NCBI GenBank assembly: GCA_026461395.1
Contig: JAPJNA010000046.1
Location: forward strand, 1-62,744
Origin: Chthoniobacterales bacterium
Lineage (GTDB): Bacteria > Verrucomicrobiota > Verrucomicrobiia > Chthoniobacterales > UBA6821
Length of the DNA: 62,744 nt
Reading direction: 5' to 3'
Shown: positions 1 to 62,744 of the stretch, piece by piece
How positions within the stretch are numbered: the first letter of the stretch is position 1
Layout of the letters: each line of letters opens with the position of its first letter
Position numbers and translations under genes: made by a program
Notes under the pieces: generated by a model
What the model was told of the DNA's origin: nothing
What the model saw: only the letters and a program-made list of their open reading frames with translations
The model's database searches: none

Positions 1-281
1 CTGCGTCGGAGATGGACAACCCAACAACAACCCACTAAAAACCAAAACAACCCCCAAAGACTAACTCTCTACTGGCTCGAAAAGCCGAGTCCCGTCACGG
101 GCAATCTTCACGGATTAAATCTACATCACAAACAGCATTAAGAGCATGAAGATTTCACAGGGATGAAGGTGATTAAGGTGATTGTTCTGCAGTTTATCGC
201 TTTTGTCTGCCGATCCCCCCGGATCAGGCATCCGATCCTGCAATTGGCAGGATCGGACTTCTCGGCTGATGCCTCGAATGA
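1..281. other. Left-edge region without a recognisable gene
   Basis: No coding region can be supported here. A short reading frame ending at base 38 or 63 could be the tail of a gene outside the window, but it is too short to identify. Bases 161-186 carry the tandem-like phrase GATGAAGGTGATTAAGGTG, one of several wordy purine-rich spacer repeats seen in this window. A perfect hairpin is listed separately at 232-256. Confidence 0.4.
232..256. repeat. Perfect 10-bp hairpin downstream of the methyltransferase
   Basis: CCGATCCTGC (232-241) pairs exactly with GCAGGATCGG (247-256) around a 5-base loop. It lies 26 bases past the stop of the minus-strand methyltransferase gene. No T-rich tract follows on either strand, so it is at most an RNA-stabilising or weak terminator structure. 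Confidence 0.45.
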
Positions 282-908
282 CTAAGCCGTGTTCCCACAC
301 GCCTTTTCCATCTGCATGGCCCGCTCCGCCATACCAGGACCTAGGTAGCAGTGAGAACCAACGGAGAGGAAGCCGTGGCGAGCGAGCATCTTCATGTAAA
401 AGGAGGCCGATTGAAGGCCCTCCTTCGGGAAGTCCCCGACAAGGGAATCCTCGTTGGTATAGAGCTCAAGGAAGGCAACCCCGGCGGCCCGGTGGGCAAG
501 CGAGGCGATCCCCTGCTCGAGTTCACTCAATGGCAGGTAGAAGAGTGTGTCGCTGCAGACGATCAGATCATACTCCTCAGAAAGACCGATTTCCTCGAGC
601 GTGGCAAAGGAGCCCAGTTGGATATTCCGCTTCTTCCCAAAGCGCTCCACAGCATAGCTGCTGGGATCGACTCCGGTGTAGCGGATCTTAGGTCGCAGTG
701 CGCGCAGGGCTGACAACCAGTTCCCCTCCCCGCAGCCAACATCCAGCACGGTGCGGGCGGGACGCTCCAGATAATACTCAGCCATGGAGAGAGCGAGTGC
801 TGCCTTCCTGCCAATCGCCGATCCGGACTTCACCCGGGTCTTCGGATTACGATACCACCGGTCGAAATAGGCCCTGTCGTAGCGGGCCGTGCCAGATTTT
901 TTACTCAT
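282..908 (-). CDS. Class I SAM-dependent methyltransferase
   Basis: A 208-residue Rossmann-type methyltransferase. The glycine-rich SAM motif I is clear at about residues 54-63 (LDVGCGEGNW), with an acidic residue ending strand 2 (YTGVDPSS), and a motif II-like stretch (YDLIVCSDTLFY) near residue 114. There is no signal peptide or membrane segment, so it should be cytoplasmic. The substrate cannot be told: this fold methylates small molecules, proteins and RNA, and the neighbours do not help. It is transcribed alone and diverges from nothing recognisable. The size (about 200 residues) suits a stand-alone small-molecule methyltransferase of the Methyltransf_11/23/25 group. Confidence 0.8.
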   Translation of the reverse strand: MSKKSGTARYDRAYFDRWYRNPKTRVKSGSAIGRKAALALSMAEYYLERPARTVLDVGCGEGNWLSALRALRPKIRYTGVDPSSYAVERFGKKRNIQLGSFATLEEIGLSEEYDLIVCSDTLFYLPLSELEQGIASLAHRAAGVAFLELYTNEDSLVGDFPKEGLQSASFYMKMLARHGFLSVGSHCYLGPGMAERAMQMEKACGNTA

Positions 909-1002
909 TATAAAAAAATCGGTAATGGGAAACCGGTGATCGGCTATGGGGTTCCGAAAGATCCCCCATCCGCCTAGAACCTATTACCTATCCCCGGTGC
1001 CG

Positions 1003-1320
1003 TCAGGCACCTAGGAACGAGCAGATGTAGTGGCAGGGATCGAGCTTCACCGTGATGGTGAATCCGGAGTTCGCGGGAACATCGAAGGCATGACCCGCTG
1101 CATAAGAATCCGTCTTATTTGTTCCATCTAGCAACACCTCGCAGGAACCCTCGACGATCTCCATGCGTTCGGCCTTGCCCGTTCCGAAATGATAGGTTCC
1201 GGGCAGAATGACCCCCACGGTCTTGTGGTCACTCTCCTGGGTGATGACGGTATGCGAAATAACGCGCCCCTCGAAGTAGATGTTGGCCTTGGCATGAACG
1301 GTGGCATTAGTGAATTCCAT
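1003..1320 (-). CDS. ppnP: Pyrimidine/purine nucleoside phosphorylase (PpnP, DUF1255)
   Basis: A 105-residue single-cupin protein matching the PpnP family, which splits nucleosides with phosphate into base and ribose-1-phosphate (nucleoside salvage, cytoplasmic). Diagnostic stretches are YFEGRVISHT, VGVILPGTYHF and a C-terminal HYICSFL like the E. coli YLCRYL end. The open frame runs further upstream to 1485, but the homologous part starts at the ATG at 1320, only about 10 residues longer than E. coli PpnP (94). Using this start also avoids overlap with the divergent gene at 1394. No Shine-Dalgarno site is visible. Confidence 0.85.
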   Translation of the reverse strand: MEFTNATVHAKANIYFEGRVISHTVITQESDHKTVGVILPGTYHFGTGKAERMEIVEGSCEVLLDGTNKTDSYAAGHAFDVPANSGFTITVKLDPCHYICSFLGA

Positions 1321-1393
1321 GGTGCGGTAATCGACGTAAGGCAGATCTTTTGCAAGTGCAAAGCACGGCATTTTCCGCCCATGATCGCCGTCA

Positions 1394-1861
1394 ATGCGCT
1401 TTGTGCCTCTGATTTTCCTCGGTTCTCTAGCTCTCTGGGGCTCCTCGCTGCGTGCCGAGATCGGGGCCACGCAGGAGCAGTGCATTGCCCGTTATGGAAA
1501 GCCCGAGCGCGATGCCCTCAAGGAGAGTGGATTACTCTACTTCCGAAAGGACGGCATCTGCACGATCGTTCATTTCTACAAGGGGAAATGCGACGTCCTG
1601 AGTCTCTTTTCCGATAAGGCAGAGTCAGGAGTGCCTGAGGAGCTACCCGCTGATCGGATCAAGTCTCTACTTAAAAGCGAGGTAGCCAGTCCAGACTGGA
1701 GACCTGGAGGTTGCTACTCGATCAACGGAGTCTGGAATACGGCTGATGGAAAATCCTTCGCCATCTACGACACCATGCGCCACAAACTCGCCATCATGAC
1801 GCACGAGGCCTATGTGAGGGAGAAGGCCGCGGTCGCGAAGTCTCGTTCTGGCGTGAACTAA
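1394..1861 (+). CDS. Hypothetical secreted protein
   Basis: A 155-residue protein of unknown function. Residues 1-21 form a signal peptide (Arg at position 2, hydrophobic FVPLIFLGSLALWGSS, then an LRA-type cleavage site), so the mature protein is probably periplasmic. The mature part has four cysteines and a run of alternating aromatic and charged residues but no motif I recognise. It is divergent from the ppnP gene with a 73-base gap. The ATG at 1394 is supported by the signal peptide; there is no Shine-Dalgarno site. Confidence 0.6.
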   Translation: MRFVPLIFLGSLALWGSSLRAEIGATQEQCIARYGKPERDALKESGLLYFRKDGICTIVHFYKGKCDVLSLFSDKAESGVPEELPADRIKSLLKSEVASPDWRPGGCYSINGVWNTADGKSFAIYDTMRHKLAIMTHEAYVREKAAVAKSRSGVN

Positions 1862-1938
1862 AAATCATCGCCCGAGAGCTGGTGGAGTTGAGGGAAGTCG
1901 CACCCCGAGCCATTTCATTTCCTCTCATGGCATCTCTA

Positions 1939-2026
1939 GAAACGCTCGTTTCGAAACGCTCGTTTCTTCAAGGGAGGAATCAGCTTCGGACGACTATTTG
2001 CAAGACGGCGTTTTTGCAAGACGGCG
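1939..2026. repeat. Two short perfect tandem duplications
   Basis: GAAACGCTCGTTTC, itself a near-palindrome, occurs twice back to back (1939-1952 and 1953-1966). TTTGCAAGACGGCG then occurs twice separated by two T residues (1997-2010 and 2013-2026). Both lie in the leader of the cupin-like gene that starts at 2158 and can be translated in its frame, but the resulting peptide does not look like protein. Confidence 0.75.
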
Positions 2027-2157
2027 GTGGGTGCCACAAATCAACGAGTCCCATTGCAACCCTCATGTCCACTCCAGTCTGCTCCCATTCAGGGGGGCAC
2101 CGCCTGTGCTGGAGGAATGGTTCTTGTAGCCGGGAGAAGGCTGCGAAAGAGTGCGAT

Positions 2158-3447
2158 ATGGATCCCTTTTTTACCGGACTCGGCCAGAACGTCTATGATC
2201 GCTGGAAGCAGGAGAACTTCAATCTCTCCGCCTTCCCTAGGATCGCTGAGGAAGCCCTTCTTGAGAATCCCCCCTCGGACACCGTCGATCTGGGATCTCT
2301 AATCCAGGAGTTTCTCCTCAACGATGAGCAGCCCTTTCAAACATCCTCGGGATTCGGTCAGCCTGAGCTGATCGTCTATGACAATCCCAAGTTTTACATC
2401 CAGATCCTCTTCTGGCTGGATGGGACGACCGACATCCATCAGCACGAGTTCTCCGGAGCCTTTCATGTGATGGAGGGGTCGAGCATTCACTCACACTTTG
2501 AGTTCGAGAACATCCGTTCCGTGACGGCCCATTTTCGTCTCGGCGAGTTGAAGCTCAAGGATGCCACCCTGCTGGAGACGGGAAGCACGGTTCAGATCAT
2601 CTCAGGTCGCAGTTGCATCCACTCGCTCTTCCACCTCGAGACCCCATCGGTGACCGTCGTCATCCGCACCCATTCCGATCCGGGAACAGGACCTCAGTTC
2701 ACTTACCTGCCTCCCTATGTGGCAGTTGATCCGGTCCATCACGACGCCCTCACCATGAGACGCAAACAACTCCTCGATGTGATGGAGCAGACGGGCGATT
2801 CCGACTATGCTGAGCTTGTTGCCGAGATGGTCGGCGAGCTCGATTTTGAACGTGGATTTTTCATCCTTCAGAATTGCATAGGCAACCTCAGAAACCTCGG
2901 GGCCTGGGAGGATGTCTGGGAGGTCTTTTCATCAAAGCACGGACCCCTTGCAGAACCGGTCGCCCATACCCTTCTGGAAATCATCCGCCGTGACGGGATC
3001 GCTGCGATGCGAGGGAACATCGAGGATGTGGAGCACCGCTTCTTTCTGGCGCTCCTGCTGAATGTGGAGCGCCGAGAAGACATTCTGGAGATGGTCTCCC
3101 GGAAGTCCGACGGCGATTCTCTGGAGACGATCATGCGCTGGGCTGAGGAGCTAATGCAGGTGACCGAATCCGGAACATGGATCCTGGACGCTGGATTCCC
3201 CGAGGAACTCGGCATCGCCGAAGAAGAGCAGCCCGTTCTTTTCCTCACCGCACTGAATCACTTCATCAGGGGAGGCAAAGCTGTCGCCGAGCTGAAGAGA
3301 CTCTCTGCGAGGGATCTCGCCCTTCTGAAAGAAACTTTTGCCCGATCCAGTTGGAGTTCACTGCTCCTCCCTCTTCAGGGGAAGAACCCCCCTTCCAAAG
3401 GGTCAAGCAAAGTGAAAAAAACCGCCGGGAGCAAGAATCCCAAATAG
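2158..3447 (+). CDS. Cupin-like protein of unknown function
   Basis: A 429-residue soluble protein. Residues about 50-200 look like a double-stranded beta-helix (cupin), with a metal-type histidine cluster (DIHQHEFSGAFHV, then IHSHFEF) and a second strand pair ending in SCIHSLFHLE, which could coordinate a metal. The C-terminal half (about 210-405) is acidic and helical, ending in a Lys-rich tail. No catalytic family can be named. The open frame extends upstream to 1882 but passes through short tandem repeats and has unlikely composition; the ATG at 2158 is preferred. Confidence 0.6.
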   Translation: MDPFFTGLGQNVYDRWKQENFNLSAFPRIAEEALLENPPSDTVDLGSLIQEFLLNDEQPFQTSSGFGQPELIVYDNPKFYIQILFWLDGTTDIHQHEFSGAFHVMEGSSIHSHFEFENIRSVTAHFRLGELKLKDATLLETGSTVQIISGRSCIHSLFHLETPSVTVVIRTHSDPGTGPQFTYLPPYVAVDPVHHDALTMRRKQLLDVMEQTGDSDYAELVAEMVGELDFERGFFILQNCIGNLRNLGAWEDVWEVFSSKHGPLAEPVAHTLLEIIRRDGIAAMRGNIEDVEHRFFLALLLNVERREDILEMVSRKSDGDSLETIMRWAEELMQVTESGTWILDAGFPEELGIAEEEQPVLFLTALNHFIRGGKAVAELKRLSARDLALLKETFARSSWSSLLLPLQGKNPPSKGSSKVKKTAGSKNPK

Positions 3448-3576
3448 CCGGGGAGAGGGAGGCGATAGCTCTTCCCACGGTACTGTAAGCTCCCATTCAC
3501 CGAAAACAACGAAGGCCTCCTTGTTTGCAGAACCCTCTGGTTTGACTGCTCGCTCATGACAACAGAGGATCTTGTC

Positions 3577-4263
3577 ATGAAGTGTCATTTAATCGTGAGC
3601 TTGCTCCTGTTTCCCGCCGCAACAGGCTCCCTGCTTGCCTCCAATCTCCCCCTTTGGGAACGACTGACACCACAGCAGCAAATGGTTCTGAATTCGGGAA
3701 AGCAGGTCGTTCTTGAGGAGAAGATCCCTGACAATCCATGGCCAAAACTGACGATCTATCAACTGGTCAAGAGCAGCTCCGCCGACGTGGCTGCCGTCTT
3801 TTGGAACAGCGAACTGGACACGAAATACCTCCTAAACTGCAAATCTGCACGCATCCTTGATCGCCCCTCGCACGATGTGCACAAGGCAGAGTTTATCCTC
3901 AGAATGCCCTTGTTTCTCCCAGAGGAACTCTACGTGTCGAGGATCGCGATCAAGAACCCTTCGGAGCACGTCTTCGAAATTTCATGGAAGGTTCTGGAGT
4001 CGCGTTACTCCACAGAATGCAACGGCATGATCAGGATCGAACCGCACGGTGACCTGGCTTTCTTCAGCTATGAGAACTTCGTGAAGCCACGGAGTAACTT
4101 CGCGGGCCTTCTGCGTTGGCCTGCACAGGCCACCATTGTCGATAGCGTCAAGGCCTTGGTACGCCAGGTGGAAACGGAGAAACAAAAGAACCCTCAACTT
4201 CTTGCCAGTCAGCTTCAGGCCGTTGAGCAAGCAGTGGGCCTCCCTCCCGGTTCGCTACGATAG
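3577..4263 (+). CDS. Secreted START-like (SRPBCC) domain protein, copy 1
   Basis: A 228-residue protein with an N-terminal signal peptide (hydrophobic IVSLLLFPAATGSLLAS). The mature part resembles the START/polyketide-cyclase lipid-binding fold: a strand with PWPKLTIYQLVK, a helix SSADVAAVFWNSELDTKY and a long C-terminal helix. Such domains bind hydrophobic ligands; the ligand is unknown. It is a tandem paralogue of the next gene, sharing GKQVVLEE, PWP, IYxLVK and ADVAA, with a 50-base gap. The ATG at 3577 follows AGAGGA (3564-3569) at good spacing and gives a compact signal peptide; an in-frame ATG at 3556 is the alternative. Confidence 0.65.
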   Translation: MKCHLIVSLLLFPAATGSLLASNLPLWERLTPQQQMVLNSGKQVVLEEKIPDNPWPKLTIYQLVKSSSADVAAVFWNSELDTKYLLNCKSARILDRPSHDVHKAEFILRMPLFLPEELYVSRIAIKNPSEHVFEISWKVLESRYSTECNGMIRIEPHGDLAFFSYENFVKPRSNFAGLLRWPAQATIVDSVKALVRQVETEKQKNPQLLASQLQAVEQAVGLPPGSLR

Positions 4264-4313
4264 GGAAGCGCTGAAGGTTGACCGCTAATTCCCGTGAGGC
4301 ATAGGATCGCCAT

Positions 4314-4985
4314 ATGACCCGTATATCTGCTGGTTTCCTACTGCTCCTTGCTGGAGCAGCAGCATCGCTCTCCGCTGAGGAGTCGATGTGGAGTGCGTTA
4401 ACACAGCAGCAGCATGCACAGCTTCTCGCTGGCAAACAGGTGGTGTTGGAGGAGGAGATCTCAGGCAAGCCCTGGCCCCGCTTCACGATCTACCATCTCG
4501 TGAAAGGGACGCCCGCAGATGTTGCAGCCATTTTTTGGGATTGCGAACTGGATCCGAAGTATATTCCGGACTGCCTCTCCGTACGGATTATTTCACGGTC
4601 GGCCCCTTGGATCCACGATGGAGAGTATACGTTGAAAATGCCCCTATTCCTGCCGGACGAGGTGTATGTTTCGCGAAATGAACTGAAGAGGCACTCCGCC
4701 ACCTCCTATGAAATCTCTTGGAAAGTCCTCCGCTCCCGCTACTCCGAATCATGTTCAGGATCGCTACGTATGCAGGAGCACGACGGTAAGACCCTGCTCT
4801 GCTACAGTAATCTCATTGTTCCCGGCAGCCGTATCGCGAGACTTCTCCGCTCCACCGCCGGAAATCAGGTAGTCTCCAGCGTACAGGCTCTTGTCCGGCA
4901 GATAGCCTCGGAAATCGAGATGAGGCCCCAACTACTCGAGCAACAGCTTCACTCTCTGGAACACGCTCTGGAAACGGCAAAGTAG
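4314..4985 (+). CDS. Secreted START-like (SRPBCC) domain protein, copy 2
   Basis: A 223-residue paralogue of the preceding gene, with its own signal peptide (FLLLLAGAAASLSAEE). Motifs align throughout: GKQVVLEEEI, PWPRFTIYHLVK, ADVAAIFWDCELDPKY, EISWKVLRSRYS, then a C-terminal helix with ALVRQI. Divergence is moderate, so the duplication is not recent. It is probably periplasmic and lipid or isoprenoid binding by family analogy only. The permease gene begins 4 bases after its stop, suggesting one transcript with copy 1 and the permease. Confidence 0.65.
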   Translation: MTRISAGFLLLLAGAAASLSAEESMWSALTQQQHAQLLAGKQVVLEEEISGKPWPRFTIYHLVKGTPADVAAIFWDCELDPKYIPDCLSVRIISRSAPWIHDGEYTLKMPLFLPDEVYVSRNELKRHSATSYEISWKVLRSRYSESCSGSLRMQEHDGKTLLCYSNLIVPGSRIARLLRSTAGNQVVSSVQALVRQIASEIEMRPQLLEQQLHSLEHALETAK

Positions 4986-4989
4986 CAAG

Positions 4990-5742
4990 GTGCCGACCCT
5001 TCTGCATCTGACCTTACAGGCGTGGCTACTAGTGGCCGTCGCCGCATTCTGCATAGGTTTCACCAAGGCGGGATTCGGTGGATTCGGACTTATCGCGGTA
5101 CTCCTCATGGCGCAGGCCTTTCCTGCCAAGGAATCAACCGGAGCCGTGCTCCCGATGCTTATCATGGCTGATTTCATGGCCATCTCCGCCTATCGCAGGC
5201 ATGTCTCGTGGGGAGAGCTGTGGAGACTCCTCCCATCGACTTTTCTGGGTCTCATCGCGGGATGGTTGCTGATGAGCAGGATCCCCGACGATCTCTTCTC
5301 TCACTTCCTTGGATGGCTTATTCTTGTGATGATGGCACTCGTCCTCTGGCAGCGATTCGACAGGAGGATACTCTCCGGAATCATGCATCACCCGGTTCTC
5401 GCGACGGGATCGGGATTTCTGGCCGGCGTGACCACGATGATGGCCAATGCCGGCGGTCCCGCGATGACCTTTTACCTCTTGGCCAAGAGGTTCGACAAGA
5501 TGGCTTTTGTCGGAACCTGCGCTTGGTTCTTCTGTATCACTAACCTAGTGAAGATTCCGCTGAGCTGGAATCTCGGCCTGATCACCATATCCTCCCTGGC
5601 GATCAATCTCATGATGCTCCCGGCAATCGTTGCGGGGATGCTCGTGGGGCGCCTCCTTCTCGGGAAAGTTTCCCAAGCAGCCTTTGAATGGGTGGCCATC
5701 ATCATGGCCATTGCCTCTGCGGCCCGGATGATCATGGTGTAA
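4990..5742 (+). CDS. TauE/SafE-family sulfite exporter-like permease
   Basis: A 250-residue polytopic inner-membrane protein with about eight hydrophobic segments in the two-fold repeat typical of TauE/SafE (PF01925). The repeat motif GFTKAGFGGFG appears near residue 20 and GFLAGVTTMMANAGGPAMTFYL near residue 140. Family members export sulfite, sulfoacetate or related anions; the substrate here is not determined. It starts at GTG 4990, with CAAG just upstream, 4 bases after the START-like gene. That tight spacing suggests co-transcription but the two functions have no obvious link. Confidence 0.8.
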   Translation: MPTLLHLTLQAWLLVAVAAFCIGFTKAGFGGFGLIAVLLMAQAFPAKESTGAVLPMLIMADFMAISAYRRHVSWGELWRLLPSTFLGLIAGWLLMSRIPDDLFSHFLGWLILVMMALVLWQRFDRRILSGIMHHPVLATGSGFLAGVTTMMANAGGPAMTFYLLAKRFDKMAFVGTCAWFFCITNLVKIPLSWNLGLITISSLAINLMMLPAIVAGMLVGRLLLGKVSQAAFEWVAIIMAIASAARMIMV

Positions 5743-5756
5743 AGCGGAGCCCAAAA

Positions 5757-5793
5757 CCTTTTACCTTTTACCGGTTACCTTTTACTTTCAGCC
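5757..5793. repeat. ACCTTTTACC-type spacer repeat
   Basis: Three overlapping copies of a phrase like ACCTTTTACC sit directly before dnaG. A related phrase recurs as an inverted pair upstream of the tRNA at 16064-16150. Nothing else is visible in this spacer, and dnaG starts without a Shine-Dalgarno site. Confidence 0.5.
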
Positions 5794-7608
5794 ATGCCCC
5801 GGATCGCCGAAGAGAGTGTTCAGAAGGTCGCCGACGCCAGCGATATCGCGGAGATTATCGGAGGTTATTTTCCACTGAAGCGTGCAGGGACTAGCTTTCG
5901 AGCCCTCTGCCCCTTTCATAAGGAGAAGAGTCCCTCGTTCCATGTGAATCCCTCGCGGCAGACATTCCATTGCTTCGGTTGTGGTGCTGGAGGCGGTGTC
6001 TTCCGGTTTGTGATGGATTACGAGCATATCGATTTCCCCAGCGCTATCCGTAAGCTTGCACAGCGTGCCGGCATTGTCCTGATCGAGAACAATGATCCCG
6101 CAGAGCAATCGAAGCGCGACCAGCGCAGCCGCCTTCTCCAACTCCACAAGGAAGCCGCCGAGTGGTTTCATCTCAATCTCCTACGCAACCGCGATGCCGA
6201 GCACGCACGTGCCTATCTGAAAAAGCGTGGACTCACTAAGGAGATCGCCGTGGAGTGGCTGCTCGGATTCGCCCCTGGAGGATGGGAGACGCTTAGGAAC
6301 TGGGCCATGGCCAAGGGATTTAGCCGGGAGGAATTGCTGTTGGGAGGACTGCTCACATCCAAGGAGGGTGATACCCAGGGAGGCTATGACCGGTTCCGCG
6401 ACCGACTGATGTTCCCAATCCGTAATGATTATGGCGAAGTGGTTGCTTTCAGCGGCCGCATACTCAACGACAACGACCGGGAGGCGAAGTATGTGAACTC
6501 GCCTGAGACGCCCATCTTCTCCAAGGGACGCGTCCTCTTCGGCCTCGACAAGAGCAAGCGTCCCTTGATTGAGGCAGGAAGTGCCATCGTTCTGGAGGGA
6601 CAGATTGATCTCATATCCGCCTTCGAGCACGGGGTAAAGAACGTGGTAGCACCACAAGGAACAGCCTTCACGAGCGAGCAAGCGCGCCTATTACGGCGCT
6701 TTGTGGAGAAAGTCATTCTCTGCTTCGACTCAGACAATGCTGGCCAGAATGCTGTGGAGAAATCCCTTCCTGCTCTCCTGAGTGCCGGACTAGCCGTTCT
6801 GGTGGCGAGGCTTCCCGCTGGGGAGGATCCCGACTCACTCATCCGAGGAAAGGGGGTGGAAGCCTTCACGGAGAAGATTTCCGGGGCCAAGGACTTCTTT
6901 GATCACACCATCGATCGGGCTGCGGATTCAGCCGGAGGAAGCCTTGGACCAAGGGATAAAGCCATGGTGGCTCAACGCCTTGGGGGATTCCTTGCCCTGT
7001 TATCAGACACGGCCCTCAGGGAAACCACGACAACCCATGTCGCCGTCAGGTTAGGAATTTCTGAATCAGCCCTTCGAGAAGCCGCATTGCGCAATACCAT
7101 CTCATTTCCCGAAAATGATGGATCGGGAGAGTCGGTCGCACCCGCCGAAAACCGCGCCCGCGTGTCGGCCTCTACAGAACTCATCTGCGGTCTGGCACTC
7201 CTCTCCAAGGAGGCCCGGGATTGGATCTCCTCGGAGACTTCGTTCTGTCCCGAGGAGTTAGACCCAGAACTAGCCCTGCTGCGTGAACTCCTGCCTCCAC
7301 TTCAGGGTGTAGAGACCCCCACGCCAGCGATCGTCCTGGCGTTGATCCCCTCCCCACTTCAGCCCCTTGTCAGTGGATGGGAGTTGGAGAAGTTGCCCCC
7401 TTCACCACTGTTGGCCATCCAAGATGCGATCCGCAATCTCCGCATGATCGATCTGAAGAAGAAACAGTTGGCGGCAACGCTTAAACTAAGAAATCCAGCC
7501 CTCGAAACGGCTGAAATGATCTCTGTCCAGAAAGAGATCCTTGACCTTCAGCTCAAGATCAACGATCTTTCCGCGCCCGCGACTTCGGTACCAACTGAGC
7601 TACGTTGA
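5794..7608 (+). CDS. dnaG: DNA primase DnaG
   Basis: A 604-residue primase that makes RNA primers for replication. The CHC2 zinc finger is intact (C39, H42, C60, C63). The catalytic core has the RNAP-like basic region and the Toprim glutamate at E268 in the sequence EGQID (EGYMD in E. coli) and the metal-binding D312/D314 in DSDNAG. The C-terminal helicase-binding region (about 440-604) is divergent, as usual between phyla. The ATG at 5794 has no Shine-Dalgarno site. Its stop overlaps the start of rpoD by four bases (TTGA), the classical macromolecular-synthesis pairing. The last codons are spelled through an antisense tRNA D-arm-like 15-mer (7589-7603). Confidence 0.97.
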
Positions 7609-9791
7609 AAAAAAAATCCCAACCTTCCCCGTCCCGGAAAACCTCCGGAAAGTCCGTCAAGCCAACTCCTGCAGTCAAGAAGGCACCGGCTAAAAAGCCC
7701 ATGCTTAAACTGGCCAAGCCGACCAAGCCTGCACCAAAAGTAGCTGTCAAAAAGCCACTTCCGGCGAAACAAGTAGCAAAAAAACCGATTTCCAAGACCC
7801 CTCTTTCCAAGCCATCACTCGCAGCTAAGAAGGCACCGGCTGGAAAGCCTGCGCCCGTGGCTAAGAAGGCACAGGCTGGAAAGCCTGCGCCTAAGCAAAC
7901 TAAACCTGCTAGACCAGTTTCAAAGGCGCCTATCAAAAAGTCGCTTCCAGCAAAAACGGTTTCCAAGACAGTACCCGCGTCATCCAAGGCTCCCGCTGTT
8001 ACCAAGACCTCTTTAGCCAAATCGACTCCCGTCGCATCGGGAAAACCTTCAGCAAAGGCTAATGCGGCCAAGGGTGTAAAGAGCGGTGTTTCCCTCTCCC
8101 TTTCAGGCCAGGCTCCCGCCAACGCGCTCGAAGCCCAAAAGCTTCTTCAGGAAAAGATCCGTGAACTTCTGAAACTCGCCAAGGAACAGGGCTACATCAC
8201 TTTCGAGGATCTGGACGAGCATCTTCCCGAGGGAATGAATGATCCCGATACGATCGATGCAATCCTGACCCAACTTCGTGCAGTCGAGATCGATATCATC
8301 GATGCCTCCGATGTCGACAGGGTCAAGGAACCCAAACGTCCCGATGACGAGGAGAAGGATGACAAGGAAAAGGAAGAGAAGGAAGAGAAGGCCGATGGCC
8401 GCCTCGATATCCTTGACGACCCTGTCCGCATGTATCTCAAACAGATGGGCCAGGTTCCCCTCCTCACCCGCGAGCAGGAAGTGGAGATCTCGAAGCGTAT
8501 CGAGGAAGCCGAAATCAGGATGCAGGATGTCCTCTATCGATTCGGCTTTATTGCTCACGCCTATCTCGACATGTCACAGCGCCTGCTCGATTCTCGCGAA
8601 CGTTTCGACCGCGTTATTCAGGACAAGAAAATCGAAAGCCGCGAACGCTACCTCAAGCTACTCCCGCGTCTGAGCCAGCAACTCCAGCGCCTAGCCGATG
8701 TCGTTTCGGATCATTACGTCAGCAAGATTGCTCCGGCTAAGAAATCCCCCGTTCCCAAGGATGTGGCAGTCTTCGAGAAGCAGATCGACGAGGTCGTGAA
8801 GATCTATCCCAAGTTTTTCTTCAAATCTAAGATAGTAGAGGACTTCGTCACCCATGCCGACGACCACCTGAAGACACTTCTCTCGCTTCGGGCCGAGCAC
8901 CAAAAGCATGCTTCGAAAAAAGATCAGGATGCCCAGCACAAGCGTCACGTAGGCTCCCTCGCCGCCCAGATCGACGAAGCTCATCGTCGGAACTGGATGA
9001 CGATCGAGAACTATCACGATCGTCACCGAGAGCTGAAGCGTAACTTCCGCGAGGCACTCCGCGCCAAGACCGAGATGGTCGAGGCCAACCTGCGTCTCGT
9101 TATTTCGATCGCCAAGAAATACACCAACAGGGGTCTCTCTTTCCTTGACCTCATTCAGGAAGGGAACATGGGCCTCATGAAGGCCGTGGAGAAGTTCGAG
9201 TATCGCCGCGGTTACAAGTTCTCAACCTACGCCACCTGGTGGATTCGCCAAGCGATCACCCGCTCGATTGCCGATCAGGCCCGCACCATCCGCATTCCGG
9301 TGCACATGATCGAGACGATCAATAAACTTATCCGCGTGCAGAAGCAGCTCGTCCAGGAGTATGGCCGGGAACCTTCCGCCGAGGAGATTGCCGACGAAAT
9401 CCAACTCCCAGTTGGTCGCGTTCAAGCTGTCCTTAAGATGGCCCAGCAGCCGATTTCGCTTCAGGCGCCTGTCGGCGACAGCGATGATACAAGCTTTGGG
9501 GATTTCATCGAGGATAAATCTGCTGAGAACCCGTCGGACATGGCGGCGATCGTCCTCCTCAAGGAGAAGATCAAGGATGTGCTCGAATCTCTCACCGAGC
9601 GCGAGCGTCAGGTTCTCGAACAACGTTTTGGACTCGTCGACGGCTACTCCAGGACTCTCGAGGAGGTTGGCAAACAGTTCAAGGTCACCCGCGAGCGTAT
9701 CCGACAGATTGAGGCCAAAGCTCTCCGCAAGATGCGTCACCCCACCCGTCTCCGTCAGCTAGAGGGATTCCTCGAGCCGAAGGATATGTGA
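7605..9791 (+). CDS. rpoD: RNA polymerase primary sigma factor RpoD (sigma-70) with KAP-rich tail
   Basis: A 728-residue housekeeping sigma factor. Residues 1 to about 165 are an unusual Lys/Ala/Pro-rich basic tail resembling histone H1 C-termini, with an internal 12-residue tandem repeat. Region 1.1-like helices (about 185-235), an acidic stretch (about 240-262, [15 protein letters not shown]) and region 1.2 follow. Region 2 (about 495-550, [27 protein letters not shown]), region 3 and region 4 (about 660-715, [18 protein letters not shown]) are fully conserved. Translation probably begins at TTG 7605, overlapping the dnaG stop; the next ATG is at about 7701 inside the tail. A strong terminator follows. 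Confidence 0.95.
7824..7895 (+). repeat. 36-bp tandem repeat inside rpoD
   Basis: Two near-identical 36-base units (7824-7859 and 7860-7895) encode [12 protein letters not shown] and [12 protein letters not shown]. They lie in the basic tail of RpoD and show that the tail grows by in-frame duplication. Confidence 0.85.
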
Positions 9792-9815
9792 AACGGCAAC
9801 TCGTAACATTTCCGA

Positions 9816-9850
9816 AAAGGGGGGCATTTCGAATGCCCCCTTTTTCTTTT
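9816..9850 (+). terminator. Rho-independent terminator of dnaG-rpoD
   Basis: GGGGCATT (9822-9829) pairs with AATGCCCC (9833-9840) around a TCG loop, flanked by A-rich sequence and followed by TTTTTCTTTT. It lies 25 bases after the rpoD stop and should end the dnaG-rpoD transcript. Confidence 0.92.
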
Positions 9851-9893
9851 GCAACAAGTGCGCATTTTCGGTGTTAAACTCTTGAGACGATCC

Positions 9894-10268
9894 ATGGATA
9901 TGAACCCTAAACCTCAGCAAAAAGAACTTTGTAAACTGAACGAACTGGAAAATCCCCAGGACGATTCTCTTTGGAATCTTCTTTCAGCCGACGCGAAAGC
10001 CCATCCCATAGCCCCTTCCCCCTGGTTTGCGGCACGGACTGTTGCGCAAGCCAGAGCAATAACTCAAGGCCAGTGGAATACACGTGCGCTGCTTTTACGC
10101 TGGCTGATGCCCATTCCTCTTGCAGGACTGGCTCTTGTTGCCCTGCTATTCTCGCAGGGAGTGGGACTGCAAAACCTTAAGGACTTTGGAAAACTTGGAG
10201 CCGATTCCTATGTCTCTACGGACTCGGAATTTGAGCAGCATATGGAACTCCTCTGTTTCACAGAGTAA
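9894..10268 (+). CDS. Small hypothetical membrane protein
   Basis: A 124-residue protein of unknown function. It has a charged N-terminal half (about 1-70) and a single hydrophobic segment at about 76-97 (LLLRWLMPIPLAGLALVALLF), then a short acidic tail. The layout, cytoplasmic head plus one membrane helix, resembles small anti-sigma-like or membrane-tether proteins, but no motif supports this. The ATG at 9894 is chosen because upstream in-frame starts fall in the rpoD terminator. It follows rpoD but is separated by the terminator, so it needs its own promoter. Confidence 0.5.
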   Translation: MDMNPKPQQKELCKLNELENPQDDSLWNLLSADAKAHPIAPSPWFAARTVAQARAITQGQWNTRALLLRWLMPIPLAGLALVALLFSQGVGLQNLKDFGKLGADSYVSTDSEFEQHMELLCFTE

Positions 10269-10270
10269 GA

Positions 10271-10412
10271 GTTCAGAGCGAAAGCTGAAAGCTGAAGACC
10301 GAGTCGAGGGACGAGAGTCGAGCGTCGAGAGTTGAGGGCCAGATGGGGGAAACCTCTCATCCATCCACTGAAAATAGCGAAAACTTCAGGTTTCAAGTAT
10401 CAGCTTTCATCC
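10271..10412. repeat. GCTGAAAGCTGAAG-type spacer repeats between convergent genes
   Basis: The phrase AAAGCTGAAAGCTGAAG (10281-10297) is answered on the opposite strand by CTTCAGGTTTCAAG and CAGCTTTCATCC (10384-10412). Between them lies a low-complexity run of GTCGAG-like words (10301-10338). The same words recur at 50521-50556 and 60348-60503, so this is a dispersed spacer family. No gene is visible. Confidence 0.6.
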
Positions 10413-10419
10413 TTCCGTG

Positions 10420-11025
10420 CTAGTCCCCCACGGTCACAGGGGTGTTCAGCCCTACTCTTGAGTAGATGATCTCAGCCATTTCCTTAGGTAGGCGGATGCA
10501 ACCGTGAGAGGCTGGGTATCCGGGCAGGATCCCTGCATGCATGCCTACACCCTGGGGGGTGAGGCGTAGAAAGAATTTCATCGGTGCACCGCTGAAGCGG
10601 GTGCCGCTAGGAGCGGCGTCGTGTTTACTGCTGACGCCTGAGCGGACTACCTGTCCCGAACCATTGACAAAGTTTCCATAGAGAGAGGAATAATGATTAA
10701 GATCCTTCTCGATCACGAAGAAGTTACCCTTCGGTGTCCAGCCGTTACGGCGACCCGAGGAGATAGGGGAATCAACAGCAACTTTCCCCCCCACGAGCAA
10801 ATAGACGCGCTGTTTAGAGAGAGAGACCACGATGGAAAGGGGCTGTGTTGAAGTCCTTTCGAGTAATGAGCTATTCACCTTGCCTGGCTCCTGAGTTGAG
10901 ATGAGTTCCGAGGCCGGCTTCATGGGGTTGATTTGAGGTTTCCTGGGCTCCGACGCCAAAAGGCCCGTGCATTGAATTCCCGGAATCACGATTCCTATAA
11001 AAAGAATCAATCGGAAGGCATTCAT
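10420..11025 (-). CDS. L,D-transpeptidase (YkuD domain)
   Basis: A 201-residue secreted peptidoglycan cross-linking enzyme. An N-terminal signal peptide (hydrophobic FRLILFIGIVIPGI, then QC) could be processed by signal peptidase I or II; the lipobox is weak. The YkuD catalytic signature is intact near residue 170: HAGILPGYPASHGCIRLP, with Cys as nucleophile. The domain starts with IVVSLSKQRVYLLVGG, the usual first strand. Family members form 3-3 cross-links or attach lipoproteins to the wall. The ATG at 11025 (MNAFRL) gives a compact signal peptide; an in-frame ATG at 11049 is possible. It is divergent from hemW. Confidence 0.88.
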   Translation of the reverse strand: MNAFRLILFIGIVIPGIQCTGLLASEPRKPQINPMKPASELISTQEPGKVNSSLLERTSTQPLSIVVSLSKQRVYLLVGGKVAVDSPISSGRRNGWTPKGNFFVIEKDLNHYSSLYGNFVNGSGQVVRSGVSSKHDAAPSGTRFSGAPMKFFLRLTPQGVGMHAGILPGYPASHGCIRLPKEMAEIIYSRVGLNTPVTVGD

Positions 11026-11185
11026 GGATAACAGATTTGCAAAGAGCACGGGGTAGACATGGTGCGCTAATATAGTGGAAAGCTAGCATCAGGATGCTCT
11101 GCGCGCGATCTCTTCCTGTTCTATTGTCCAACCCTTGAGTGAAGCCAAATATTCGGGTTTAGTGGAGAGAGTACAGAAAAGAAGT

Positions 11186-12277
11186 ATGATCGAGCATCTC
11201 TACATCCACATTCCTTTCTGTCCGAACATTTGCCCCTACTGCGCATTTTACAAAGAATCAGCAGGACGGGAGCGTGTTGAAACCTTTCTCGATGCCCTGC
11301 TTGTGGAGACTGAGCAGTGGTCGTCTCAGTTGAAACCCAGGACTATTTTTTTTGGAGGCGGCACCCCCAGCGCTCTCTCGATCCCGCAGTTCGAAAAGCT
11401 CCTGGGAGGCCTCCGCGCGAGACTTGACCTGAGTCAGGTTGAGGAGTGGACCATCGAGATGAATCCGGCAACTGTGGCGACGGACAAAGCAGCTCTGCTC
11501 AAGGAGGCCGGGATCAATCGGATCAGCATGGGTGTCCAGTCCTGGGATGATGCAGTGCTGAAATCGCTTGGGCGAACGCACGATGCGGACAAAGCGGAGG
11601 ATTCATTTCATACACTCCGGAAAGCCGGTTTCGATAATCTTTCGATCGATCTCATTTTCGGGGTACCCGGACAATCCCTGGAATCATGGAGAGACTCGCT
11701 GGAGCGGAGCCTTCGTTTGGCCCCCGAACATCTCTCTGCCTATGGTCTTACCTACGAGGAGGATACCGAATTCTTTACTAAGCTGGGACGCGGGGAAATG
11801 GCTCCTGACGAGGGGTTGGAGGCCGATCAGTTCGAACTGACCGCGGAGCTGCTGGGCATCGCCGGATACGCACAATACGAGGTTTCCAATTACTCCCTCC
11901 CTCGACGGGAGTCACAGCACAATTCCGCTTACTGGAGAGGGTCGGACTATATTGGTCTAGGTCCGAGTGCTTTCTCTACCATGGGATCCAAGCGTTGGCG
12001 CAATATCCGGGAAACGGGAATCTACAGCGAGACCACCATGGCAGGTCGCACTGCCATTGATTTCGAAGAGGAAGTTTCCGAGCCAGTAAAGGCTGGAGAG
12101 AGGGCTGCCTTCGGGATGAGGACCAATGCAGGCTTACCATTTTCGGAATCTACACCGTGGGAACTAGAGCTCAGGCAGGCTGCCGGAGAGGGGCTAGTGA
12201 TATTCAAGGGAGACCGTTGGCTCCTTACGGCCAGAGGACGTCTTCTTGCCGACACAGTAGCGGAGATCTTTGTGTGA
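11186..12277 (+). CDS. hemW: HemW-like radical SAM haem chaperone
   Basis: A 363-residue radical SAM protein of the HemN/HemW family. The cluster motif CPNICPYC (CxxxCxxC) is near residue 20 and the GGGTPS SAM-binding motif near residue 57. IGVQS-like text appears as RISMGVQSWDD. The sequence lacks the N-terminal extension of true oxygen-independent coproporphyrinogen oxidase HemN, so HemW, which delivers haem to respiratory proteins, is the better call. That suits the cydAB genes 1.2 kb downstream. The ATG at 11186 is preferred over an upstream TTG at 11135; purine-rich AAAAGAAG precedes it. Its stop overlaps the next gene. Confidence 0.88.
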   Translation: MIEHLYIHIPFCPNICPYCAFYKESAGRERVETFLDALLVETEQWSSQLKPRTIFFGGGTPSALSIPQFEKLLGGLRARLDLSQVEEWTIEMNPATVATDKAALLKEAGINRISMGVQSWDDAVLKSLGRTHDADKAEDSFHTLRKAGFDNLSIDLIFGVPGQSLESWRDSLERSLRLAPEHLSAYGLTYEEDTEFFTKLGRGEMAPDEGLEADQFELTAELLGIAGYAQYEVSNYSLPRRESQHNSAYWRGSDYIGLGPSAFSTMGSKRWRNIRETGIYSETTMAGRTAIDFEEEVSEPVKAGERAAFGMRTNAGLPFSESTPWELELRQAAGEGLVIFKGDRWLLTARGRLLADTVAEIFV

Positions 12278-13377
12278 ACGCCTTCGATGTCATTATCATC
12301 GGTGCGGGGCCGGCTGGTAGCACCTGCGCGACGCTCTGTTCCGAGGCAGGCCAGCGAGTGCTCTTGCTGGAGGCTTCCCGCTTTCCAAGAGACAAGGTCT
12401 GCGGGGATTGCCTGAATCCCGCCGCATGGCCTGTTCTTGAGCGACTTGTTGTCGAGGAGCGCGTCCGCGCACTCACTTCGACCACACCGGAAAAGATCCG
12501 ATTTTCCGTTGCCGATGCCGGTTCTACGGAAATCCCCGTTCCTAAATCTCAGGGTAAGGGCAACACCTCTGAATTGGTAGTCAGGCGTCGCGATCTGGAT
12601 GAGCTGCTAGTTGAGCGTGCTATCGAGGCTGGCGTCCAGTTCCAAGACGGCTCACCCGTGACCGCATTGCGCAAGGTCTCAGGGCAATGGGAAGTCACCA
12701 CCTCCACGGGCGATTATCACCTTGGTAAGCGAATCGTCGCGGCCGATGGCCGGAACTCCGTGACAGCCCGCTATCTCGGCATGCACACCTCAAGACGACG
12801 CAAGGGAAGGATCGGCCTCCAGGTTCATATCCCCCACCCCACGGGTTATGACAGTGCTTTGGAGATGAGGATCTATCGACATGGCTACGGCGGCCTGGCG
12901 GACCTTGGAAACGGCCTGGCAAATCTGTGTCTGGTAGCCAACGACGGAGAGATGAAGGAACTGCGCAAGGAGGCCGAGATTCATTACGGACTTACTTCTG
13001 CCTGCGCCTGGCGGAGCATTACCCCAATTTCGAGAGCAAGTGCGCCCCATGTGGCCCGTGAGGGTGTCTTCCTCTGCGGTGATGCAGCGCGTGTCGTGGA
13101 ACCCTTTACCGGCGAAGGGATCTCTTTTGCCCTGAGAAGTGGCGCCCTTCTTGCCGACATCCTGAACACGGGAAAATCGGACTGCACTAAGGTTCAGGCA
13201 AGTCAGGAAGAACTCTATCGGAGAGGACATCGGGATCTTTATAGGAGCGGACTTCTCGTGAACCGCTTGACCTGCCTTCTTTCCGAGCACCCAAAGATTG
13301 CCCATGCACTGAGTCCATTCCTTCTGAAACACCCCAATCTCCTTACTTTCCTCACAAGCAAGGTGATCAGTATATAA
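12274..13377 (+). CDS. FAD-dependent oxidoreductase, geranylgeranyl-reductase-like
   Basis: A 367-residue flavoprotein of the PHBH/geranylgeranyl reductase type. The dinucleotide-binding motif GAGPAGSTCA is at residues 8-17, followed by RDKVCGDCLNP, a pattern shared with geranylgeranyl reductases and some FAD halogenases and monooxygenases. The second FAD motif is near residue 269 (LCGDAARVVEPFTGEGISFA). Reduction of an isoprenoid side chain (quinone or lipid) would fit a respiratory neighbourhood, but the substrate is inferred. The GTG at 12274 overlaps the hemW stop by four bases, giving translational coupling; the longer open frame upstream lies inside hemW. Confidence 0.8.
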   Translation: MNAFDVIIIGAGPAGSTCATLCSEAGQRVLLLEASRFPRDKVCGDCLNPAAWPVLERLVVEERVRALTSTTPEKIRFSVADAGSTEIPVPKSQGKGNTSELVVRRRDLDELLVERAIEAGVQFQDGSPVTALRKVSGQWEVTTSTGDYHLGKRIVAADGRNSVTARYLGMHTSRRRKGRIGLQVHIPHPTGYDSALEMRIYRHGYGGLADLGNGLANLCLVANDGEMKELRKEAEIHYGLTSACAWRSITPISRASAPHVAREGVFLCGDAARVVEPFTGEGISFALRSGALLADILNTGKSDCTKVQASQEELYRRGHRDLYRSGLLVNRLTCLLSEHPKIAHALSPFLLKHPNLLTFLTSKVISI

Positions 13378-13459
13378 TATAATGAATTACTTTGTTTTTG
13401 ATTTCGTAGTTGAAGTTAGGTCGACTTTGGCCTTTTGATCACAAAGCACTCACTCATCC

Positions 13460-14998
13460 ATGTCCGTAGAAATCCTCTCTCGCATCCAGTTCGCCCTTAC
13501 CGTCTCCTTCCATTTCCTCTACCCGCCAATGACGATCGGCTTGGGGATGCTCTTGGTGATCATGGAGGGACTCTACCTCAAGACAAAGAATCCCCTCTTC
13601 CATCAGATGGCCCATTTCTGGACGCGGATCTTCGGACTGATCTTCGCCATCGGCGTTGCCACAGGGATCGTCATGGAGTTTGAGTTCGGGACGAACTGGG
13701 CTGCCTACTCCCGCTTTGTCGGTGACATCTTCGGGAGTGCCCTTGCCGCAGAGGGCATCTTTGCCTTCTTCCTCGAGTCTGGATTCCTAGCTTTGCTTCT
13801 CTTTGGTTGGGACAAAGTCGGCCCCAAGATGCACTTCTTCGCCACATGCATGGTGTGCCTTGGATCGCATTTCAGCGCCATCTGGATCCTGATCGCCAAT
13901 TCCTGGATGCAGACACCTGCAGGATTCCATCTGGAAAAAATCACTGGCTTAGTCCACACCCGCCTTCCCGAGGGTTACATCGTCCAGGCATCCGACATGG
14001 GTCATGTACGCGCCGTGGTGGATAACTTCTGGGCCATGATTGCTAATCCCTCATCCCTAAACCGGATCTGTCACGTGGTCTTCGGTGCGTGGCTTGTGGG
14101 TGCTTTCCTTGTCATGAGTATCTGTGCTTGGTACCTGCTCAAGGGACGCTTCACGGCCTTCGCCCGCAAATCAATGACCATAGCGGCCTGCTTTGCCGCC
14201 TTCACCACAATCCTTCAATCGATCAGTGCAGATGCCACCGCTCGTGGCGTGGTTCGTACCCAACCAATCAAGCTGGCCTCGATGGAAGGAGTCTACCAGA
14301 CACACGATTACACCCCGATGACTCTCTTTGGTTATGTCGACACCAAGAACCAGACTGTCCACGGCCCGCAGATCCCGGCACTCCTGAGCTTCCTCTGCTT
14401 TCATAATTTCAAGCAACCGGTGCAGGGACTCCTCTCCATGCCAAGCGACGAGTTCCTGGCAGCGCGTCATCCAGGCCTCTCCAAGGAAAAGCTCGCCGAG
14501 ATCAGGCCGAATTACTGGCCCGTCGTCGGGGCTGTCTTTCAGACCTATCATCTCATGATCGGCCTTGGATCGGCAGTCTTTGGTCTCTCCTTCCTGGCTC
14601 TCACACTTCTCTGGAAAGGCTGGCTCTTCAGGGCGGATAATCCACTCATCCGGGCTCTTCTCTGGATCTATGTCTTCGCAGTGGCAGCCCCCCAGATCTG
14701 CATGCAGTCCGGTTGGTTCACCGCCGAGATGGGTCGCCAGCCTTGGATCGTCTACAACATGCTCAAGACCTCTGACGGTCTTTCCAGAGCAGTGCATGCA
14801 AATCAGGTGCTTTTCTCGATCATCCTTTTTGCCCTGATCTACATTCTTCTTTTCGTCACTTTCATCTATTTGCTGAACCGCAAGATCCAGCATGGTCCGG
14901 ATGAGGATCAGGATCATTACACCAAGGCTCCAGGCGTGAACGACCCCATAGCCACCGCCCTCTTCACCAAGAAGGGGCGTGCTTCCAGTCAGGAGTAA
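13460..14998 (+). CDS. cydA: Cytochrome bd ubiquinol oxidase subunit I
   Basis: A 512-residue integral membrane haem subunit that oxidises quinol and reduces oxygen. The N-terminal haem b595 ligand region ([13 protein letters not shown]), the [24 protein letters not shown] segment, the quinol-loop region and the strongly conserved [15 protein letters not shown] are all present. About nine membrane helices are visible. It starts at ATG 13460 after a CA-rich leader without a Shine-Dalgarno site. It pairs with cydB 25 bases downstream. No cydX or cydCD assembly genes are adjacent. Bd oxidases typically serve low-oxygen growth and peroxide resistance. Confidence 0.97.
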
Positions 14999-15023
14999 TT
15001 CATAACCCTCCCTTCCACTGGCC

Positions 15024-16061
15024 ATGCACCAACTCTTTCATTTCCTGAATCTGAACATCATCTGGTTCATCCTCGTTGGCATCCTTTTCACGGGATACGC
15101 CATCTTGGATGGGTTCGACTTCGGCGTCGGAATCCTCCATCTCTTTGTGAAGAAGGACGAGGATCGCCGCATCCTGCTGAATTCGATTGGTCCCGTCTGG
15201 GATGGAAACGAAGTCTGGCTTGTCACCGGCGGAGGAGCTCTCTTTGCCGCCTTCCCGGGAGCCTACGCGACGGTCTTCTCAGGATTCTACGATGCCTTCA
15301 TGCTCCTGCTGGCCGCCCTGATCTTCCGAGCCGTGGCGATTGAGTTCCGCAGTAAGGAACCGGGTAAAGCCTGGAGGAGATCCTGGGATATCGCCTTCAG
15401 TGTCGCCAGTTTCCTAGCCGCGCTTCTGATCGGCGTCGCGATGGGCAATATCACCCGCGGCATCCCCCTCGACAGTCAGGGTGATTTCACCGGCACGTTC
15501 CTAGGACTCCTCAACCCCTACTCCCTCTTGCTGGGAGTCATGGTGGTCGCCCTCTTTGCGATGCACGGAGCCATCTTCCTTGTGCTGAAGACCGAAGGGG
15601 AACTCCAAGCCACGATCAAGAGCTGGGTGCCGCGGCTCATCGCCATCTTCCTTCTTTTGTTCCTAGCCTTCAATATCGCCACCTTCTTTGAGTGTCCTGA
15701 TCTTGTAGCCGTCATGCTGACCCGTCCCTACGGCTTCATCATCTTGGGATTGGATATCGTGGCTGCTATTTCCATCGGTTTGATGACCGCCAAGGGATAC
15801 GAGTTTGGTTCCTTCCTCATGTCAGCACTCACCATGGTCCTGCTCATGGCCGTGCTTGGTATCTCCTATTTCCCTCACATCGTCATGTCCATGCCTAACC
15901 CGGGCAACAGCCTGACGATCTATAACTGCGCCTCATCGCACAAGACGCTCGCCTACATGTTTATCATCGCCGTCATCGGCGTCCCGATCGTCCTGGCTTA
16001 CACTGTCAGCATCTACTGGATCTTCCGTGGCAAGACCCGACTGGGACATGTCGGCTATTGA
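15024..16061 (+). CDS. cydB: Cytochrome bd ubiquinol oxidase subunit II
   Basis: A 345-residue membrane subunit pairing with CydA. Diagnostic motifs are GYAILDGFDFGVGIL near residue 25 and NSIGPVWDGNEVWLVTGGGALFAAFP near residue 55. Eight to nine helices are predicted from hydrophobicity. The length is slightly below E. coli CydB (379), as in many non-proteobacterial enzymes. It starts at ATG 15024 with no Shine-Dalgarno site. No terminator hairpin is visible before the tRNA. Confidence 0.96.
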   Translation: MHQLFHFLNLNIIWFILVGILFTGYAILDGFDFGVGILHLFVKKDEDRRILLNSIGPVWDGNEVWLVTGGGALFAAFPGAYATVFSGFYDAFMLLLAALIFRAVAIEFRSKEPGKAWRRSWDIAFSVASFLAALLIGVAMGNITRGIPLDSQGDFTGTFLGLLNPYSLLLGVMVVALFAMHGAIFLVLKTEGELQATIKSWVPRLIAIFLLLFLAFNIATFFECPDLVAVMLTRPYGFIILGLDIVAAISIGLMTAKGYEFGSFLMSALTMVLLMAVLGISYFPHIVMSMPNPGNSLTIYNCASSHKTLAYMFIIAVIGVPIVLAYTVSIYWIFRGKTRLGHVGY

Positions 16062-16063
16062 AG

Positions 16064-16150
16064 TGAAAGGTGCAAAAGTGAGAAGGTGGAAAGTTATGAT
16101 TCCCTGACAGGAGCTCAACCTTTTTACTTTCTTACATTTTACCATTTTCC
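16064..16150. repeat. Inverted pair of AAGGTG/ACCTTTTTAC spacer words
   Basis: The purine-rich phrase GTGAAAGGTGCAAAAGTGAG at the left is answered by a pyrimidine-rich complement-like phrase (ACCTTTTTACTTTCTTAC) about 40 bases later. It resembles the spacer before dnaG. It fills the gap between cydB and the tRNA. Confidence 0.45.
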
Positions 16151-16152
16151 TC

Positions 16153-16225
16153 GGCGGTGTAGTCCAATGGCAGAGACAAGCGACTTAAAATCGCTCCAGT
16201 GTGGGTTCGAGTCCCACCACCGCTA
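16153..16225 (+). tRNA. tRNA with anticodon UAA (Leu) but type I, short variable loop
   Basis: A full cloverleaf can be folded by eye. The acceptor 16153-16159 pairs with 16218-16224. The D-stem is GTC/GAC (16162-16164 with 16175-16177), with GG in the D loop. The anticodon stem AGCGA/TCGCT encloses loop CTTAAAA, giving anticodon TAA at 16186-16188. The variable region is only five bases (CCAGT, 16196-16200), and the T arm is GTGGG-TTCGAGT-CCCAC. The discriminator is A73, as required by leucyl-tRNA synthetase; CCA is not encoded. Bacterial tRNA-Leu normally has a long variable arm, so this molecule is anomalous. Its D and T arms look more like tRNA-Gly or tRNA-Gln bodies. Confidence 0.9.
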
Positions 16226-16297
16226 GGTTGTTTTTTACTCTCCGATTTTAGCGTGAGTGCTAACGGGCCGAATTATCTTGTACGATATTTGCCTTCG

Positions 16298-16303
16298 TAT
16301 ACT
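16298..16303 (+). promoter_or_regulatory. Possible -10 box for the response-regulator gene
   Basis: TATACT matches the sigma-70 -10 consensus at five of six positions and lies 32 bases before the Shine-Dalgarno-led start. No convincing -35 box is present at 16-18 bases (TTGTAC is only 14 bases away), so this is tentative. Confidence 0.3.
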
Positions 16304-16334
16304 GGGTAAGAGTAGTACACTCTAAGGAGTGCTT

Positions 16335-17201
16335 ATGAAAACGCCTTCAAAAGCTTCCCCCCCCTCTCGGAAGGAGCGTATTGCGATCGTCGATAGCCAG
16401 GCTTCCAGCAGGATTGGACTTTCCCATTTCATCAAGAAGATCGGCCTCTGGGAGATAGCCTGGGCTAGCGCGACAGCAGAAGAGGCATTGACGAAGATCG
16501 CCGAGAATGAACCAGATCTCATGATTCTGGAAATCCAGCTTCCCGGCAAAGATGGACTCGAACTTATCAAGCACCTGATGCCTCTTTATCCCCAGCTGAA
16601 GATTCTTGTGCATTCATCCCACAGTGAGGAGTTCTATGCGGAGCGCTGCCTTCGGGCGGGGGCCATGGGCTACATGAATAAGATGGATCCCATGGGGAAT
16701 TTTGAGAATGCCGTGAAGAAGGTGCTCCGCGGAGAACTCTATCTTAATTCCCGCCTGGCATCTCACGCCCTTCACTCACTGGTCCGGCATGCGGAAACAA
16801 TGAAGGGGAACGATCATAACCTTCATAATCTCACTGACCGGGAACTTGAGGTCATGATCCTCATGGCCCAAGGTCAATCCTGTCAGGACAGTGGGGAAAA
16901 ACTGCACATCAGTCCTAGGACAGTTCAGGTGCACCGTAACAACATCAGGTTGAAGATCGGCTTGGAGAGCGCCCTGCAACTCCATGCATACGCCGTGCGT
17001 TTTTATGGAGAGGATTCCCTTTCTCAAATTCAAGACGCAGGGTCAGAACGGCCGACGCAGGAGATGGCAACTGCAACTGCCGATTTTGTCCCCAAGGACC
17101 ACTCGAAGGGAAATGGGAACGCCCCTGTGAAACTTAAGAACGATTCAGGTAAGACTGCTACTCGTCGTGATGTCAAAAGCCTCCCCTCGCAATTGAACTG
17201 A
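16335..17201 (+). CDS. NarL/FixJ-type response regulator with Glu in place of the phospho-acceptor Asp
   Basis: A 288-residue protein with an N-terminal receiver (about 14-135) and a LuxR-type helix-turn-helix (about 165-225; LTDRELEVMILMAQGQ, ISPRTVQVHRNNIRLKIG). In the receiver the usual LLD of strand 3 is ILE: codon GAA at 16530 gives E66 where phosphorylatable Asp is expected (MILEIQLPGKDG). The acidic pocket is also reduced (IVDS rather than VDD), while the Lys of NKMDP remains. This suggests a phosphorylation-independent, perhaps constitutively active regulator. The C-terminal 60 residues are polar and disordered-looking. AAGGAG at 16324-16329 fixes the ATG at 16335. No histidine kinase is adjacent. 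Confidence 0.88.
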   Translation: MKTPSKASPPSRKERIAIVDSQASSRIGLSHFIKKIGLWEIAWASATAEEALTKIAENEPDLMILEIQLPGKDGLELIKHLMPLYPQLKILVHSSHSEEFYAERCLRAGAMGYMNKMDPMGNFENAVKKVLRGELYLNSRLASHALHSLVRHAETMKGNDHNLHNLTDRELEVMILMAQGQSCQDSGEKLHISPRTVQVHRNNIRLKIGLESALQLHAYAVRFYGEDSLSQIQDAGSERPTQEMATATADFVPKDHSKGNGNAPVKLKNDSGKTATRRDVKSLPSQLN

Positions 17202-17307
17202 CGGGACGCTGATGCCGAAGCGGAAGGCGTCTAAGCATTTTACTTAGTAAGATCTAAGCATTACAGCAGCTTTCGGCGCTGTGGGATCTGATGCAGGATG
17301 GCAAGCG

Positions 17308-17907
17308 ATGAATCATCCCTCCTCCTCAAATGCCCTATCACTCCGGAAGATCCGGCGACTACGGAATCATCATCTATCACCGGAATCCCCGCTGAATCAT
17401 CAAAGCCCGTCATCCGAAGAGCCTCTCTATCCCAAGGGATACGAAATCAGGATCATCTGCATCTATCCGTCGGTCGACGCCGGGAAACTAGGCAAGAAAT
17501 GGATCGAGATGGCTTTCCGAGAGATGGCCCCATTCTCCAGTACGAGCGTCGAGTATTTCAACTTCGCAGTCCTCAACCACGATGGGATCTGTTGGGAGCA
17601 CATCGTGGAGCGAATCATGCCTGACATCATCCTCATGGTAAGCGACGGGAATCACATGCTCAGCTCCGGCCTGAGGCACTCCCTAAGCGAACTGCTCTCT
17701 TTCCAGAATGGACGGAGAAAACCGATGGTCATCTTCCGGGATCTTGAGCCCCTCCCCACACTCAATACCCGCACTATTCTCGACTATGTCTCCGTGCTCA
17801 GTGATAGGAATCACTGTGAGTTCAATGCCGTGAACGGGGACGGCGATTCCATCAGCTGCTTCCGTCACCCAAGACTTCTTCTCAAGGGGCGGAAGCGCGC
17901 TGAATAA
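17308..17907 (+). CDS. Hypothetical protein upstream of the polysaccharide operon
   Basis: A 199-residue soluble protein of unknown family. The N-terminal 40 residues are Ser/Pro/His rich and probably disordered. From about residue 45 it shows alternating strands and helices (YEIRIICIYPS, VEYFNFAVLNHDGI, IMPDIILMVSDG, RKPMVIFRDLE), which suggests a Rossmann or receiver-like alpha/beta fold without visible catalytic residues. It lies between the response regulator and the epimerase, 8 bases before the latter, so it may be the first gene of the exopolysaccharide operon. The ATG at 17308 is preferred over an upstream GTG at 17281. Confidence 0.5.
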   Translation: MNHPSSSNALSLRKIRRLRNHHLSPESPLNHQSPSSEEPLYPKGYEIRIICIYPSVDAGKLGKKWIEMAFREMAPFSSTSVEYFNFAVLNHDGICWEHIVERIMPDIILMVSDGNHMLSSGLRHSLSELLSFQNGRRKPMVIFRDLEPLPTLNTRTILDYVSVLSDRNHCEFNAVNGDGDSISCFRHPRLLLKGRKRAE

Positions 17908-17914
17908 CCACACC

Positions 17915-18904
17915 ATGCATATCCTCATCACGGGCGGCGCTGGATTTATTGGATCGCATCTTGCGGAACACCACCTGGCTAAGGGAGATTCCGTCACAGC
18001 CGTTGATGACCTTAGCACGGGTAGCTTAGAGGTTTTTTCAGGCTTCGACCGCTCGCGTCTTTTCTTCGAGACTGCGGATATCCTGACATGGCAGGGACTG
18101 GAGTCGGCCGTTGCCAAGGCCGACCGCATCTACCACATGGCGGCGGTGGTGGGGATGTTCCGCGTTCTCAAGGAACCGATTGAAGTCACTCGGGTGAATG
18201 TCCTCGGCACGGAGCGCCTTCTCGAGTCTGTTTCCAAAAGGGATCACCTTCCCGAATTGGTCGTGACCTCCAGTTCTTCGGTCTATGGGCATACCGCTTC
18301 AGAGGAGCTTATTGAGGGGATCGATCTCGTCTACGCGCCTGAGAAGGGAGGACTCACCGCCTATGCCCTCAGCAAACTGACGAACGAAGTCCAGGCGATG
18401 GCCTACCGCCAGATCCATAGTCTGCCGGTTTCCATTCCCCGCCTCTTCAATGCCGTCGGCCCCAGACAGTCTGGCAACTACGGATTTGTCCTTCCCCGAT
18501 TCATCAAACAGGCCCTCTCGGGGTTACCCCTCACCGTCTATGGTGACGGCACCCAGACGCGCTCCTTCTGCGATGTTCGTGACACGGTCGCTGCTCTCGA
18601 CATGCTTGTCGGGGAACCTGAGTCATGGGGAATTCCCGTCAATGTCGGCAATCCCAGGGAGATTACGATCCTTGATCTTGCCAGAATGGTGATCGAGCGC
18701 TCCGGTAGCAACTCATCGATCGAATTCATTCCCTTCGAGCAAGGATACGGTTCCCAGTTCTGGCAGATCACACAGAGACGACCCTCCGTCGAGCTTCTGC
18801 AAAGACTCACTCCATTCCAGCATGTCTGGACACTTGAAAAAACAATCGATGACTTGATCACCCGAAACCGGGTCAACGTGGTCCCCGACGGCAGACTTCT
18901 ATGA
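17915..18904 (+). CDS. NAD-dependent nucleotide-sugar epimerase/dehydratase
   Basis: A 329-residue extended short-chain dehydrogenase of the UDP-sugar epimerase group. The NAD motif TGGAGFIGSHLAEH is at residues 6-19. The catalytic Ser lies in TSSSSVYG and the Tyr/Lys pair in AYALSK near residue 150. Members interconvert UDP-hexoses or hexuronic acids, or make dTDP/UDP sugars for surface polysaccharides; the exact reaction cannot be read from the sequence. The nucleotide-sugar dehydrogenase in the same operon suggests a uronic acid product. It starts at ATG 17915 in the context ACCACACC-ATG and overlaps the next gene by ATGA. Confidence 0.88.
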   Translation: MHILITGGAGFIGSHLAEHHLAKGDSVTAVDDLSTGSLEVFSGFDRSRLFFETADILTWQGLESAVAKADRIYHMAAVVGMFRVLKEPIEVTRVNVLGTERLLESVSKRDHLPELVVTSSSSVYGHTASEELIEGIDLVYAPEKGGLTAYALSKLTNEVQAMAYRQIHSLPVSIPRLFNAVGPRQSGNYGFVLPRFIKQALSGLPLTVYGDGTQTRSFCDVRDTVAALDMLVGEPESWGIPVNVGNPREITILDLARMVIERSGSNSSIEFIPFEQGYGSQFWQITQRRPSVELLQRLTPFQHVWTLEKTIDDLITRNRVNVVPDGRLL

Positions 18905-20175
18905 TAACGACACGCCCATTCCGTATTCCATCTATTCACCTTTTATTCGCTCTTCTCCTGCTCATAACACTGCCTGCGGGGCTGCGTGGCGAAGGTAACA
19001 CTCCGCTCTGGAGTGTCGGAGAGACCCTCCCCATGGAGGACGAGTACCCGAATGCGAATTTAAGCAACTACCAACAGGGACAACTGGCCGAGGGACAGCA
19101 GCAGATTCTCCAGGCCCGCGAAGATTACCGTAAGGCGCTTGCAAGCAATCCCGAACAGAAGGACCTCCGAGAACACTATGCCTGGTTCCTCTATGCCAAC
19201 GGCTACCACGATAAGGAATGCCTTCACCTGCTCGAGCAGTCACTTCCCGATGCCGCCGATCCGACCAGGATCTTCAATGCCATCGTCGAAGTGAGGAACG
19301 AACTCCGCCTGCCCGCCACCCCGCTCAGAACGCCTCCGGGTGTACTCCAGAAAAAAACTGTGGCACCACATCATACTGTGATTGCCAAGGCCTCCACCGG
19401 TAAATCCTTGAAGAAGGTCGAGAAGGAGGAGATCGAAACAGTCGAGAGTTTCCGCCACTGGATCTTCATCCCTTACTACGATTACAGCTTCTTCAACGAC
19501 GGTCGTCAGGGCTGGCAGGAAGAGGACGCAACCCTCATCTATCGTGTCAACCAGCGCCTGGCACTCGGAGCCGAGATCGACATCATGCAGCGCCCCCCCT
19601 CGGGAACGAACACCTACTATAGCGCTCTCGCCTCCTACTACCTCTGGAAATGGCTCGAGGTTCACGGAAAGATTTCCATCTGTCCCGATCCAACCTTCCT
19701 TGCACTGCAGGTCTACACCGGAGGATTCATCTACCAGGCCGCTCCACGCCTCGGACTCCTGCTCGACTACCAGCGTTACAACTTTATCCAGGGACCCCTC
19801 GACCAGATCAATCCTGGCATAGCGTATAACTTCACGGACACAACCTCACTGGTGTTGCGTTATGTCCGCGGATGGGCCTTCAACAATCTCGAGTACAACT
19901 ACTACTCGGCAGCTCTGAATCTTGGTCTTCCCGGTAACCGTAGGCTCTCGATGGCTTTTGCCTATGGCACGGATCCTGATGCCCAAGTCGGGGCGAACGG
20001 CAACAATGTCAGCAGTCTGAGTCCCGCCTACACCTATTCCCTCTTCTTCACCCAGCCTATCACGCGCGATCTGAGTCTCTTCACCGGCGTGCAGTACATC
20101 TACCGCCTCACCCAGAACAACTCCCCACTCTACCAGCAACTCACTCCGACCCTGGGCCTTTCGATGAAATTCTAA
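18901..20175 (+). CDS. Outer-membrane beta-barrel with N-terminal TPR-like region (YaiO-like)
   Basis: A 424-residue secreted protein with a signal peptide (hydrophobic LLFALLLLITLPAG near residues 14-28). Residues about 55-125 form TPR-like helices (QAREDYRKALASNPEQKDLREHYAWFLYANG). A Lys/Glu-rich linker follows, then from about residue 175 a series of amphipathic beta strands rich in aromatic residues ending in a terminal Phe (LGLSMKF), the outer-membrane assembly signal. It resembles YaiO-family barrels that sit beside glycosyltransferases. Its place before a processive synthase suggests a polysaccharide export channel. The start overlaps the epimerase stop (ATGA). Confidence 0.75.
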   Translation: MITTRPFRIPSIHLLFALLLLITLPAGLRGEGNTPLWSVGETLPMEDEYPNANLSNYQQGQLAEGQQQILQAREDYRKALASNPEQKDLREHYAWFLYANGYHDKECLHLLEQSLPDAADPTRIFNAIVEVRNELRLPATPLRTPPGVLQKKTVAPHHTVIAKASTGKSLKKVEKEEIETVESFRHWIFIPYYDYSFFNDGRQGWQEEDATLIYRVNQRLALGAEIDIMQRPPSGTNTYYSALASYYLWKWLEVHGKISICPDPTFLALQVYTGGFIYQAAPRLGLLLDYQRYNFIQGPLDQINPGIAYNFTDTTSLVLRYVRGWAFNNLEYNYYSAALNLGLPGNRRLSMAFAYGTDPDAQVGANGNNVSSLSPAYTYSLFFTQPITRDLSLFTGVQYIYRLTQNNSPLYQQLTPTLGLSMKF

Positions 20176-20177
20176 TC

Positions 20178-21251
20178 ATGAACCTGCTCATCATTGTCTC
20201 CATAACGGCAGCCATCCTCACACTGCTCAGCATCCTCCTGCTGACTTTCATTATTGGGATGAGAGTGTTCACCGATCGGAGCATTAATCATCAGGCTGAG
20301 TTTCGAAAGCGAGCTATCCCTCTGATCAATGCGTACCTTCGAGGAGAAGCTACCGTTGAGATCATCGCCCCGATCTTGCTAAAGGATCAGCACTTGGCAC
20401 TGCTGATCCTGATGGAGCAGGCGGATTCCCTTGATGAAAGAGAGCGAAAAAAACTCCATCCCCTCTTCGTTTCATTACCCAAGTTCAGGAATGAATCGCA
20501 TGCTCTGAAAAGCCGCCATTGGCAAACCCGACTCCATGGCGCGGAGCGTCTCGGTTACCTGGGCGACGACTCCTCACTCCCTGCGCTCATGACAGCCCTC
20601 CGCGATGATGTGGTAGGCGTCCGCTTCGCCGCGGCACGGTCACTGATCCATCTTGGCTGCGATGAAGCCGTCGAACCGATTCTCAGTTCCCTGGATATAC
20701 CGGGTGAGGTCTCCCAGCGGCGCGTTGCAGAGATCATCTCCTCACTCGGTTCACGTGCAATCGATCCCATCCTGAATGTGATGAATGGCCCCGGTTATGA
20801 CGATGCCTCACTCTCCATCGCCGCCCGTGTCGCGGGAATCCTCCGTTCGGAACGCGCCGTCTCCTCTCTCAGCCACCTTCTGAAGCATCAGGTGGCGAAT
20901 GTTCGGCTCAATGCCATCCGTTCCCTTGCCTCCATCGGCGATCATTCAGTGATCCAGGACATAGCCTCTCTCGGCGAAGATCCCTCCTGGGAGGTACGCA
21001 GCAGCGTGATGACCGCGCTGGGAAAGCTGCGCGCCTCAGAAAACATCCCGCTCCTGCTCGACGGACTATCCGATCAGGAGTGGTGGGTCAGGCACAATGC
21101 CGGGTACGCGCTCATGGCTATTGGTGATCAGGGAATCACTGCTCTCAGGAATGCCGCCGATCATCACACTGATGCCTTCGGACGCGACATGAGTCGCCAG
21201 ATTCTTCAGCAAAAAGGACTTCTCGAACCCAGCGCGGAGGTGCAGCCATGA
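20178..21251 (+). CDS. Membrane-anchored HEAT-repeat protein
   Basis: A 357-residue protein with one N-terminal membrane helix (about 2-26, LIIVSITAAILTLLSILLLTFIIG), a linker, and five to six HEAT repeats from about residue 115 to 345 (for example LRDDVVGVRFAAARSLIHLG, HQVANVRLNAIRSLASIG, DQEWWVRHNAGYALMAIG). HEAT arrays are protein-binding scaffolds. It is packed between the barrel gene (2 bases upstream) and the GT2 gene (ATGA overlap), so it probably joins synthase and export channel, a role filled by TPR proteins such as BcsC or PgaA in known systems. That role is inferred from position. Confidence 0.8.
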   Translation: MNLLIIVSITAAILTLLSILLLTFIIGMRVFTDRSINHQAEFRKRAIPLINAYLRGEATVEIIAPILLKDQHLALLILMEQADSLDERERKKLHPLFVSLPKFRNESHALKSRHWQTRLHGAERLGYLGDDSSLPALMTALRDDVVGVRFAAARSLIHLGCDEAVEPILSSLDIPGEVSQRRVAEIISSLGSRAIDPILNVMNGPGYDDASLSIAARVAGILRSERAVSSLSHLLKHQVANVRLNAIRSLASIGDHSVIQDIASLGEDPSWEVRSSVMTALGKLRASENIPLLLDGLSDQEWWVRHNAGYALMAIGDQGITALRNAADHHTDAFGRDMSRQILQQKGLLEPSAEVQP

Positions 21252-22660
21252 TCACAATCCATATCCTCCTCTGGCTGATCCTTGCCTACTACATAACCCT
21301 CCAAGGCATCTACCTGATACTTGTACTCCTCGGAGCGACCCAGGCAAAAAGCTACCGTAGCGGGATCACCTTTGAGGAATTCCGGAGGATCGGGGAATCC
21401 CCGCTCAGCATGCCGGTCTCCCTGATCATTCCATGTTACAACGAGGAGGCGATCATCGTGGCAACAATCAGGAATGCTCTTCGCCTGAACTATCCCCAGT
21501 TTGAGGTGATCGTTGTCAGCGATGGATCAACTGATGGAAGCATCCAAGTTCTCAAAGAGAGCTTCCATCTCCGCAGGGTCGACCGATTTGGCAGGAGGCA
21601 CATCCTGTCCGAGGCTATCCTCGGTGTCTATGAATCCCAGGAACATCCGAGTCTCGTCGTGATCGAGAAAGTGAACGGACGCAGAGCAGATGCCATCAAC
21701 GCTGCGGTGACACTTTCGCGCTATCCTCTCCTCTGTATCATCGATGCCGATTGCGTGCTCGAAACCGATGCGCTACTCCACATGGCGCGACCATTTCTAC
21801 AAGACACCAGTGTCGCCGCCGTTGCTGGTATCGTCCGTCCTTCCAATGGCCTCAGCATCGTCGATGGGGAGATTCTTCACAACACTCTGCCCAAGACCCT
21901 GCTGGGAATGAATCAGGAGGTCGAGTACGCGCGGAGTTTCCAGTGGGCGAGAATTGGTCTCTGCAGGTTAAAAAGCATGCTCTGTATTTCCGGCGCCCTC
22001 CTTCTGATCAAAAAGAGCATCTTCGAGGAGGTCGGCGGCTCATGGCCCCAGGCTATCACTGATGACATCGAGTTCACCATGCGACTCAACCGTCACATCC
22101 ACGACAGGCGTAGGAAGGACCATGCACATCTCGTCTTTGTTCCCGACGCCGTCTGCTACACCGAAATTCCCGAGGAAATATGTCAGTATGCCTCCCAGAG
22201 GAATCGCTGGCAGCGCGGTACCATCCAGGCGCTCTTTCGCAATGCCGGCATGATCTTCAACCCCCGCTACGGCATGACCGGTCTCTTCGGCATGCCCTTC
22301 TTTCTCATCTTCGAAGCCCTCGCAGCCATCGTGGAAGTCTCTGCCTGGATCTTAATGGTAGTCTGTTTGGTGCTCGGGATCGCCAGCGGCTTTGAAATCA
22401 TCGCGATGATCTACCTAGCCTTCATCCTCGGAGTCTTCCTATCACTTACGGCAGTCCTGCTGACTGAATCAAGCCGCCTGCGTGCGGCAAATTGGCGGGA
22501 CTTCTGGCGCCTCATCCTTGCCATCCTTCTCGATAACCTGGGCTTCCATCAGTTCCACCTCATCATCCGCGTGATCGGAACCTTCCAGTACCTGATCGGC
22601 CGCAAGGATCTAGGGGCTGTCATGACTAGGAACGGAAACAATTCACCAATAACCAAGTAA
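21248..22660 (+). CDS. Processive family 2 glycosyltransferase (polysaccharide synthase)
   Basis: A 470-residue membrane synthase. An N-terminal helix (about 3-30) precedes a GT-A domain with all processive-synthase signatures: YNEE near residue 62, SDGSTDG, the metal-binding DADC near 179, TDDIEF (the catalytic-base region) and QRNRW near 320. Three to four C-terminal helices (about 350-440) complete a channel like that of hyaluronan, PNAG or cellulose synthases. It polymerises a nucleotide sugar on the cytoplasmic face and threads the chain across the membrane. No PilZ domain is present although four c-di-GMP enzymes lie downstream. It overlaps the HEAT gene. Confidence 0.88.
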   Translation: MITIHILLWLILAYYITLQGIYLILVLLGATQAKSYRSGITFEEFRRIGESPLSMPVSLIIPCYNEEAIIVATIRNALRLNYPQFEVIVVSDGSTDGSIQVLKESFHLRRVDRFGRRHILSEAILGVYESQEHPSLVVIEKVNGRRADAINAAVTLSRYPLLCIIDADCVLETDALLHMARPFLQDTSVAAVAGIVRPSNGLSIVDGEILHNTLPKTLLGMNQEVEYARSFQWARIGLCRLKSMLCISGALLLIKKSIFEEVGGSWPQAITDDIEFTMRLNRHIHDRRRKDHAHLVFVPDAVCYTEIPEEICQYASQRNRWQRGTIQALFRNAGMIFNPRYGMTGLFGMPFFLIFEALAAIVEVSAWILMVVCLVLGIASGFEIIAMIYLAFILGVFLSLTAVLLTESSRLRAANWRDFWRLILAILLDNLGFHQFHLIIRVIGTFQYLIGRKDLGAVMTRNGNNSPITK

Positions 22661-22665
22661 ACCCC

Positions 22666-23970
22666 ATGATCCCCAAACCCTCAGATTCCCTTTATGAGGT
22701 CGCAGTCGTTGGTCTCGGCTATGTCGGCATTCCACTTGCAATTGGCTTTGCCGAGGCCGGATGCCGCACATTGGGTTTCGATCTCAATCAGGAGCGTGTG
22801 CGTGAACTTCAGTCCGGACTCTCCCCATTGACTACGGTCCCGTCCGCGAGGATCAATGCAGTCACTGGAAAACAGCTCCTCACCTTCACAGGGAACAAGG
22901 AGGACCTTGCCCGCAGTGAGGCAATCATCATCTGCGTTCCCACTCCTCTTAGGGAACATCTCGATCCTGACATCACATTCATCCTCTCGGCTGGCGAAGA
23001 GATCGCTCCAATGCTGAGAAAAGGCATGCTGGTCTCTCTGGAATCCAGCACCTATCCCGGAACGACCCGCGAGGACCTTTGTAAAGTCCTTGAGAAGAAA
23101 TCAGGCCTCAAGGCCGGCGTTGACTTCGCACTCGCCTTCTCCCCCGAGCGTGAGGATCCGGGCAATGAGAAGAGTATTCTCAAGCAGATGCCCAAGGTTG
23201 TAGGGGGACTCACTCCCGATTGTCTCGAGCGAGCCGTAGAGCTCTACTCGCGTGCCGTCAGCAAAGTGGTCCCCGTCAGCAGTTGCGACACCGCGGAGGC
23301 AGTCAAACTCACGGAGAATATTTTCCGCTTCATCAACATCGCTCTGGTGAACGAGCTCAAGCGCATCTACACCCCCATGGGAATCGATATCTGGGAGGTC
23401 ATCGAAGCGGCGAAGACCAAGCCCTTTGGATTCATGCCATTCTATCCCGGTCCCGGAGTCGGAGGGCACTGCATCCCGCTTGATCCCTACTACCTGACCT
23501 GGAAGGCCCGTGAATTCAACCTCGATACGCGCTTTATCCAGATTGCTGGTCAGATTAACCGAGGAATGCCTTACTATGTTGTCAGTCACTTGACGGAGGG
23601 ACTCAATTCACTTTCCCTGCCAATTCAGGGGGTTCGCATCCTGATCCTTGGTCTCTCCTATAAAGCTAATATCCCTGATGACAGAGAGTCACCCTCTTAT
23701 GACATTATGAATATCCTCAAGGAGAAGGGAGCTGTGTTGGACTACTACGATCCTTTCATCCCAGTCATCGAAAAGCATGCCGGTCCTCGATGGGCAGGTC
23801 GTCACTCGATCACTTGGAATCCAGAAACGCTCGATAGCTACACCGCGGCCGTCGTCTGCACTCCTCACAAAGGAGTCGACTATGCACAACTCGCCGAGCA
23901 TGTCCCCCTCATCGTGGACGCATGTAATATCGTCCCCAAGAACAGCAAAGCCCGCGTCATCGCCGCCTAG
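22666..23970 (+). CDS. Nucleotide-sugar dehydrogenase (UDP-GlcNAc/UDP-Glc 6-dehydrogenase family)
   Basis: A 434-residue enzyme oxidising the C6 of a UDP sugar to a uronic acid with two NAD. The N-terminal Rossmann motif is VVGLGYVGIPLAIGFAEAG. The catalytic Cys lies in PGPGVGGHCIPLDPYYL near residue 268 and the C-terminal domain begins with VRILILGLSYKANIPDDRESPS. The overall pattern is closest to WbpA/TviB-type UDP-N-acetylhexosamine dehydrogenases rather than plain Ugd, but substrate choice is inference. It starts 5 bases after the synthase gene (leader AACCCC-ATG) and should feed it substrate. It closes the operon; a repeat element begins 20 bases later. Confidence 0.9.
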   Translation: MIPKPSDSLYEVAVVGLGYVGIPLAIGFAEAGCRTLGFDLNQERVRELQSGLSPLTTVPSARINAVTGKQLLTFTGNKEDLARSEAIIICVPTPLREHLDPDITFILSAGEEIAPMLRKGMLVSLESSTYPGTTREDLCKVLEKKSGLKAGVDFALAFSPEREDPGNEKSILKQMPKVVGGLTPDCLERAVELYSRAVSKVVPVSSCDTAEAVKLTENIFRFINIALVNELKRIYTPMGIDIWEVIEAAKTKPFGFMPFYPGPGVGGHCIPLDPYYLTWKAREFNLDTRFIQIAGQINRGMPYYVVSHLTEGLNSLSLPIQGVRILILGLSYKANIPDDRESPSYDIMNILKEKGAVLDYYDPFIPVIEKHAGPRWAGRHSITWNPETLDSYTAAVVCTPHKGVDYAQLAEHVPLIVDACNIVPKNSKARVIAA

Positions 23971-24098
23971 CAGGGAAACGGGGAATCGACTCCCGCGGAG
24001 GCGCAGAGGCGCGGAGAAGATACTATGAGCAAGGCTGATAATGGCGGGTATATTCCATTTAGAATCAATCTCCCCCTTCATTACCATGCATCCCTTCC

Positions 24099-24130
24099 CC
24101 CCCTCAGCGCCTCTGAGGGAAAATATCTTT
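24099..24130. repeat. CAGCGCCTCTGAGGG repeat copy
   Basis: A diverged inverse-orientation copy of the CGCAGAGG family, about 80 bases after the copy at 23991. The two could pair into an imperfect stem. Confidence 0.65.
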
Positions 24131-24156
24131 TAACTCACCGGACAACTCAATGAACA

Positions 24157-24540
24157 ATGAATGAAAATGAGATTGGCACACGGATTATTGAAGCAGCGAT
24201 CAGCGTGCATCGGGAACTTGGCCCAGGCCTCTTGGAGACTGTTTACGAAGTTGTCCTATCTCGGGAGTTAGCTAATCATGGATTGAAATCTGAGAGGCAA
24301 ATCCCCGTTCCGATCATCTACAAGGGAGTAACATTTGATGAGGGGTTCCGGGCCGACATCATCGTGGAGAAAAAAGTCCTGCTTGAGCTAAAATCTGTGG
24401 AGAGAATTATTCCAGCTCACAAGAAACAGGTTCAGACCTATTTGAAGCTGACAGGCTTGAAACTCGGATACCTACTGAATTTCGGGGAAGACGTTCTCAA
24501 GAGTGGAATCACCCGCTGCGTAAATGGACTGGAAGATTAG
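24157..24540 (+). CDS. GxxExxY protein (PD-(D/E)xK nuclease-like, PF13366)
   Basis: A 127-residue protein matching the GxxExxY family: the name motif is seen as GLLETVY (about residues 24-30), followed by a conserved LSRELANHGL and the nuclease-like core DIIVEKKVLLELK (Asp, then E-x-K). The fold is assigned to the PD-(D/E)xK nuclease superfamily; a biological role is not established. It sits inside a pair of perfect 22-base inverted repeats. The codon TTA at 24268 encodes a Leu that is well conserved in the family, showing that UUA is read as Leu here. The ATG at 24157 is the first in frame; the next gene overlaps its 3' end. Confidence 0.85.
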   Translation: MNENEIGTRIIEAAISVHRELGPGLLETVYEVVLSRELANHGLKSERQIPVPIIYKGVTFDEGFRADIIVEKKVLLELKSVERIIPAHKKQVQTYLKLTGLKLGYLLNFGEDVLKSGITRCVNGLED

Positions 24541-25384
24541 ATTCTTCAACCCTCTGCGCCTCTGCGCCTCCGCGGGAAAACATTTATCCGGATTTCTCCT
24601 ATTTCTACTTATGGCTTTATCTTCACTCACGGCGGGGGAGTATTTCGAGGGGTTTGATAACCCGGGGAAGCCCCCTGAGCGTGATGGCATTCACTGGGGA
24701 TACACCGACGAACTGACTCCCGTGGCCGGTTGGAAATCCATCATCCCGGGCGACGGATTTGCCCACCTTTCCGTCACGAGTCATTCGCTCGGGAAGAAAT
24801 TCAAACACCTCCCCGACGGAAGTGACTTCCTTCCTTTCCAGACACTCTCGCTTGGCCCTATCGGGAGCAATCACCGTATCAGCATCCGCGCAAAGAACAT
24901 GGCCATCCCCGGTGTCGCCTGCGTCCTCTTCACCTATCGTGAAAAAACCAAAGTCGACGAGATCGACATCGAGGTCACTCCTGACGACACCCAGTCACCC
25001 GACACGGGACATAAGACCGGTACCAATGGCGGGTGGACCGATGTCCGCCTCAATACCTGGGCCAATGCCAGGGAAAGTAAGAATGGCGACGGTTCGCTTC
25101 TACCGATGCGGAGCATTCGTACTCCGATCATCGGCTCCAACGGGGGAAAGGTCTCCCACCGCGATGACAGGTTTCACATCTACACGATCGAGTGGCGCAG
25201 CGGGAGTGTCCTGTTCTTCATCGACGGGGTTGAGCAGGCCTGTATCGACGACGTGGTTCCCGACTACCCATCCATGATTATCTTCGGAATGCGTCGTATG
25301 CCCTGGTCGGGTAAGCCCGATTGGTCTGGTGAACAAACCCTGCTAGTCGATTGGATCGACATCGAATCACTAGAGAAGCATTGA
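24524..25384 (+). CDS. Secreted glycoside hydrolase family 16 (GH16)-like protein
   Basis: A 286-residue lectin-fold glycanase. The GH16 catalytic signature EIDIE is intact (KVDEIDIEVTP, about residues 145-149). A later strand pair (FHIYTIEWRSGSVLFFIDGVEQ) is typical of the family. GH16 enzymes cleave beta-1,3 or beta-1,4 glucans or galactans. The N-terminal 20 residues (NPLRLCASAGKH region) are the translation of the CGCAGAGG repeat at 24551-24580; only from about residue 21 (hydrophobic LLFLLMALSSLTAG) does it look like a signal peptide. The ATG at 24524 overlaps the previous gene; ATG 24611 would give too short a signal. Its glycan may be the product of the nearby synthase. Confidence 0.8.
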   Translation: MDWKIRFFNPLRLCASAGKHLSGFLLFLLMALSSLTAGEYFEGFDNPGKPPERDGIHWGYTDELTPVAGWKSIIPGDGFAHLSVTSHSLGKKFKHLPDGSDFLPFQTLSLGPIGSNHRISIRAKNMAIPGVACVLFTYREKTKVDEIDIEVTPDDTQSPDTGHKTGTNGGWTDVRLNTWANARESKNGDGSLLPMRSIRTPIIGSNGGKVSHRDDRFHIYTIEWRSGSVLFFIDGVEQACIDDVVPDYPSMIIFGMRRMPWSGKPDWSGEQTLLVDWIDIESLEKH

Positions 25385-25853
25385 TTCTCCTCTCCCGCAG
25401 GGGCGTGGAGAATAAAGACCGAGATCTCCCGCAGAGGCGCAGAGGCGCAGAGAGGGAAAGAGAAAAGGATTTAATATGGAACTCAGGAACTCAGGAAAAG
25501 CATGAGCCAACAATGTTGCATAAAGATCTTGAAGTAGGATCGAGCGAAATTCTCCTTACTTCCCAATAAGGGCACACGTCTTTATTTCTCTTTTTCATTT
25601 CTGAGTTCCTGAGTTCCATATTAATTCTCTGCCTCCTCTACATCTCAGAAATTGATATCCCGGCCATTGCCTCGCCTTAGCGCCTCTGCGGGAGAATCTC
25701 TGCGGGAGAATCTTTTCCCCCACCCCCTCTGCTTTTCTGCGTTGCGGGAAAACATCTTCATTCCTCATTTTTCGCCCCCTCACCTACAAACATAAGCATT
25801 TCGCTTATCCCTATTCCTTCCACCTCTGATGATGCGAGAGGTAATGTTGAGTT
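25385..25853. repeat. 469-base gene-free spacer packed with repeats
   Basis: Copies of the CGCAGAGG family lie at 25391-25412, 25425-25460 (plus orientation) and 25679-25714, 25725-25755 (inverse). Nested inside them is a 24-base perfect inverted pair listed separately. The arms therefore form a large interrupted palindrome about 300 bases across. No open reading frame in it looks like protein. A tandem CTCTGCGGGAGAAT doubling is seen at about 25685-25714. Confidence 0.75.
25471..25624. repeat. 24-base perfect inverted repeat
   Basis: TTAATATGGAACTCAGGAAC and four more bases (25471-25494) recur exactly on the other strand at 25601-25624, with 106 bases between. Each arm contains the internal doubling GGAACTCA-GGAACTCA. 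It lies centrally in the repeat-filled spacer between the GH16 gene and the first GGDEF-EAL gene. Confidence 0.85.
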
Positions 25854-28241
25854 ATGAACGAAATGGCACCGGCCAAACTCTCCGGATCAGTACCACCGCC
25901 GCCTCACCCACGCGAGGAGGAACGGATCGCCCGCCTACTTGGCTACGACGTTCTCGATACCGAACGCGATGAGCTTTTCGACCGTATCACCGCAATGGCT
26001 GCTGAGATCACGGGATCGCCGATCTCCCTTGTCTCCTTGGTCGACAGGAATCGGCAGTGGGTGAAGTCCAACTACGGAATCGATCTTAAGGAGAGTTCAC
26101 GCGACGACTCCTTCTGTGGTCATACGGTCATGGATGCGGATAATCTCATGATCATCCCGGATTCAATGAAGGATCCTCGCTTTGTTCATAATCCGTTTGT
26201 CGTCGGGGAACCCCACATCCGCTTCTACGCGGGTGTCCCTCTTCAGAATGGTGATGGCCTCGCAATTGGCAGTCTCTGTGTCATCGACCGGAAGCCGAGG
26301 GAATTAACACCAGATCAGATCGCCTCGTTGAAGAATCTCGCCAAGATTGCCATGGATTACCTCGATATCCATCGCTCCAATCGTGAACTCACACGTCTTC
26401 TTCTGAGGGAGAAGGAAATCTACAACCGACTTCTCAACATGTCCTCAGAGATGGCCTCCTCGTCAGTCACTCTGGAGCAGGCCCTCCAGAGTATCATGGA
26501 TCACCTTGATCCCACGATGGGATGGCTTTCATGCCGCATGACTAACTTCATGACCCATGGTTCCGATGGGATCCGAATGAATCCCCTCCTTCCCCAAGAT
26601 CCGGAAACCGCTCAGATCTGGAGGAAGATTGATTCTCAGGCCACAAAACCATCACACGATGGAGAGAACACAGCCTTCATCTCCACAGGCCTCGACGCAC
26701 CCAAGTATGCCTATCTCGTGGTGCCGATCAGGAACCGGGGTAAGCTGCAGGCCAAGATTGAAATGATCTACCCCGATCACCGCAAGATGGATCCCAGGAT
26801 CAAGGAGGTATTCGACATCATGGCGGCGAATCTCGCGATTGTGGCAGAGAGGGAGATCGCCAACATGGAGCTCCAGCACCGCGCCGTTCACGACGCGCTC
26901 ACCGGGGCTGTGAACCGGACGCTCTTCCTTGAGGAGCTTCAAAAAGCAATCTCTCAAACCGATTCGGGTAGCCCCGATTCCGCCCTCCTCTTTCTCGATC
27001 TCGATGGATTCAAGGATGTGAACGATAATTTCGGCCACCAGATTGGTGACCGCCTTCTCGTCGAGGTCACGGAACGACTTAGGCATCTCATCCGACAAGA
27101 AGACATTCTCGGACGTCTGAGTGGCGACGAGTTTGTCCTCCTGGTGAGCCATCTTGATATCCATCGGGATCTGGATGCATTGCTCAAACGGATTCAGAGA
27201 CGTATCTCCCAGCCCTACATGCTCGGTGATCTGGAGATCCGAATCACCAGCAGCATCGGTGCGGCGATTCTCGACCGGAACGACCTCACCACACCCGAGC
27301 TCCTTCGCCGTGCCGAGGAGTCCATGTACCTCGTCAAGCATGGGGAGCGGAATGGGTACTGCATCGCTACCGAGGACATCATCCGCGCATTCAAGAAGCG
27401 CCTCGATCTCGACCGCAATGTCCACGAAGCCGTCTATCAAAAACGGCTTCTGCTACATTTTCAGCCGATCGTGGAGATCGAAACCGGAAATATCTGCTCA
27501 GCGGAGGCGCTCCTCAGGGTGATGAACAAGGATGGGTCCATTCTCGCCGCTTTCGACATTATCCCCTCCATGGAGCGCATCCGCCTTATGTCTGAGGTTG
27601 ATGAATGGGTCTTCGCCGAGTCCGTCCGTATCCTCCAGCAACACAGGAAGACATGGGAGGCGATTCCTGGATTTCGCCTCTCTCTGAATGTGAGCCCTAG
27701 TATCCTCATGACCCATGGATTCGCCACCCTCTCCTTGAATCGCCTCCAGACAGCGAGTGTCTCCCCCACGATGATTCGTCTCGAGATCGTTGAGGACCAT
27801 CTGGATATGGGCAATGCCTCGCTGATGGAAAATATCACCCTCTTCCGCGATGCAGGGGTGAAGGTCGCAATCGATGACTTCGGGACAGGCTACAGCAACC
27901 TTCAGCACTTGATCTCCATCCCCTGCGACACGCTCAAGATCGACCGCTTGTTTATTCAGGGAATTCCCTCCGGAGACGAAAAGAAAATCCAACTCCTGAC
28001 CGCGATGCTTCAGTTGGGGAAAACCCTTGGCTACACTGTGATTGCCGAGGGGATCGAGCTTCAGGAACAGGCCGATCATCTCCTAGCGATCGGTTGCAAG
28101 TATGGGCAGGGATACCTCTACGGGAAGCCGATGACGATCGATCAGTTCCTCGAGCGCCTCATGGAGCAACCTCCGAACGAACTCGATCTCTTCTCCTCCT
28201 CACCAGAGCTCACACATACTCCGACGCTACGCCATCCCTAA
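25854..28241 (+). CDS. GAF-GGDEF-EAL protein (c-di-GMP turnover), copy 1
   Basis: A 795-residue cytoplasmic protein without membrane helices. A GAF domain fills about 25-180 (ends GSLCVIDRKPRELTPDQ), and a second, weaker GAF-like region about 200-335. The GGDEF domain (about 345-510) carries SGDEF at 423-427 with an RxxD inhibitory site five residues before it (RQED). The EAL domain (about 525-780) keeps EALL, the Asn of LSLNVSP, LEIVED, DDFGTGYSNL, KIDRLF, AEGIE and QGYLYGKP. The phosphodiesterase half should be active; the cyclase half may be active or act as a regulatory GTP sensor. The ATG at 25854 is used. It is co-directional with its paralogue 11 bases downstream. Confidence 0.92.
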   Translation: MNEMAPAKLSGSVPPPPHPREEERIARLLGYDVLDTERDELFDRITAMAAEITGSPISLVSLVDRNRQWVKSNYGIDLKESSRDDSFCGHTVMDADNLMIIPDSMKDPRFVHNPFVVGEPHIRFYAGVPLQNGDGLAIGSLCVIDRKPRELTPDQIASLKNLAKIAMDYLDIHRSNRELTRLLLREKEIYNRLLNMSSEMASSSVTLEQALQSIMDHLDPTMGWLSCRMTNFMTHGSDGIRMNPLLPQDPETAQIWRKIDSQATKPSHDGENTAFISTGLDAPKYAYLVVPIRNRGKLQAKIEMIYPDHRKMDPRIKEVFDIMAANLAIVAEREIANMELQHRAVHDALTGAVNRTLFLEELQKAISQTDSGSPDSALLFLDLDGFKDVNDNFGHQIGDRLLVEVTERLRHLIRQEDILGRLSGDEFVLLVSHLDIHRDLDALLKRIQRRISQPYMLGDLEIRITSSIGAAILDRNDLTTPELLRRAEESMYLVKHGERNGYCIATEDIIRAFKKRLDLDRNVHEAVYQKRLLLHFQPIVEIETGNICSAEALLRVMNKDGSILAAFDIIPSMERIRLMSEVDEWVFAESVRILQQHRKTWEAIPGFRLSLNVSPSILMTHGFATLSLNRLQTASVSPTMIRLEIVEDHLDMGNASLMENITLFRDAGVKVAIDDFGTGYSNLQHLISIPCDTLKIDRLFIQGIPSGDEKKIQLLTAMLQLGKTLGYTVIAEGIELQEQADHLLAIGCKYGQGYLYGKPMTIDQFLERLMEQPPNELDLFSSSPELTHTPTLRHP

Positions 28242-28252
28242 GGAACTCATTC

Positions 28253-30634
28253 ATGAACAACGAGCCATTACCATCTTCCCCTGTGAATAAATCCTCTACC
28301 GCTGGAGAAATCCCCTCTTCCCCTACCCCGTATGAGGAGGAGCGTCTTTCCGTTCTCCAGAGCTTCGATCTCCTAAACAAAGAACCAATCCCCATTCTCG
28401 ATATCCTCTGCCAGTACACCGCCACTCATTGTGGTGTTCCCACGGCAGCCATCACGCTGGTAGATCGGGAAAAGATCCTGCTCAAGTCTGTCGCAGGAGT
28501 GATCAAGCCCCTAGAAATCGAGCGCACGACGAGCTTCTGTGCCAATGCCCTGATTAGTAGGGAGAAGGTCTTTGTCGTTCCCGACACATTTCTCGATCCG
28601 CGGTTTGCCTCCAATCCCCAGGTCACGCAGGAACCCTTCATTCGCTTCTATGCATCCGTGCGACTGACCACCACCACAGGTCAGGACATCGGATGTTTCT
28701 GCATCATGGATACCAAGCCGGGAACACTCTCAGAGGATCATGCAGAGTTTCTGACAGGCATGGCCAAGCAGGTCATCAAGTACCTGGAGGGTGAAAAGAC
28801 GAAAAAGGATCTTGCCCGCCTGCTCCTTCTTGAAAAAGAGGTCTATAACAAGCTCCTGCTCACCTCGGCGAACCTAGCATCCGTAGCACCCACCTTTGAC
28901 GAGGCTCTCCAGAGCATGATCCTCCATCTTGATCCAAAGCTCGGATGGCTCTCGGCCCGCATCCGCAACATGCAGACCGGCGGCACCACGGGGATCACAT
29001 ACAACCCGATCCTACCCGAGGATCCCGAGCTCCCCCTGCTCTGGAACCGCCTCGATAGTCAGTCCAGCCACCCCAGGCTGGAAGTGCCCCAGACGGACTT
29101 CATCAACTCCGCCCCGCTCCGCCCCGAGTACTCCCATCTGGTAGTTCCGGTACGGATCCGTGAGCGGCTTGTCGCCGTGATGGAGTTTCTCTATCCGGAT
29201 CATCGCAATGCGGATCCCCGGATTCGTGATGTCTTCAACCTCATCGCGGCCAATCTCTCCATCGTCGCAGAACGCGAACTCCTGAACATCGATCTGAAGT
29301 ACAAGTCAGAGCACGACCACAACTCAGGAGCGCCGAACCGCGAACTCTTCGTCCAGAGGCTGGATCGGATCCTTCAGGAGGGGAGCCTCATGAGCAATCG
29401 GAAACTGGTGCTCTTCTGCTTCGACATCAATGGTTTCCAGTCGATCAGCGACGACTTCGGCTACGAGGCCGGAGTCGAAGTACTCCGTGAGATCACCAGA
29501 AGGGCATCAAAGTTCTGCTCGGGGGATGACACGATCGGGCGACTTGTCGGCGGGGAGTTCCTTCTGCTCATTCATGAGAGAGAGCCCTACAGCTCACTCG
29601 AACTCACCATCAAGCGGGTGACATCCAACCTGAGCGGCGAGTTCCAATATGGTGATGCCAGCATTGATATCCAATTGAGCATAGGTTGTGTGGCCCTTGG
29701 TTCTGCCGAAGGATCCTCAGCCGAACTCATCCGCCGTGCCGAGGAGGCTATGCACCGCGTCAAGAACGGACAGAATCGCGGAATCTGCGTTGCCGATGAG
29801 CAGGTCACGCGGGAGTTCCTCTACAAAAGGGCGATGAACCGCACGGTCAAGGATGCGGTGAAGAACAACAGAATCTCACTCTACTATCAGCCGATCGTCG
29901 AGTTAGCCACGGGTAGGATCGTGGGGGCGGAGGCCCTGATGCGTCTGGTGAATCAGGATGGAAAACTTCTAGAGGCCAAGGATTTCATCGACTCCATGCA
30001 TAGGATGCGTCTGCTGGGCCAGATCGATGCCTGGGTCATCTCAGAGGTGCTTCTCATCTTGAAGGAAAACAAGAGCTTTCGGGATATGATTCCCGACTTC
30101 TATTTCTCCCATAATGTTACGCCTGAGGTCATCTGCCGGGAGGACTTTCACGAGCACTTCATCGCACAAGTCGAGCGATCCGGCGCACCCGCAAACGGAA
30201 TCCACATCGAGATCACCGAACAATCGATCATCCCCAACAACCAGATCCCCAACAACCAGATCCCCAACAACCAGATCCTAATCAATAACCTCAAGGTAAT
30301 GAAGGATTATGGCATCAAGGTATCTCTGGATGATTTCGGCACGGGATACAGCAATCTTCAGATCATCGCGCAATACCCGGTCGACATTATCAAGATCGAT
30401 CGCTCCTTCCTCACAGGGATTGTCTCCGGAAATACCGTGATGAACAACCTCTTGCGCTCCATCACCGACATTGCCAAGAACTTTGGCTGCAGCATGGTGG
30501 CCGAGGGAATAGAGCAACAGGCCGAGGCAGAGCACCTCCTCTCGCTGGGATGCACCCATGGACAGGGATATCTCTTCGGGAAGCCAATGCCTCTAAAGGA
30601 ACTCCACGCACTGGTCATGAAGCAATCAGGCTAA
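28253..30634 (+). CDS. GAF-GGDEF-EAL protein, copy 2, degenerate cyclase
   Basis: A 793-residue paralogue of the preceding gene with the same domain order. The cyclase signature is VGGEF (432-436), losing the metal-binding Asp, and the RxxD site is absent, so cyclase activity is unlikely. The EAL domain retains EALMRL, the Asn of SHNVTP, IEITEQ, DDFGTGYSNL, KIDRSF, AEGIEQ and QGYLFGKP, so it is a probable c-di-GMP phosphodiesterase. Residues 660-674 are three perfect IPNNQ repeats inserted between the ITEQ motif and the DDFGTG loop. AAGGA at 28239-28243, overlapping the previous stop, supports ATG 28253; the longer frame from 28094 lies inside the upstream gene. Confidence 0.92.
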   Translation: MNNEPLPSSPVNKSSTAGEIPSSPTPYEEERLSVLQSFDLLNKEPIPILDILCQYTATHCGVPTAAITLVDREKILLKSVAGVIKPLEIERTTSFCANALISREKVFVVPDTFLDPRFASNPQVTQEPFIRFYASVRLTTTTGQDIGCFCIMDTKPGTLSEDHAEFLTGMAKQVIKYLEGEKTKKDLARLLLLEKEVYNKLLLTSANLASVAPTFDEALQSMILHLDPKLGWLSARIRNMQTGGTTGITYNPILPEDPELPLLWNRLDSQSSHPRLEVPQTDFINSAPLRPEYSHLVVPVRIRERLVAVMEFLYPDHRNADPRIRDVFNLIAANLSIVAERELLNIDLKYKSEHDHNSGAPNRELFVQRLDRILQEGSLMSNRKLVLFCFDINGFQSISDDFGYEAGVEVLREITRRASKFCSGDDTIGRLVGGEFLLLIHEREPYSSLELTIKRVTSNLSGEFQYGDASIDIQLSIGCVALGSAEGSSAELIRRAEEAMHRVKNGQNRGICVADEQVTREFLYKRAMNRTVKDAVKNNRISLYYQPIVELATGRIVGAEALMRLVNQDGKLLEAKDFIDSMHRMRLLGQIDAWVISEVLLILKENKSFRDMIPDFYFSHNVTPEVICREDFHEHFIAQVERSGAPANGIHIEITEQSIIPNNQIPNNQIPNNQILINNLKVMKDYGIKVSLDDFGTGYSNLQIIAQYPVDIIKIDRSFLTGIVSGNTVMNNLLRSITDIAKNFGCSMVAEGIEQQAEAEHLLSLGCTHGQGYLFGKPMPLKELHALVMKQSG
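30230..30274 (+). repeat. 15-bp minisatellite inside the EAL domain
   Basis: Three identical 15-base units (ATCCCCAACAACCAG) encode IPNNQ three times; a fourth begins with ATC. Because the unit is a multiple of three, gain or loss of copies would keep the frame while changing loop length. Confidence 0.92.
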
Positions 30635-30706
30635 GCAGGAGTCTCAGCTATGCGACCAGAGCGGTCGGGTCATCTGTGATGAATTAGTCAAAATCATAAG
30701 GTTCTT

Positions 30707-32299
30707 ATGAAAGACATGCCCTCCAGACGGATCACGCAACCTATCAGGCAGAGGATCCTTCTCTTGAGGCGAAATATTCTCGCCCTCTGTGCGCTAACCG
30801 TGATCGCACTCTGGGGTGTGGTCCTCTACGCGCTCCACATCGAGTGGATCAATCGTCTGAAGGAGGAGAAGGTGGCACTCATACGCCATGCCAGCATCAT
30901 CTCGGGCAAGATCCACGACTCACTCGTCGATGCGAGCAAGATCATCGATGCGGTACGCACGGCTATCGAAAAGCAGATCAGCGTCGCATCTCCGGATCGA
31001 CGTCAAGCTTACGAGGTCATTCGCACGGTCATTCAGAACTTCAGCATCTACAACTCGGGCGACACATTGGGTCTGCTTCTCTACCTGGACAAGAACGGCT
31101 TTCTTACTGCCCAAAGCGGGGTCTACCCCTCCCCTGCCTATGATCTCACGGAGAGGGGCTATTTCCGTTCCCTTAGGGATGATCCCTCCAGGAAGTTTTC
31201 CATCGGCAAGATGAGGACAGCCATCACCACGGGCAAGCAGGTTTTTCACCTGTCAATGGCGCTACATAGCCCCCAGGGTGGGTTTGCGGGGGTGGTCGCA
31301 TGTCAAATCAGAGAGAAAGAACTCGCTGAGTCCATCGATCACATGCTCAAGGGGATCCACAACCAGATCCTGGTCCAGATCCCGAGTGATGGAACCGCCT
31401 TTCTTTATCCCACGACAGGTGAGATCCCCAAACAGGAGTCCCTGCTCAACGAGGAACTCCTGAGAGGCATCACCGGGAATCGGCAGGAAAGTGGACTGAT
31501 TGGTAATGAAGAAACTGGAACACTCAGAATCAGCGGAGCTAACTCGGCGTTTCGGGAAACGACTTATGTCGGATATGTAAGGGATCCCCTCTTTGGACTC
31601 CTCACCACAGCCAGAATTCCCGAATCGCAAATCATGAGAAGCTTTCTCCTCCAGAACGAATGCCTTATCGGACTGGCCATCCTGACTTCCCTGGGAATCA
31701 GCATCCTCTTTTATAGACTCTATCGAAAGGCGCTCTCGCTGGATAAATCGATCCATGAGGCTTCCTTCGACCACCTCACCCTGATCAGGAACCGGCGCTC
31801 TCTGGAGAAGGAGTTTCACCGTCTCTGGCGTGATGCGTCTCGTCGCAAGAAACCAATCAGCTTGCTCTTCATCGATATCGATCGGTTCAAGCAATTCAAC
31901 GACACGCACGGCCATGCAGCGGGTGATCGAGTGCTGATGGCAACGGCTCTCGTGATAAATCGCTCCCTAAACCGCCCCCTCGATCTCTGCTGTCGATGGG
32001 GTGGCGAGGAATTCCTAGCCCTTCTACCCGAAACAACGGCTCAGGAAGCCCTCTTCGTTGCAGAGCGGATCAGGCAACGCATCGGCATGATGAAGCTGAA
32101 GTTTCATGGAAAACCTCTTTCCCATATCACCCTGAGTATCGGTATTGCTGCAACCATGTCCCGGGTGCAGGCAGAGTTCCTGCACGAGTCGAAGTCTGGG
32201 ATTTATGAGCGGATCACCCCGGAGGATCTCATCGCCCGGGCCGACAAGGCCCTCATGCAGGCGAAGGAGTTGGGACGCGATCGGGTTATCATTGGCTGA
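30707..32299 (+). CDS. Membrane diguanylate cyclase with dCache sensor, copy 1
   Basis: A 530-residue protein with a membrane helix at about 22-45, an extracytoplasmic Cache-type sensor (about 50-310; LLLYLDKNGFLTAQSG, RGYFRSLRDDPS, KQVFHLSMALHS), a second helix at about 315-338 and a GGDEF domain (about 350-528). GGEEF is intact at 432-436 and an RxxD inhibitory site (RPLD) stands exactly five residues before it, so it should make c-di-GMP with product inhibition. The ligand is unknown; dCache domains often bind small organic molecules. A weak Shine-Dalgarno AAGG precedes ATG 30707. Confidence 0.92.
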   Translation: MKDMPSRRITQPIRQRILLLRRNILALCALTVIALWGVVLYALHIEWINRLKEEKVALIRHASIISGKIHDSLVDASKIIDAVRTAIEKQISVASPDRRQAYEVIRTVIQNFSIYNSGDTLGLLLYLDKNGFLTAQSGVYPSPAYDLTERGYFRSLRDDPSRKFSIGKMRTAITTGKQVFHLSMALHSPQGGFAGVVACQIREKELAESIDHMLKGIHNQILVQIPSDGTAFLYPTTGEIPKQESLLNEELLRGITGNRQESGLIGNEETGTLRISGANSAFRETTYVGYVRDPLFGLLTTARIPESQIMRSFLLQNECLIGLAILTSLGISILFYRLYRKALSLDKSIHEASFDHLTLIRNRRSLEKEFHRLWRDASRRKKPISLLFIDIDRFKQFNDTHGHAAGDRVLMATALVINRSLNRPLDLCCRWGGEEFLALLPETTAQEALFVAERIRQRIGMMKLKFHGKPLSHITLSIGIAATMSRVQAEFLHESKSGIYERITPEDLIARADKALMQAKELGRDRVIIG

Positions 32300-32544
32300 G
32301 TTGGAATTTTGTCGAGAGGCGCAGAGATAGAAGAAAACTCATAGGGATCCGTAACGGCTGCGTAGCAAAGAGATGTGTAAAGCAAAGGGATGAAAGGGAT
32401 GGGGGGGTAGATTCGCACGAGAAATCTTATCTTGTATTATATTGCCCCGAAATATAACGCTTAGAAACTAACCAGTTCGTTTTCATAGTTCGTTCAATGC
32501 TTTAGTTATTATACACCTTAGCCCCAACTGTACCCCCGCAGGTA
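32300..32544. other. Spacer between the two cyclase genes
   Basis: A partial CGCAGAGG repeat lies at 32311-32328, then GGGATGAAAGGGATGGGGGG at about 32386-32407. The last 120 bases are A/T rich with several TATA-like words (for example TTATTATAC near 32508) that could serve the second cyclase gene as a promoter. No gene or riboswitch is recognised. Confidence 0.4.
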
Positions 32545-34053
32545 ATGCTCACTGGAAAGCCGACATCCCGAAAAAAGATCAAGCGATTCTTTCTCCTGAT
32601 CCTAACGCTGGTCCTCATCATCGGCGGTCTCTCGGTTTATTCTGCATGGAGATCTTGCCTACTGAAGACAGAGGATCAGATGAAGCGGGATGCCTCCGCA
32701 GTCTCACTTCTGGTTAATAACTCGCTGGAGTCCGGCCTCAAGATCCTCAGGCTTACAGAACCGAGAATCACAGGGAAAATCCTACACGGCAAAGATGCTT
32801 GGAAAAATCCGGAGTTAAGCGCGGTGCTGAGTTCCTGCATGGAAGAGTTCGGTCTGACCTCCAGCAATGATCAGTTGGGCTTCCTGATCCTGCTTGATGC
32901 GTCGGGATATCTGATCGCCAGAAGCGGGGAAGATCCCCACAGGAAGTTGGATTTCTCCGACCGCTACTTCTTCACGGATCTCAGGGATAATCCTTCCAAG
33001 CAATTCACGGCAAGCTCCCTACGGATTTCCGAAACAACGGGGTCGCCAGCCTTTCATATCGCTATTCCACTCAGGAACTCTAAGAGCTCTCCAAAGCCCC
33101 TCCTCGGTGTTCTTTCCCTACAAATCGACGCGGAAAAGATAGACCGTGAGCTTGAGAAAATCGTGCAGAACCCTGGGGAGCGAATCGTGATGATGATGTC
33201 CAATGGAATGACCATCTTCCAATACCCACTACCACCCCTTCCCCAGGCGACAGATCTCTTGGAGAACAGTCGTGTGATTCAGGGACCGATGGCAAGCCAT
33301 GTGATGCAAGGAGGGGGAGCGTTTCTTGGATCCGTTGGCAATATTGCGGCTAGGAGCCATGTGATCACACTCCCCCACGACAAATTCGGACTATCCACTT
33401 CCGTGCTGATACCCCGCCAGAGTATCGCAACGGCTTTTTGGAGTGTGAACTCACACCTGCTCTACCTGACCGTGTTAACGATTCTGTTAATAGGACTTTT
33501 TTACATAGGGGTTTGCTCGCAGACGCGAAACCTCGAGAAGGCTATCTTCGATTCCAAGACGGATAGTAACACGGGTCTTTGGAACCGTAGGCACCTTGAG
33601 GAAGAACTTACCCGTTTACTCTCCCAAGCGCTCCGTACCAATTCGCCACTCAGTGTGCTCTTCATCGATATTGATCATTTCAAATCCTTCAACGACACCA
33701 ATGGACACGATCTGGGCGACAAGGTGCTCAACGCAGTCGCCCAATGCATCACCAATATGGCAAAACGCCCTCTGGACTGCAGTTGCCGCTGGGGCGGTGA
33801 GGAGTTCGTGATGGTGTTGCCGGAAACGAGTCCCGAGGATGCCGTGAAAATCTCTAATCAATTGATGGCGATGGTTGGACGGATTGAGATAGGCCAATTG
33901 TCTAAGATCCCGAATCACGCGATCACCATCAGCGTCGGTATTGCCAGCACCGCCCTCTCCCCTGATGCGACACCCGATGAACTGATTGTGATTGCGGATC
34001 ATGCGATGCTCCGAGCCAAGGAGGAAGGTCGAAACCGGGTCGTTCTGGCTTAG
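32545..34053 (+). CDS. Membrane diguanylate cyclase with dCache sensor, copy 2
   Basis: A 502-residue paralogue of the preceding cyclase with the same plan: helix at about 14-33, periplasmic Cache region (about 35-305; LGFLILLDASGYLIARSG, DRYFFTDLRDNPSKQF), helix at about 308-327, GGDEF about 335-500. GGEEF is at 417-421 with RPLD five residues upstream, so an active, product-inhibited cyclase is expected. The sensor halves have diverged more than the catalytic halves, suggesting different ligands. It begins at ATG 32545 with no clear Shine-Dalgarno site. A repeat copy follows its stop. Confidence 0.92.
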   Translation: MLTGKPTSRKKIKRFFLLILTLVLIIGGLSVYSAWRSCLLKTEDQMKRDASAVSLLVNNSLESGLKILRLTEPRITGKILHGKDAWKNPELSAVLSSCMEEFGLTSSNDQLGFLILLDASGYLIARSGEDPHRKLDFSDRYFFTDLRDNPSKQFTASSLRISETTGSPAFHIAIPLRNSKSSPKPLLGVLSLQIDAEKIDRELEKIVQNPGERIVMMMSNGMTIFQYPLPPLPQATDLLENSRVIQGPMASHVMQGGGAFLGSVGNIAARSHVITLPHDKFGLSTSVLIPRQSIATAFWSVNSHLLYLTVLTILLIGLFYIGVCSQTRNLEKAIFDSKTDSNTGLWNRRHLEEELTRLLSQALRTNSPLSVLFIDIDHFKSFNDTNGHDLGDKVLNAVAQCITNMAKRPLDCSCRWGGEEFVMVLPETSPEDAVKISNQLMAMVGRIEIGQLSKIPNHAITISVGIASTALSPDATPDELIVIADHAMLRAKEEGRNRVVLA

Positions 34054-34065
34054 CGGCCACAAGAT

Positions 34066-34098
34066 TTTCCCGCAGAGGCGCTGAGACGTTGAGGAAAA
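34066..34098. repeat. CGCAGAGG-family repeat, single copy
   Basis: TTTCCCGCAGAGGCGCTGAG begins 13 bases after the cyclase stop. No inverted partner lies nearby. Confidence 0.7.
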
Positions 34099-34185
34099 AT
34101 TTCATAAGATTGTCCGGTTAGACGTTCTTGGAACTAAGCGTTTCTACCAATTGAGGGATCGGGAGACCGGGGTGATCCTCTCCCT

Positions 34186-34923
34186 ATGAACCACACTCAG
34201 TATGACTCTGGAAATTCTGGCGTCTTGGAGGAATTCACCAGAACGGCTCATGTCCCCATCTTGGGCAATGGCAATTCCCTGATCGCAGACTGGACGATGC
34301 CAGCTAATGCAAGGGGTGTTGTCCTCTTTGCCCACGGTAGCGGAAGCGGCAGGCAGAGCTCACGCAATAGGGCCGTCGCTAGGTATCTGGTCAGTCGGAG
34401 CATAGGCACCTTCTTGATGGATCTCCTGAGCATTGAGGAGGAGAGGATCGACAATGTGACCCGTCATCTCCGCTTCGACATTCCCTTGCTCGCCAAGCGA
34501 CTCGAGTTGGCAACTCACTGGATACGCTCTCAACCCGAGTCGAGGGATCTGCCCCTCGGTTACTTCGGTGCAAGCACCGGTGCGGCGGCCGCACTCGTGG
34601 CCGCGGCAAAACTGCAGGATGAGATATCAGCTGTCGTCTCTCGCGGGGGGCGCCCCGACTTGGCCGGCAGCGCCTTGGCAGACGTCACCGCCCCCACACT
34701 GCTGATCGTGGGAGGAAGGGACCCTGAGGTCGAAGACCTCAATAGACAAGCTCTGGCACGCCTCACATGCAATAGGAAGCTCTCGATTGTCCCAGGGGCC
34801 ACACACCTCTTCGAGGAATCGGGTACCCTCGATCAGGTGCAGCTCCTGGCGGCCAATTGGTTTCTGAAACAATTCCCCGTTCCGGAACCGATAACCATGA
34901 ATAAGGGAGGAGATTTCCGATGA
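34186..34923 (+). CDS. Alpha/beta hydrolase (dienelactone-hydrolase-like)
   Basis: A 245-residue soluble hydrolase. The oxyanion region is VLFAHGSGSGRQSSRN near residue 45, the nucleophile elbow is GASTG (Ser near residue 127), the acid is probably Asp in VGGRDPEVED and the base His in GATHLFEE. There is no signal peptide. It opens a tight three-gene operon: its stop overlaps the phosphoribosyltransferase start by ATGA. The same trio, sometimes fused, occurs in other bacteria, and in mycobacteria the transferase and esterase parts are joined in Rv2030c. The substrate is unknown. Confidence 0.85.
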   Translation: MNHTQYDSGNSGVLEEFTRTAHVPILGNGNSLIADWTMPANARGVVLFAHGSGSGRQSSRNRAVARYLVSRSIGTFLMDLLSIEEERIDNVTRHLRFDIPLLAKRLELATHWIRSQPESRDLPLGYFGASTGAAAALVAAAKLQDEISAVVSRGGRPDLAGSALADVTAPTLLIVGGRDPEVEDLNRQALARLTCNRKLSIVPGATHLFEESGTLDQVQLLAANWFLKQFPVPEPITMNKGGDFR

Positions 34924-35591
34924 TGCGATTCAACGACAGAAAGGAGGCGGGCCAACTGCTCTCACTGGAGCTGGCACGATACAAGGATGGTAGAGACGTG
35001 CTCGTACTCGCACTGCCACGAGGAGGAGTTCCGGTGGCTCATGAGATCGCTTCGGTACTTCATTGCCCACTCGATGTGCTCGTGGTGAGGAAACTGGGTG
35101 TTCCGGGACACGAAGAGATGGCTATGGGGGCTATCGCAACAGGCGGAATCCGCCTGATTAACCCGGATATTGTCTCCGCACTCGGAATCTCTCCTGAAGC
35201 CGTCGAGGATGTCGAGCGCAAGGAGGAGGCGGAGCTATTTCGCCGTGAGAGAAGCTATCGTGGAAATCGCGGCCCGCTCGACACAAGGAACAAGACAATC
35301 ATCTTGGTCGATGACGGCATCGCAACGGGAGCGACCATGCAGGCGGCGATTGCCTCTCTGAGGCAGCGTCGTGTCAGGAAGATCATCGTGGCTTCTCCAG
35401 TTGCTCCTCGTTCGGTGGTCTTATCACTCCGTCGCGTGGCTGACGATGTGGTCACGATGTTGAATCCGGAAGACTTCGGCGGAGTGGGACGTTGGTATGA
35501 GGATTTCTCCCAAACCTCCGATGAGGAAGTGCAGCAGCTTCTAGAGGCCGACCATGAGGTCTCCCTAACCACACACCTCCATGAAAACTGA
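34920..35591 (+). CDS. Phosphoribosyltransferase domain protein
   Basis: A 223-residue type I PRTase. The PRPP loop VDDGIATGATM is near residue 125 and the flexible-loop region LALPRGGVPVAHEIA near residue 30. It is not one of the standard purine or pyrimidine salvage enzymes by length or hood sequence, and belongs to the group found beside erythromycin-esterase homologues. GGAGGAG (about 34905-34912) gives a strong Shine-Dalgarno site for ATG 34920. It overlaps the hydrolase at its start and the esterase by 11 bases at its end, implying coupled translation. Confidence 0.88.
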   Translation: MMRFNDRKEAGQLLSLELARYKDGRDVLVLALPRGGVPVAHEIASVLHCPLDVLVVRKLGVPGHEEMAMGAIATGGIRLINPDIVSALGISPEAVEDVERKEEAELFRRERSYRGNRGPLDTRNKTIILVDDGIATGATMQAAIASLRQRRVRKIIVASPVAPRSVVLSLRRVADDVVTMLNPEDFGGVGRWYEDFSQTSDEEVQQLLEADHEVSLTTHLHEN

Positions 35592-36936
35592 GACTGAGAT
35601 CCTACGGAAATCGGTGATTCCCCTCACCGGAGGCCCCGCTGATTTCGACCCGCTGATCGAACGGTCACGGAACAAGCGGGTAGTACTTCTGGGCGAGGCT
35701 TCCCATGGAACCCATGAGTTCTACAAAATTCGCGCCGAGATCACGAAACGACTGATCCGTGATCTGGGATTCAATGCGGTCGCTGTGGAGGGTGACTGGC
35801 CGGACGCTTATCGAGTGAACTGCTTTGTGCAGGGAATAGGAGGCGATTCGGAGGCAATCGATGCGCTGGGAGGATTCAAACGCTTCCCCCAATGGATGTG
35901 GCGCAATACCGATGTCCTCGATTTCATTGGTTGGCTCAGGAACTGGAATGAATCTGTTGAGGACTACCACCGAAAGGGACATCATGACGGGAAATTCGCA
36001 ACGGGTTTTTTCGGTCTGGATCTCTACAGTCTGAACGCCTCGATGAAGGCTGTGGTTGATTCCCTCCAAGAGATCGACCCGGCCTCAGCGAAGCGAGTAG
36101 CCACGCATTACTCATGCTTCGACCATTATGACAGCGACACTCAGCGCTACGGACTTCTGGCCGGCTCTGGGATGTCCGAGAGCTGCAGGCAGCAGGTAAT
36201 TGCTGCGATTGCTGAACTCCATGTACACAGGGATTCCTATCTGGGGCGAGACGGCACACGTGCAGCGGATGATTTCTTCGATACCGATCAGAATGCACGT
36301 CTGGTCCATGACGCGGAGGAGTACTACCGGACGATGTTCCGCCACGATGTCTCCTCATGGAATCTTCGGGATCGTCACATGATGCAGACGCTACTGCTCC
36401 TGATGCACCATCTCAAACAGACACGACTCAGGGCGAAGGTGGTAGTCTGGGCCCACAATTCACATCTCGGCAATGCCTCTGCCACCTCGATGAAGCAACG
36501 AGGGGAGTTCAACATCGGCCAGCTTGTCCGGGATCATTTTCAAGAGGAGGCGCTCGCCGTGGGATTCACGACGCATCACGGAACGGTCACTGCTTCCTCA
36601 GACTGGGATGGAGCAGCAGAATGTAAGCGTGTCAGACCGGCTCTCCCGGACAGCTACGAAGAATTCTTTCACGAAACGGGGGTCCCCAACTTCTGGCTCG
36701 ATTGTCACGCCGATCCGAAAGTCGAACAGATCTTGAGGAATCCACGTCTGGAGCGTGCCATCGGGGTGATTTACCGGCCCGATACAGAGCGACAGAGCCA
36801 CTACTTCAGGTCGACGCTTCCCGATCAGTTCGACGCCATCCTTCACTACGACGAGACCAGGGCGGTGGAGCCGTTGGAACGCACCGTGGAATGGACTGCA
36901 GGTGAAGTCGACGAAACCTACCCCAGCGGGCTTTAG
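35581..36936 (+). CDS. Erythromycin esterase family protein
   Basis: A 451-residue protein of the EreA/ChaN-like family (PF05139). Conserved stretches are VVLLGEASHGTHEFYKIRAEITKRLI near residue 33 (with the catalytic His of SHG), VAVEGDWPDAYRVN, and VVWAHNSHLGNA near residue 290. Only some family members hydrolyse macrolides; context with a PRTase and hydrolase points to a housekeeping or stress function. It begins inside the PRTase gene. Its stop abuts the left direct repeat of the element at 36937-37107. Confidence 0.88.
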   Translation: MKTETEILRKSVIPLTGGPADFDPLIERSRNKRVVLLGEASHGTHEFYKIRAEITKRLIRDLGFNAVAVEGDWPDAYRVNCFVQGIGGDSEAIDALGGFKRFPQWMWRNTDVLDFIGWLRNWNESVEDYHRKGHHDGKFATGFFGLDLYSLNASMKAVVDSLQEIDPASAKRVATHYSCFDHYDSDTQRYGLLAGSGMSESCRQQVIAAIAELHVHRDSYLGRDGTRAADDFFDTDQNARLVHDAEEYYRTMFRHDVSSWNLRDRHMMQTLLLLMHHLKQTRLRAKVVVWAHNSHLGNASATSMKQRGEFNIGQLVRDHFQEEALAVGFTTHHGTVTASSDWDGAAECKRVRPALPDSYEEFFHETGVPNFWLDCHADPKVEQILRNPRLERAIGVIYRPDTERQSHYFRSTLPDQFDAILHYDETRAVEPLERTVEWTAGEVDETYPSGL

Positions 36937-37107
36937 TCCTAAGTTTTCCCGCAGAGGCGTAGAGGCGTGGAGGAGGATGACAGATGAATAAGATCTGTGT
37001 TGGTCTTGGTAAGGAGACCCCGAAGAAACCCAATCTCTACAAAATCATTTTCCCTCCTAATTCCTTTCTCCGCGCCTCTGCGCCTCTGCGGGAGTAATTC
37101 CTAAGTT
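36937..37107. mobile_element. MITE-like palindromic element with 9-bp direct repeats
   Basis: TCCTAAGTT occurs at 36937-36945 and again at 37099-37107. Between them lie inverted arms: CCCGCAGAGGCG and continuation at about 36948-36975, and its complement ending CGCCTCTGCGGGAG at about 37066-37094. The 150-base interior has no coding potential. Inverted ends with a flanking direct repeat are what a non-autonomous transposed element leaves. It sits between convergent genes, directly behind the esterase stop codon. Confidence 0.6.
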
Positions 37108-37224
37108 ACCTGAATTCCACATCCATCATCCCATTTATCCCCTTCATCCCTGTAAAATCATTTCAGCTCTCCGCGATTGCTAGCCCGGCCGTTGCTTCGC
37201 AACCGTGACGGCTGCGGGATTACT
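37108..37224. other. Spacer between the palindromic element and the TerC gene
   Basis: Contains wordy low-complexity text (CATCATCCCATTTATCCCC, CTTCATCCC) near 37123-37150 and GCCGTTGCTTCGCAACCGTG near 37190-37207. No gene or clear terminator is visible. Confidence 0.4.
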
Positions 37225-38250
37225 TCACCCTTCTGCCACTTCTTTTTTCAATGGCAGGAGCCAGGAGAAGAATGCGGCCATGGCGAGGGCAGTAACAATG
37301 ATCCCAAGCGACCAGACTGTCGGGAAGTGACCATGGAAGTGAGGATCTAGCCAGAACATCTTCAGGCCCACAAAGCAGAGGATGAATCCCAGCCCGTACT
37401 TGAGGTAATGGAACTTGGAGGCCATTCCAGCCAGAATAAAGAACAGAGCCCGTAGCCCTAGGATCGCGAAGATATTCGACGTGAACACGATGAAGGGTTC
37501 CTTCGTGATGGCAAAGATCGCAGGGACACTGTCGACAGCGAAAACGATATCGGTGAACTCGATGAAGATCAGCGTCAGGAGCAGTGGCGTCCCGATGAGA
37601 CGGCCCGATTCCCTGATGAGGAACTTCCCATCGTGCAGACCCGGTGATATTGGCAGAAACTTCTTCAGGAGGCGGAGGAGGATATTATGAGCCGGATCAG
37701 GATGGGACTCAGGACCGAAGGCAACCTTGAGACCCGTGATAGCCAGGAAGACTCCGAAAACGAGCGGAACCCAGGAGATCTGCATTAGCACCGATCCGAG
37801 GGCGATGAAGAGGGCGCGGAAGACGATGGCTCCCAGAATGCCGTAGAAGAGGATCTTATGACGGTACTTCGGCGGGATCGCGAAGAAGTCGAAGACCACA
37901 AGGAAGATGAAGAGATTGTCGATTGAGAGGCTCTTCTCAACCAACCAACCGGAGAGAAACTCGAGACTGCACTGCTTGGCGAGAACCCTGGGGTCGTATC
38001 CGGCCAGCCTCGGATCCTGAGGAAAGACATGCAGTCCGTAGAAGTAGAGGCCTCCGCAAAAAAGCAGAGCCAAGGAAACCCAAAGAAGCAGATTGCAGAG
38101 GGCCTCCCGGTGACCTATCTCATGCTCATTCCCATTCCTGCGACGCATGTCCAGAAAGAGACTTCCAAGAATCATGAGGAGAAAGAGTCCGTAGAGCCAC
38201 CAGACGCGCTCCATGGGAAAGAGCTCTGGATGATAAGCGGCGGCGATCAT
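37225..38250 (-). CDS. TerC family integral membrane protein
   Basis: A 341-residue inner-membrane protein with about nine hydrophobic segments. The TerC signatures are SLSIDNLFIFLVVF (about residue 106) and EFTDIVFAVDSVPAIFAIT (about residue 228), each bearing the acidic residues thought to handle metal ions. It resembles the Alx/TerC manganese exporter group more than tellurite resistance proper. Its ATG overlaps the stop of the upstream CNNM gene (ATGA), so both are co-translated, which supports a metal-ion role for the pair. Confidence 0.9.
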   Translation of the reverse strand: MIAAAYHPELFPMERVWWLYGLFLLMILGSLFLDMRRRNGNEHEIGHREALCNLLLWVSLALLFCGGLYFYGLHVFPQDPRLAGYDPRVLAKQCSLEFLSGWLVEKSLSIDNLFIFLVVFDFFAIPPKYRHKILFYGILGAIVFRALFIALGSVLMQISWVPLVFGVFLAITGLKVAFGPESHPDPAHNILLRLLKKFLPISPGLHDGKFLIRESGRLIGTPLLLTLIFIEFTDIVFAVDSVPAIFAITKEPFIVFTSNIFAILGLRALFFILAGMASKFHYLKYGLGFILCFVGLKMFWLDPHFHGHFPTVWSLGIIVTALAMAAFFSWLLPLKKEVAEG

Positions 38251-39545
38251 TGGGAAACAGCCTCTTCGTCCAACGAAAGTTTATAATCACGACTGACAAG
38301 CAGCTTGTCGATGCGCTGACGGTCCATATCGACAACCTCAAAATGGAAGCCGTTCTGCTGAAACTTCTCACCCTCTTCAGGAATGTGGCCGAGATGATGC
38401 AGGACAAACCCGCCGATCGTCTGATACCTATTAGCCTCCAACTCTTCATCGGATAACTCCAACGAGATAGCTAAGGCTGTCTCCTCAAAATCGAGCTGGG
38501 CATCGATAAGCCAGCTCTCATCCTCGCGCGTGATGATCTCGGGATAGTTCTGGCGGACACCGCGCTCGGGCAATCTGCCGACGATGGCCTCGACCACGTC
38601 CTTGAGCGTGACCATACCCTCGACAACACCGAATTCATCAACGACGAGAGCGACATGACGGCGGGTGTTCCTGAACTCCTCGATAAGGCGCGGGGCCATC
38701 ATGGTGGAAGGGACAAAGAGCGGTGGATTCAGCACGTCAGCGAGTTTCACTGAGCCGGTAAGCGAGAGGTTGGCCCAGAGGGATTTCACAGAAACAATGC
38801 CTCGGATATTGTCAGGAGTCCCCTGGAAGACGGGGTAGTCGGAGTGACCGGCCCCGGCGATCCGACGCCAGTTTACTTCGTTCGTGTCATCAAGATCGAG
38901 CCATGCAACCCGGGAACGAGGGGTCATGAGTTCAGACGCAGACTGCTCGTCAAGATCGAGCACCCCCTCGACCATCTCCTTCTCGGCAGGGTCAAAGGCG
39001 CCACTCTCCAAACCCTCGTCCATCATCTGCAGGACCTCATCCTCGGTCTGCTCGGCGGTGCGACGTGGATCGAGATGTAATAACTTGAGTGTTGAGGCGA
39101 CAAAAGCCCAACCCAACTCAGCCAACGGATCGATCCAAACAGTCGTCCAACGAGCCAGACGAGAGAGGGCCCGGATCGGTAGGGAGGTATGAAGCGATTC
39201 CCCGATAGCTCTCGGAAGCAATATCCCAAAGAGCAGGATCAGAAAGGAAATCACCGTCGTGACAATCCCGATCCAGGCAGGGAGGAGCATCACCCTACCC
39301 TCATGATCAAGGATCAGGAGATCCTGAGCGGCAAGAACCGAGGCCAAGGTAAAAAGAAACACCGAGGCCAGGCGCAACCCTGGACGGGGACGCGATCTTG
39401 CATCCACATAGGAGGTCACTGAATCGGCATCGCCGCGGCGCTTTAGCAGGACCACATCGGCCATCACGCAGATCCCACCCAGAAGGATAAGGACAAGCGG
39501 CAACAAGCACATCAGCACGTAATCCACGGTATCGACGGTATTCAT
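38247..39545 (-). CDS. CNNM/HlyC-CorC family transporter (hemolysin-like)
   Basis: A 432-residue membrane protein. A DUF21/CNNM membrane domain with three to four helices (about 7-150) precedes a CBS pair (about 200-330; MTPRSRVAWLDLDDT, VVDEFGVVEGMVTLKDVVEAIVG) and a C-terminal CorC/HlyC domain (about 345-425, QTIGGFVLHHLGHIPEEGEKF). Homologues move or sense Mg2+ and related divalent ions. It is the middle gene of a minus-strand trio, 8 bases after the HAD gene and overlapping TerC. Confidence 0.9.
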   Translation of the reverse strand: MNTVDTVDYVLMCLLPLVLILLGGICVMADVVLLKRRGDADSVTSYVDARSRPRPGLRLASVFLFTLASVLAAQDLLILDHEGRVMLLPAWIGIVTTVISFLILLFGILLPRAIGESLHTSLPIRALSRLARWTTVWIDPLAELGWAFVASTLKLLHLDPRRTAEQTEDEVLQMMDEGLESGAFDPAEKEMVEGVLDLDEQSASELMTPRSRVAWLDLDDTNEVNWRRIAGAGHSDYPVFQGTPDNIRGIVSVKSLWANLSLTGSVKLADVLNPPLFVPSTMMAPRLIEEFRNTRRHVALVVDEFGVVEGMVTLKDVVEAIVGRLPERGVRQNYPEIITREDESWLIDAQLDFEETALAISLELSDEELEANRYQTIGGFVLHHLGHIPEEGEKFQQNGFHFEVVDMDRQRIDKLLVSRDYKLSLDEEAVSQ

Positions 39546-39553
39546 ACAAAAAA

Positions 39554-40210
39554 TCAGTTCAGCAATGCCGCAAGCTTGGAGGGGGTAACCTCCAGCAGTG
39601 TCTCAACGGCTAGATCGCACTCACCCAGTGAGGAGAGTGGGTTAGTCGTGGCCACGCCGACGACCTTCATTCCCCCGCGTCTCGCGGCTTCGATCCCCGC
39701 AAAGGCATCCTCAATGACAAGGCAGCGGTGAGTCGGAAGTCCGAGAAGATCGGCTCCCTTCAAGAAGACCTCGGGATCGGGCTTCCCATGCAGAACATCG
39801 CTACCACAGACAACCTGATCGAAAAAAGCATCCAGACCGGTGGCGGCAAAAAGGGCATCCAGATTACCCCTCGGGGTGGAAGATCCAACAGCACGTGGAA
39901 TCCCGGCCTCTTTCAGGGCAATAAGTAATTCGCGGGCACCAGGCAACACAGTGACTCCCTCGGCGGCCACAAGCTGGCGGTAGAGATCCTCCTTCCGATC
40001 TGCCAGCTCATGAACAAGAGCCAGCTCGTCCCCCCATCCTAGGGCCGGTATGATCACTTCGTTCTTCTTGCCAAACCCAGCTTTGAAATGTCCTTCGGGC
40101 AGAATAAGTCCCCGTTCAGAGGCCAAAAGCTCCCAAGAACGCTCATGCTGAGAGGAGGAATCGATCACGACACCATCCCAGTCAAAAAGAACACCCCAAG
40201 GATTAGACAT
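39554..40210 (-). CDS. HAD-superfamily phosphatase, beta-phosphoglucomutase-like
   Basis: A 218-residue cytoplasmic HAD enzyme. Motif I is FDWDGVVIDS (nucleophile Asp near residue 9 and acid/base Asp two on), a four-helix cap follows, motif II is GSSTPRG, motif III uses the Lys of GKPDPE, and motif IV is VIEDAFAGIEAA. The cap and motif set match the beta-phosphoglucomutase/phosphoglycolate phosphatase subgroup; the sugar phosphate is not determined. It opens the minus-strand operon with the CNNM and TerC genes. Confidence 0.88.
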   Translation of the reverse strand: MSNPWGVLFDWDGVVIDSSSQHERSWELLASERGLILPEGHFKAGFGKKNEVIIPALGWGDELALVHELADRKEDLYRQLVAAEGVTVLPGARELLIALKEAGIPRAVGSSTPRGNLDALFAATGLDAFFDQVVCGSDVLHGKPDPEVFLKGADLLGLPTHRCLVIEDAFAGIEAARRGGMKVVGVATTNPLSSLGECDLAVETLLEVTPSKLAALLN

Positions 40211-40301
40211 TGGTTAAATAATGAGGGATTCGTAAGGGTGCGGCAACGTCATTCTCGAAGGGTTGCACTCCTCAGATGCTTAGGCGAGTCTCTCCCATCA
40301 C

Positions 40302-41822
40302 ATGAGCTGCCGGAAACTCCTTCCCTCGCTGGGCCTTAGAGCGAGCTTTATGATGAGCCTCATTCTAGCGATGGCTCCCTCCGTGATCGCCAAGGATCCT
40401 ACTTCCGAAAACCGGGGGGGCGCGCTCGGGCAAAACCTCTCTGCAAGCGTAGTGAGGATAGAAGTGACAGATCAGGAAGCGGACTATGCCTCCCCGTGGA
40501 ATGCGGGTCATATAGGAGGAGGTATTGGCTCGGGATTCGTCATCGTCGCTCCCAACGGGAAAAAGCGGATCCTGACCAATGCCCATGTGGTGAGCAATGC
40601 CCGCTTTATTACCCTCACTCGCGAACGGGTAAGCCATCCCTACACAGCCCATGTGGAATTCATCGCCCACGATTGTGATCTGGCACTTCTAAGCGTTGAT
40701 GACCCTGCCTTCTTCGAGGGGACAGTGCCTCTGGAACTCGGCGGGGTCCCTCTTATCGAGAGTGGAGTGAGTGTCTACGGATATCCTCTGGGAGGAGAGC
40801 GCCTGAGCGTGACCAGGGGAGTGGTCTCTAAGATTGATTTCGACCTCTACACGCACTCCGGACTCGATTCGCACCTGGTTATACAGATTGATGCCGCGAT
40901 CAATCCGGGCAACAGTGGTGGCCCGGTCCTTCAGGATGGAAAGGTGGTAGGGGTCGCCTTTCAGGGGTATTCGGGGGAAGTAGCCCAGAATGTCGGATTT
41001 ATGATACCGATCCCGGTGATCGGGCGATTCCTCAAGGATCTCTCGAAGGGATCCTACACAGTATACACTGATCTCTCGATCGCCTTCAGGCCTCTGCTCA
41101 GTCCATCTTCCCGAAAGGCTCTCGGCTTGCCTGATGATGACCGGGGGGTGCTCGTCACCGATGTGCATGAGAAAGGCTCCTCCCACGGGTTCCTTCGAAA
41201 AGGGGATGTGCTTCTCTCCATCGATAGTCATCCCATCGCAAGTAACGGACGCGTCGAACTCGACGGGCAGTCGGTCGATATGACGGAGGTGGTGGAGCAG
41301 AAGTTTGAAGGTGAGAAGGTTCGCTTCAATATTCTGCGTCAAGGCGCCACCAGTGCAGTGGAATTCCCAATGGCGGGAACATGGCACTTACGCATGCAGG
41401 GAAATGCCTATGATGAGAAGCCCCGCTATCTGCTCCACGGAGGACTGCTTTTCCAGCCCCTCGACAGAAACTTCCTGAATGCGGATAGCACAGCCGATCT
41501 TAGGATGAAGCGGGCCTTTGAGGACTTCGTGGAAAAACATCTCTACCTGCAACGGCCCGAGATCGTCGTTCTGAGCAGAATACTGGCCGATCCCATCCAC
41601 AAGGAATGCGATGGTCTCCGTCCTGGAATCGTGGACTCGATCAACGGTAGGAAAATCCGCTCACTCGCCGATGTCAGCACGGCATTCGATCAGCCGGCCC
41701 GTTACGATGTCGTGATCCTGGAGGGCATCGGTAGCCCGATTGTCCTGGGCCGTGAAGCGGCACTGAAGGCGAATCCCCGTATCATGCAAACCTACAGCAT
41801 CCCCTCCCCTCGGAATCTCTAA
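40302..41822 (+). CDS. Deg/HtrA-type trypsin-like serine protease with PDZ domain
   Basis: A 506-residue exported protease. A signal peptide ends near residue 30 (LILAMAPSVIA). The triad is complete: H95 in LTNAHVV, D126 in HDCDLAL and S205 in GNSGGPV. One PDZ domain follows (about 275-350, GSSHGFLRKGDVLLSIDS), then a C-terminal region with GGLLFQPL and a second degenerate PDZ-like end. The arrangement recalls the plant Deg9/Deg10 branch. It should act in the periplasm. The next gene is a paralogue that has lost the triad, 27 bases downstream. Confidence 0.9.
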   Translation: MSCRKLLPSLGLRASFMMSLILAMAPSVIAKDPTSENRGGALGQNLSASVVRIEVTDQEADYASPWNAGHIGGGIGSGFVIVAPNGKKRILTNAHVVSNARFITLTRERVSHPYTAHVEFIAHDCDLALLSVDDPAFFEGTVPLELGGVPLIESGVSVYGYPLGGERLSVTRGVVSKIDFDLYTHSGLDSHLVIQIDAAINPGNSGGPVLQDGKVVGVAFQGYSGEVAQNVGFMIPIPVIGRFLKDLSKGSYTVYTDLSIAFRPLLSPSSRKALGLPDDDRGVLVTDVHEKGSSHGFLRKGDVLLSIDSHPIASNGRVELDGQSVDMTEVVEQKFEGEKVRFNILRQGATSAVEFPMAGTWHLRMQGNAYDEKPRYLLHGGLLFQPLDRNFLNADSTADLRMKRAFEDFVEKHLYLQRPEIVVLSRILADPIHKECDGLRPGIVDSINGRKIRSLADVSTAFDQPARYDVVILEGIGSPIVLGREAALKANPRIMQTYSIPSPRNL

Positions 41823-41849
41823 GGATCTCAGGTAGCGAAACGACCAACG

Positions 41850-43364
41850 ATGAAAAGATTCCTTCCCATGATCCGGGTGCTTTCACTTGCGGGTCTGGCA
41901 CTCGTGACGGGCTGCCAGGAAGAGAATACGCTTCCGCAAAAGCTCGATGAATCAGTCCTTCGGGTCACATCGACAATCCAGTATCCCGATAACAAGCGCC
42001 CCTGGCTGAAGAAGAAGCCGTTCACCCGCAACGGACTTGGGACGATCATCGAGGGAGGACGACTCCTAGTCACGGCGGACATGGTGGCCCATGCGAGCTA
42101 CATCTGCTTGGAGAAGCCGGAGGATGGACCGAAAGGGAGTGCCACGGTGGAGGCAATCGACGAGGAATGCAATCTGGCAGTCATCAAGCCGGTGGAACCT
42201 GAACTCCTCAAGGGTACCCATCCTCTCTCGCTTGACGCAATGATCACGCCCGGGAGTACGGTTCAGATCCTCCAACTCGAGCCCAACGGAGCGCCAGCCC
42301 TCACACCGGCCAGTTTGACCACAGTCGCTGTGATGCCTTATTCATCTGATGGGGGTGCTTATCTACTCTATCGTGCTTCCACGACGATCCCTCAGCGCGA
42401 GGGAAGCTTTGTCATTCCCGCGCTGCACGAGGGAAAACTCGCAGGCCTGGTCATGCGTTACGATTCTCGCACTCAATCGGCGGACATTATTCCCTCACCC
42501 CTGATCGGGCGCTTCCTGAAGGAATACTCCAAGCCCGGCTACTCAGGATTGGCGCGCGCCGGACTGACCTACGGAGAGTCTCACGGAAGGACATTGCGCG
42601 AATGGCTCGGTGCAGGAAAAGACCTCAATGGTGTCATCATCACGTCCCTTGACTCAGGTGGACCGGCAGAGAAAGCAGGCCTCCGCAAGGGGGATCTCAT
42701 CGTGCGTGCTGGCGGCAAGCCCATCGACGGCGAGGGCAACTACACAGACCCTCGCCTCGGAAAAATCAACTTCAGCAATCTTGCCACACTAGAATCCGCA
42801 CCCGGAGACAAAGGGGAAATTGTGTACTTCCGGAGCGCCGGTGAAGGGACCGGCACGCTGGGAACGGCAACACTGACGCTAGGGGGGAGAAATACAGTAC
42901 CCGAAATCAGTCCATCACGGCTGCGGGGCAACTCTGTTCCGTACACCTTTCTGGGGGGACTTCTCTTTCAGGAGCTGAGCAGACCCTATCTCCGCGAATG
43001 GGGAGTTAACTGGAGAAGCGACGCTCCTCAGAATCTCGTTGCTCTTGATGCATTTCAGGAAGATTTACCGAAAGATCAGAAGAGACTGGTCATCCTCGCG
43101 AAGCTCCTCCCTTCATCAGAGACCATCGGACTTCAGGAACTTGCCAATAAGGTGGTGTTGACTATCAACGGAATGCCTATTCACGAACTAGCAGACGTGA
43201 ACGAGGCGGCAAAGCACCCCGAAAAAGGATTCCAACGCATTGAATTGGAAGGATCAGCAGGCCCTATCTATCTGGATAACGCCTCCCTGGAATCAGAAGA
43301 AGCTCAACTCAGGAGCGAATATGGCATCCCAGCTAAGTCAGATTCCTTGGCTAATCCGAAATAA
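41850..43364 (+). CDS. Lipoprotein paralogue of the Deg-type protease, probable pseudoprotease
   Basis: A 504-residue lipoprotein (lipobox LVTGC, Cys near residue 24). It aligns along its length with the preceding protease, including the GGLLFQEL region and a PDZ (about 260-330, GGPAEKAGLRKGDLIVRAGG). The catalytic positions are changed: VTADMV replaces TNAHVV (Asp near residue 77 for His), EECNLAV replaces HDCDLAL (Asn near 108 for Asp), and EGSFVIP replaces GNSGGPV (Phe near 187 for Ser). It therefore probably lacks protease activity and may regulate or tether the active partner, by analogy with other pseudoenzymes. Confidence 0.82.
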   Translation: MKRFLPMIRVLSLAGLALVTGCQEENTLPQKLDESVLRVTSTIQYPDNKRPWLKKKPFTRNGLGTIIEGGRLLVTADMVAHASYICLEKPEDGPKGSATVEAIDEECNLAVIKPVEPELLKGTHPLSLDAMITPGSTVQILQLEPNGAPALTPASLTTVAVMPYSSDGGAYLLYRASTTIPQREGSFVIPALHEGKLAGLVMRYDSRTQSADIIPSPLIGRFLKEYSKPGYSGLARAGLTYGESHGRTLREWLGAGKDLNGVIITSLDSGGPAEKAGLRKGDLIVRAGGKPIDGEGNYTDPRLGKINFSNLATLESAPGDKGEIVYFRSAGEGTGTLGTATLTLGGRNTVPEISPSRLRGNSVPYTFLGGLLFQELSRPYLREWGVNWRSDAPQNLVALDAFQEDLPKDQKRLVILAKLLPSSETIGLQELANKVVLTINGMPIHELADVNEAAKHPEKGFQRIELEGSAGPIYLDNASLESEEAQLRSEYGIPAKSDSLANPK

Positions 43365-43465
43365 GGATGGCGCGAACGAATGAGAGAGCAAGTGACCCTT
43401 CTTCGATTTTTGACGCTCGACGCGATGGGAAGAGCGGCTAATTTAACCACTCTTCTATCGTGACC

Positions 43466-44209
43466 ATGCCCGAACGTACACTCGTCGTCGTCCCCACCTA
43501 TAACGAGAGAGAGAACCTGCCTCAACTGGTCGAGCGTCTCTTCGCGTTGCCTGAGTGTGGCGAGATCCTCGAGATTCTTGTAGTCGATGATGGATCTCCG
43601 GATGGCACAGGGCAATGGGTAGCAGATAACGCAATACGCGATCCGCGCCTGCACCTCCTCTCGCGCACCGCGAAAAACGGCTTGGGTCGCGCCTACGTGG
43701 CGGGATTCCTGTGGGCTCTCGAGCACGGCTACGACTTTGTCATCCAGATGGATGCTGATTTCTCCCACAGTCCGGAAGATGTGCCAAAACTCCTGGAAGG
43801 GATCAGGACTACAGGCGCGGACTTGGCCATCGGCTCCCGGTATGTCGGCGGAATTCGTGTCATCAACTGGCCTCTCAAGCGGCTCGTGCTCAGCGTCGGC
43901 GCCTCCTACTATGTCAAATGGATCACTGGACTGCCAGTATGGGACCCCACCGGTGGCTTCAAGTGCTGGCGCCGCAAGACGCTTGAATCAATCGACCTTC
44001 CTTCGGTGAAATCAAACGGCTACGGCTTCCAGATTGAGATGAATCACCGTACCTGGATGCGTGGTTTCAAGATTGCCGAAGTTCCTATCATCTTCGCAGA
44101 TCGCATCGAGGGTGTCTCCAAGATGTCCAAGAAGATCGTCGTCGAAGCTCTCCTCATGGTCTGGGGCCTTCTGATTAACAGCGGATTTCGCAGATCTCCC
44201 CACGCCTAG
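43466..44209 (+). CDS. Polyprenol-phosphate mannose synthase (Dpm1-like GT2)
   Basis: A 247-residue GT2 enzyme that transfers a hexose, probably mannose from GDP-mannose, to polyprenyl phosphate at the inner face of the membrane. VVPTYNERENLPQLV is at the N-terminus, VVDDGSPDGTG near residue 38, the catalytic QMDADFSHSPEDV near residue 92 and GSRYVGG near 125. There is no C-terminal membrane extension, so it is the short bacterial Dpm1 form. The product would feed a GT-C transferase; the neighbouring DUF2723 protein fits. The ATG at 43466 is used; a GTG two codons earlier is possible. Confidence 0.9.
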   Translation: MPERTLVVVPTYNERENLPQLVERLFALPECGEILEILVVDDGSPDGTGQWVADNAIRDPRLHLLSRTAKNGLGRAYVAGFLWALEHGYDFVIQMDADFSHSPEDVPKLLEGIRTTGADLAIGSRYVGGIRVINWPLKRLVLSVGASYYVKWITGLPVWDPTGGFKCWRRKTLESIDLPSVKSNGYGFQIEMNHRTWMRGFKIAEVPIIFADRIEGVSKMSKKIVVEALLMVWGLLINSGFRRSPHA

Positions 44210-44271
44210 CAATCCTGCGCGTCGCTCCTCCTTAAATCCTCCAAACTAACTCTCTTTTTACTCCTACCCCA

Positions 44272-47200
44272 ATGAGCTCTACGGACATGACGCCCTCCTC
44301 TATTCCTGAATCTGTCGCCTCGGTAGAAGAACGAGTTCATCCCTTCCGGATCTTCGACAAACACGAGCGCTTGACGGCCATCATCTGCTTTCTCATAGCG
44401 CTGGTGACATATTGGGCGACCGTGATGCCAAATATCGGCCTCAACGACGACGGCGAGATGGCTACTGCGGCCCTGCACTTCGGGGTCATGCACCCCTCAG
44501 GCTACCCTCTCTGGACGATCCTGGCAGGGCTCTTCAGTCATATCTTCCCGTTTGGCAACGGATCCTGGAAAATCAATCTCTTCTCCGGGCTCTGCACGGC
44601 TATCGCGGCCGCTGTCTTTTCTCTGGTATCGCTGAATGCGACGCGTTGGTTGGGTGTGAAGAAGCTGCCTGCGACCATCCTCTCCGTGGCCTCGACCCTG
44701 ACCTTCATTTGGGTGACTCCTATCTGGTCTCACGCGGTTGTCGGAAAGGGACTTTACGCCCTCCATGTCTGTCTGATGATGATCTACCTGATGCTTACTT
44801 ATCTCTGGATAAGAAGGCCTCACTGGAAGAATGCCTTTGTCTGGTTGGTCTTCATTTTCTGCCTTGGGATGAGCAATCACCACATGACCCTGGCCATGGC
44901 CTTCATGCCTCTCATGGTCATCCTGCTGCTGCATGCAGAACTCTTTTGGGAATACACAGTGTACAGTATTCTGGTCGCAAGCGTTCTCTACCTCGGCTTT
45001 GCCTACCTCTCCACGGATCAATATCATCCCATGGCGATGAAGGCGGCTGTCCGGCTCTTCTACACAGTATGGGCTGGATTCCTTCTCCTGATTATCGTGC
45101 GTCGCAAGCTCACCGAATGGCGACAGGGTCTGCTGCTTTTTGTCGCTGTCTTTGTCGGTCTGCTTCCCTACGCCTACATGCCCTTCGCTTCCTCGACCAA
45201 TCCCCCGATGAACTGGAGTTACTGCAGTACTCCCGAGGGATTCTTCTACGCCATCAACCGCTCCCAGTATTGGGGAACTTTGGCGGATCAGCTTCAGGGT
45301 ACGGTCGGCAAACTCGTCGGTGTTGCCCCTGCCGAGAAACCGAAGGGACCGAAGGCGCCTGATGATGAGAGCGCCATGCAGCAATTTGCGGGATACTGCA
45401 AAGTCTACTGGAGCGTTCTCGCCCGTAACATTTCACCGATTCCGTTGGTCTTTGCCCTTCTTGGCTTCGCTCTTTTCTGGCGATTGTCACGGGAGCAGCG
45501 CATCTGGTTTTACCTACTGGTCATCGGCTTTTGTCTGGCGGCATTTCTGGAACCCATCCAGGCACCAAACGGCTATGATAATTCCGGATGGGACATGCAG
45601 TACCAGTACCAGAGCCTCTGCTACGGTTTCTTCATCATGCTGGCAAGTTACGGGGCCGCCATGATCTTCGCCTCGCTTCATCACGGAAAATTCCGACCCT
45701 TGGCATGGACAATACCGATCATTTCAGCCGCAGTTGCGATCTACACCTTGGTGGTGTGCTATCCAAAAAGCAACCAGCATGGTCACTGGTTCGGATGGAT
45801 GTACGGGCACGACATGCTCGCCAACTTGCCGAAGGATAGCTTTGTTTTCGGAGGGACCGATCCAGGTCGCTTTGTTCCAACCTACATGGTCTTCGGTGAA
45901 AGCTTCGAGAAAACAAAACGGGATCCGAACTTCGACCGCAGGGATCTCTACATCGTGACCCAGAACGCACTGGCCGACACCTTCTACAATCGCTACATCC
46001 GCTCCCATTACACCACGGAGCGCCCGACAACCTTCAGTTGGTTCGAGAAGCTTCTTGGCCGCGATCATACCTATCCGAATGAAACACTCATCCTTCCCCA
46101 TCGGGAGGATATCATGGCGCTCTTCGGGGAACTGATGAATCAGTACCAGAAAAATCCCCAGGCAATGCCCAACCCTCAGAGTGATCCTGTCGCCCTGAAC
46201 TCGGCTGTGGCCGAATGGATCTTCCTGCATAACCGCGACAAGAAAGACGGGACTCCCCGGCATTTCTATGTGGAGGAGAGTTTCCCCATGCAATGGTCCT
46301 ATCCTTACGCCCTCCCGCACGGGCTTTGCTATGAGATCACCCATGACAAAATGGGCACCCTGCCTCCGGGGACGGCTGAGAGGGATCTGGCTTGGTGGGA
46401 TGATTACATCCAGAAACTCGATTCCGTACCCGGTTTCCGCAACGACGATCTGGCCCTTCACTCCTTTGCCAAACTGCGCAATACCGGTGGCAATATCTAT
46501 GCCTTCCGCAACATGCGTTCTGAAGCGGAGCGTGCTTACAGACAGGCTCTCTCTCTCTGGCCTGCGAACACCGAAACCACCAGCAATCTCGTCAATCTGC
46601 TCTGGATACAGGGACGTTTTCAGGATGCCCGAGATCTCGTGGCGGGGTTCTTACCGATGGATCCCAATAGCAAGGTCCTTCAGCGCCTGAGCGCAGCCAC
46701 GGAAGCTAGACTAAAGGCTTCCAAAGATCTCCCAATGCAACTCGCAGCACTACAGGTCAACCCAACTAACAGGCAGGCACTGGCGCCGGTCCTTCAGAGC
46801 TTCATGATGCTGGGGCGCACGGGCGATGTCGACGCGACCATCTCCAATGCCATCGCGGCAACGCCCAAAGACATCTCATTCCTCAGGGACATGATCAACT
46901 TCTATGCCACCCAGGGTCGCATTCCTCAGGCGCTGGAAGTTGCAAAAGTTCTCGAGAAAGCGCAACCCGACCAGTGGGATATCCCCTTCACTATTGCAAA
47001 ATACGATCTCATCACGGGGCAGCGGGAAGCGGCGTTCAACAACCTGCGTCGTGCGGTTCAACTCGGGGGAAATAATGCACTACAGCAAATCAGCCATGAG
47101 CAGATCTTCCAACAAGTGGCGCAGGATCCGGCCTTCCAGCAGGCTCTCCAACCATCTGCTCCAGCTCAGGCCGGTGGCAAGGCTTTGGGAGAGATGTCCA

Positions 47201-47277
47201 AGGCGATCAGTACTGCCCAGGGTGCATCCCCAACCCCTTCTGCAACACCCAAGCACTCCAAGAAGAAGAGCCAGTAG
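44272..47277 (+). CDS. DUF2723 membrane protein with C-terminal TPR region (putative GT-C transferase)
   Basis: A 1001-residue polytopic protein. After a short cytosolic N-terminus, DUF2723 begins with a helix (about 38-55), then LNDDGEMATAALHFGVMHPSGYPLW, where an acidic residue in the first loop resembles the catalytic Asp of GT-C enzymes such as protein O-mannosyltransferases. About ten membrane helices extend to near residue 500. A soluble part (about 520-740) and TPR-like helices (about 745-960) follow, then a Lys-rich tail. Next to a Dpm1-like synthase, transfer of lipid-linked sugar to an exported protein or glycan is likely. Its start follows a C/A-rich leader. Confidence 0.85.
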   Translation: MSSTDMTPSSIPESVASVEERVHPFRIFDKHERLTAIICFLIALVTYWATVMPNIGLNDDGEMATAALHFGVMHPSGYPLWTILAGLFSHIFPFGNGSWKINLFSGLCTAIAAAVFSLVSLNATRWLGVKKLPATILSVASTLTFIWVTPIWSHAVVGKGLYALHVCLMMIYLMLTYLWIRRPHWKNAFVWLVFIFCLGMSNHHMTLAMAFMPLMVILLLHAELFWEYTVYSILVASVLYLGFAYLSTDQYHPMAMKAAVRLFYTVWAGFLLLIIVRRKLTEWRQGLLLFVAVFVGLLPYAYMPFASSTNPPMNWSYCSTPEGFFYAINRSQYWGTLADQLQGTVGKLVGVAPAEKPKGPKAPDDESAMQQFAGYCKVYWSVLARNISPIPLVFALLGFALFWRLSREQRIWFYLLVIGFCLAAFLEPIQAPNGYDNSGWDMQYQYQSLCYGFFIMLASYGAAMIFASLHHGKFRPLAWTIPIISAAVAIYTLVVCYPKSNQHGHWFGWMYGHDMLANLPKDSFVFGGTDPGRFVPTYMVFGESFEKTKRDPNFDRRDLYIVTQNALADTFYNRYIRSHYTTERPTTFSWFEKLLGRDHTYPNETLILPHREDIMALFGELMNQYQKNPQAMPNPQSDPVALNSAVAEWIFLHNRDKKDGTPRHFYVEESFPMQWSYPYALPHGLCYEITHDKMGTLPPGTAERDLAWWDDYIQKLDSVPGFRNDDLALHSFAKLRNTGGNIYAFRNMRSEAERAYRQALSLWPANTETTSNLVNLLWIQGRFQDARDLVAGFLPMDPNSKVLQRLSAATEARLKASKDLPMQLAALQVNPTNRQALAPVLQSFMMLGRTGDVDATISNAIAATPKDISFLRDMINFYATQGRIPQALEVAKVLEKAQPDQWDIPFTIAKYDLITGQREAAFNNLRRAVQLGGNNALQQISHEQIFQQVAQDPAFQQALQPSAPAQAGGKALGEMSKAISTAQGASPTPSATPKHSKKKSQ

Positions 47278-47301
47278 AACTGAGAACTAAAAAGAAAGAA
47301 C

Positions 47302-47470
47302 TCGCGCAGAGGCGCAGAGGCGCAGAGTTTTTAAGCCTCGAGGCAACCGCATTCCAAGAAACGTTTTAAGAAAAACGTGCCTTTTGAATTGGGTGTTTGA
47401 ATGGCCGCCATACGCTCAACTCCGAACGCCTTTGTCTCTTTACCCTCCGCGCCTCTGCGCCTCTGCGCGA
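47302..47470. repeat. Palindromic CGCAGAGG element between convergent genes
   Basis: The 26-base arm at 47302-47327 (TCGCGCAGAGGCGCAGAGG and on) returns inverted at 47445-47470 with one mismatch; 117 bases lie between. The TTTTT after the left arm and after the right arm could let it act as a two-way terminator for the DUF2723 and obg transcripts. No direct repeat flanks it. Confidence 0.8.
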
Positions 47471-47488
47471 TGTTTTTCCCTTGATGCA

Positions 47489-48652
47489 CTAGTAGACCAA
47501 GGGAGAGTTGCCCCCTTCTTCCATCAGCTTGGCAGCCTTAGCTTCGGCAAGACTTGCCTCCTGCTCTACGACTTTTTCCTGGAGAAAGGCTTTTAACTCA
47601 GGGATCCCCTCACCCAGTTCGGCGCAAATCGGGAGAATCGTGACACCCTTGAATTTCTTTTTGAAGAGCTTGAGATTTGCTGTGGCTTCGGGCATGTCCA
47701 TCTTGTTGGCGACGATGCACCAGGGACGTTCCGCCAGTTCGGGATTATAGAGTTCCAGCTCCTTGCGAAGAGCATTCAGATCATCCATGGGACTGCGTCC
47801 CTCGGATCCAGCCATATCCAGCACCATGAGTAGATAGGCGCAGCGCATGACATGGCGCAGGAATTGATGGCCCAAGCCCCTGTTCTCATGGGCTCCTTCG
47901 ATTAATCCGGGAATGTCGGCAACGGTTGTCTTGTGGTAATCCTCAAGGTCAACAACTCCAACCTGCGGGTTACGCGTGGTGAAGGCATAGGATCCGACCT
48001 TCGGATGGGCACGCGAGATTGCTCTCAGAAGAGTCGACTTGCCTGCATTCGGATAACCAACCAGACCGGCAAAGGCGATGGAGCGCATCTCGAGTAGGAA
48101 CCAACTTTCATCACCTTCTGTTCCTTCGGTGAAACGTCGGGGAGCCTGATTGCGTGAACTCTTGAAGTGGATGTTACCACGTCCTCCTTTTCCTCCGTGA
48201 CAGATGATGAATTCCTTGCCCACTTCGTCCAGGTCAGCGACCAGATCCTCGGGCATTGGATCGGCGAGACCTTTCTTGGCACGAGGCTGATCGGAGGGAA
48301 ATTCTTCCCCGTCAATCAACTCAGGCTCGGCAAAGGGATCGTGAGGGGCTGGTGTCGGAAACCGATAGATCAAAGTACCGACGGGAACAGGCACCACGAG
48401 ATCGGGGGCCGACTTGCCATGTCGTTGGCGATAGGAGCCCTTGCCACCCGGTTTGGCTTTCAGGATCGGCTCGAAGAAGAGATTGGCCAACTGGTCGATA
48501 TGGTTGTCGGCACGGAGAATGACATCCCCTCCGTCGCCTCCATCACCACCGTCCGGCCCGCCCTTAGGGATGAACTTTTCACGGCGGAAGCTGGCGGACC
48601 CATCGCCTCCGTCGCCCGCCTTCGCATGCACCCTTACTCGATCAATGAACAT
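47489..48652 (-). CDS. obg: GTPase Obg/CgtA
   Basis: A 387-residue ribosome-assembly GTPase. The N-terminal glycine-rich Obg fold starts MFIDRVRVHAKAGDGGDGSASFRREKF and continues through GGDGGDGGDVILRAD. The G domain has GYPNAGKSTLLRAI (P-loop), the DIPGLIEGAHENRGLGHQFLRH switch and NKMD. The C-terminal OCT domain of some homologues is missing; instead a short Glu/Ala tail ends the protein. An insert (about 105-140) lies within the Obg fold relative to E. coli. ATG 48652 is chosen over an upstream frame extension to 48817 because that overlaps the glycogen synthase gene and lacks homology. It starts 4 bases after that gene. Confidence 0.95.
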   Translation of the reverse strand: MFIDRVRVHAKAGDGGDGSASFRREKFIPKGGPDGGDGGDGGDVILRADNHIDQLANLFFEPILKAKPGGKGSYRQRHGKSAPDLVVPVPVGTLIYRFPTPAPHDPFAEPELIDGEEFPSDQPRAKKGLADPMPEDLVADLDEVGKEFIICHGGKGGRGNIHFKSSRNQAPRRFTEGTEGDESWFLLEMRSIAFAGLVGYPNAGKSTLLRAISRAHPKVGSYAFTTRNPQVGVVDLEDYHKTTVADIPGLIEGAHENRGLGHQFLRHVMRCAYLLMVLDMAGSEGRSPMDDLNALRKELELYNPELAERPWCIVANKMDMPEATANLKLFKKKFKGVTILPICAELGEGIPELKAFLQEKVVEQEASLAEAKAAKLMEEGGNSPLVY

Positions 48653-48656
48653 TCGG

Positions 48657-49862
48657 CTACCTTTGCAGAAGCTTGTCGTAAAGTCGCTCAGTTTTGCGGG
48701 CAATCGCATCCCACCCGAAAAGCTCCTCGGCGCGCTTCCTCCCAGCAGCCCCCATTCGCGAAGCAAGATTGGGATCGGCCATAAGTAGATTGATCTTGGA
48801 GGCAAGGTCTGAGGCAAAGGCTGCAGGATCAGTCGCCTCGAAGGGACTCTCTTTCATCTGCTCAAGGGGTATAAGGAAACCAGTCTCGCCATCGACGACT
48901 ACCTCCTTGATGCCACCGACAGCACTGGCGACGACAGGTGTGCCACAGGCCATGGCTTCGAGATTGATGATGCCGAACGGTTCGTAGATCGAAGGGCAGA
49001 CGAAAACAGAAGCGCTTGAGTAGAGAGCAATCGCTTCGGGTCGACTCACCATCTTCTCAATCCAGACAATCTCACCATGATGCTCCCGTGCTAAGGCAAT
49101 CGCCTGCTGCATCTCGGAGGCGATCTCGGGGGTGTCGGGCGCGCCTGCACAAAGCACCACCTGAAAACCGGGATCCAGATGACGGATTGCACGGACCAGA
49201 TGAATGATTCCCTTCTGACGTGTGATACGGCCAACAAAGAGGACATACGGGCGATCGGGATCAACACCAAGCGAGCGGAGCACTTCGGGATTTTTTGTCG
49301 AGCGATACTCGCTTAGGTCGATGCCATTATGAATCACGCTGAGGCGCTCTTCGCTGACATTGAAGAGGGAGAGAATATCCTTCTTGGTCTCTTCTGAGAC
49401 GGCAATCACAGCATCAGCCATCTCAAGAGCGGTCTTCTCAACCCAGAGACTGAAGTCATAACCACCTCCAAGCTGTTCGCGCTTCCAGGGGCGGAGAGGC
49501 TCGAGGGAGTGAACCGTAATGACGAGGGGAATGCCGTAGTTGAGCTTCGCCATAATACCGCCAAGGTGGGTGTACCAGGTATGGCAGTGGACAATGTCGG
49601 CGGTGATCCCGGCGCCGTTGAAATCGACACACCGACGTGAGGCACCCAGTGGGCTCTGAAGCGGCTTGGGGCAGGTCATCTCGGGAGTACCAAGGCCGAA
49701 TCCCTTGACCTCGATGGAGCCGATTTTCTCATCCTGATCGCCGAAGCAGCGGACCTCCACCTCCATGAGCTTGGCCAACTCACGGCTCAGATAATCGACA
49801 TGAACGCCCGCACCCCCGTAGATATGCGGAGGATATTCGTTGGTGAGAAGGAGTGTTTTCAT
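48657..49862 (-). CDS. glgM: Glycogen synthase / alpha-glucan GT4 glycosyltransferase (GlgM-like)
   Basis: A 401-residue GT4 enzyme. The N-terminal NEYPPHIYGGAGVHVDYLSREL closely resembles actinobacterial glycogen synthase (GlgM, ADP-glucose: glucose-1-phosphate transferase). VHCHTWYTHLGG, FVGRITRQKGI and the C-terminal E-x7-E region PSIYEPFGIINLEAMACGTPVVAS are all present. Whether it uses glucose-1-phosphate (GlgM) or glycogen as acceptor cannot be decided. It is 4 bases upstream of obg, an unusual partner. Confidence 0.85.
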   Translation of the reverse strand: MKTLLLTNEYPPHIYGGAGVHVDYLSRELAKLMEVEVRCFGDQDEKIGSIEVKGFGLGTPEMTCPKPLQSPLGASRRCVDFNGAGITADIVHCHTWYTHLGGIMAKLNYGIPLVITVHSLEPLRPWKREQLGGGYDFSLWVEKTALEMADAVIAVSEETKKDILSLFNVSEERLSVIHNGIDLSEYRSTKNPEVLRSLGVDPDRPYVLFVGRITRQKGIIHLVRAIRHLDPGFQVVLCAGAPDTPEIASEMQQAIALAREHHGEIVWIEKMVSRPEAIALYSSASVFVCPSIYEPFGIINLEAMACGTPVVASAVGGIKEVVVDGETGFLIPLEQMKESPFEATDPAAFASDLASKINLLMADPNLASRMGAAGRKRAEELFGWDAIARKTERLYDKLLQR

Positions 49863-50041
49863 GCGAGTGATTTTATCCCAGATTATGCAATAGAATCAGG
49901 GAAACATAGAAATCTTGTTCACCAATGCGGTGAAGGGACTCAAGACAGAAGAAGAGGTATAACTCTTCGGTCATCTCTACACTTGAAATTCTGATTCCTG
50001 TATTAGGTGCAGAGGTCCAACCCCTAATGCAATCTTTGGGT
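49863..50041. other. Spacer upstream of the glycogen synthase gene
   Basis: A 178-base A/T-richer gap between the sixA stop and the glycogen synthase start on the minus strand. Read on the minus strand, words such as TTGCAT and TAAAAT occur but not at promoter spacing. No gene or terminator is seen. Confidence 0.35.
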
Positions 50042-50512
50042 TTATAAAAACTTCACGGGCAGGAGATACTGCAGGATCCCCGATCCAAACTGGAGACGAG
50101 GTAGGTTCACCCCTAGAAGAGAGGCCTTGGCAACCTGAATAGACTCGCTCCGTTCCATCCCGATCAGCGAGGCACTCAGGGAACTTAAATCCGGTTCGTG
50201 CCCCACGATCATGACGGAATCAAGCTTTGCATAGGCTGATAGCTCGGCCAGGGCCACCTCGGGATTCATCCCGCAAGCGGCCCACGGAACTTCACTCAGA
50301 GGTGGTTTACCCAAAAGCTTTGCAACGATTTCCGCTGTTTCACGCGCACGAACGACGGGACTGGTGAGGATGATATCAGGTCTGAGGCACTGCTCTTTCA
50401 GGAAGCAACCAATCCGGCGCGCCTGCTTGAATCCTTTTTCCGTCAGACATCTGGAAAAGTCATCGAGACGATGAGGCTCAGCCTCGGCGTGTCGTATCAG
50501 ATGGAGAAGCAT
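50042..50512 (-). CDS. sixA: SixA-type phosphohistidine phosphatase
   Basis: A 156-residue single-domain histidine phosphatase. The RHG-type motif is LIRHAEAE at residues 5-12, with Arg, the phospho-accepting His and Glu. The second conserved part is TSPVVRARETAEIV, and the distal catalytic His lies in VGHEPDLSSL. SixA proteins dephosphorylate phosphohistidine on signalling or phosphotransfer proteins. The length matches SixA (161 in E. coli). It is on the minus strand below fabG with a spacer repeat between. Confidence 0.85.
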   Translation of the reverse strand: MLLHLIRHAEAEPHRLDDFSRCLTEKGFKQARRIGCFLKEQCLRPDIILTSPVVRARETAEIVAKLLGKPPLSEVPWAACGMNPEVALAELSAYAKLDSVMIVGHEPDLSSLSASLIGMERSESIQVAKASLLGVNLPRLQFGSGILQYLLPVKFL

Positions 50513-50520
50513 GAAGGGAA

Positions 50521-50556
50521 AGGGATGAAGGCTGAAGCCTGAGACCTGAAAGGATT
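50521..50556. repeat. GGCTGAAGCCTGAGACCTG spacer repeat
   Basis: A copy of the GCTGAAG/CCTGAAAC word family in the 66-base gap between sixA and fabG. A short GGCC-TTTC-GGCC hairpin follows at 50561-50572 but has no T tract. Confidence 0.5.
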
Positions 50557-50578
50557 AATGGGCCTTTCGGCCTTACAA

Positions 50579-51337
50579 TCACATCGACATGCCGCCGTCT
50601 ACCGCAAGGACCTGACCGGTAATATATCCGGCTGCAGGACTGCAGAGGAAAGCGACTGTGGAGGCGATATCCTCGGGCTGGCCGAAACGGGAAAGAGGAA
50701 TCTGCGCTAGGGCTCCCTTGCGGATCTCCTCGTTCAGGACTGCTGTCATGTCGGTCTCGATAAATCCAGGGGCCACCACATTGACCGTGATACCACGGCT
50801 GGCGACTTCCTTCGCGAGAGCCTTAGTAAGGCCGATCATGCCGGCCTTGCTGGCGGCGTAATTGGTCTGACCCGCAAGGCCCATGAGACCACTGACGGAA
50901 CTGATGTTGATGATACGTCCGGAGCGCTGCTTGATCATGGTACGCAGAACGGAGCGAACAAAGTTGAAGGCTCCCTTGAGATTGGTATCAAGAACGGCAT
51001 CCCATTCCTCAGAGGACATGCGCATGAGGAGATTGTCCCGGGTGATTCCCGCATTATTTACCAGAATGTCAGCACGGCCAAAGTCGGCTACAATCTGCTC
51101 TCCTACCTTCTGGACGGCATCGAAATCGGCTACATCGACGGCATAGGCGCGTGCAGATCCCGGACGGATTGCTTCAAGGGCAGCCGCGACCTTGGAGGAG
51201 TTTTCCTCACTTCGGCTTACGACAGCCACCTTGGCACCCGCCTCGACAAAATAACGGGCAATGGATTCACCAATGCCGCGTCCGGCTCCGGTGACAATGG
51301 CAACTTGATCCTGCAGTGGGTTGTTGATGGTGCTCAT
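50579..51337 (-). CDS. fabG: 3-oxoacyl-ACP reductase FabG
   Basis: A 252-residue short-chain dehydrogenase that reduces 3-oxoacyl-ACP in fatty acid synthesis. The NADPH motif TGAGRGIG, NNAG, catalytic Ser in INISSVSGLMG, YAASKAG (Tyr/Lys) and the PGFIETDMT loop are typical of FabG, as is the GYITGQVLAVDGGMSM end. No acpP or fabF lies adjacent. ATG 51337 (MSTINNP) is chosen; an in-frame start at 51364 adds nine residues unlike the family. Confidence 0.92.
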   Translation of the reverse strand: MSTINNPLQDQVAIVTGAGRGIGESIARYFVEAGAKVAVVSRSEENSSKVAAALEAIRPGSARAYAVDVADFDAVQKVGEQIVADFGRADILVNNAGITRDNLLMRMSSEEWDAVLDTNLKGAFNFVRSVLRTMIKQRSGRIINISSVSGLMGLAGQTNYAASKAGMIGLTKALAKEVASRGITVNVVAPGFIETDMTAVLNEEIRKGALAQIPLSRFGQPEDIASTVAFLCSPAAGYITGQVLAVDGGMSM

Positions 51338-51424
51338 AAATTCGAAATGAAAGGTGATAAGCAAATCACTTTACCCGAGAAGGGTCCTGCAGGAAATCGC
51401 TTTTTCCCTATGCAGGCAGAAGAG

Positions 51425-52669
51425 TTACACATGGGTAGAAGTAGCCTCCCTGAGTTTCGGCATGTGCCTCGAGAGTACAAACTGAGCCGCTCCCATAAGT
51501 CCGAGGATACCACCCACCACGGCGAAAGCTCCGAAAGCTCCCAAGCCGGCTGAGAAGGCGGCGCCAACAATGGTCTTGATGACAACCGAAACCGCATTCA
51601 CACCGAACTGGGAAGCGGAGGTAACACCGCCAGCATGTTCAAGCGGAGTAAGTTCCTGACGTTTTTTGGTCAGAGTCAAGCGGGCGCAGACATTGAACAA
51701 GGCAAAAAGGAACACCGCCACCGTCATAACCCAGAGATTTTCAGGCAACCAACCGATGGCCAGGATGAACGTTCCGACAGCCCCCAGAGCGACCCACTTC
51801 CCTCCGGAGTTTTTATGCTTTGTGAATGCATAAATCAGTGCTCCAACAACACCTCCGAGGGCAAAGGCGGCGCCGATCTGCCCAACAGAAGCTGACTTAT
51901 GAAGGAGCCCCTTGGCAAAGAAAGCACTCAGGAGCTTGCGTAGCGGGTAGATATTGAACGACATCAGGCCGAGGCAAGTGATCAGGAGCGGTCGGCGGGT
52001 GAAGATATATTTTATTCCAGCCCAAGAACCCCCGTGGGAGTGATGGACCGCTCCTTTGCTCATACCTCCGGTTTTCTTAGGAATGAAGAAGTAGGCCACT
52101 GAGGAGAGGACAAAGCCGACCGGTATCAAGATATGAGGAACGATCTTCCCTCCCCACATCATCAACCCGCCAAGAATAAGCGGCCCAGCGACTCCACCGA
52201 TATCAAAGGTGAGTTCGTAGCGTGAATTGATCCTGTCGAGTTGCTCAGCACGATGCTGTGCAAGTTCAAGCGGAACCGTGTGAACTGATGTATCAACAAA
52301 GCCCCTGATCAAGGCCTCCAATGTGTAGCAACCCATCGCCCACCAGAGACTCAGAAAACCGCAGAGCATCGAAATGGGTACTCCAGCTAAAGCAACGGCC
52401 CTCAGGAAGGTGGCAACCACAAGCACACGTCGGGCTCCGAATTTCTCTGTAGGCCAGCCTCCGATATAAGTACCAAGCATGTGAATTCCGGTATCAAAAG
52501 CGGAGAAAAATGCCGCGCCGCCGAGTGAACCGGAAAGCTTCGCCAGCAGTAGAGGTTGTGCCAGATGCAGGGCGCTATCGACCAACTGGGTCAGGAAGAC
52601 ACCACCAAGAAACCCGCGCAAACGGATCGGGTACTGGGGTTCCTGATGAGTTGCCACGTTCAATTCCAT
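51425..52669 (-). CDS. Major facilitator superfamily transporter
   Basis: A 414-residue membrane protein with about twelve hydrophobic segments in two halves. The loop between helices 2 and 3 reads GGWPTEKFGARRVL, the MFS motif A pattern. The substrate is unknown. The ATG at 52669 overlaps the end of the phosphatase gene by 10 bases; the longer open frame lies inside that gene and is not used. The position behind a PPP phosphatase gives no functional hint. Confidence 0.82.
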   Translation of the reverse strand: MELNVATHQEPQYPIRLRGFLGGVFLTQLVDSALHLAQPLLLAKLSGSLGGAAFFSAFDTGIHMLGTYIGGWPTEKFGARRVLVVATFLRAVALAGVPISMLCGFLSLWWAMGCYTLEALIRGFVDTSVHTVPLELAQHRAEQLDRINSRYELTFDIGGVAGPLILGGLMMWGGKIVPHILIPVGFVLSSVAYFFIPKKTGGMSKGAVHHSHGGSWAGIKYIFTRRPLLITCLGLMSFNIYPLRKLLSAFFAKGLLHKSASVGQIGAAFALGGVVGALIYAFTKHKNSGGKWVALGAVGTFILAIGWLPENLWVMTVAVFLFALFNVCARLTLTKKRQELTPLEHAGGVTSASQFGVNAVSVVIKTIVGAAFSAGLGAFGAFAVVGGILGLMGAAQFVLSRHMPKLREATSTHV

Positions 52670-53343
52670 GCGGCGTGCTTTTGATATTCCTGTGTAGCCG
52701 GGACACTGATGATTCGTCTCTCGGGCAGAATGAGTGCGGTGAGAGCACCTCCGTAGACACATCCAGTGTCGAGACCGATGGCATTCGGACGCATCATCGG
52801 ATCACGCTTGGCCCAGTGGCCAAAGACAATGAGCTGCTCCTTCTTGTAGTCCTCGTACCATGGGACATGCATCCCATCGGGAACTCGGATGGTTATGAGG
52901 TCGCGAGGCGACTGCTGGCGCAGTTCGGAGATACGGGGATCGAGCCCAGCATGGACGACCAAGAACCCCTCCCCCTCCAAATAGAGCGGCCATGAACGGA
53001 TGAAATCCATAGCCTCATTGTACGAATCGCCCAGCTGACTTAACATCTCCCAGTCAGAGGAACCCTTTGCCGGTTTATCCCCAGCAAGCCAGCGGGTAAG
53101 AAGCCGCTGCTCGTGATTCCCCATCACGCACCGCACATTCGGAGTCTCCATCGCCCAACGGAGAACGGAGGCGCTGTCGGGGCCTTTTCGGACCAAATCA
53201 CCGACCGCGATAATCTCGTCATCCTCAGTAGCGACGACGGCTTCGAGTAGACTCCGAAGTTCCTTTATACAGCCATGAATGTCACCGATCACGATTGTCC
53301 TGCGGACTCTTGGAGCGGAGGGAGTTGGCATGGGGGAGGTCAT
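52660..53343 (-). CDS. PPP-family metallophosphatase (serine/threonine phosphatase-like)
   Basis: A 227-residue calcineurin-type phosphatase. The three metal and phosphate motifs are present in order: GDIHGC near residue 20, GDLVRKGPDS near residue 50 and GNHEQR near residue 80, with later His residues in VVHAGLDP and FGHWAKRDP. The layout matches bacterial PP1-like or diadenosine-tetraphosphatase-like enzymes; choice of substrate is open. ATG 53343 precedes a short leader before the domain. The frame continues upstream to 53610 but through sequence with no homology. Confidence 0.85.
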   Translation of the reverse strand: MTSPMPTPSAPRVRRTIVIGDIHGCIKELRSLLEAVVATEDDEIIAVGDLVRKGPDSASVLRWAMETPNVRCVMGNHEQRLLTRWLAGDKPAKGSSDWEMLSQLGDSYNEAMDFIRSWPLYLEGEGFLVVHAGLDPRISELRQQSPRDLITIRVPDGMHVPWYEDYKKEQLIVFGHWAKRDPMMRPNAIGLDTGCVYGGALTALILPERRIISVPATQEYQKHAAWN

Positions 53344-53659
53344 GGTCGGAAGATCGGCCCGGAAGAGATATCGGTATGCCGTGCATAAGTCAAAGCGGCT
53401 GGAATGATGAATCCTGCAAGGAGACTCTTCGTATAAACTGGACGCGGAGAATGAAACTGGAGCACCGAAAACTCCGGTTGCCAGTAAAGTTACCATCGTT
53501 GCGAGAACGACTAAGAGGCAGAGGCAGAGGCAGAGGCCACCGGAGGAATGCAGATTGTCATGTAAGCAATCAATTCGCCCCCTCAGACCCTCTTTAATAT
53601 AATGCAACAAATCTTAGACTTATACTGGGTATTTCGTTGAGGTGTGCTAGTTTACGTTC

Positions 53660-55204
53660 ATGACACTTCACGTAAAAAAAGGCACCGACTGGAAATCCGT
53701 TTACGCTCAGGCTAGATCGTTAGCGCCAGAAGCCTTTGAGGCGGATCGCATCAACAACCTGATTATGGGTGAATGGGCTTCCGTTGGAACGTCCTCAACC
53801 CACGTGAATCCGGTAGACCAAATGCCGATTGAAGGTCCGCCTAAGATAGACCACCAAACCGCTCTCGATGCCGTAGCTGCGGCTGCCCGCCAGCACAAGG
53901 CCTGGGGTTTAGTGAATCTTGACGAGCGCAAGGCACGGGTGAATGCTGGATTGGTGGGACTTCGCGAGGCTCGCGACACAATTGCCCTGTTGCTGGCTTG
54001 GGAGATTGGGAAACCGTGGAAACTGGCGTGTGCCGACATCGACCGCTGTATCGACGGAGTGGATTGGTACCTGACCCAAATTGACCGTCAGCTTGAGGGT
54101 CGTTCACCACTACGTGGGCCGATTTCCAATATTGCGTCATGGAACTACCCCATGAGTGTTCTCGTTCACGCAGAATTGGTCCAAGCGCTGGCCGGAAACG
54201 CGGTCATCGCGAAAACACCCTCACAGGGAGGATTTCACTCACTCACTCTTGCCCACGCAATGATGGCCCGAGCTGGCTTGCCCGTGACTCTTGTGAGTGG
54301 CGTTGGTGCCGAGTTGAGCGACGCACTGGTCTCTTCGCCTGAGCTTGGTGCCTTTGCCTTTGTTGGCGGAAGGTCAAATGGCCGGGCCACACTCGAACGC
54401 CTTGCCGATTTCAACAAGCGTCACATCTTGGAACAAGAGGGTTTGAACGCTTGGGGGGTTTGGGATTTCAGCAAATGGGATAACCTCGCTCCCCTCATTC
54501 GCAAAGGCTTCGAGTATGCGAAACAACGATGCACCGCCTACCCTCGGTATGTCGTTCAGCGACGACTTTTCCCAGCTTTTCTCGAGATGTACATGCCTAT
54601 CGTGAAAGGGCTGAGGTTCGGCCACCCATTGGCGGTAGAGAATGACCATGACGAACTTCCAGACCTCGAGTTCGGTCCAGTGATTCACAAGACCAAGGCG
54701 GACCAGCTGCGCGCTCAGTTCAATGAGGCTATCAACACGGGAGGAATCCCTCTCTATAATGGAAACCTCGACCACGGTCGATTTATACCGGGGCAAGACA
54801 CTTCAGCCTATGTCGCGCCTGCCACAGTCCTCGAACCACCTCGGGCGTGGTCGCTGCACCACTCAGAACCGTTCGGCCCAATCGATTCGATTGTTCTGGT
54901 GGATACCGAGGCTGAATTCATTGCCGCGATGAACGTGTCAAATGGAAATCTCGTTTCTTCCGTGGCTACCGATGACATGGTTTTCGCGAAGCGCGTGCGC
55001 GAAGAAATATCGGCCTTTAAATTTGGCGTCAACGTACCCAGGTCCCGGGGAGATCGTGACGAGGTGTTCGGAGGGCTTGGTGCGTCGTGGCGCGGCGCAT
55101 TCGTCGGCGGAGACTTGCTCGTGGATGCTATCACAGATGGCGAGAGGCCCATTTACGGAAACTTCAAGGGCGCATCTCGATTCCCCGAAGGACTCGACCT
55201 CTGA
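53660..55204 (+). CDS. Aldehyde dehydrogenase family protein
   Basis: A 514-residue NAD(P)-dependent aldehyde dehydrogenase. ISNIASWNYPMSVLVHAELVQALAGNAVIAKTP is the cofactor-binding stretch, the general-base Glu is in ILEQEGLNAWGV (near 258) and the catalytic Cys in QRCTAYPRYVV (near 291). Other landmarks are DLEFGPVIH and EPFGPI. The first 40 residues are atypical. The substrate is unknown. It stands alone, divergent from the phosphatase gene and convergent with rlmN. Among its neighbours it is a functional outlier, and lateral transfer is possible but not shown. Confidence 0.88.
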   Translation: MTLHVKKGTDWKSVYAQARSLAPEAFEADRINNLIMGEWASVGTSSTHVNPVDQMPIEGPPKIDHQTALDAVAAAARQHKAWGLVNLDERKARVNAGLVGLREARDTIALLLAWEIGKPWKLACADIDRCIDGVDWYLTQIDRQLEGRSPLRGPISNIASWNYPMSVLVHAELVQALAGNAVIAKTPSQGGFHSLTLAHAMMARAGLPVTLVSGVGAELSDALVSSPELGAFAFVGGRSNGRATLERLADFNKRHILEQEGLNAWGVWDFSKWDNLAPLIRKGFEYAKQRCTAYPRYVVQRRLFPAFLEMYMPIVKGLRFGHPLAVENDHDELPDLEFGPVIHKTKADQLRAQFNEAINTGGIPLYNGNLDHGRFIPGQDTSAYVAPATVLEPPRAWSLHHSEPFGPIDSIVLVDTEAEFIAAMNVSNGNLVSSVATDDMVFAKRVREEISAFKFGVNVPRSRGDRDEVFGGLGASWRGAFVGGDLLVDAITDGERPIYGNFKGASRFPEGLDL

Positions 55205-55298
55205 GGATTTCGCTAGTTTGGTTGACCGATGGGAAGGTCCTCGGTCCCAAGAGCCTACATGAGCTCATTGAGAAAAACCTCCGAACTGGTCTTGGAGA

Positions 55299-56384
55299 TC
55301 AATCCTCCTTGAGTGAAGTAGCAATCCTCCGTCTGAGTTGTCCGCAAGCGGCGTCGATATCGTGTCCTTTCTCGCGGCGAATGGTAGCGGCAATTCCGCG
55401 GTTACGCAGGATAGAAAGGAACTCCTCCTGAACTGGCTCGGAGGGGCGTTTCCAAGGTAGACCCTCGACGGTGTTGTAGGGAATGAGGTTGATCTTGGCA
55501 CGGAGACCCCTCGCCCTCTCTGCAAGGAGCTTGGCCTCGGTGGGAGCGTCGTTTACCCCCTCGATCAGGATGTACTCAAAGGTGATCATCTGTTTCTTGC
55601 GTTCGCTGTAGTAGGCGCAGGCCTCCATCAACTCGGCGACGGGGTATTTCTGATTCACCGGCATGATTTCGCTGCGGACAGAATCGCTCGCCCCGTGCAA
55701 TGAGATGGCCAGTCTTATCTGGAGGGACTGATCCGCGAGTTCTCGGATTTGGGGAACAAGACCGCTGGTGGAGACGGTCATCTTGCGTGCACCCAAGCCC
55801 ACTCCCCAGGGAGCGTTCAGGATAGAGACAGCCTTGAGCCAGTTCTTATAATTGGCCATCGGTTCCCCCATTCCCATAAAAACCAGATTATTGATGCGCT
55901 CTCCGGATATCTTCTCCGCGAGCAAAACTTGGGCGACGATCTCGTCGGTACTCAGGTGACGCTTCCATCCGTCGAGCCCGCTGGCGCAGAACTTGCATCC
56001 GTAAGCGCATCCGACCTGTGACGAAACGCAGAGGGTTCGACGGTCGGATTCCTCTCCATAGAGTGCTGGCGAGGCAGGGATCAGAACGGTTTCGATGAGC
56101 TCCCCGTCGTGGAGACGCAGAAGGAATTTGCGCGTCGTATCCTCCGAACCACTAACTGTCACTACTCCGGGAATGCGGATGGGATGTTTTTCGGCAAGTG
56201 CCGAGCGCAGAACCGCAGGGAGATTCTTCATGGCCTCCCAGGACTCGACGCGCTTCTCCCTCTCATACGCCCACTCCATGATCTGCTTGGCCCGGTAGGC
56301 AGGCTGCTCCAGCGCGGTCAGGCTCTCCTCAAGATCCTCCAGTGTGAGGGCATGAAGCGGAATGGGTACAACAGGTTCGGGCAT
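55299..56384 (-). CDS. rlmN: 23S rRNA (adenine2503-C2)-methyltransferase RlmN
   Basis: A 361-residue radical SAM methylase that modifies A2503 of 23S rRNA and some tRNAs at A37. The cluster motif CAYGCKFCASG is near residue 117, preceded by SRRTLCVSSQVG. NLVFMGMGEPMANY, the TVSTSGLVP stretch, ISLHGASD and the C-terminal RREKGHDIDAACGQLR (with the catalytic Cys) are all present. It is convergent with the aldehyde dehydrogenase and divergent from rpsA with a 160-base gap. Confidence 0.95.
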   Translation of the reverse strand: MPEPVVPIPLHALTLEDLEESLTALEQPAYRAKQIMEWAYEREKRVESWEAMKNLPAVLRSALAEKHPIRIPGVVTVSGSEDTTRKFLLRLHDGELIETVLIPASPALYGEESDRRTLCVSSQVGCAYGCKFCASGLDGWKRHLSTDEIVAQVLLAEKISGERINNLVFMGMGEPMANYKNWLKAVSILNAPWGVGLGARKMTVSTSGLVPQIRELADQSLQIRLAISLHGASDSVRSEIMPVNQKYPVAELMEACAYYSERKKQMITFEYILIEGVNDAPTEAKLLAERARGLRAKINLIPYNTVEGLPWKRPSEPVQEEFLSILRNRGIAATIRREKGHDIDAACGQLRRRIATSLKED

Positions 56385-56544
56385 GATCGGGTTTTTTCGA
56401 AAAAGGCAGAACTAAAGTGTGAGAGAAATTCATTGCCCTGCAAGCAGGGATTGCTACTATTTTCTGCTCTTCTGCCGTCACTTAAAAGGAGTCGCGGTAG
56501 GAGGGATTGGCAACAATCTCTCCGTAGAAGTTATTCAATACATC

Positions 56545-58236
56545 ATGACAACAACAATCGCTGAACTTCAGCAACTCATCGCAGCCTCGGTTAAGAACTA
56601 CCGCGAAGGCAGCATCGTCAAGGGCCACATCCTCGAGAAGCGTCCCAAGGAATTCCTCATCGACATCGGCTACAAATCCGAGGGTGTCGTTTCCGCATCG
56701 GAGTTCGAAAATCCCGAGGAGATCCAGGTCGGTGACGAGGTCGAGGTGCTCCTCGAGCGTCTCGAAAACGACCTCGGCATGGTCATCCTCTCCCGCCTGA
56801 AAGCTTCCCAGCGTCAGAACTGGTCGAAGATCGTCAAACTCTTCGAGGCAGAGGGCATCATCAAGGGCCGCGTCAAATCAGTCGTCAAGGGCGGTCTCAT
56901 CGTCAATGTCGGCGTCGAGGCTTTCCTCCCCGCCTCCCAGGTGGACATCAATCCTCCCAAGGATCTCACCCAGTTTGTCGGCAACACCTACGACTTCAAG
57001 ATCGTCAAGCTTAACGAGGACCGCAAGAACGTCGTTCTCAGCCGTCGTGAACTGATCGAGGCTGAGCGCAGTGAGCGCCGCCAGCAATTCCTCGGCACCA
57101 TGAGCGCTGGAGACAAGGTCGAGGGTACCGTCAAGAACATCACGGACTTCGGGGCTTTCCTCGATCTCGATGGCATCGACGGACTCCTCCACATCACCGA
57201 TATGTCCTGGGCCCGTCTCACTCATCCGAGCGAGGCCGTCAAGCCCGGCGACCGCCTCACGGTTGTCGTCCTGGAAATCAACAAGGACAAGGAGCGCATC
57301 TCCCTTGGCCTCAAGCAGCTTCAGTCCAATCCTTGGGATCGTCTCGAAGAGCGCTTCCCGATCGGCCAGAAGATCAAGGGCAAGGTCACCAATCTCATGC
57401 CTTACGGCGCCTTCATTCAGATCGAAGAAGGCATCGAGGGACTCATTCACGTCTCGGAGCTCTCCTGGACCAAGCGTATCACCCGTCCTTCCGACGTCCT
57501 TACCCTTGGTCAGGACATCGAGGCCGTAGTGCTCGGAGTCAACAAGGAGGATCAGAAGATCTCCCTTGGCGTCCGTCAGCTCGAGCCGAATCCTTGGGAC
57601 GAGATCGAACAGCGTTATGTCATCGGCAAGCAGGTTCGCGGCCAGGTCCGCAACATGACCGCCTACGGCGCCTTCGTGGAGCTTGAGGAAGGTATCGACG
57701 GCATGGTGCACGTCTCCGATCTCAGCTGGAACAAGAAGATCAACCACCCGAGCGAAGTCCTCAAGAAGGGCGACGAGGTGGATGCAGTCGTCATCGACAT
57801 CGACAAGGCCAACCAGCGTATCAGCCTCGGCGTTAAGCAGCTCGAGGCCGATCCCTGGAAGGAGATCGAGGGTAAGTTCAAGGTTGGCGACGTCGTCAAG
57901 GGAACCGTCTCCAAGATCGCCAATTTCGGCGCCTTCATCGAGCTCCCCGGAGCCATCGACGGACTCGTTCACATCTCTCAGATCACCGAGGATCGTGTCG
58001 AGAAGGTCAAGGATGTCCTCAAAGTCGGCCAGGAAGTCGAGGCCCGCGTTATCAAGATCGACAAGACCGAGCGTCGTCTCGGCCTCTCGATCAAAGCAAC
58101 CGGTTACAGCGAGGAAGCACTCCGCAAGGAGAGCGAGGCCCTCGAGTCCGTAAAGAGCGGCGAGGATATGGTCAGCTTCGGTGCAGCCCTCATGGCAGCC
58201 GAGGAAGAGTATCGTCCCGGTCAAGGCAGCAAGTAA
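56545..58236 (+). CDS. rpsA: 30S ribosomal protein S1
   Basis: A 563-residue protein with six S1/OB repeats (about 18-88, 105-171, 190-260, 275-346, 362-433 and 449-520), each with the pattern GxVxxxxxxGAFVxLxxGxxGLxHxS. S1 delivers structured or Shine-Dalgarno-poor mRNAs to the 30S subunit, in keeping with the many leaders in this window that lack a Shine-Dalgarno site. The long frame upstream to 56419 has no homology; ATG 56545 (MTTTIAELQQ) is used. Codon use is strongly C-ending, as expected for a highly expressed gene. A glutaredoxin gene follows by 18 bases. Confidence 0.96.
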   Translation: MTTTIAELQQLIAASVKNYREGSIVKGHILEKRPKEFLIDIGYKSEGVVSASEFENPEEIQVGDEVEVLLERLENDLGMVILSRLKASQRQNWSKIVKLFEAEGIIKGRVKSVVKGGLIVNVGVEAFLPASQVDINPPKDLTQFVGNTYDFKIVKLNEDRKNVVLSRRELIEAERSERRQQFLGTMSAGDKVEGTVKNITDFGAFLDLDGIDGLLHITDMSWARLTHPSEAVKPGDRLTVVVLEINKDKERISLGLKQLQSNPWDRLEERFPIGQKIKGKVTNLMPYGAFIQIEEGIEGLIHVSELSWTKRITRPSDVLTLGQDIEAVVLGVNKEDQKISLGVRQLEPNPWDEIEQRYVIGKQVRGQVRNMTAYGAFVELEEGIDGMVHVSDLSWNKKINHPSEVLKKGDEVDAVVIDIDKANQRISLGVKQLEADPWKEIEGKFKVGDVVKGTVSKIANFGAFIELPGAIDGLVHISQITEDRVEKVKDVLKVGQEVEARVIKIDKTERRLGLSIKATGYSEEALRKESEALESVKSGEDMVSFGAALMAAEEEYRPGQGSK

Positions 58237-58254
58237 CCCTTCGCTAACCACACC

Positions 58255-58617
58255 ATGTCACAGCCAGAAATCACTGCCTACCTCAAGACCTCCTGCGGTT
58301 GGAGCAAGGGAGTACGTGCCATCATGGACAAGTATTCCCTTCCCTACACAGAGAAGGACATCATCCAGAATCCGGCCTTCCGGTTCGAGATGGAGCAGCG
58401 CAGCGGCCAGTCGCTCTCCCCCTGCGTGGAGATCAACGGGGTCATGCTGCCCGACATCAGTGGTGAGGAAGTCGAACGCTACATGCTCGAGAAGGGGCTT
58501 GTATCAGCTAACGAGGTGAAGACCGACGTGCCGCTGAATGCCGCCTGCTCGGATGCAGAACACGCTGCGATGGCTCAGGGCCAGGGCCTGGGCCAAGGAA
58601 TCAAGATGAACCTCTGA
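58255..58617 (+). CDS. Glutaredoxin-like protein
   Basis: A 120-residue thioredoxin-fold protein. The active site is CGWS (one Cys, near residues 14-17), so it is monothiol. The cis-Pro segment is SPCVEINGVMLPD, with a further Cys, and the glutathione-contacting DISGEEVERYM follows. A Gly/Gln-rich tail (about 95-120) extends beyond the domain. It may glutathionylate or carry Fe-S clusters. It starts at ATG 58255 in the context ACCACACC-ATG and shares a transcript with rpsA, ended by the terminator below. Confidence 0.82.
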   Translation: MSQPEITAYLKTSCGWSKGVRAIMDKYSLPYTEKDIIQNPAFRFEMEQRSGQSLSPCVEINGVMLPDISGEEVERYMLEKGLVSANEVKTDVPLNAACSDAEHAAMAQGQGLGQGIKMNL

Positions 58618-58638
58618 GGTTTTCAATAACTCAACAAG

Positions 58639-58671
58639 AAGGCCGCACTCGGAAGGGTGCGGCCTTTTTCT
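58639..58671 (+). terminator. Rho-independent terminator of rpsA-glutaredoxin
   Basis: GGCCGCAC (58641-58648) pairs with GTGCGGCC (58657-58664) around an 8-base loop, followed by TTTTTCTTT. It lies 22 bases after the glutaredoxin stop. Confidence 0.93.
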
Positions 58672-59000
58672 TTGGCAGAAACTGAAGGTTCTCGCGCAGA
58701 GGCGCAGAGGCGCGGAAATCGAGAAATTCATAGCTTCCTATTAACCCGAATGATGTGGGGCTGATCATTTCTAAACCTATCTAATGGATCTGTGAGGCTC
58801 ATAACCTTAGCACCTTAAGCGATCTATGCGACCTCCCTACCTCCGAGTGAGACTTCTCCTTCTATTTCCTTATGAAGATCTGTGAAACACTCGCGCCCCC
58901 TCGGATCATCTTTGAATCACAAAAGGGGAATGCGCATCAGAGCAATCTGGTCCCCTGTGCATTCTGTGCATCTTGTGGCCATGACTCAGATTAACCCGTT
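58672..59000. other. Gene-free spacer with one CGCAGAGG repeat
   Basis: A repeat copy (CTCGCGCAGAGGCGCAGAGG) lies at 58691-58715. The remaining 280 bases are wordy A/T-richer text (for example CTTAGCACCTTAAGCGATC near 58806) without any convincing reading frame, RNA or terminator. It separates convergent genes. Confidence 0.6.
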
Positions 59001-60338
59001 CTAAATGAAAGGTAGCAGCGGATACTTTTTCCCGAGGACCATTTCGCTGGGAGCTCCGAGCCATTTCTCGAGAGCTGTGGCGTAGACGGAACGGAAGTCC
59101 GTGCTGAACTTGAGATCGCCATCATGAAGATCGGTCAGACTTGGATAGTTACCGTAAAGTCCGGGCTTCACCCCTCCACCCATCACAAAAAGCGGAGCCG
59201 CAGCACCGTGATCCGTTCCTCCGCTGGCATTCTCGGAGACACGGCGTCCGAACTCGCTGAAGGAAATCATCAGAACACGGTTAAAATTCCCCTGGGCCTT
59301 CAGATCTTGTGCAAAGGCTGATGTCGCCATGCTCAGATCGTTCATAAGACGCTCATGGGAGGGCAACTGGTTCGCATGTGTGTCGAACCCTCCCTGTGAA
59401 ACGTAATAGACGCGCGTTGGCAATCCTCCGGCAATCAGGCGACCGACGAGATTGAGACTGTTCCCGAGCTGTGACTGTGGGTAGTTAACCGAGCTCTTGG
59501 TCTTCCGAGTGATCGCAAGAATTTTGTCACTGCTCATCTGCGCACCAAGAGCTGTTCTCTGAAGAAACTCCACCGTGCTTCCATCATTATCGGAGGGACC
59601 GGAGATCATACCGATGGAACCTCCCGAATTCTCACTCAGGGAACTGTGTCCCGCATCGGAAGGTTGGTTCATCTGCCTCATGAACATATCGGCCGAGGCA
59701 GGGTCGCTGGCAGCGTCGCTCATGTAGCGGAACTGCTCCGGATTGCTGAATGCCACCCCCTTGGGGATCTGAGAAGCAAAGGACTGGGGGGTCTGGCCGC
59801 CAATGGCTACTCCCAACGTGGATGGGTCGGAACCCTGGCAGCAGTTATCAAAATATTTTCCAAGCCATCCTTCAGACTCGTTCTTGTCTGCATCACTTCC
59901 TGTCTGCCAGATCTCGGTCGATCGGAAGTGCGAGCGATTGGGATTCGGATACCCAACCCCTTGTACCATACCAAGGCATCCTTGGGCATAGAGATCATGA
60001 AGGCCTGTCAGCTTCGGGTGGAGACCTGCATAGTCGCTGATCCTGAGGACACCCGTCTTTGGGATAGCGATCTTGGGGCGAGCCTTGTAGTAGGCGTCAT
60101 CTCCGTAGGGAACGAGTGTATTCATCCCGTCGTTGCCACCTGCCAGTTGGAGCACGATCAGGATAGTGCCATCCTTACCCGTCGTGATCTGTCCCGTAGT
60201 GGCGGCTGCCATGGTGTCGAGACAGAGAAAGGTCTTCTCAAGAAAGAGAGGAACTGTATAGGCCAGTGCACCTCCTAGAACCGATGTCCTGAGAAAGTCA
60301 CGCCGAGTATGGAGAGGTTGGTCTTTGGGGGATTTCAT
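59001..60338 (-). CDS. DUF1501 protein with Tat signal
   Basis: A 445-residue exported protein. The twin-arginine motif TRRDFL is at residues 11-16, followed by a hydrophobic stretch, so it is folded before export. DUF1501 landmarks are LQLAGGNDGMNTLVPYGDDAYYKARP, DLYAQGCLGMVQGVGYPNPNRSHFRSTEIWQTG and SFSEFGRRVSENASGGTDHGAAAPLFVMGG. The fold is alkaline-phosphatase/sulfatase-like and the function unknown. It follows the DUF1800 gene on the same strand, the usual order in Planctomycetes and Verrucomicrobia. Confidence 0.92.
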   Translation of the reverse strand: MKSPKDQPLHTRRDFLRTSVLGGALAYTVPLFLEKTFLCLDTMAAATTGQITTGKDGTILIVLQLAGGNDGMNTLVPYGDDAYYKARPKIAIPKTGVLRISDYAGLHPKLTGLHDLYAQGCLGMVQGVGYPNPNRSHFRSTEIWQTGSDADKNESEGWLGKYFDNCCQGSDPSTLGVAIGGQTPQSFASQIPKGVAFSNPEQFRYMSDAASDPASADMFMRQMNQPSDAGHSSLSENSGGSIGMISGPSDNDGSTVEFLQRTALGAQMSSDKILAITRKTKSSVNYPQSQLGNSLNLVGRLIAGGLPTRVYYVSQGGFDTHANQLPSHERLMNDLSMATSAFAQDLKAQGNFNRVLMISFSEFGRRVSENASGGTDHGAAAPLFVMGGGVKPGLYGNYPSLTDLHDGDLKFSTDFRSVYATALEKWLGAPSEMVLGKKYPLLPFI

Positions 60339-60347
60339 GGGATGGAG

Positions 60348-60503
60348 GGATGAAAGGTGAAACCTGAAACCTGAAGAATATGAAGGGTGTTACTGGATCG
60401 AATTCACTCGGCGTATCAACATGGCACACAATATTAGATAATCTGATAAAAACTCACTTGAATTCATAAGTCCGGACTTTATTTCAGCTTTCATCCTTTT
60501 CAC
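60348..60503. repeat. GAAACCTGAAACCTGAAG spacer repeat pair
   Basis: GATGAAAGGTGAAACCTG and continuation at 60349-60376 is answered by TTTCAGCTTTCATCCTTTTC at 60482-60501. The pair fills the gap between the DUF1501 and DUF1800 genes and matches the spacer words at 10271-10412. Confidence 0.6.
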
Positions 60504-61931
60504 TTATGTCAATTGGTAGTCGGGGGTGCTCATCATGATCTGCATGAGATCACGAATGATGTTATCAGAATAAGGTGTAGTGTGTTTTTCCAGATAGGTC
60601 AGATAGGTGGCGCGATCCTTCGGAGGGAGCGGGTAGTTGAACACCCGAAATGCCAGTTCATCCAGAAGCTGGTCGGAGCTCCCCCGGAGGCTTAAAGGAG
60701 CGATTCTTTCCAGAGGAATCACCGCGGTCTTGGTATTGCCGCCACCTAGGATACGAGCCCTTCCGCTGAGCAGATAGGCGGCCAGATTATATCGGTAGAG
60801 AAGGCTGGAGGCGCTGATCCATGATCGTCCTCCGTCCCAGCCCTTAACGTTCGGAGGGGCGAAAACAACCTGACCCAGCACGGAGAGGGAATTTTCCAGC
60901 ACTCGCTCATCCGGAAGAGGGATCTCCAGCATCTTGGTTGTCTGCATGATCCATTGCACTGGACTCTTGATCTGGTGATGGACGACCTTCGGCGAATAGA
61001 AGACAGAACTGCTGAAAATCTTTTGCAGGGTTGCCCCGATATCATAACCGTTGGAGAGCAGGAGTTCTGCCACGGCGCTGAGGGTCTCTTCAGGAGGATT
61101 CTCAGCCACGAAAAAGACCCAGAGTTTTTTGCCAATGAATCGAGCGCACTGGGGTTGAGCCACGATCGCGTCGATGATGTCATCACCTGATAAGTTTCCC
61201 GTCTTGTCAAAAAACGTCTTCGTGCCGGGATCAAAATCCCTTTCTTGAAAGTGAAACTGACCGGTCTCGTAATTGATGCGGTATCCGGTGAAGGCACGGG
61301 CTGATTCCCGGATATCCCTCTCTGTGTAATGACCCTCACCCAAGGAGAAGAGTTCCATGATCTCACGGGCAAAGTTCTCATTGGGATTATCTTTGCGACT
61401 CTGACCGAGATCGAGCCACCGAATCATAGCCGGATCGCGTGATATAGCCTTAAGCATGTCGGGAAACTTCCCAAGGGCGTAACGGCGAAGAGTATCGTTC
61501 TGCTGCCACATCAGGTAGGGATCATTCACCTTCTGATTGCTGGTGGCGAAGTGACCGTGCCAGAAGAGGGTGGCCTTTTCCTGCAAGGGGGCGGATGTGT
61601 AGCGCATCCTGTTCAGCCACCAGAGACGAAGATCAAGCATCGAGGCAGATTCGGCCTTATTAAGCTCCTTCCTGATCATCTGGCGGTCTTGCTCTGTCAG
61701 TGCAGCTTTTTCACGCTGCTTGAACTCGAACCGTTGATCAGGCATGAGCAACTCAGGTCTAGGAAACAGATCACTGTCATCATCAGCCTGGATAAAGGAG
61801 GCCACAGCCTTTTCCGGACCCATTCTGACTACTATATCTATCTCCGAAGGAGTGCCTCCAAATCCCGCCCTATCGAGCAGATGGGCGGCAAGTTTTCGGC
61901 CCCAGAGCTTTTCGGGAAACGGGGAGAACAT
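60504..61931 (-). CDS. DUF1800 protein
   Basis: A 475-residue DUF1800 protein. HLLDRAGFGGTPSEID is at the N-terminus, then LRLWWLNRM, LFWHGHFATSNQKV, NENFAREIMELFSLGEGHYTERDIRESARAFTGYR (the family hallmark), and a C-terminal NVKGWDGGRSWISASSLLYRYN. No signal peptide is clear, which is odd beside a Tat-exported partner; it may be carried out with DUF1501. Function is unknown. It is divergent from the beta-CASP-type gene with a 140-base gap. Confidence 0.9.
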   Translation of the reverse strand: MFSPFPEKLWGRKLAAHLLDRAGFGGTPSEIDIVVRMGPEKAVASFIQADDDSDLFPRPELLMPDQRFEFKQREKAALTEQDRQMIRKELNKAESASMLDLRLWWLNRMRYTSAPLQEKATLFWHGHFATSNQKVNDPYLMWQQNDTLRRYALGKFPDMLKAISRDPAMIRWLDLGQSRKDNPNENFAREIMELFSLGEGHYTERDIRESARAFTGYRINYETGQFHFQERDFDPGTKTFFDKTGNLSGDDIIDAIVAQPQCARFIGKKLWVFFVAENPPEETLSAVAELLLSNGYDIGATLQKIFSSSVFYSPKVVHHQIKSPVQWIMQTTKMLEIPLPDERVLENSLSVLGQVVFAPPNVKGWDGGRSWISASSLLYRYNLAAYLLSGRARILGGGNTKTAVIPLERIAPLSLRGSSDQLLDELAFRVFNYPLPPKDRATYLTYLEKHTTPYSDNIIRDLMQIMMSTPDYQLT

Positions 61932-62071
61932 TACTAACTAGAACACCATTTCCTATGAAAGGTTGCAGTATGATTTGAGGTTTTTAAGATTTCCCTGAGA
62001 TCATCACTAAGGCGGGCAGAGGCGAAATTGCCCTCGCGGGTTCTTATACCGTTCTCATAGACTCCTCGAAC

Positions 62072-62744
62072 ATGCGTTTTACGAATCTGACGAGGAGTGC
62101 CGGGATCGGTTCCAACTGTTATCGCCTCGACCTTCCGGAGGGTTCCGTGATTCTCGACTGCGGCATGGATCCCGAGCAGGTGGGCCATGACGCGACTCCA
62201 ATCCTGGAGGAGGTGGAGAATGGATCGATTCGCTCCACGATCCTCACCCATGCCCATCAGGACCATGTAGGTTGCCTTCCCCTACTTCAGTCCCGCCAGC
62301 CTGGAATGCCAGTTCTCATGACCCTGGGAACCTCCAGAATCGCCGATGTCATGCTCCACAACTCGGTCAACGTCATGAACCGTCAGCAGGAGGAACTGAA
62401 ACTTGTCGACTATCCCCTCTTCAGTCACCGAGCCATTGAAATGGCTTCGCGTATGTGGCGTCACTGCGCGCTCGAGCGCCCACTCTCGCTGGATGGTGAT
62501 CGCATCGCGGGAGAGACTGACTCGACAACAGTCACCTTCCATGATGCGGGACATATCCTAGGCTCCACCGGCGTGATGATCCGATCGGAGGGTAAGAAGT
62601 TTTTCTATACGGGAGACGTGAACTTTGAGGACCAGACCATCCAGACAGGAGCCCGTTTCCCCGAGGAACCGGTCGACGTCCTGCTCATGGAGACGACCCG
62701 GGGAAATGCCCCTGTTCCTGAAGGTTTCACAAGAGCCAAAGAAG
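62072..62744 (+). CDS. Beta-CASP-type metallo-beta-lactamase-fold hydrolase (3' end outside the window)
   Basis: At least 224 residues, cut by the window edge. The metal motif THAHQDHVG is near residue 70, an N-terminal SNCYRLDLPEGSVILDCG strand pair precedes it, and HDAGHILGSTGVMI near 165 plus FYTGDVN near 180 are typical of RNA-processing beta-CASP enzymes (CPSF73/YSH1-like, KH-less). The central domain and C-terminus are missing, so it could still be another member of the fold. It starts at ATG 62072 with no Shine-Dalgarno site. Confidence 0.8.
   Translation, partial: MRFTNLTRSAGIGSNCYRLDLPEGSVILDCGMDPEQVGHDATPILEEVENGSIRSTILTHAHQDHVGCLPLLQSRQPGMPVLMTLGTSRIADVMLHNSVNVMNRQQEELKLVDYPLFSHRAIEMASRMWRHCALERPLSLDGDRIAGETDSTTVTFHDAGHILGSTGVMIRSEGKKFFYTGDVNFEDQTIQTGARFPEEPVDVLLMETTRGNAPVPEGFTRAKE

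Follow-up and report, generated by a model that had tools for sequence, protein, structure and literature searches.

The window, the whole stretch of 62,744 nt analysed here, carries one tRNA gene, a tRNA-Leu with the anticodon UAA on a type I body. With a probability of about 0.88, it is an acquired short-armed elongator tRNA-Leu for UUA that has replaced the type II tRNA-Leu(UAA), that would be expressed and charged with leucine by the resident LeuRS, and that may have been transferred by phage. This reading is based on computed results: the gene and how well it is conserved, the seeming lack of a type II UAA gene, the family to which the gene belongs, the ancestral type II state, the single LeuRS and the occurrence of UUA at leucine positions. 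A short-armed form has apparently taken over as the essential UUA reader of a bacterial genus, which would be an example of a phage-type tRNA turned into the host's only copy.

The gene was identified by ARAGORN at 16153-16225 on the forward strand, with the anticodon taa at position 34, and is covered by RF00005 over all 71 model positions (Rfam; 59.5 bits, E 2.4e-10, gathering score 29). It is 73 nt long and the CCA is not encoded, as is likewise the case for several more tRNA genes of the genome. The acceptor stem (GGCGGUG/CACCGCU, with a G1.U72 wobble, then U8 and A9), the stem of the anticodon arm (AGCGA-CUUAAAA-UCGCU) and the T stem are fully paired, while the D stem has three pairs and a C13.A22 mismatch. 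The features expected of an elongator tRNA are present, these being a cloverleaf above the gathering score, U8, A14, G18G19, U55, C56 and A58, but in place of the type II variable arm of more than 10 nt there is the 5 nt loop CCAGU. The short body, the five-base variable region and A73 had been recognized in an earlier note on this DNA, made from the letters alone, and all are borne out, with UAA as the anticodon called by ARAGORN. The single-strand folding energy is unremarkable (z -1.59), and the case for the tRNA is made by the covariance model and conservation rather than by folding energy. No sigma-70-like promoter was found upstream of it. Judged from its sequence, the gene is a real leucine tRNA with a short body, and leucine would be the amino acid that it carries.

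Table 1. Features of the tRNA-Leu(UAA) gene and its flanks, in positions of the window
Feature	Positions	Strand	Evidence
Type I tRNA-Leu(UAA) gene, 73 nt	16153..16225	+	ARAGORN, RF00005, conserved in 11 congeners
Acceptor stem 5' strand GGCGGUG, G1 pairs with U72	16153..16159	+	Fold; acceptor stem shared with Streptomyces phage Comrade
D arm GUCC-AAUGGCAG-AGAC with A14, A15, G18G19, A20a and the C13.A22 mismatch	16162..16177	+	Sequence; family signature
Anticodon UAA (34-36) in loop CUUAAAA	16186..16188	+	ARAGORN
Variable loop CCAGU, 5 nt, replacing the type II long arm	16196..16200	+	Rfam alignment, comparison with type II
T arm GUGGG-UUCGAGU-CCCAC	16201..16217	+	Rfam match, fold
Discriminator A73	16225..16225	+	Sequence; A73 in 198 of 198 family genes among the matches listed
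5' half, attachment-site core duplicated in relatives	16153..16191	+	Copies of the first 39-42 nt, 95-100% identity
cydB, upstream syntenic marker of the tRNA	15024..16061	+	Pfam PF02322; synteny
Response regulator (receiver and LuxR-type HTH), downstream syntenic marker	16329..17201	+	PF00072, PF00196; synteny

The short gene is present in 12 of the 16 genomes of the genus, that of the window included, and the 11 other congeners carry it at 96-100% DNA identity. Most congeners have it at one site, with cydB on one side and the same response regulator gene on the other. This conservation is near-perfect, whereas the identity of CydB within the genus is as low as 78%. The identity across 11 congeners indicates that the tRNA is not a decaying pseudogene, a possibility that the earlier note had allowed for in relatives.

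The 5' half of the tRNA may have another use, as it is duplicated in three relatives (G004, G001 and G013; L395, L396 and L397). In G004 (contig C19, L395), a half copy at 2669-2707 and the full tRNA at 10245-10317 are separated by a 7.6 kb stretch that has a tyrosine integrase next to the tRNA. From this arrangement the 5' half appears to serve as a site of integration, with its copies in these relatives at the ends of integrative elements. That the gene is itself a non-translational tRNA, or a pseudogene retained as an integration site, would agree with such a use, but is barely credible given near-perfect conservation in a genus where CydB has diverged so far, and given that UUA occurs in dnaG and other genes and no other reader of it was found. 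No evidence emerged for the non-translational role that had been suggested before.

The assembly from which the window comes belongs to the Verrucomicrobiota, in the order of Ca. Xiphinematobacter (Chthoniobacterales), and is a 95% complete draft of 2.03 Mb in 80 contigs. It was searched for tRNAs throughout, and the 42 matches were classified with ARAGORN. There are long-armed tRNA-Leu genes with the anticodons UAG, CAA, CAG and AAG, and the sole UAA anticodon is that of the short gene. The zero-mismatch matches to the type II Leu 5' motif in this genome are the UAG, CAG and CAA genes; the AAG gene was recovered by the tRNA scan and is not among these perfect matches. Neither the tRNA search nor the 5' motif search, which address the earlier note's question whether a canonical type II gene also exists, found a long-armed tRNA-Leu(UAA) in the 95% complete draft. 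A type II gene split and hidden by a group I intron was also considered, and there is no RF00028 match in the genome. The short gene is apparently the only UUA reader in this bacterium.

A canonical type II tRNA-Leu(UAA) could instead lie in an assembly gap, which would make the short gene an accessory second reader of UUA, as was suggested from the window alone. Indeed, some expected tRNAs (Ala-UGC and Ile-GAU) are missing from the draft, all of the genomes of the genus are drafts in any one of which the type II gene could sit in a gap, and G003 has both forms. This is nonetheless very unlikely, as there is no type II UAA gene in 11 of the 12 genus genomes that have the short gene, the type II gene of the twelfth, G003, is on a contig with phage-like proteins, and the same pattern detects the type II gene in 6 of 6 genomes of the sister genus. 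Since no first UUA reader was found in the genome, the suggestion of a second one is not supported.

Within 44 selected open frames of the window, leucine is encoded by UUA less often than by any other of its codons, at 55 of 2122 positions, four of which are in dnaG. An alignment of DnaG covers 39 UUA codons from genomes that carry the short gene, and in 27 of these columns leucine is the commonest residue in the relatives with the type II gene. Leucine makes up 53% of the residues aligned in the UUA columns, compared with 52-64% for the other five leucine codons, which indicates that UUA means leucine in this genus and agrees with the assignment made in the earlier note.

Such columns make it highly improbable that the tRNA is charged with another amino acid, such as Gly or Gln, and mistranslates or reassigns UUA. 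The short body does resemble that of most other tRNAs, and leucine is its presumed rather than its observed amino acid. However, the D arm, at first thought to be like that of tRNA-Gly or tRNA-Gln, is of the leucine type, with the AAUGGCAGA of type II tRNA-Leu; the GGCAGA of its loop and the 13.22 mismatch are also features of tRNA-Leu, and the D arms of the genome's own tRNA-Gln and tRNA-Gly are different. A leucine-type D loop and A73 are found in 198 of 198 family genes among the matches listed, GGYAGA having been part of the search pattern, and a tRNA of this form is the sole UUA reader detected in the Mycobacteriaceae, which use the standard genetic code.

The family was collected with a pattern for the short form that matched at least 119 stretches in the genome collection and at least 120 in the viral collection. 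Among the matches listed, 198 were readable, 119 of them bacterial and 79 viral, and these are short tRNA-Leu(UAA) genes according to the ARAGORN calls listed. The pattern imposed GGYAGA, C25, the anticodon loop and the spacing of a 5 nt variable loop, and did not impose A9, C12-G23, C13, A14 or A73. Among the matches listed, C13 and A14 are, like A73, present in every one of the family genes, A9 is present in 190 of 198, and the G1.U72 pair in 57 of the 79 viral genes. The window tRNA has the 5 nt variable loop, A9, C12-G23, C13.A22, the GGYAGA D loop and A73 of this family.

Among the matches listed, the core of the window gene (positions 8-65) is identical at 57 of 58 positions to a gene in an actinobacterial metagenome-assembled genome (Mycetocola, L107). 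The short tRNA-Leu(UAA) genes of Actinobacteria (Mycolicibacterium sediminis, Nocardia, Corynebacterium, Mycetocola) share with it the 5 nt variable loop, A9, C12-G23, C13.A22 and A73, but are chromosomal genes of another phylum, usually with a GCCCCC acceptor stem and C11-G24. In Streptomyces phage Comrade (NC_048728) there is a short tRNA-Leu with the anticodon CAA that has the same acceptor stem, G1.U72 included, although its other stems differ. The 73 nt gene of Prochlorococcus phage P-SSM7 (GU071103) is 90.6% identical to the window tRNA over positions 5-68, but again differs in other stems; it is annotated as tRNA-Leu, codon UUA, in the public record. Single short genes annotated as tRNA-Leu in public phage records are already known.

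Short-armed tRNA-Leu genes with the anticodons GAG, CAG, UAG and UAA are also found in mobile-looking arrays in two relatives from the order and in one cyanobacterium, Moorena. Arrays of 16-20 tRNAs, which include short-armed tRNA-Leu of these four anticodons and in which many tRNAs have unusual T loops (GGTGC), are present at L506 (G041:C9, 7446-10846) and L507 (G039:C90, 5235-7635). Among the loci L115 (384-670), L131 (1499-1655) and L364, a Rokubacteria genome has the short tRNA-Leu(UAA) after tRNA-Gly and tRNA-Cys, where leuZ is found in E. coli, and a second Gly-Cys pair of this genome has a long UAA match downstream. The order Cys-Leu(UAA) is seen in a Deltaproteobacteria genome from the same set of loci.

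In the sister genus (G016-G021), a type II tRNA-Leu(UAA) is present in all six genomes, and type II genes are likewise present at the loci examined in 30 further genomes of the order. All of those seen in the order are 83-89 nt long, and in G015 and G016 the anticodon stem and the T stem are separated by 17 nt. G015 is a member of the genus itself and has the type II gene and no short one; neither form was found in G006, G007 and G011, which are 85-93% complete drafts. A tree of DnaG only left the root of the genus unresolved, so DnaG, CydA and CydB were joined, and in the resulting tree G015 and G011 together form the sister group of the remaining members, with a support of 100. The presence of the type II gene in the sister genus, in the genomes of the order and in the early-branching G015 indicates that the type II form is ancestral and that the swap took place within the genus. 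Most simply, the short gene would have been gained once in the genus and the long gene then lost.

The type II gene of G015 is near cydAB, on the opposite strand, between lexA and a DUF1844 gene, in a region that spans 1212-8436 of L399 (contig C4). Both forms of tRNA-Leu(UAA) are seen close to cydAB, the short gene in most congeners and the type II gene in G015. The DUF1844 locus is without a tRNA in all other genomes in which it was recovered, and no empty site can be defined as the one vacated by the type II gene.

It is unlikely that the short gene arose in place, with the genus's own type II tRNA-Leu(UAA) losing its variable arm by deletion and the D stem then being adjusted. Shortening of this kind would agree with the proximity of the G015 gene to cydAB, and with a T arm, an anticodon loop and much of a D loop that are identical to those of the sister-genus type II gene; the type II genes of the order (G016-G021, G015) have the same loop CUUAAAA, T arm, D-loop GGCAGA and A73. 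These genes differ, however, in their long arm, G9, G12-C23 (or U11 or other D-stem pairs) and a purine at 13. A9, C12-G23 and C13 are absent from the order's type II genes examined, whereas A9, C12-G23, C13.A22 and G1.U72 are common to the short-armed family of phages and Actinobacteria. The core identity to the actinobacterial gene, among the matches listed, and the acceptor stem identical to that of the Streptomyces phage tRNA also argue against deletion, as does the position of the G015 gene on the other strand and beyond lexA. Horizontal acquisition from a pre-existing short-armed family is the best reading of these sequences, and phage would be a plausible vehicle. Of the 'streamlined leucine tRNA' in the earlier note, the leucine tRNA remains, as the sole UUA reader found, and the shortening gives way to acquisition. 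A recent phage donor was considered and set aside, as two scans of the viral collection for near-exact matches to the short gene, which might have revealed a direct donor, were empty.

In the case of E. coli, LeuRS depends on A73, its main leucine identity element, and on A15-U48, G18G19 and A20a, but not on the long arm, and tRNA-Leu variants without this arm stay active with the enzyme (PMC9976931). The identity set of A73, A14, A15-U48, G18G19 and A20a is complete in the window tRNA. Wherever a near-complete gene was recovered, there is one LeuRS above the curated cut-off per genome, with identities of 79-94% between members of the genus and 66-69% against the sister genus, in keeping with vertical inheritance. 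With a single LeuRS and a tRNA that carries the E. coli identity set, the resident enzyme probably charges both body types. The acquired tRNA would then act as an ordinary elongator that reads UUA, and probably UUG too by wobble. It would have been gained once, horizontally, between cydB and the response regulator gene, after which the ancestral type II gene would have been lost. Its charging would most likely fall to the LeuRS that also handles the type II isoacceptors, and recognition may be through A73 and the D-loop/T-loop core (A14, A15-U48, G18G19, A20a), without the long arm. The genus may therefore provide a natural test of the features that LeuRS really needs.

The replacement does not appear to be confined to this genus. 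Of 101 genomes in the family of Mycolicibacterium sediminis, 98 have a pattern match, with the short form in 97 and type II in none, as judged with the pattern TTAAA...GGTTCRANYCC, which would overlook a gene with an atypical T arm. In most Mycobacteriaceae, UUA would normally be read by the short tRNA alone, and an entire actinobacterial family seemingly lives on this form. The type II body that the earlier note expected of bacterial tRNA-Leu is therefore not the rule for UAA. A wider proposal, about as likely as not, is that short-armed tRNA-Leu forms a separate mobile lineage with several anticodons (UAA, UAG, CAA, CAG, GAG), spread by phages and tRNA arrays. This lineage would have taken the place of the chromosomal type II tRNA-Leu(UAA) several times, in this genus of the Verrucomicrobiota as well as in most Mycobacteriaceae and, here and there, in other lineages. 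Escape from phage or toxin nucleases that recognize the long-armed tRNA of the host would be a possible driver.

A 2023 review has the long arm of tRNA-Leu retained everywhere but in animal mitochondria, and this statement appears to be contradicted by the short-armed bacterial genes. The mitochondrial tRNA-Leu(UUR) is also short-armed and charged by LeuRS via A73 and A14 (PMC9976931); it serves the same codon box as the window tRNA, but is organellar, with a degenerate body and a separate origin. A tRNA-Leu(TAG) with a short variable loop is mentioned in passing for a mobile tRNA cluster of Mycobacterium mucogenicum (PMC6582537). It too is short-armed, but has another anticodon and is accessory to a normal long-armed gene. 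No open-access text was found on short-armed bacterial tRNA-Leu(UAA) as such, or on the replacement of type II by it. Genes of this kind would be given the wrong label by annotation and identity classifiers for which a tRNA-Leu must have a long arm.

Three further tRNA genes of the window's genome are unusual. The long-armed tRNA-Leu at L041 (201-284; G000:C28:18215) has the anticodon AAG, not the usual GAG, and a wider reading by it needs editing of A34 to inosine. The tRNA at L031 (201-275; G000:C77:32295) combines a valine (CAC) body with the anticodon CUC (Glu) and lies about 2.1 kb from the intact tRNA-Val(CAC); it is probably a decaying copy, and otherwise a missense tRNA. At L032 (244-317; G000:C35), a divergent second tRNA-Cys(GCA) adjoins a normal tRNA-Cys.
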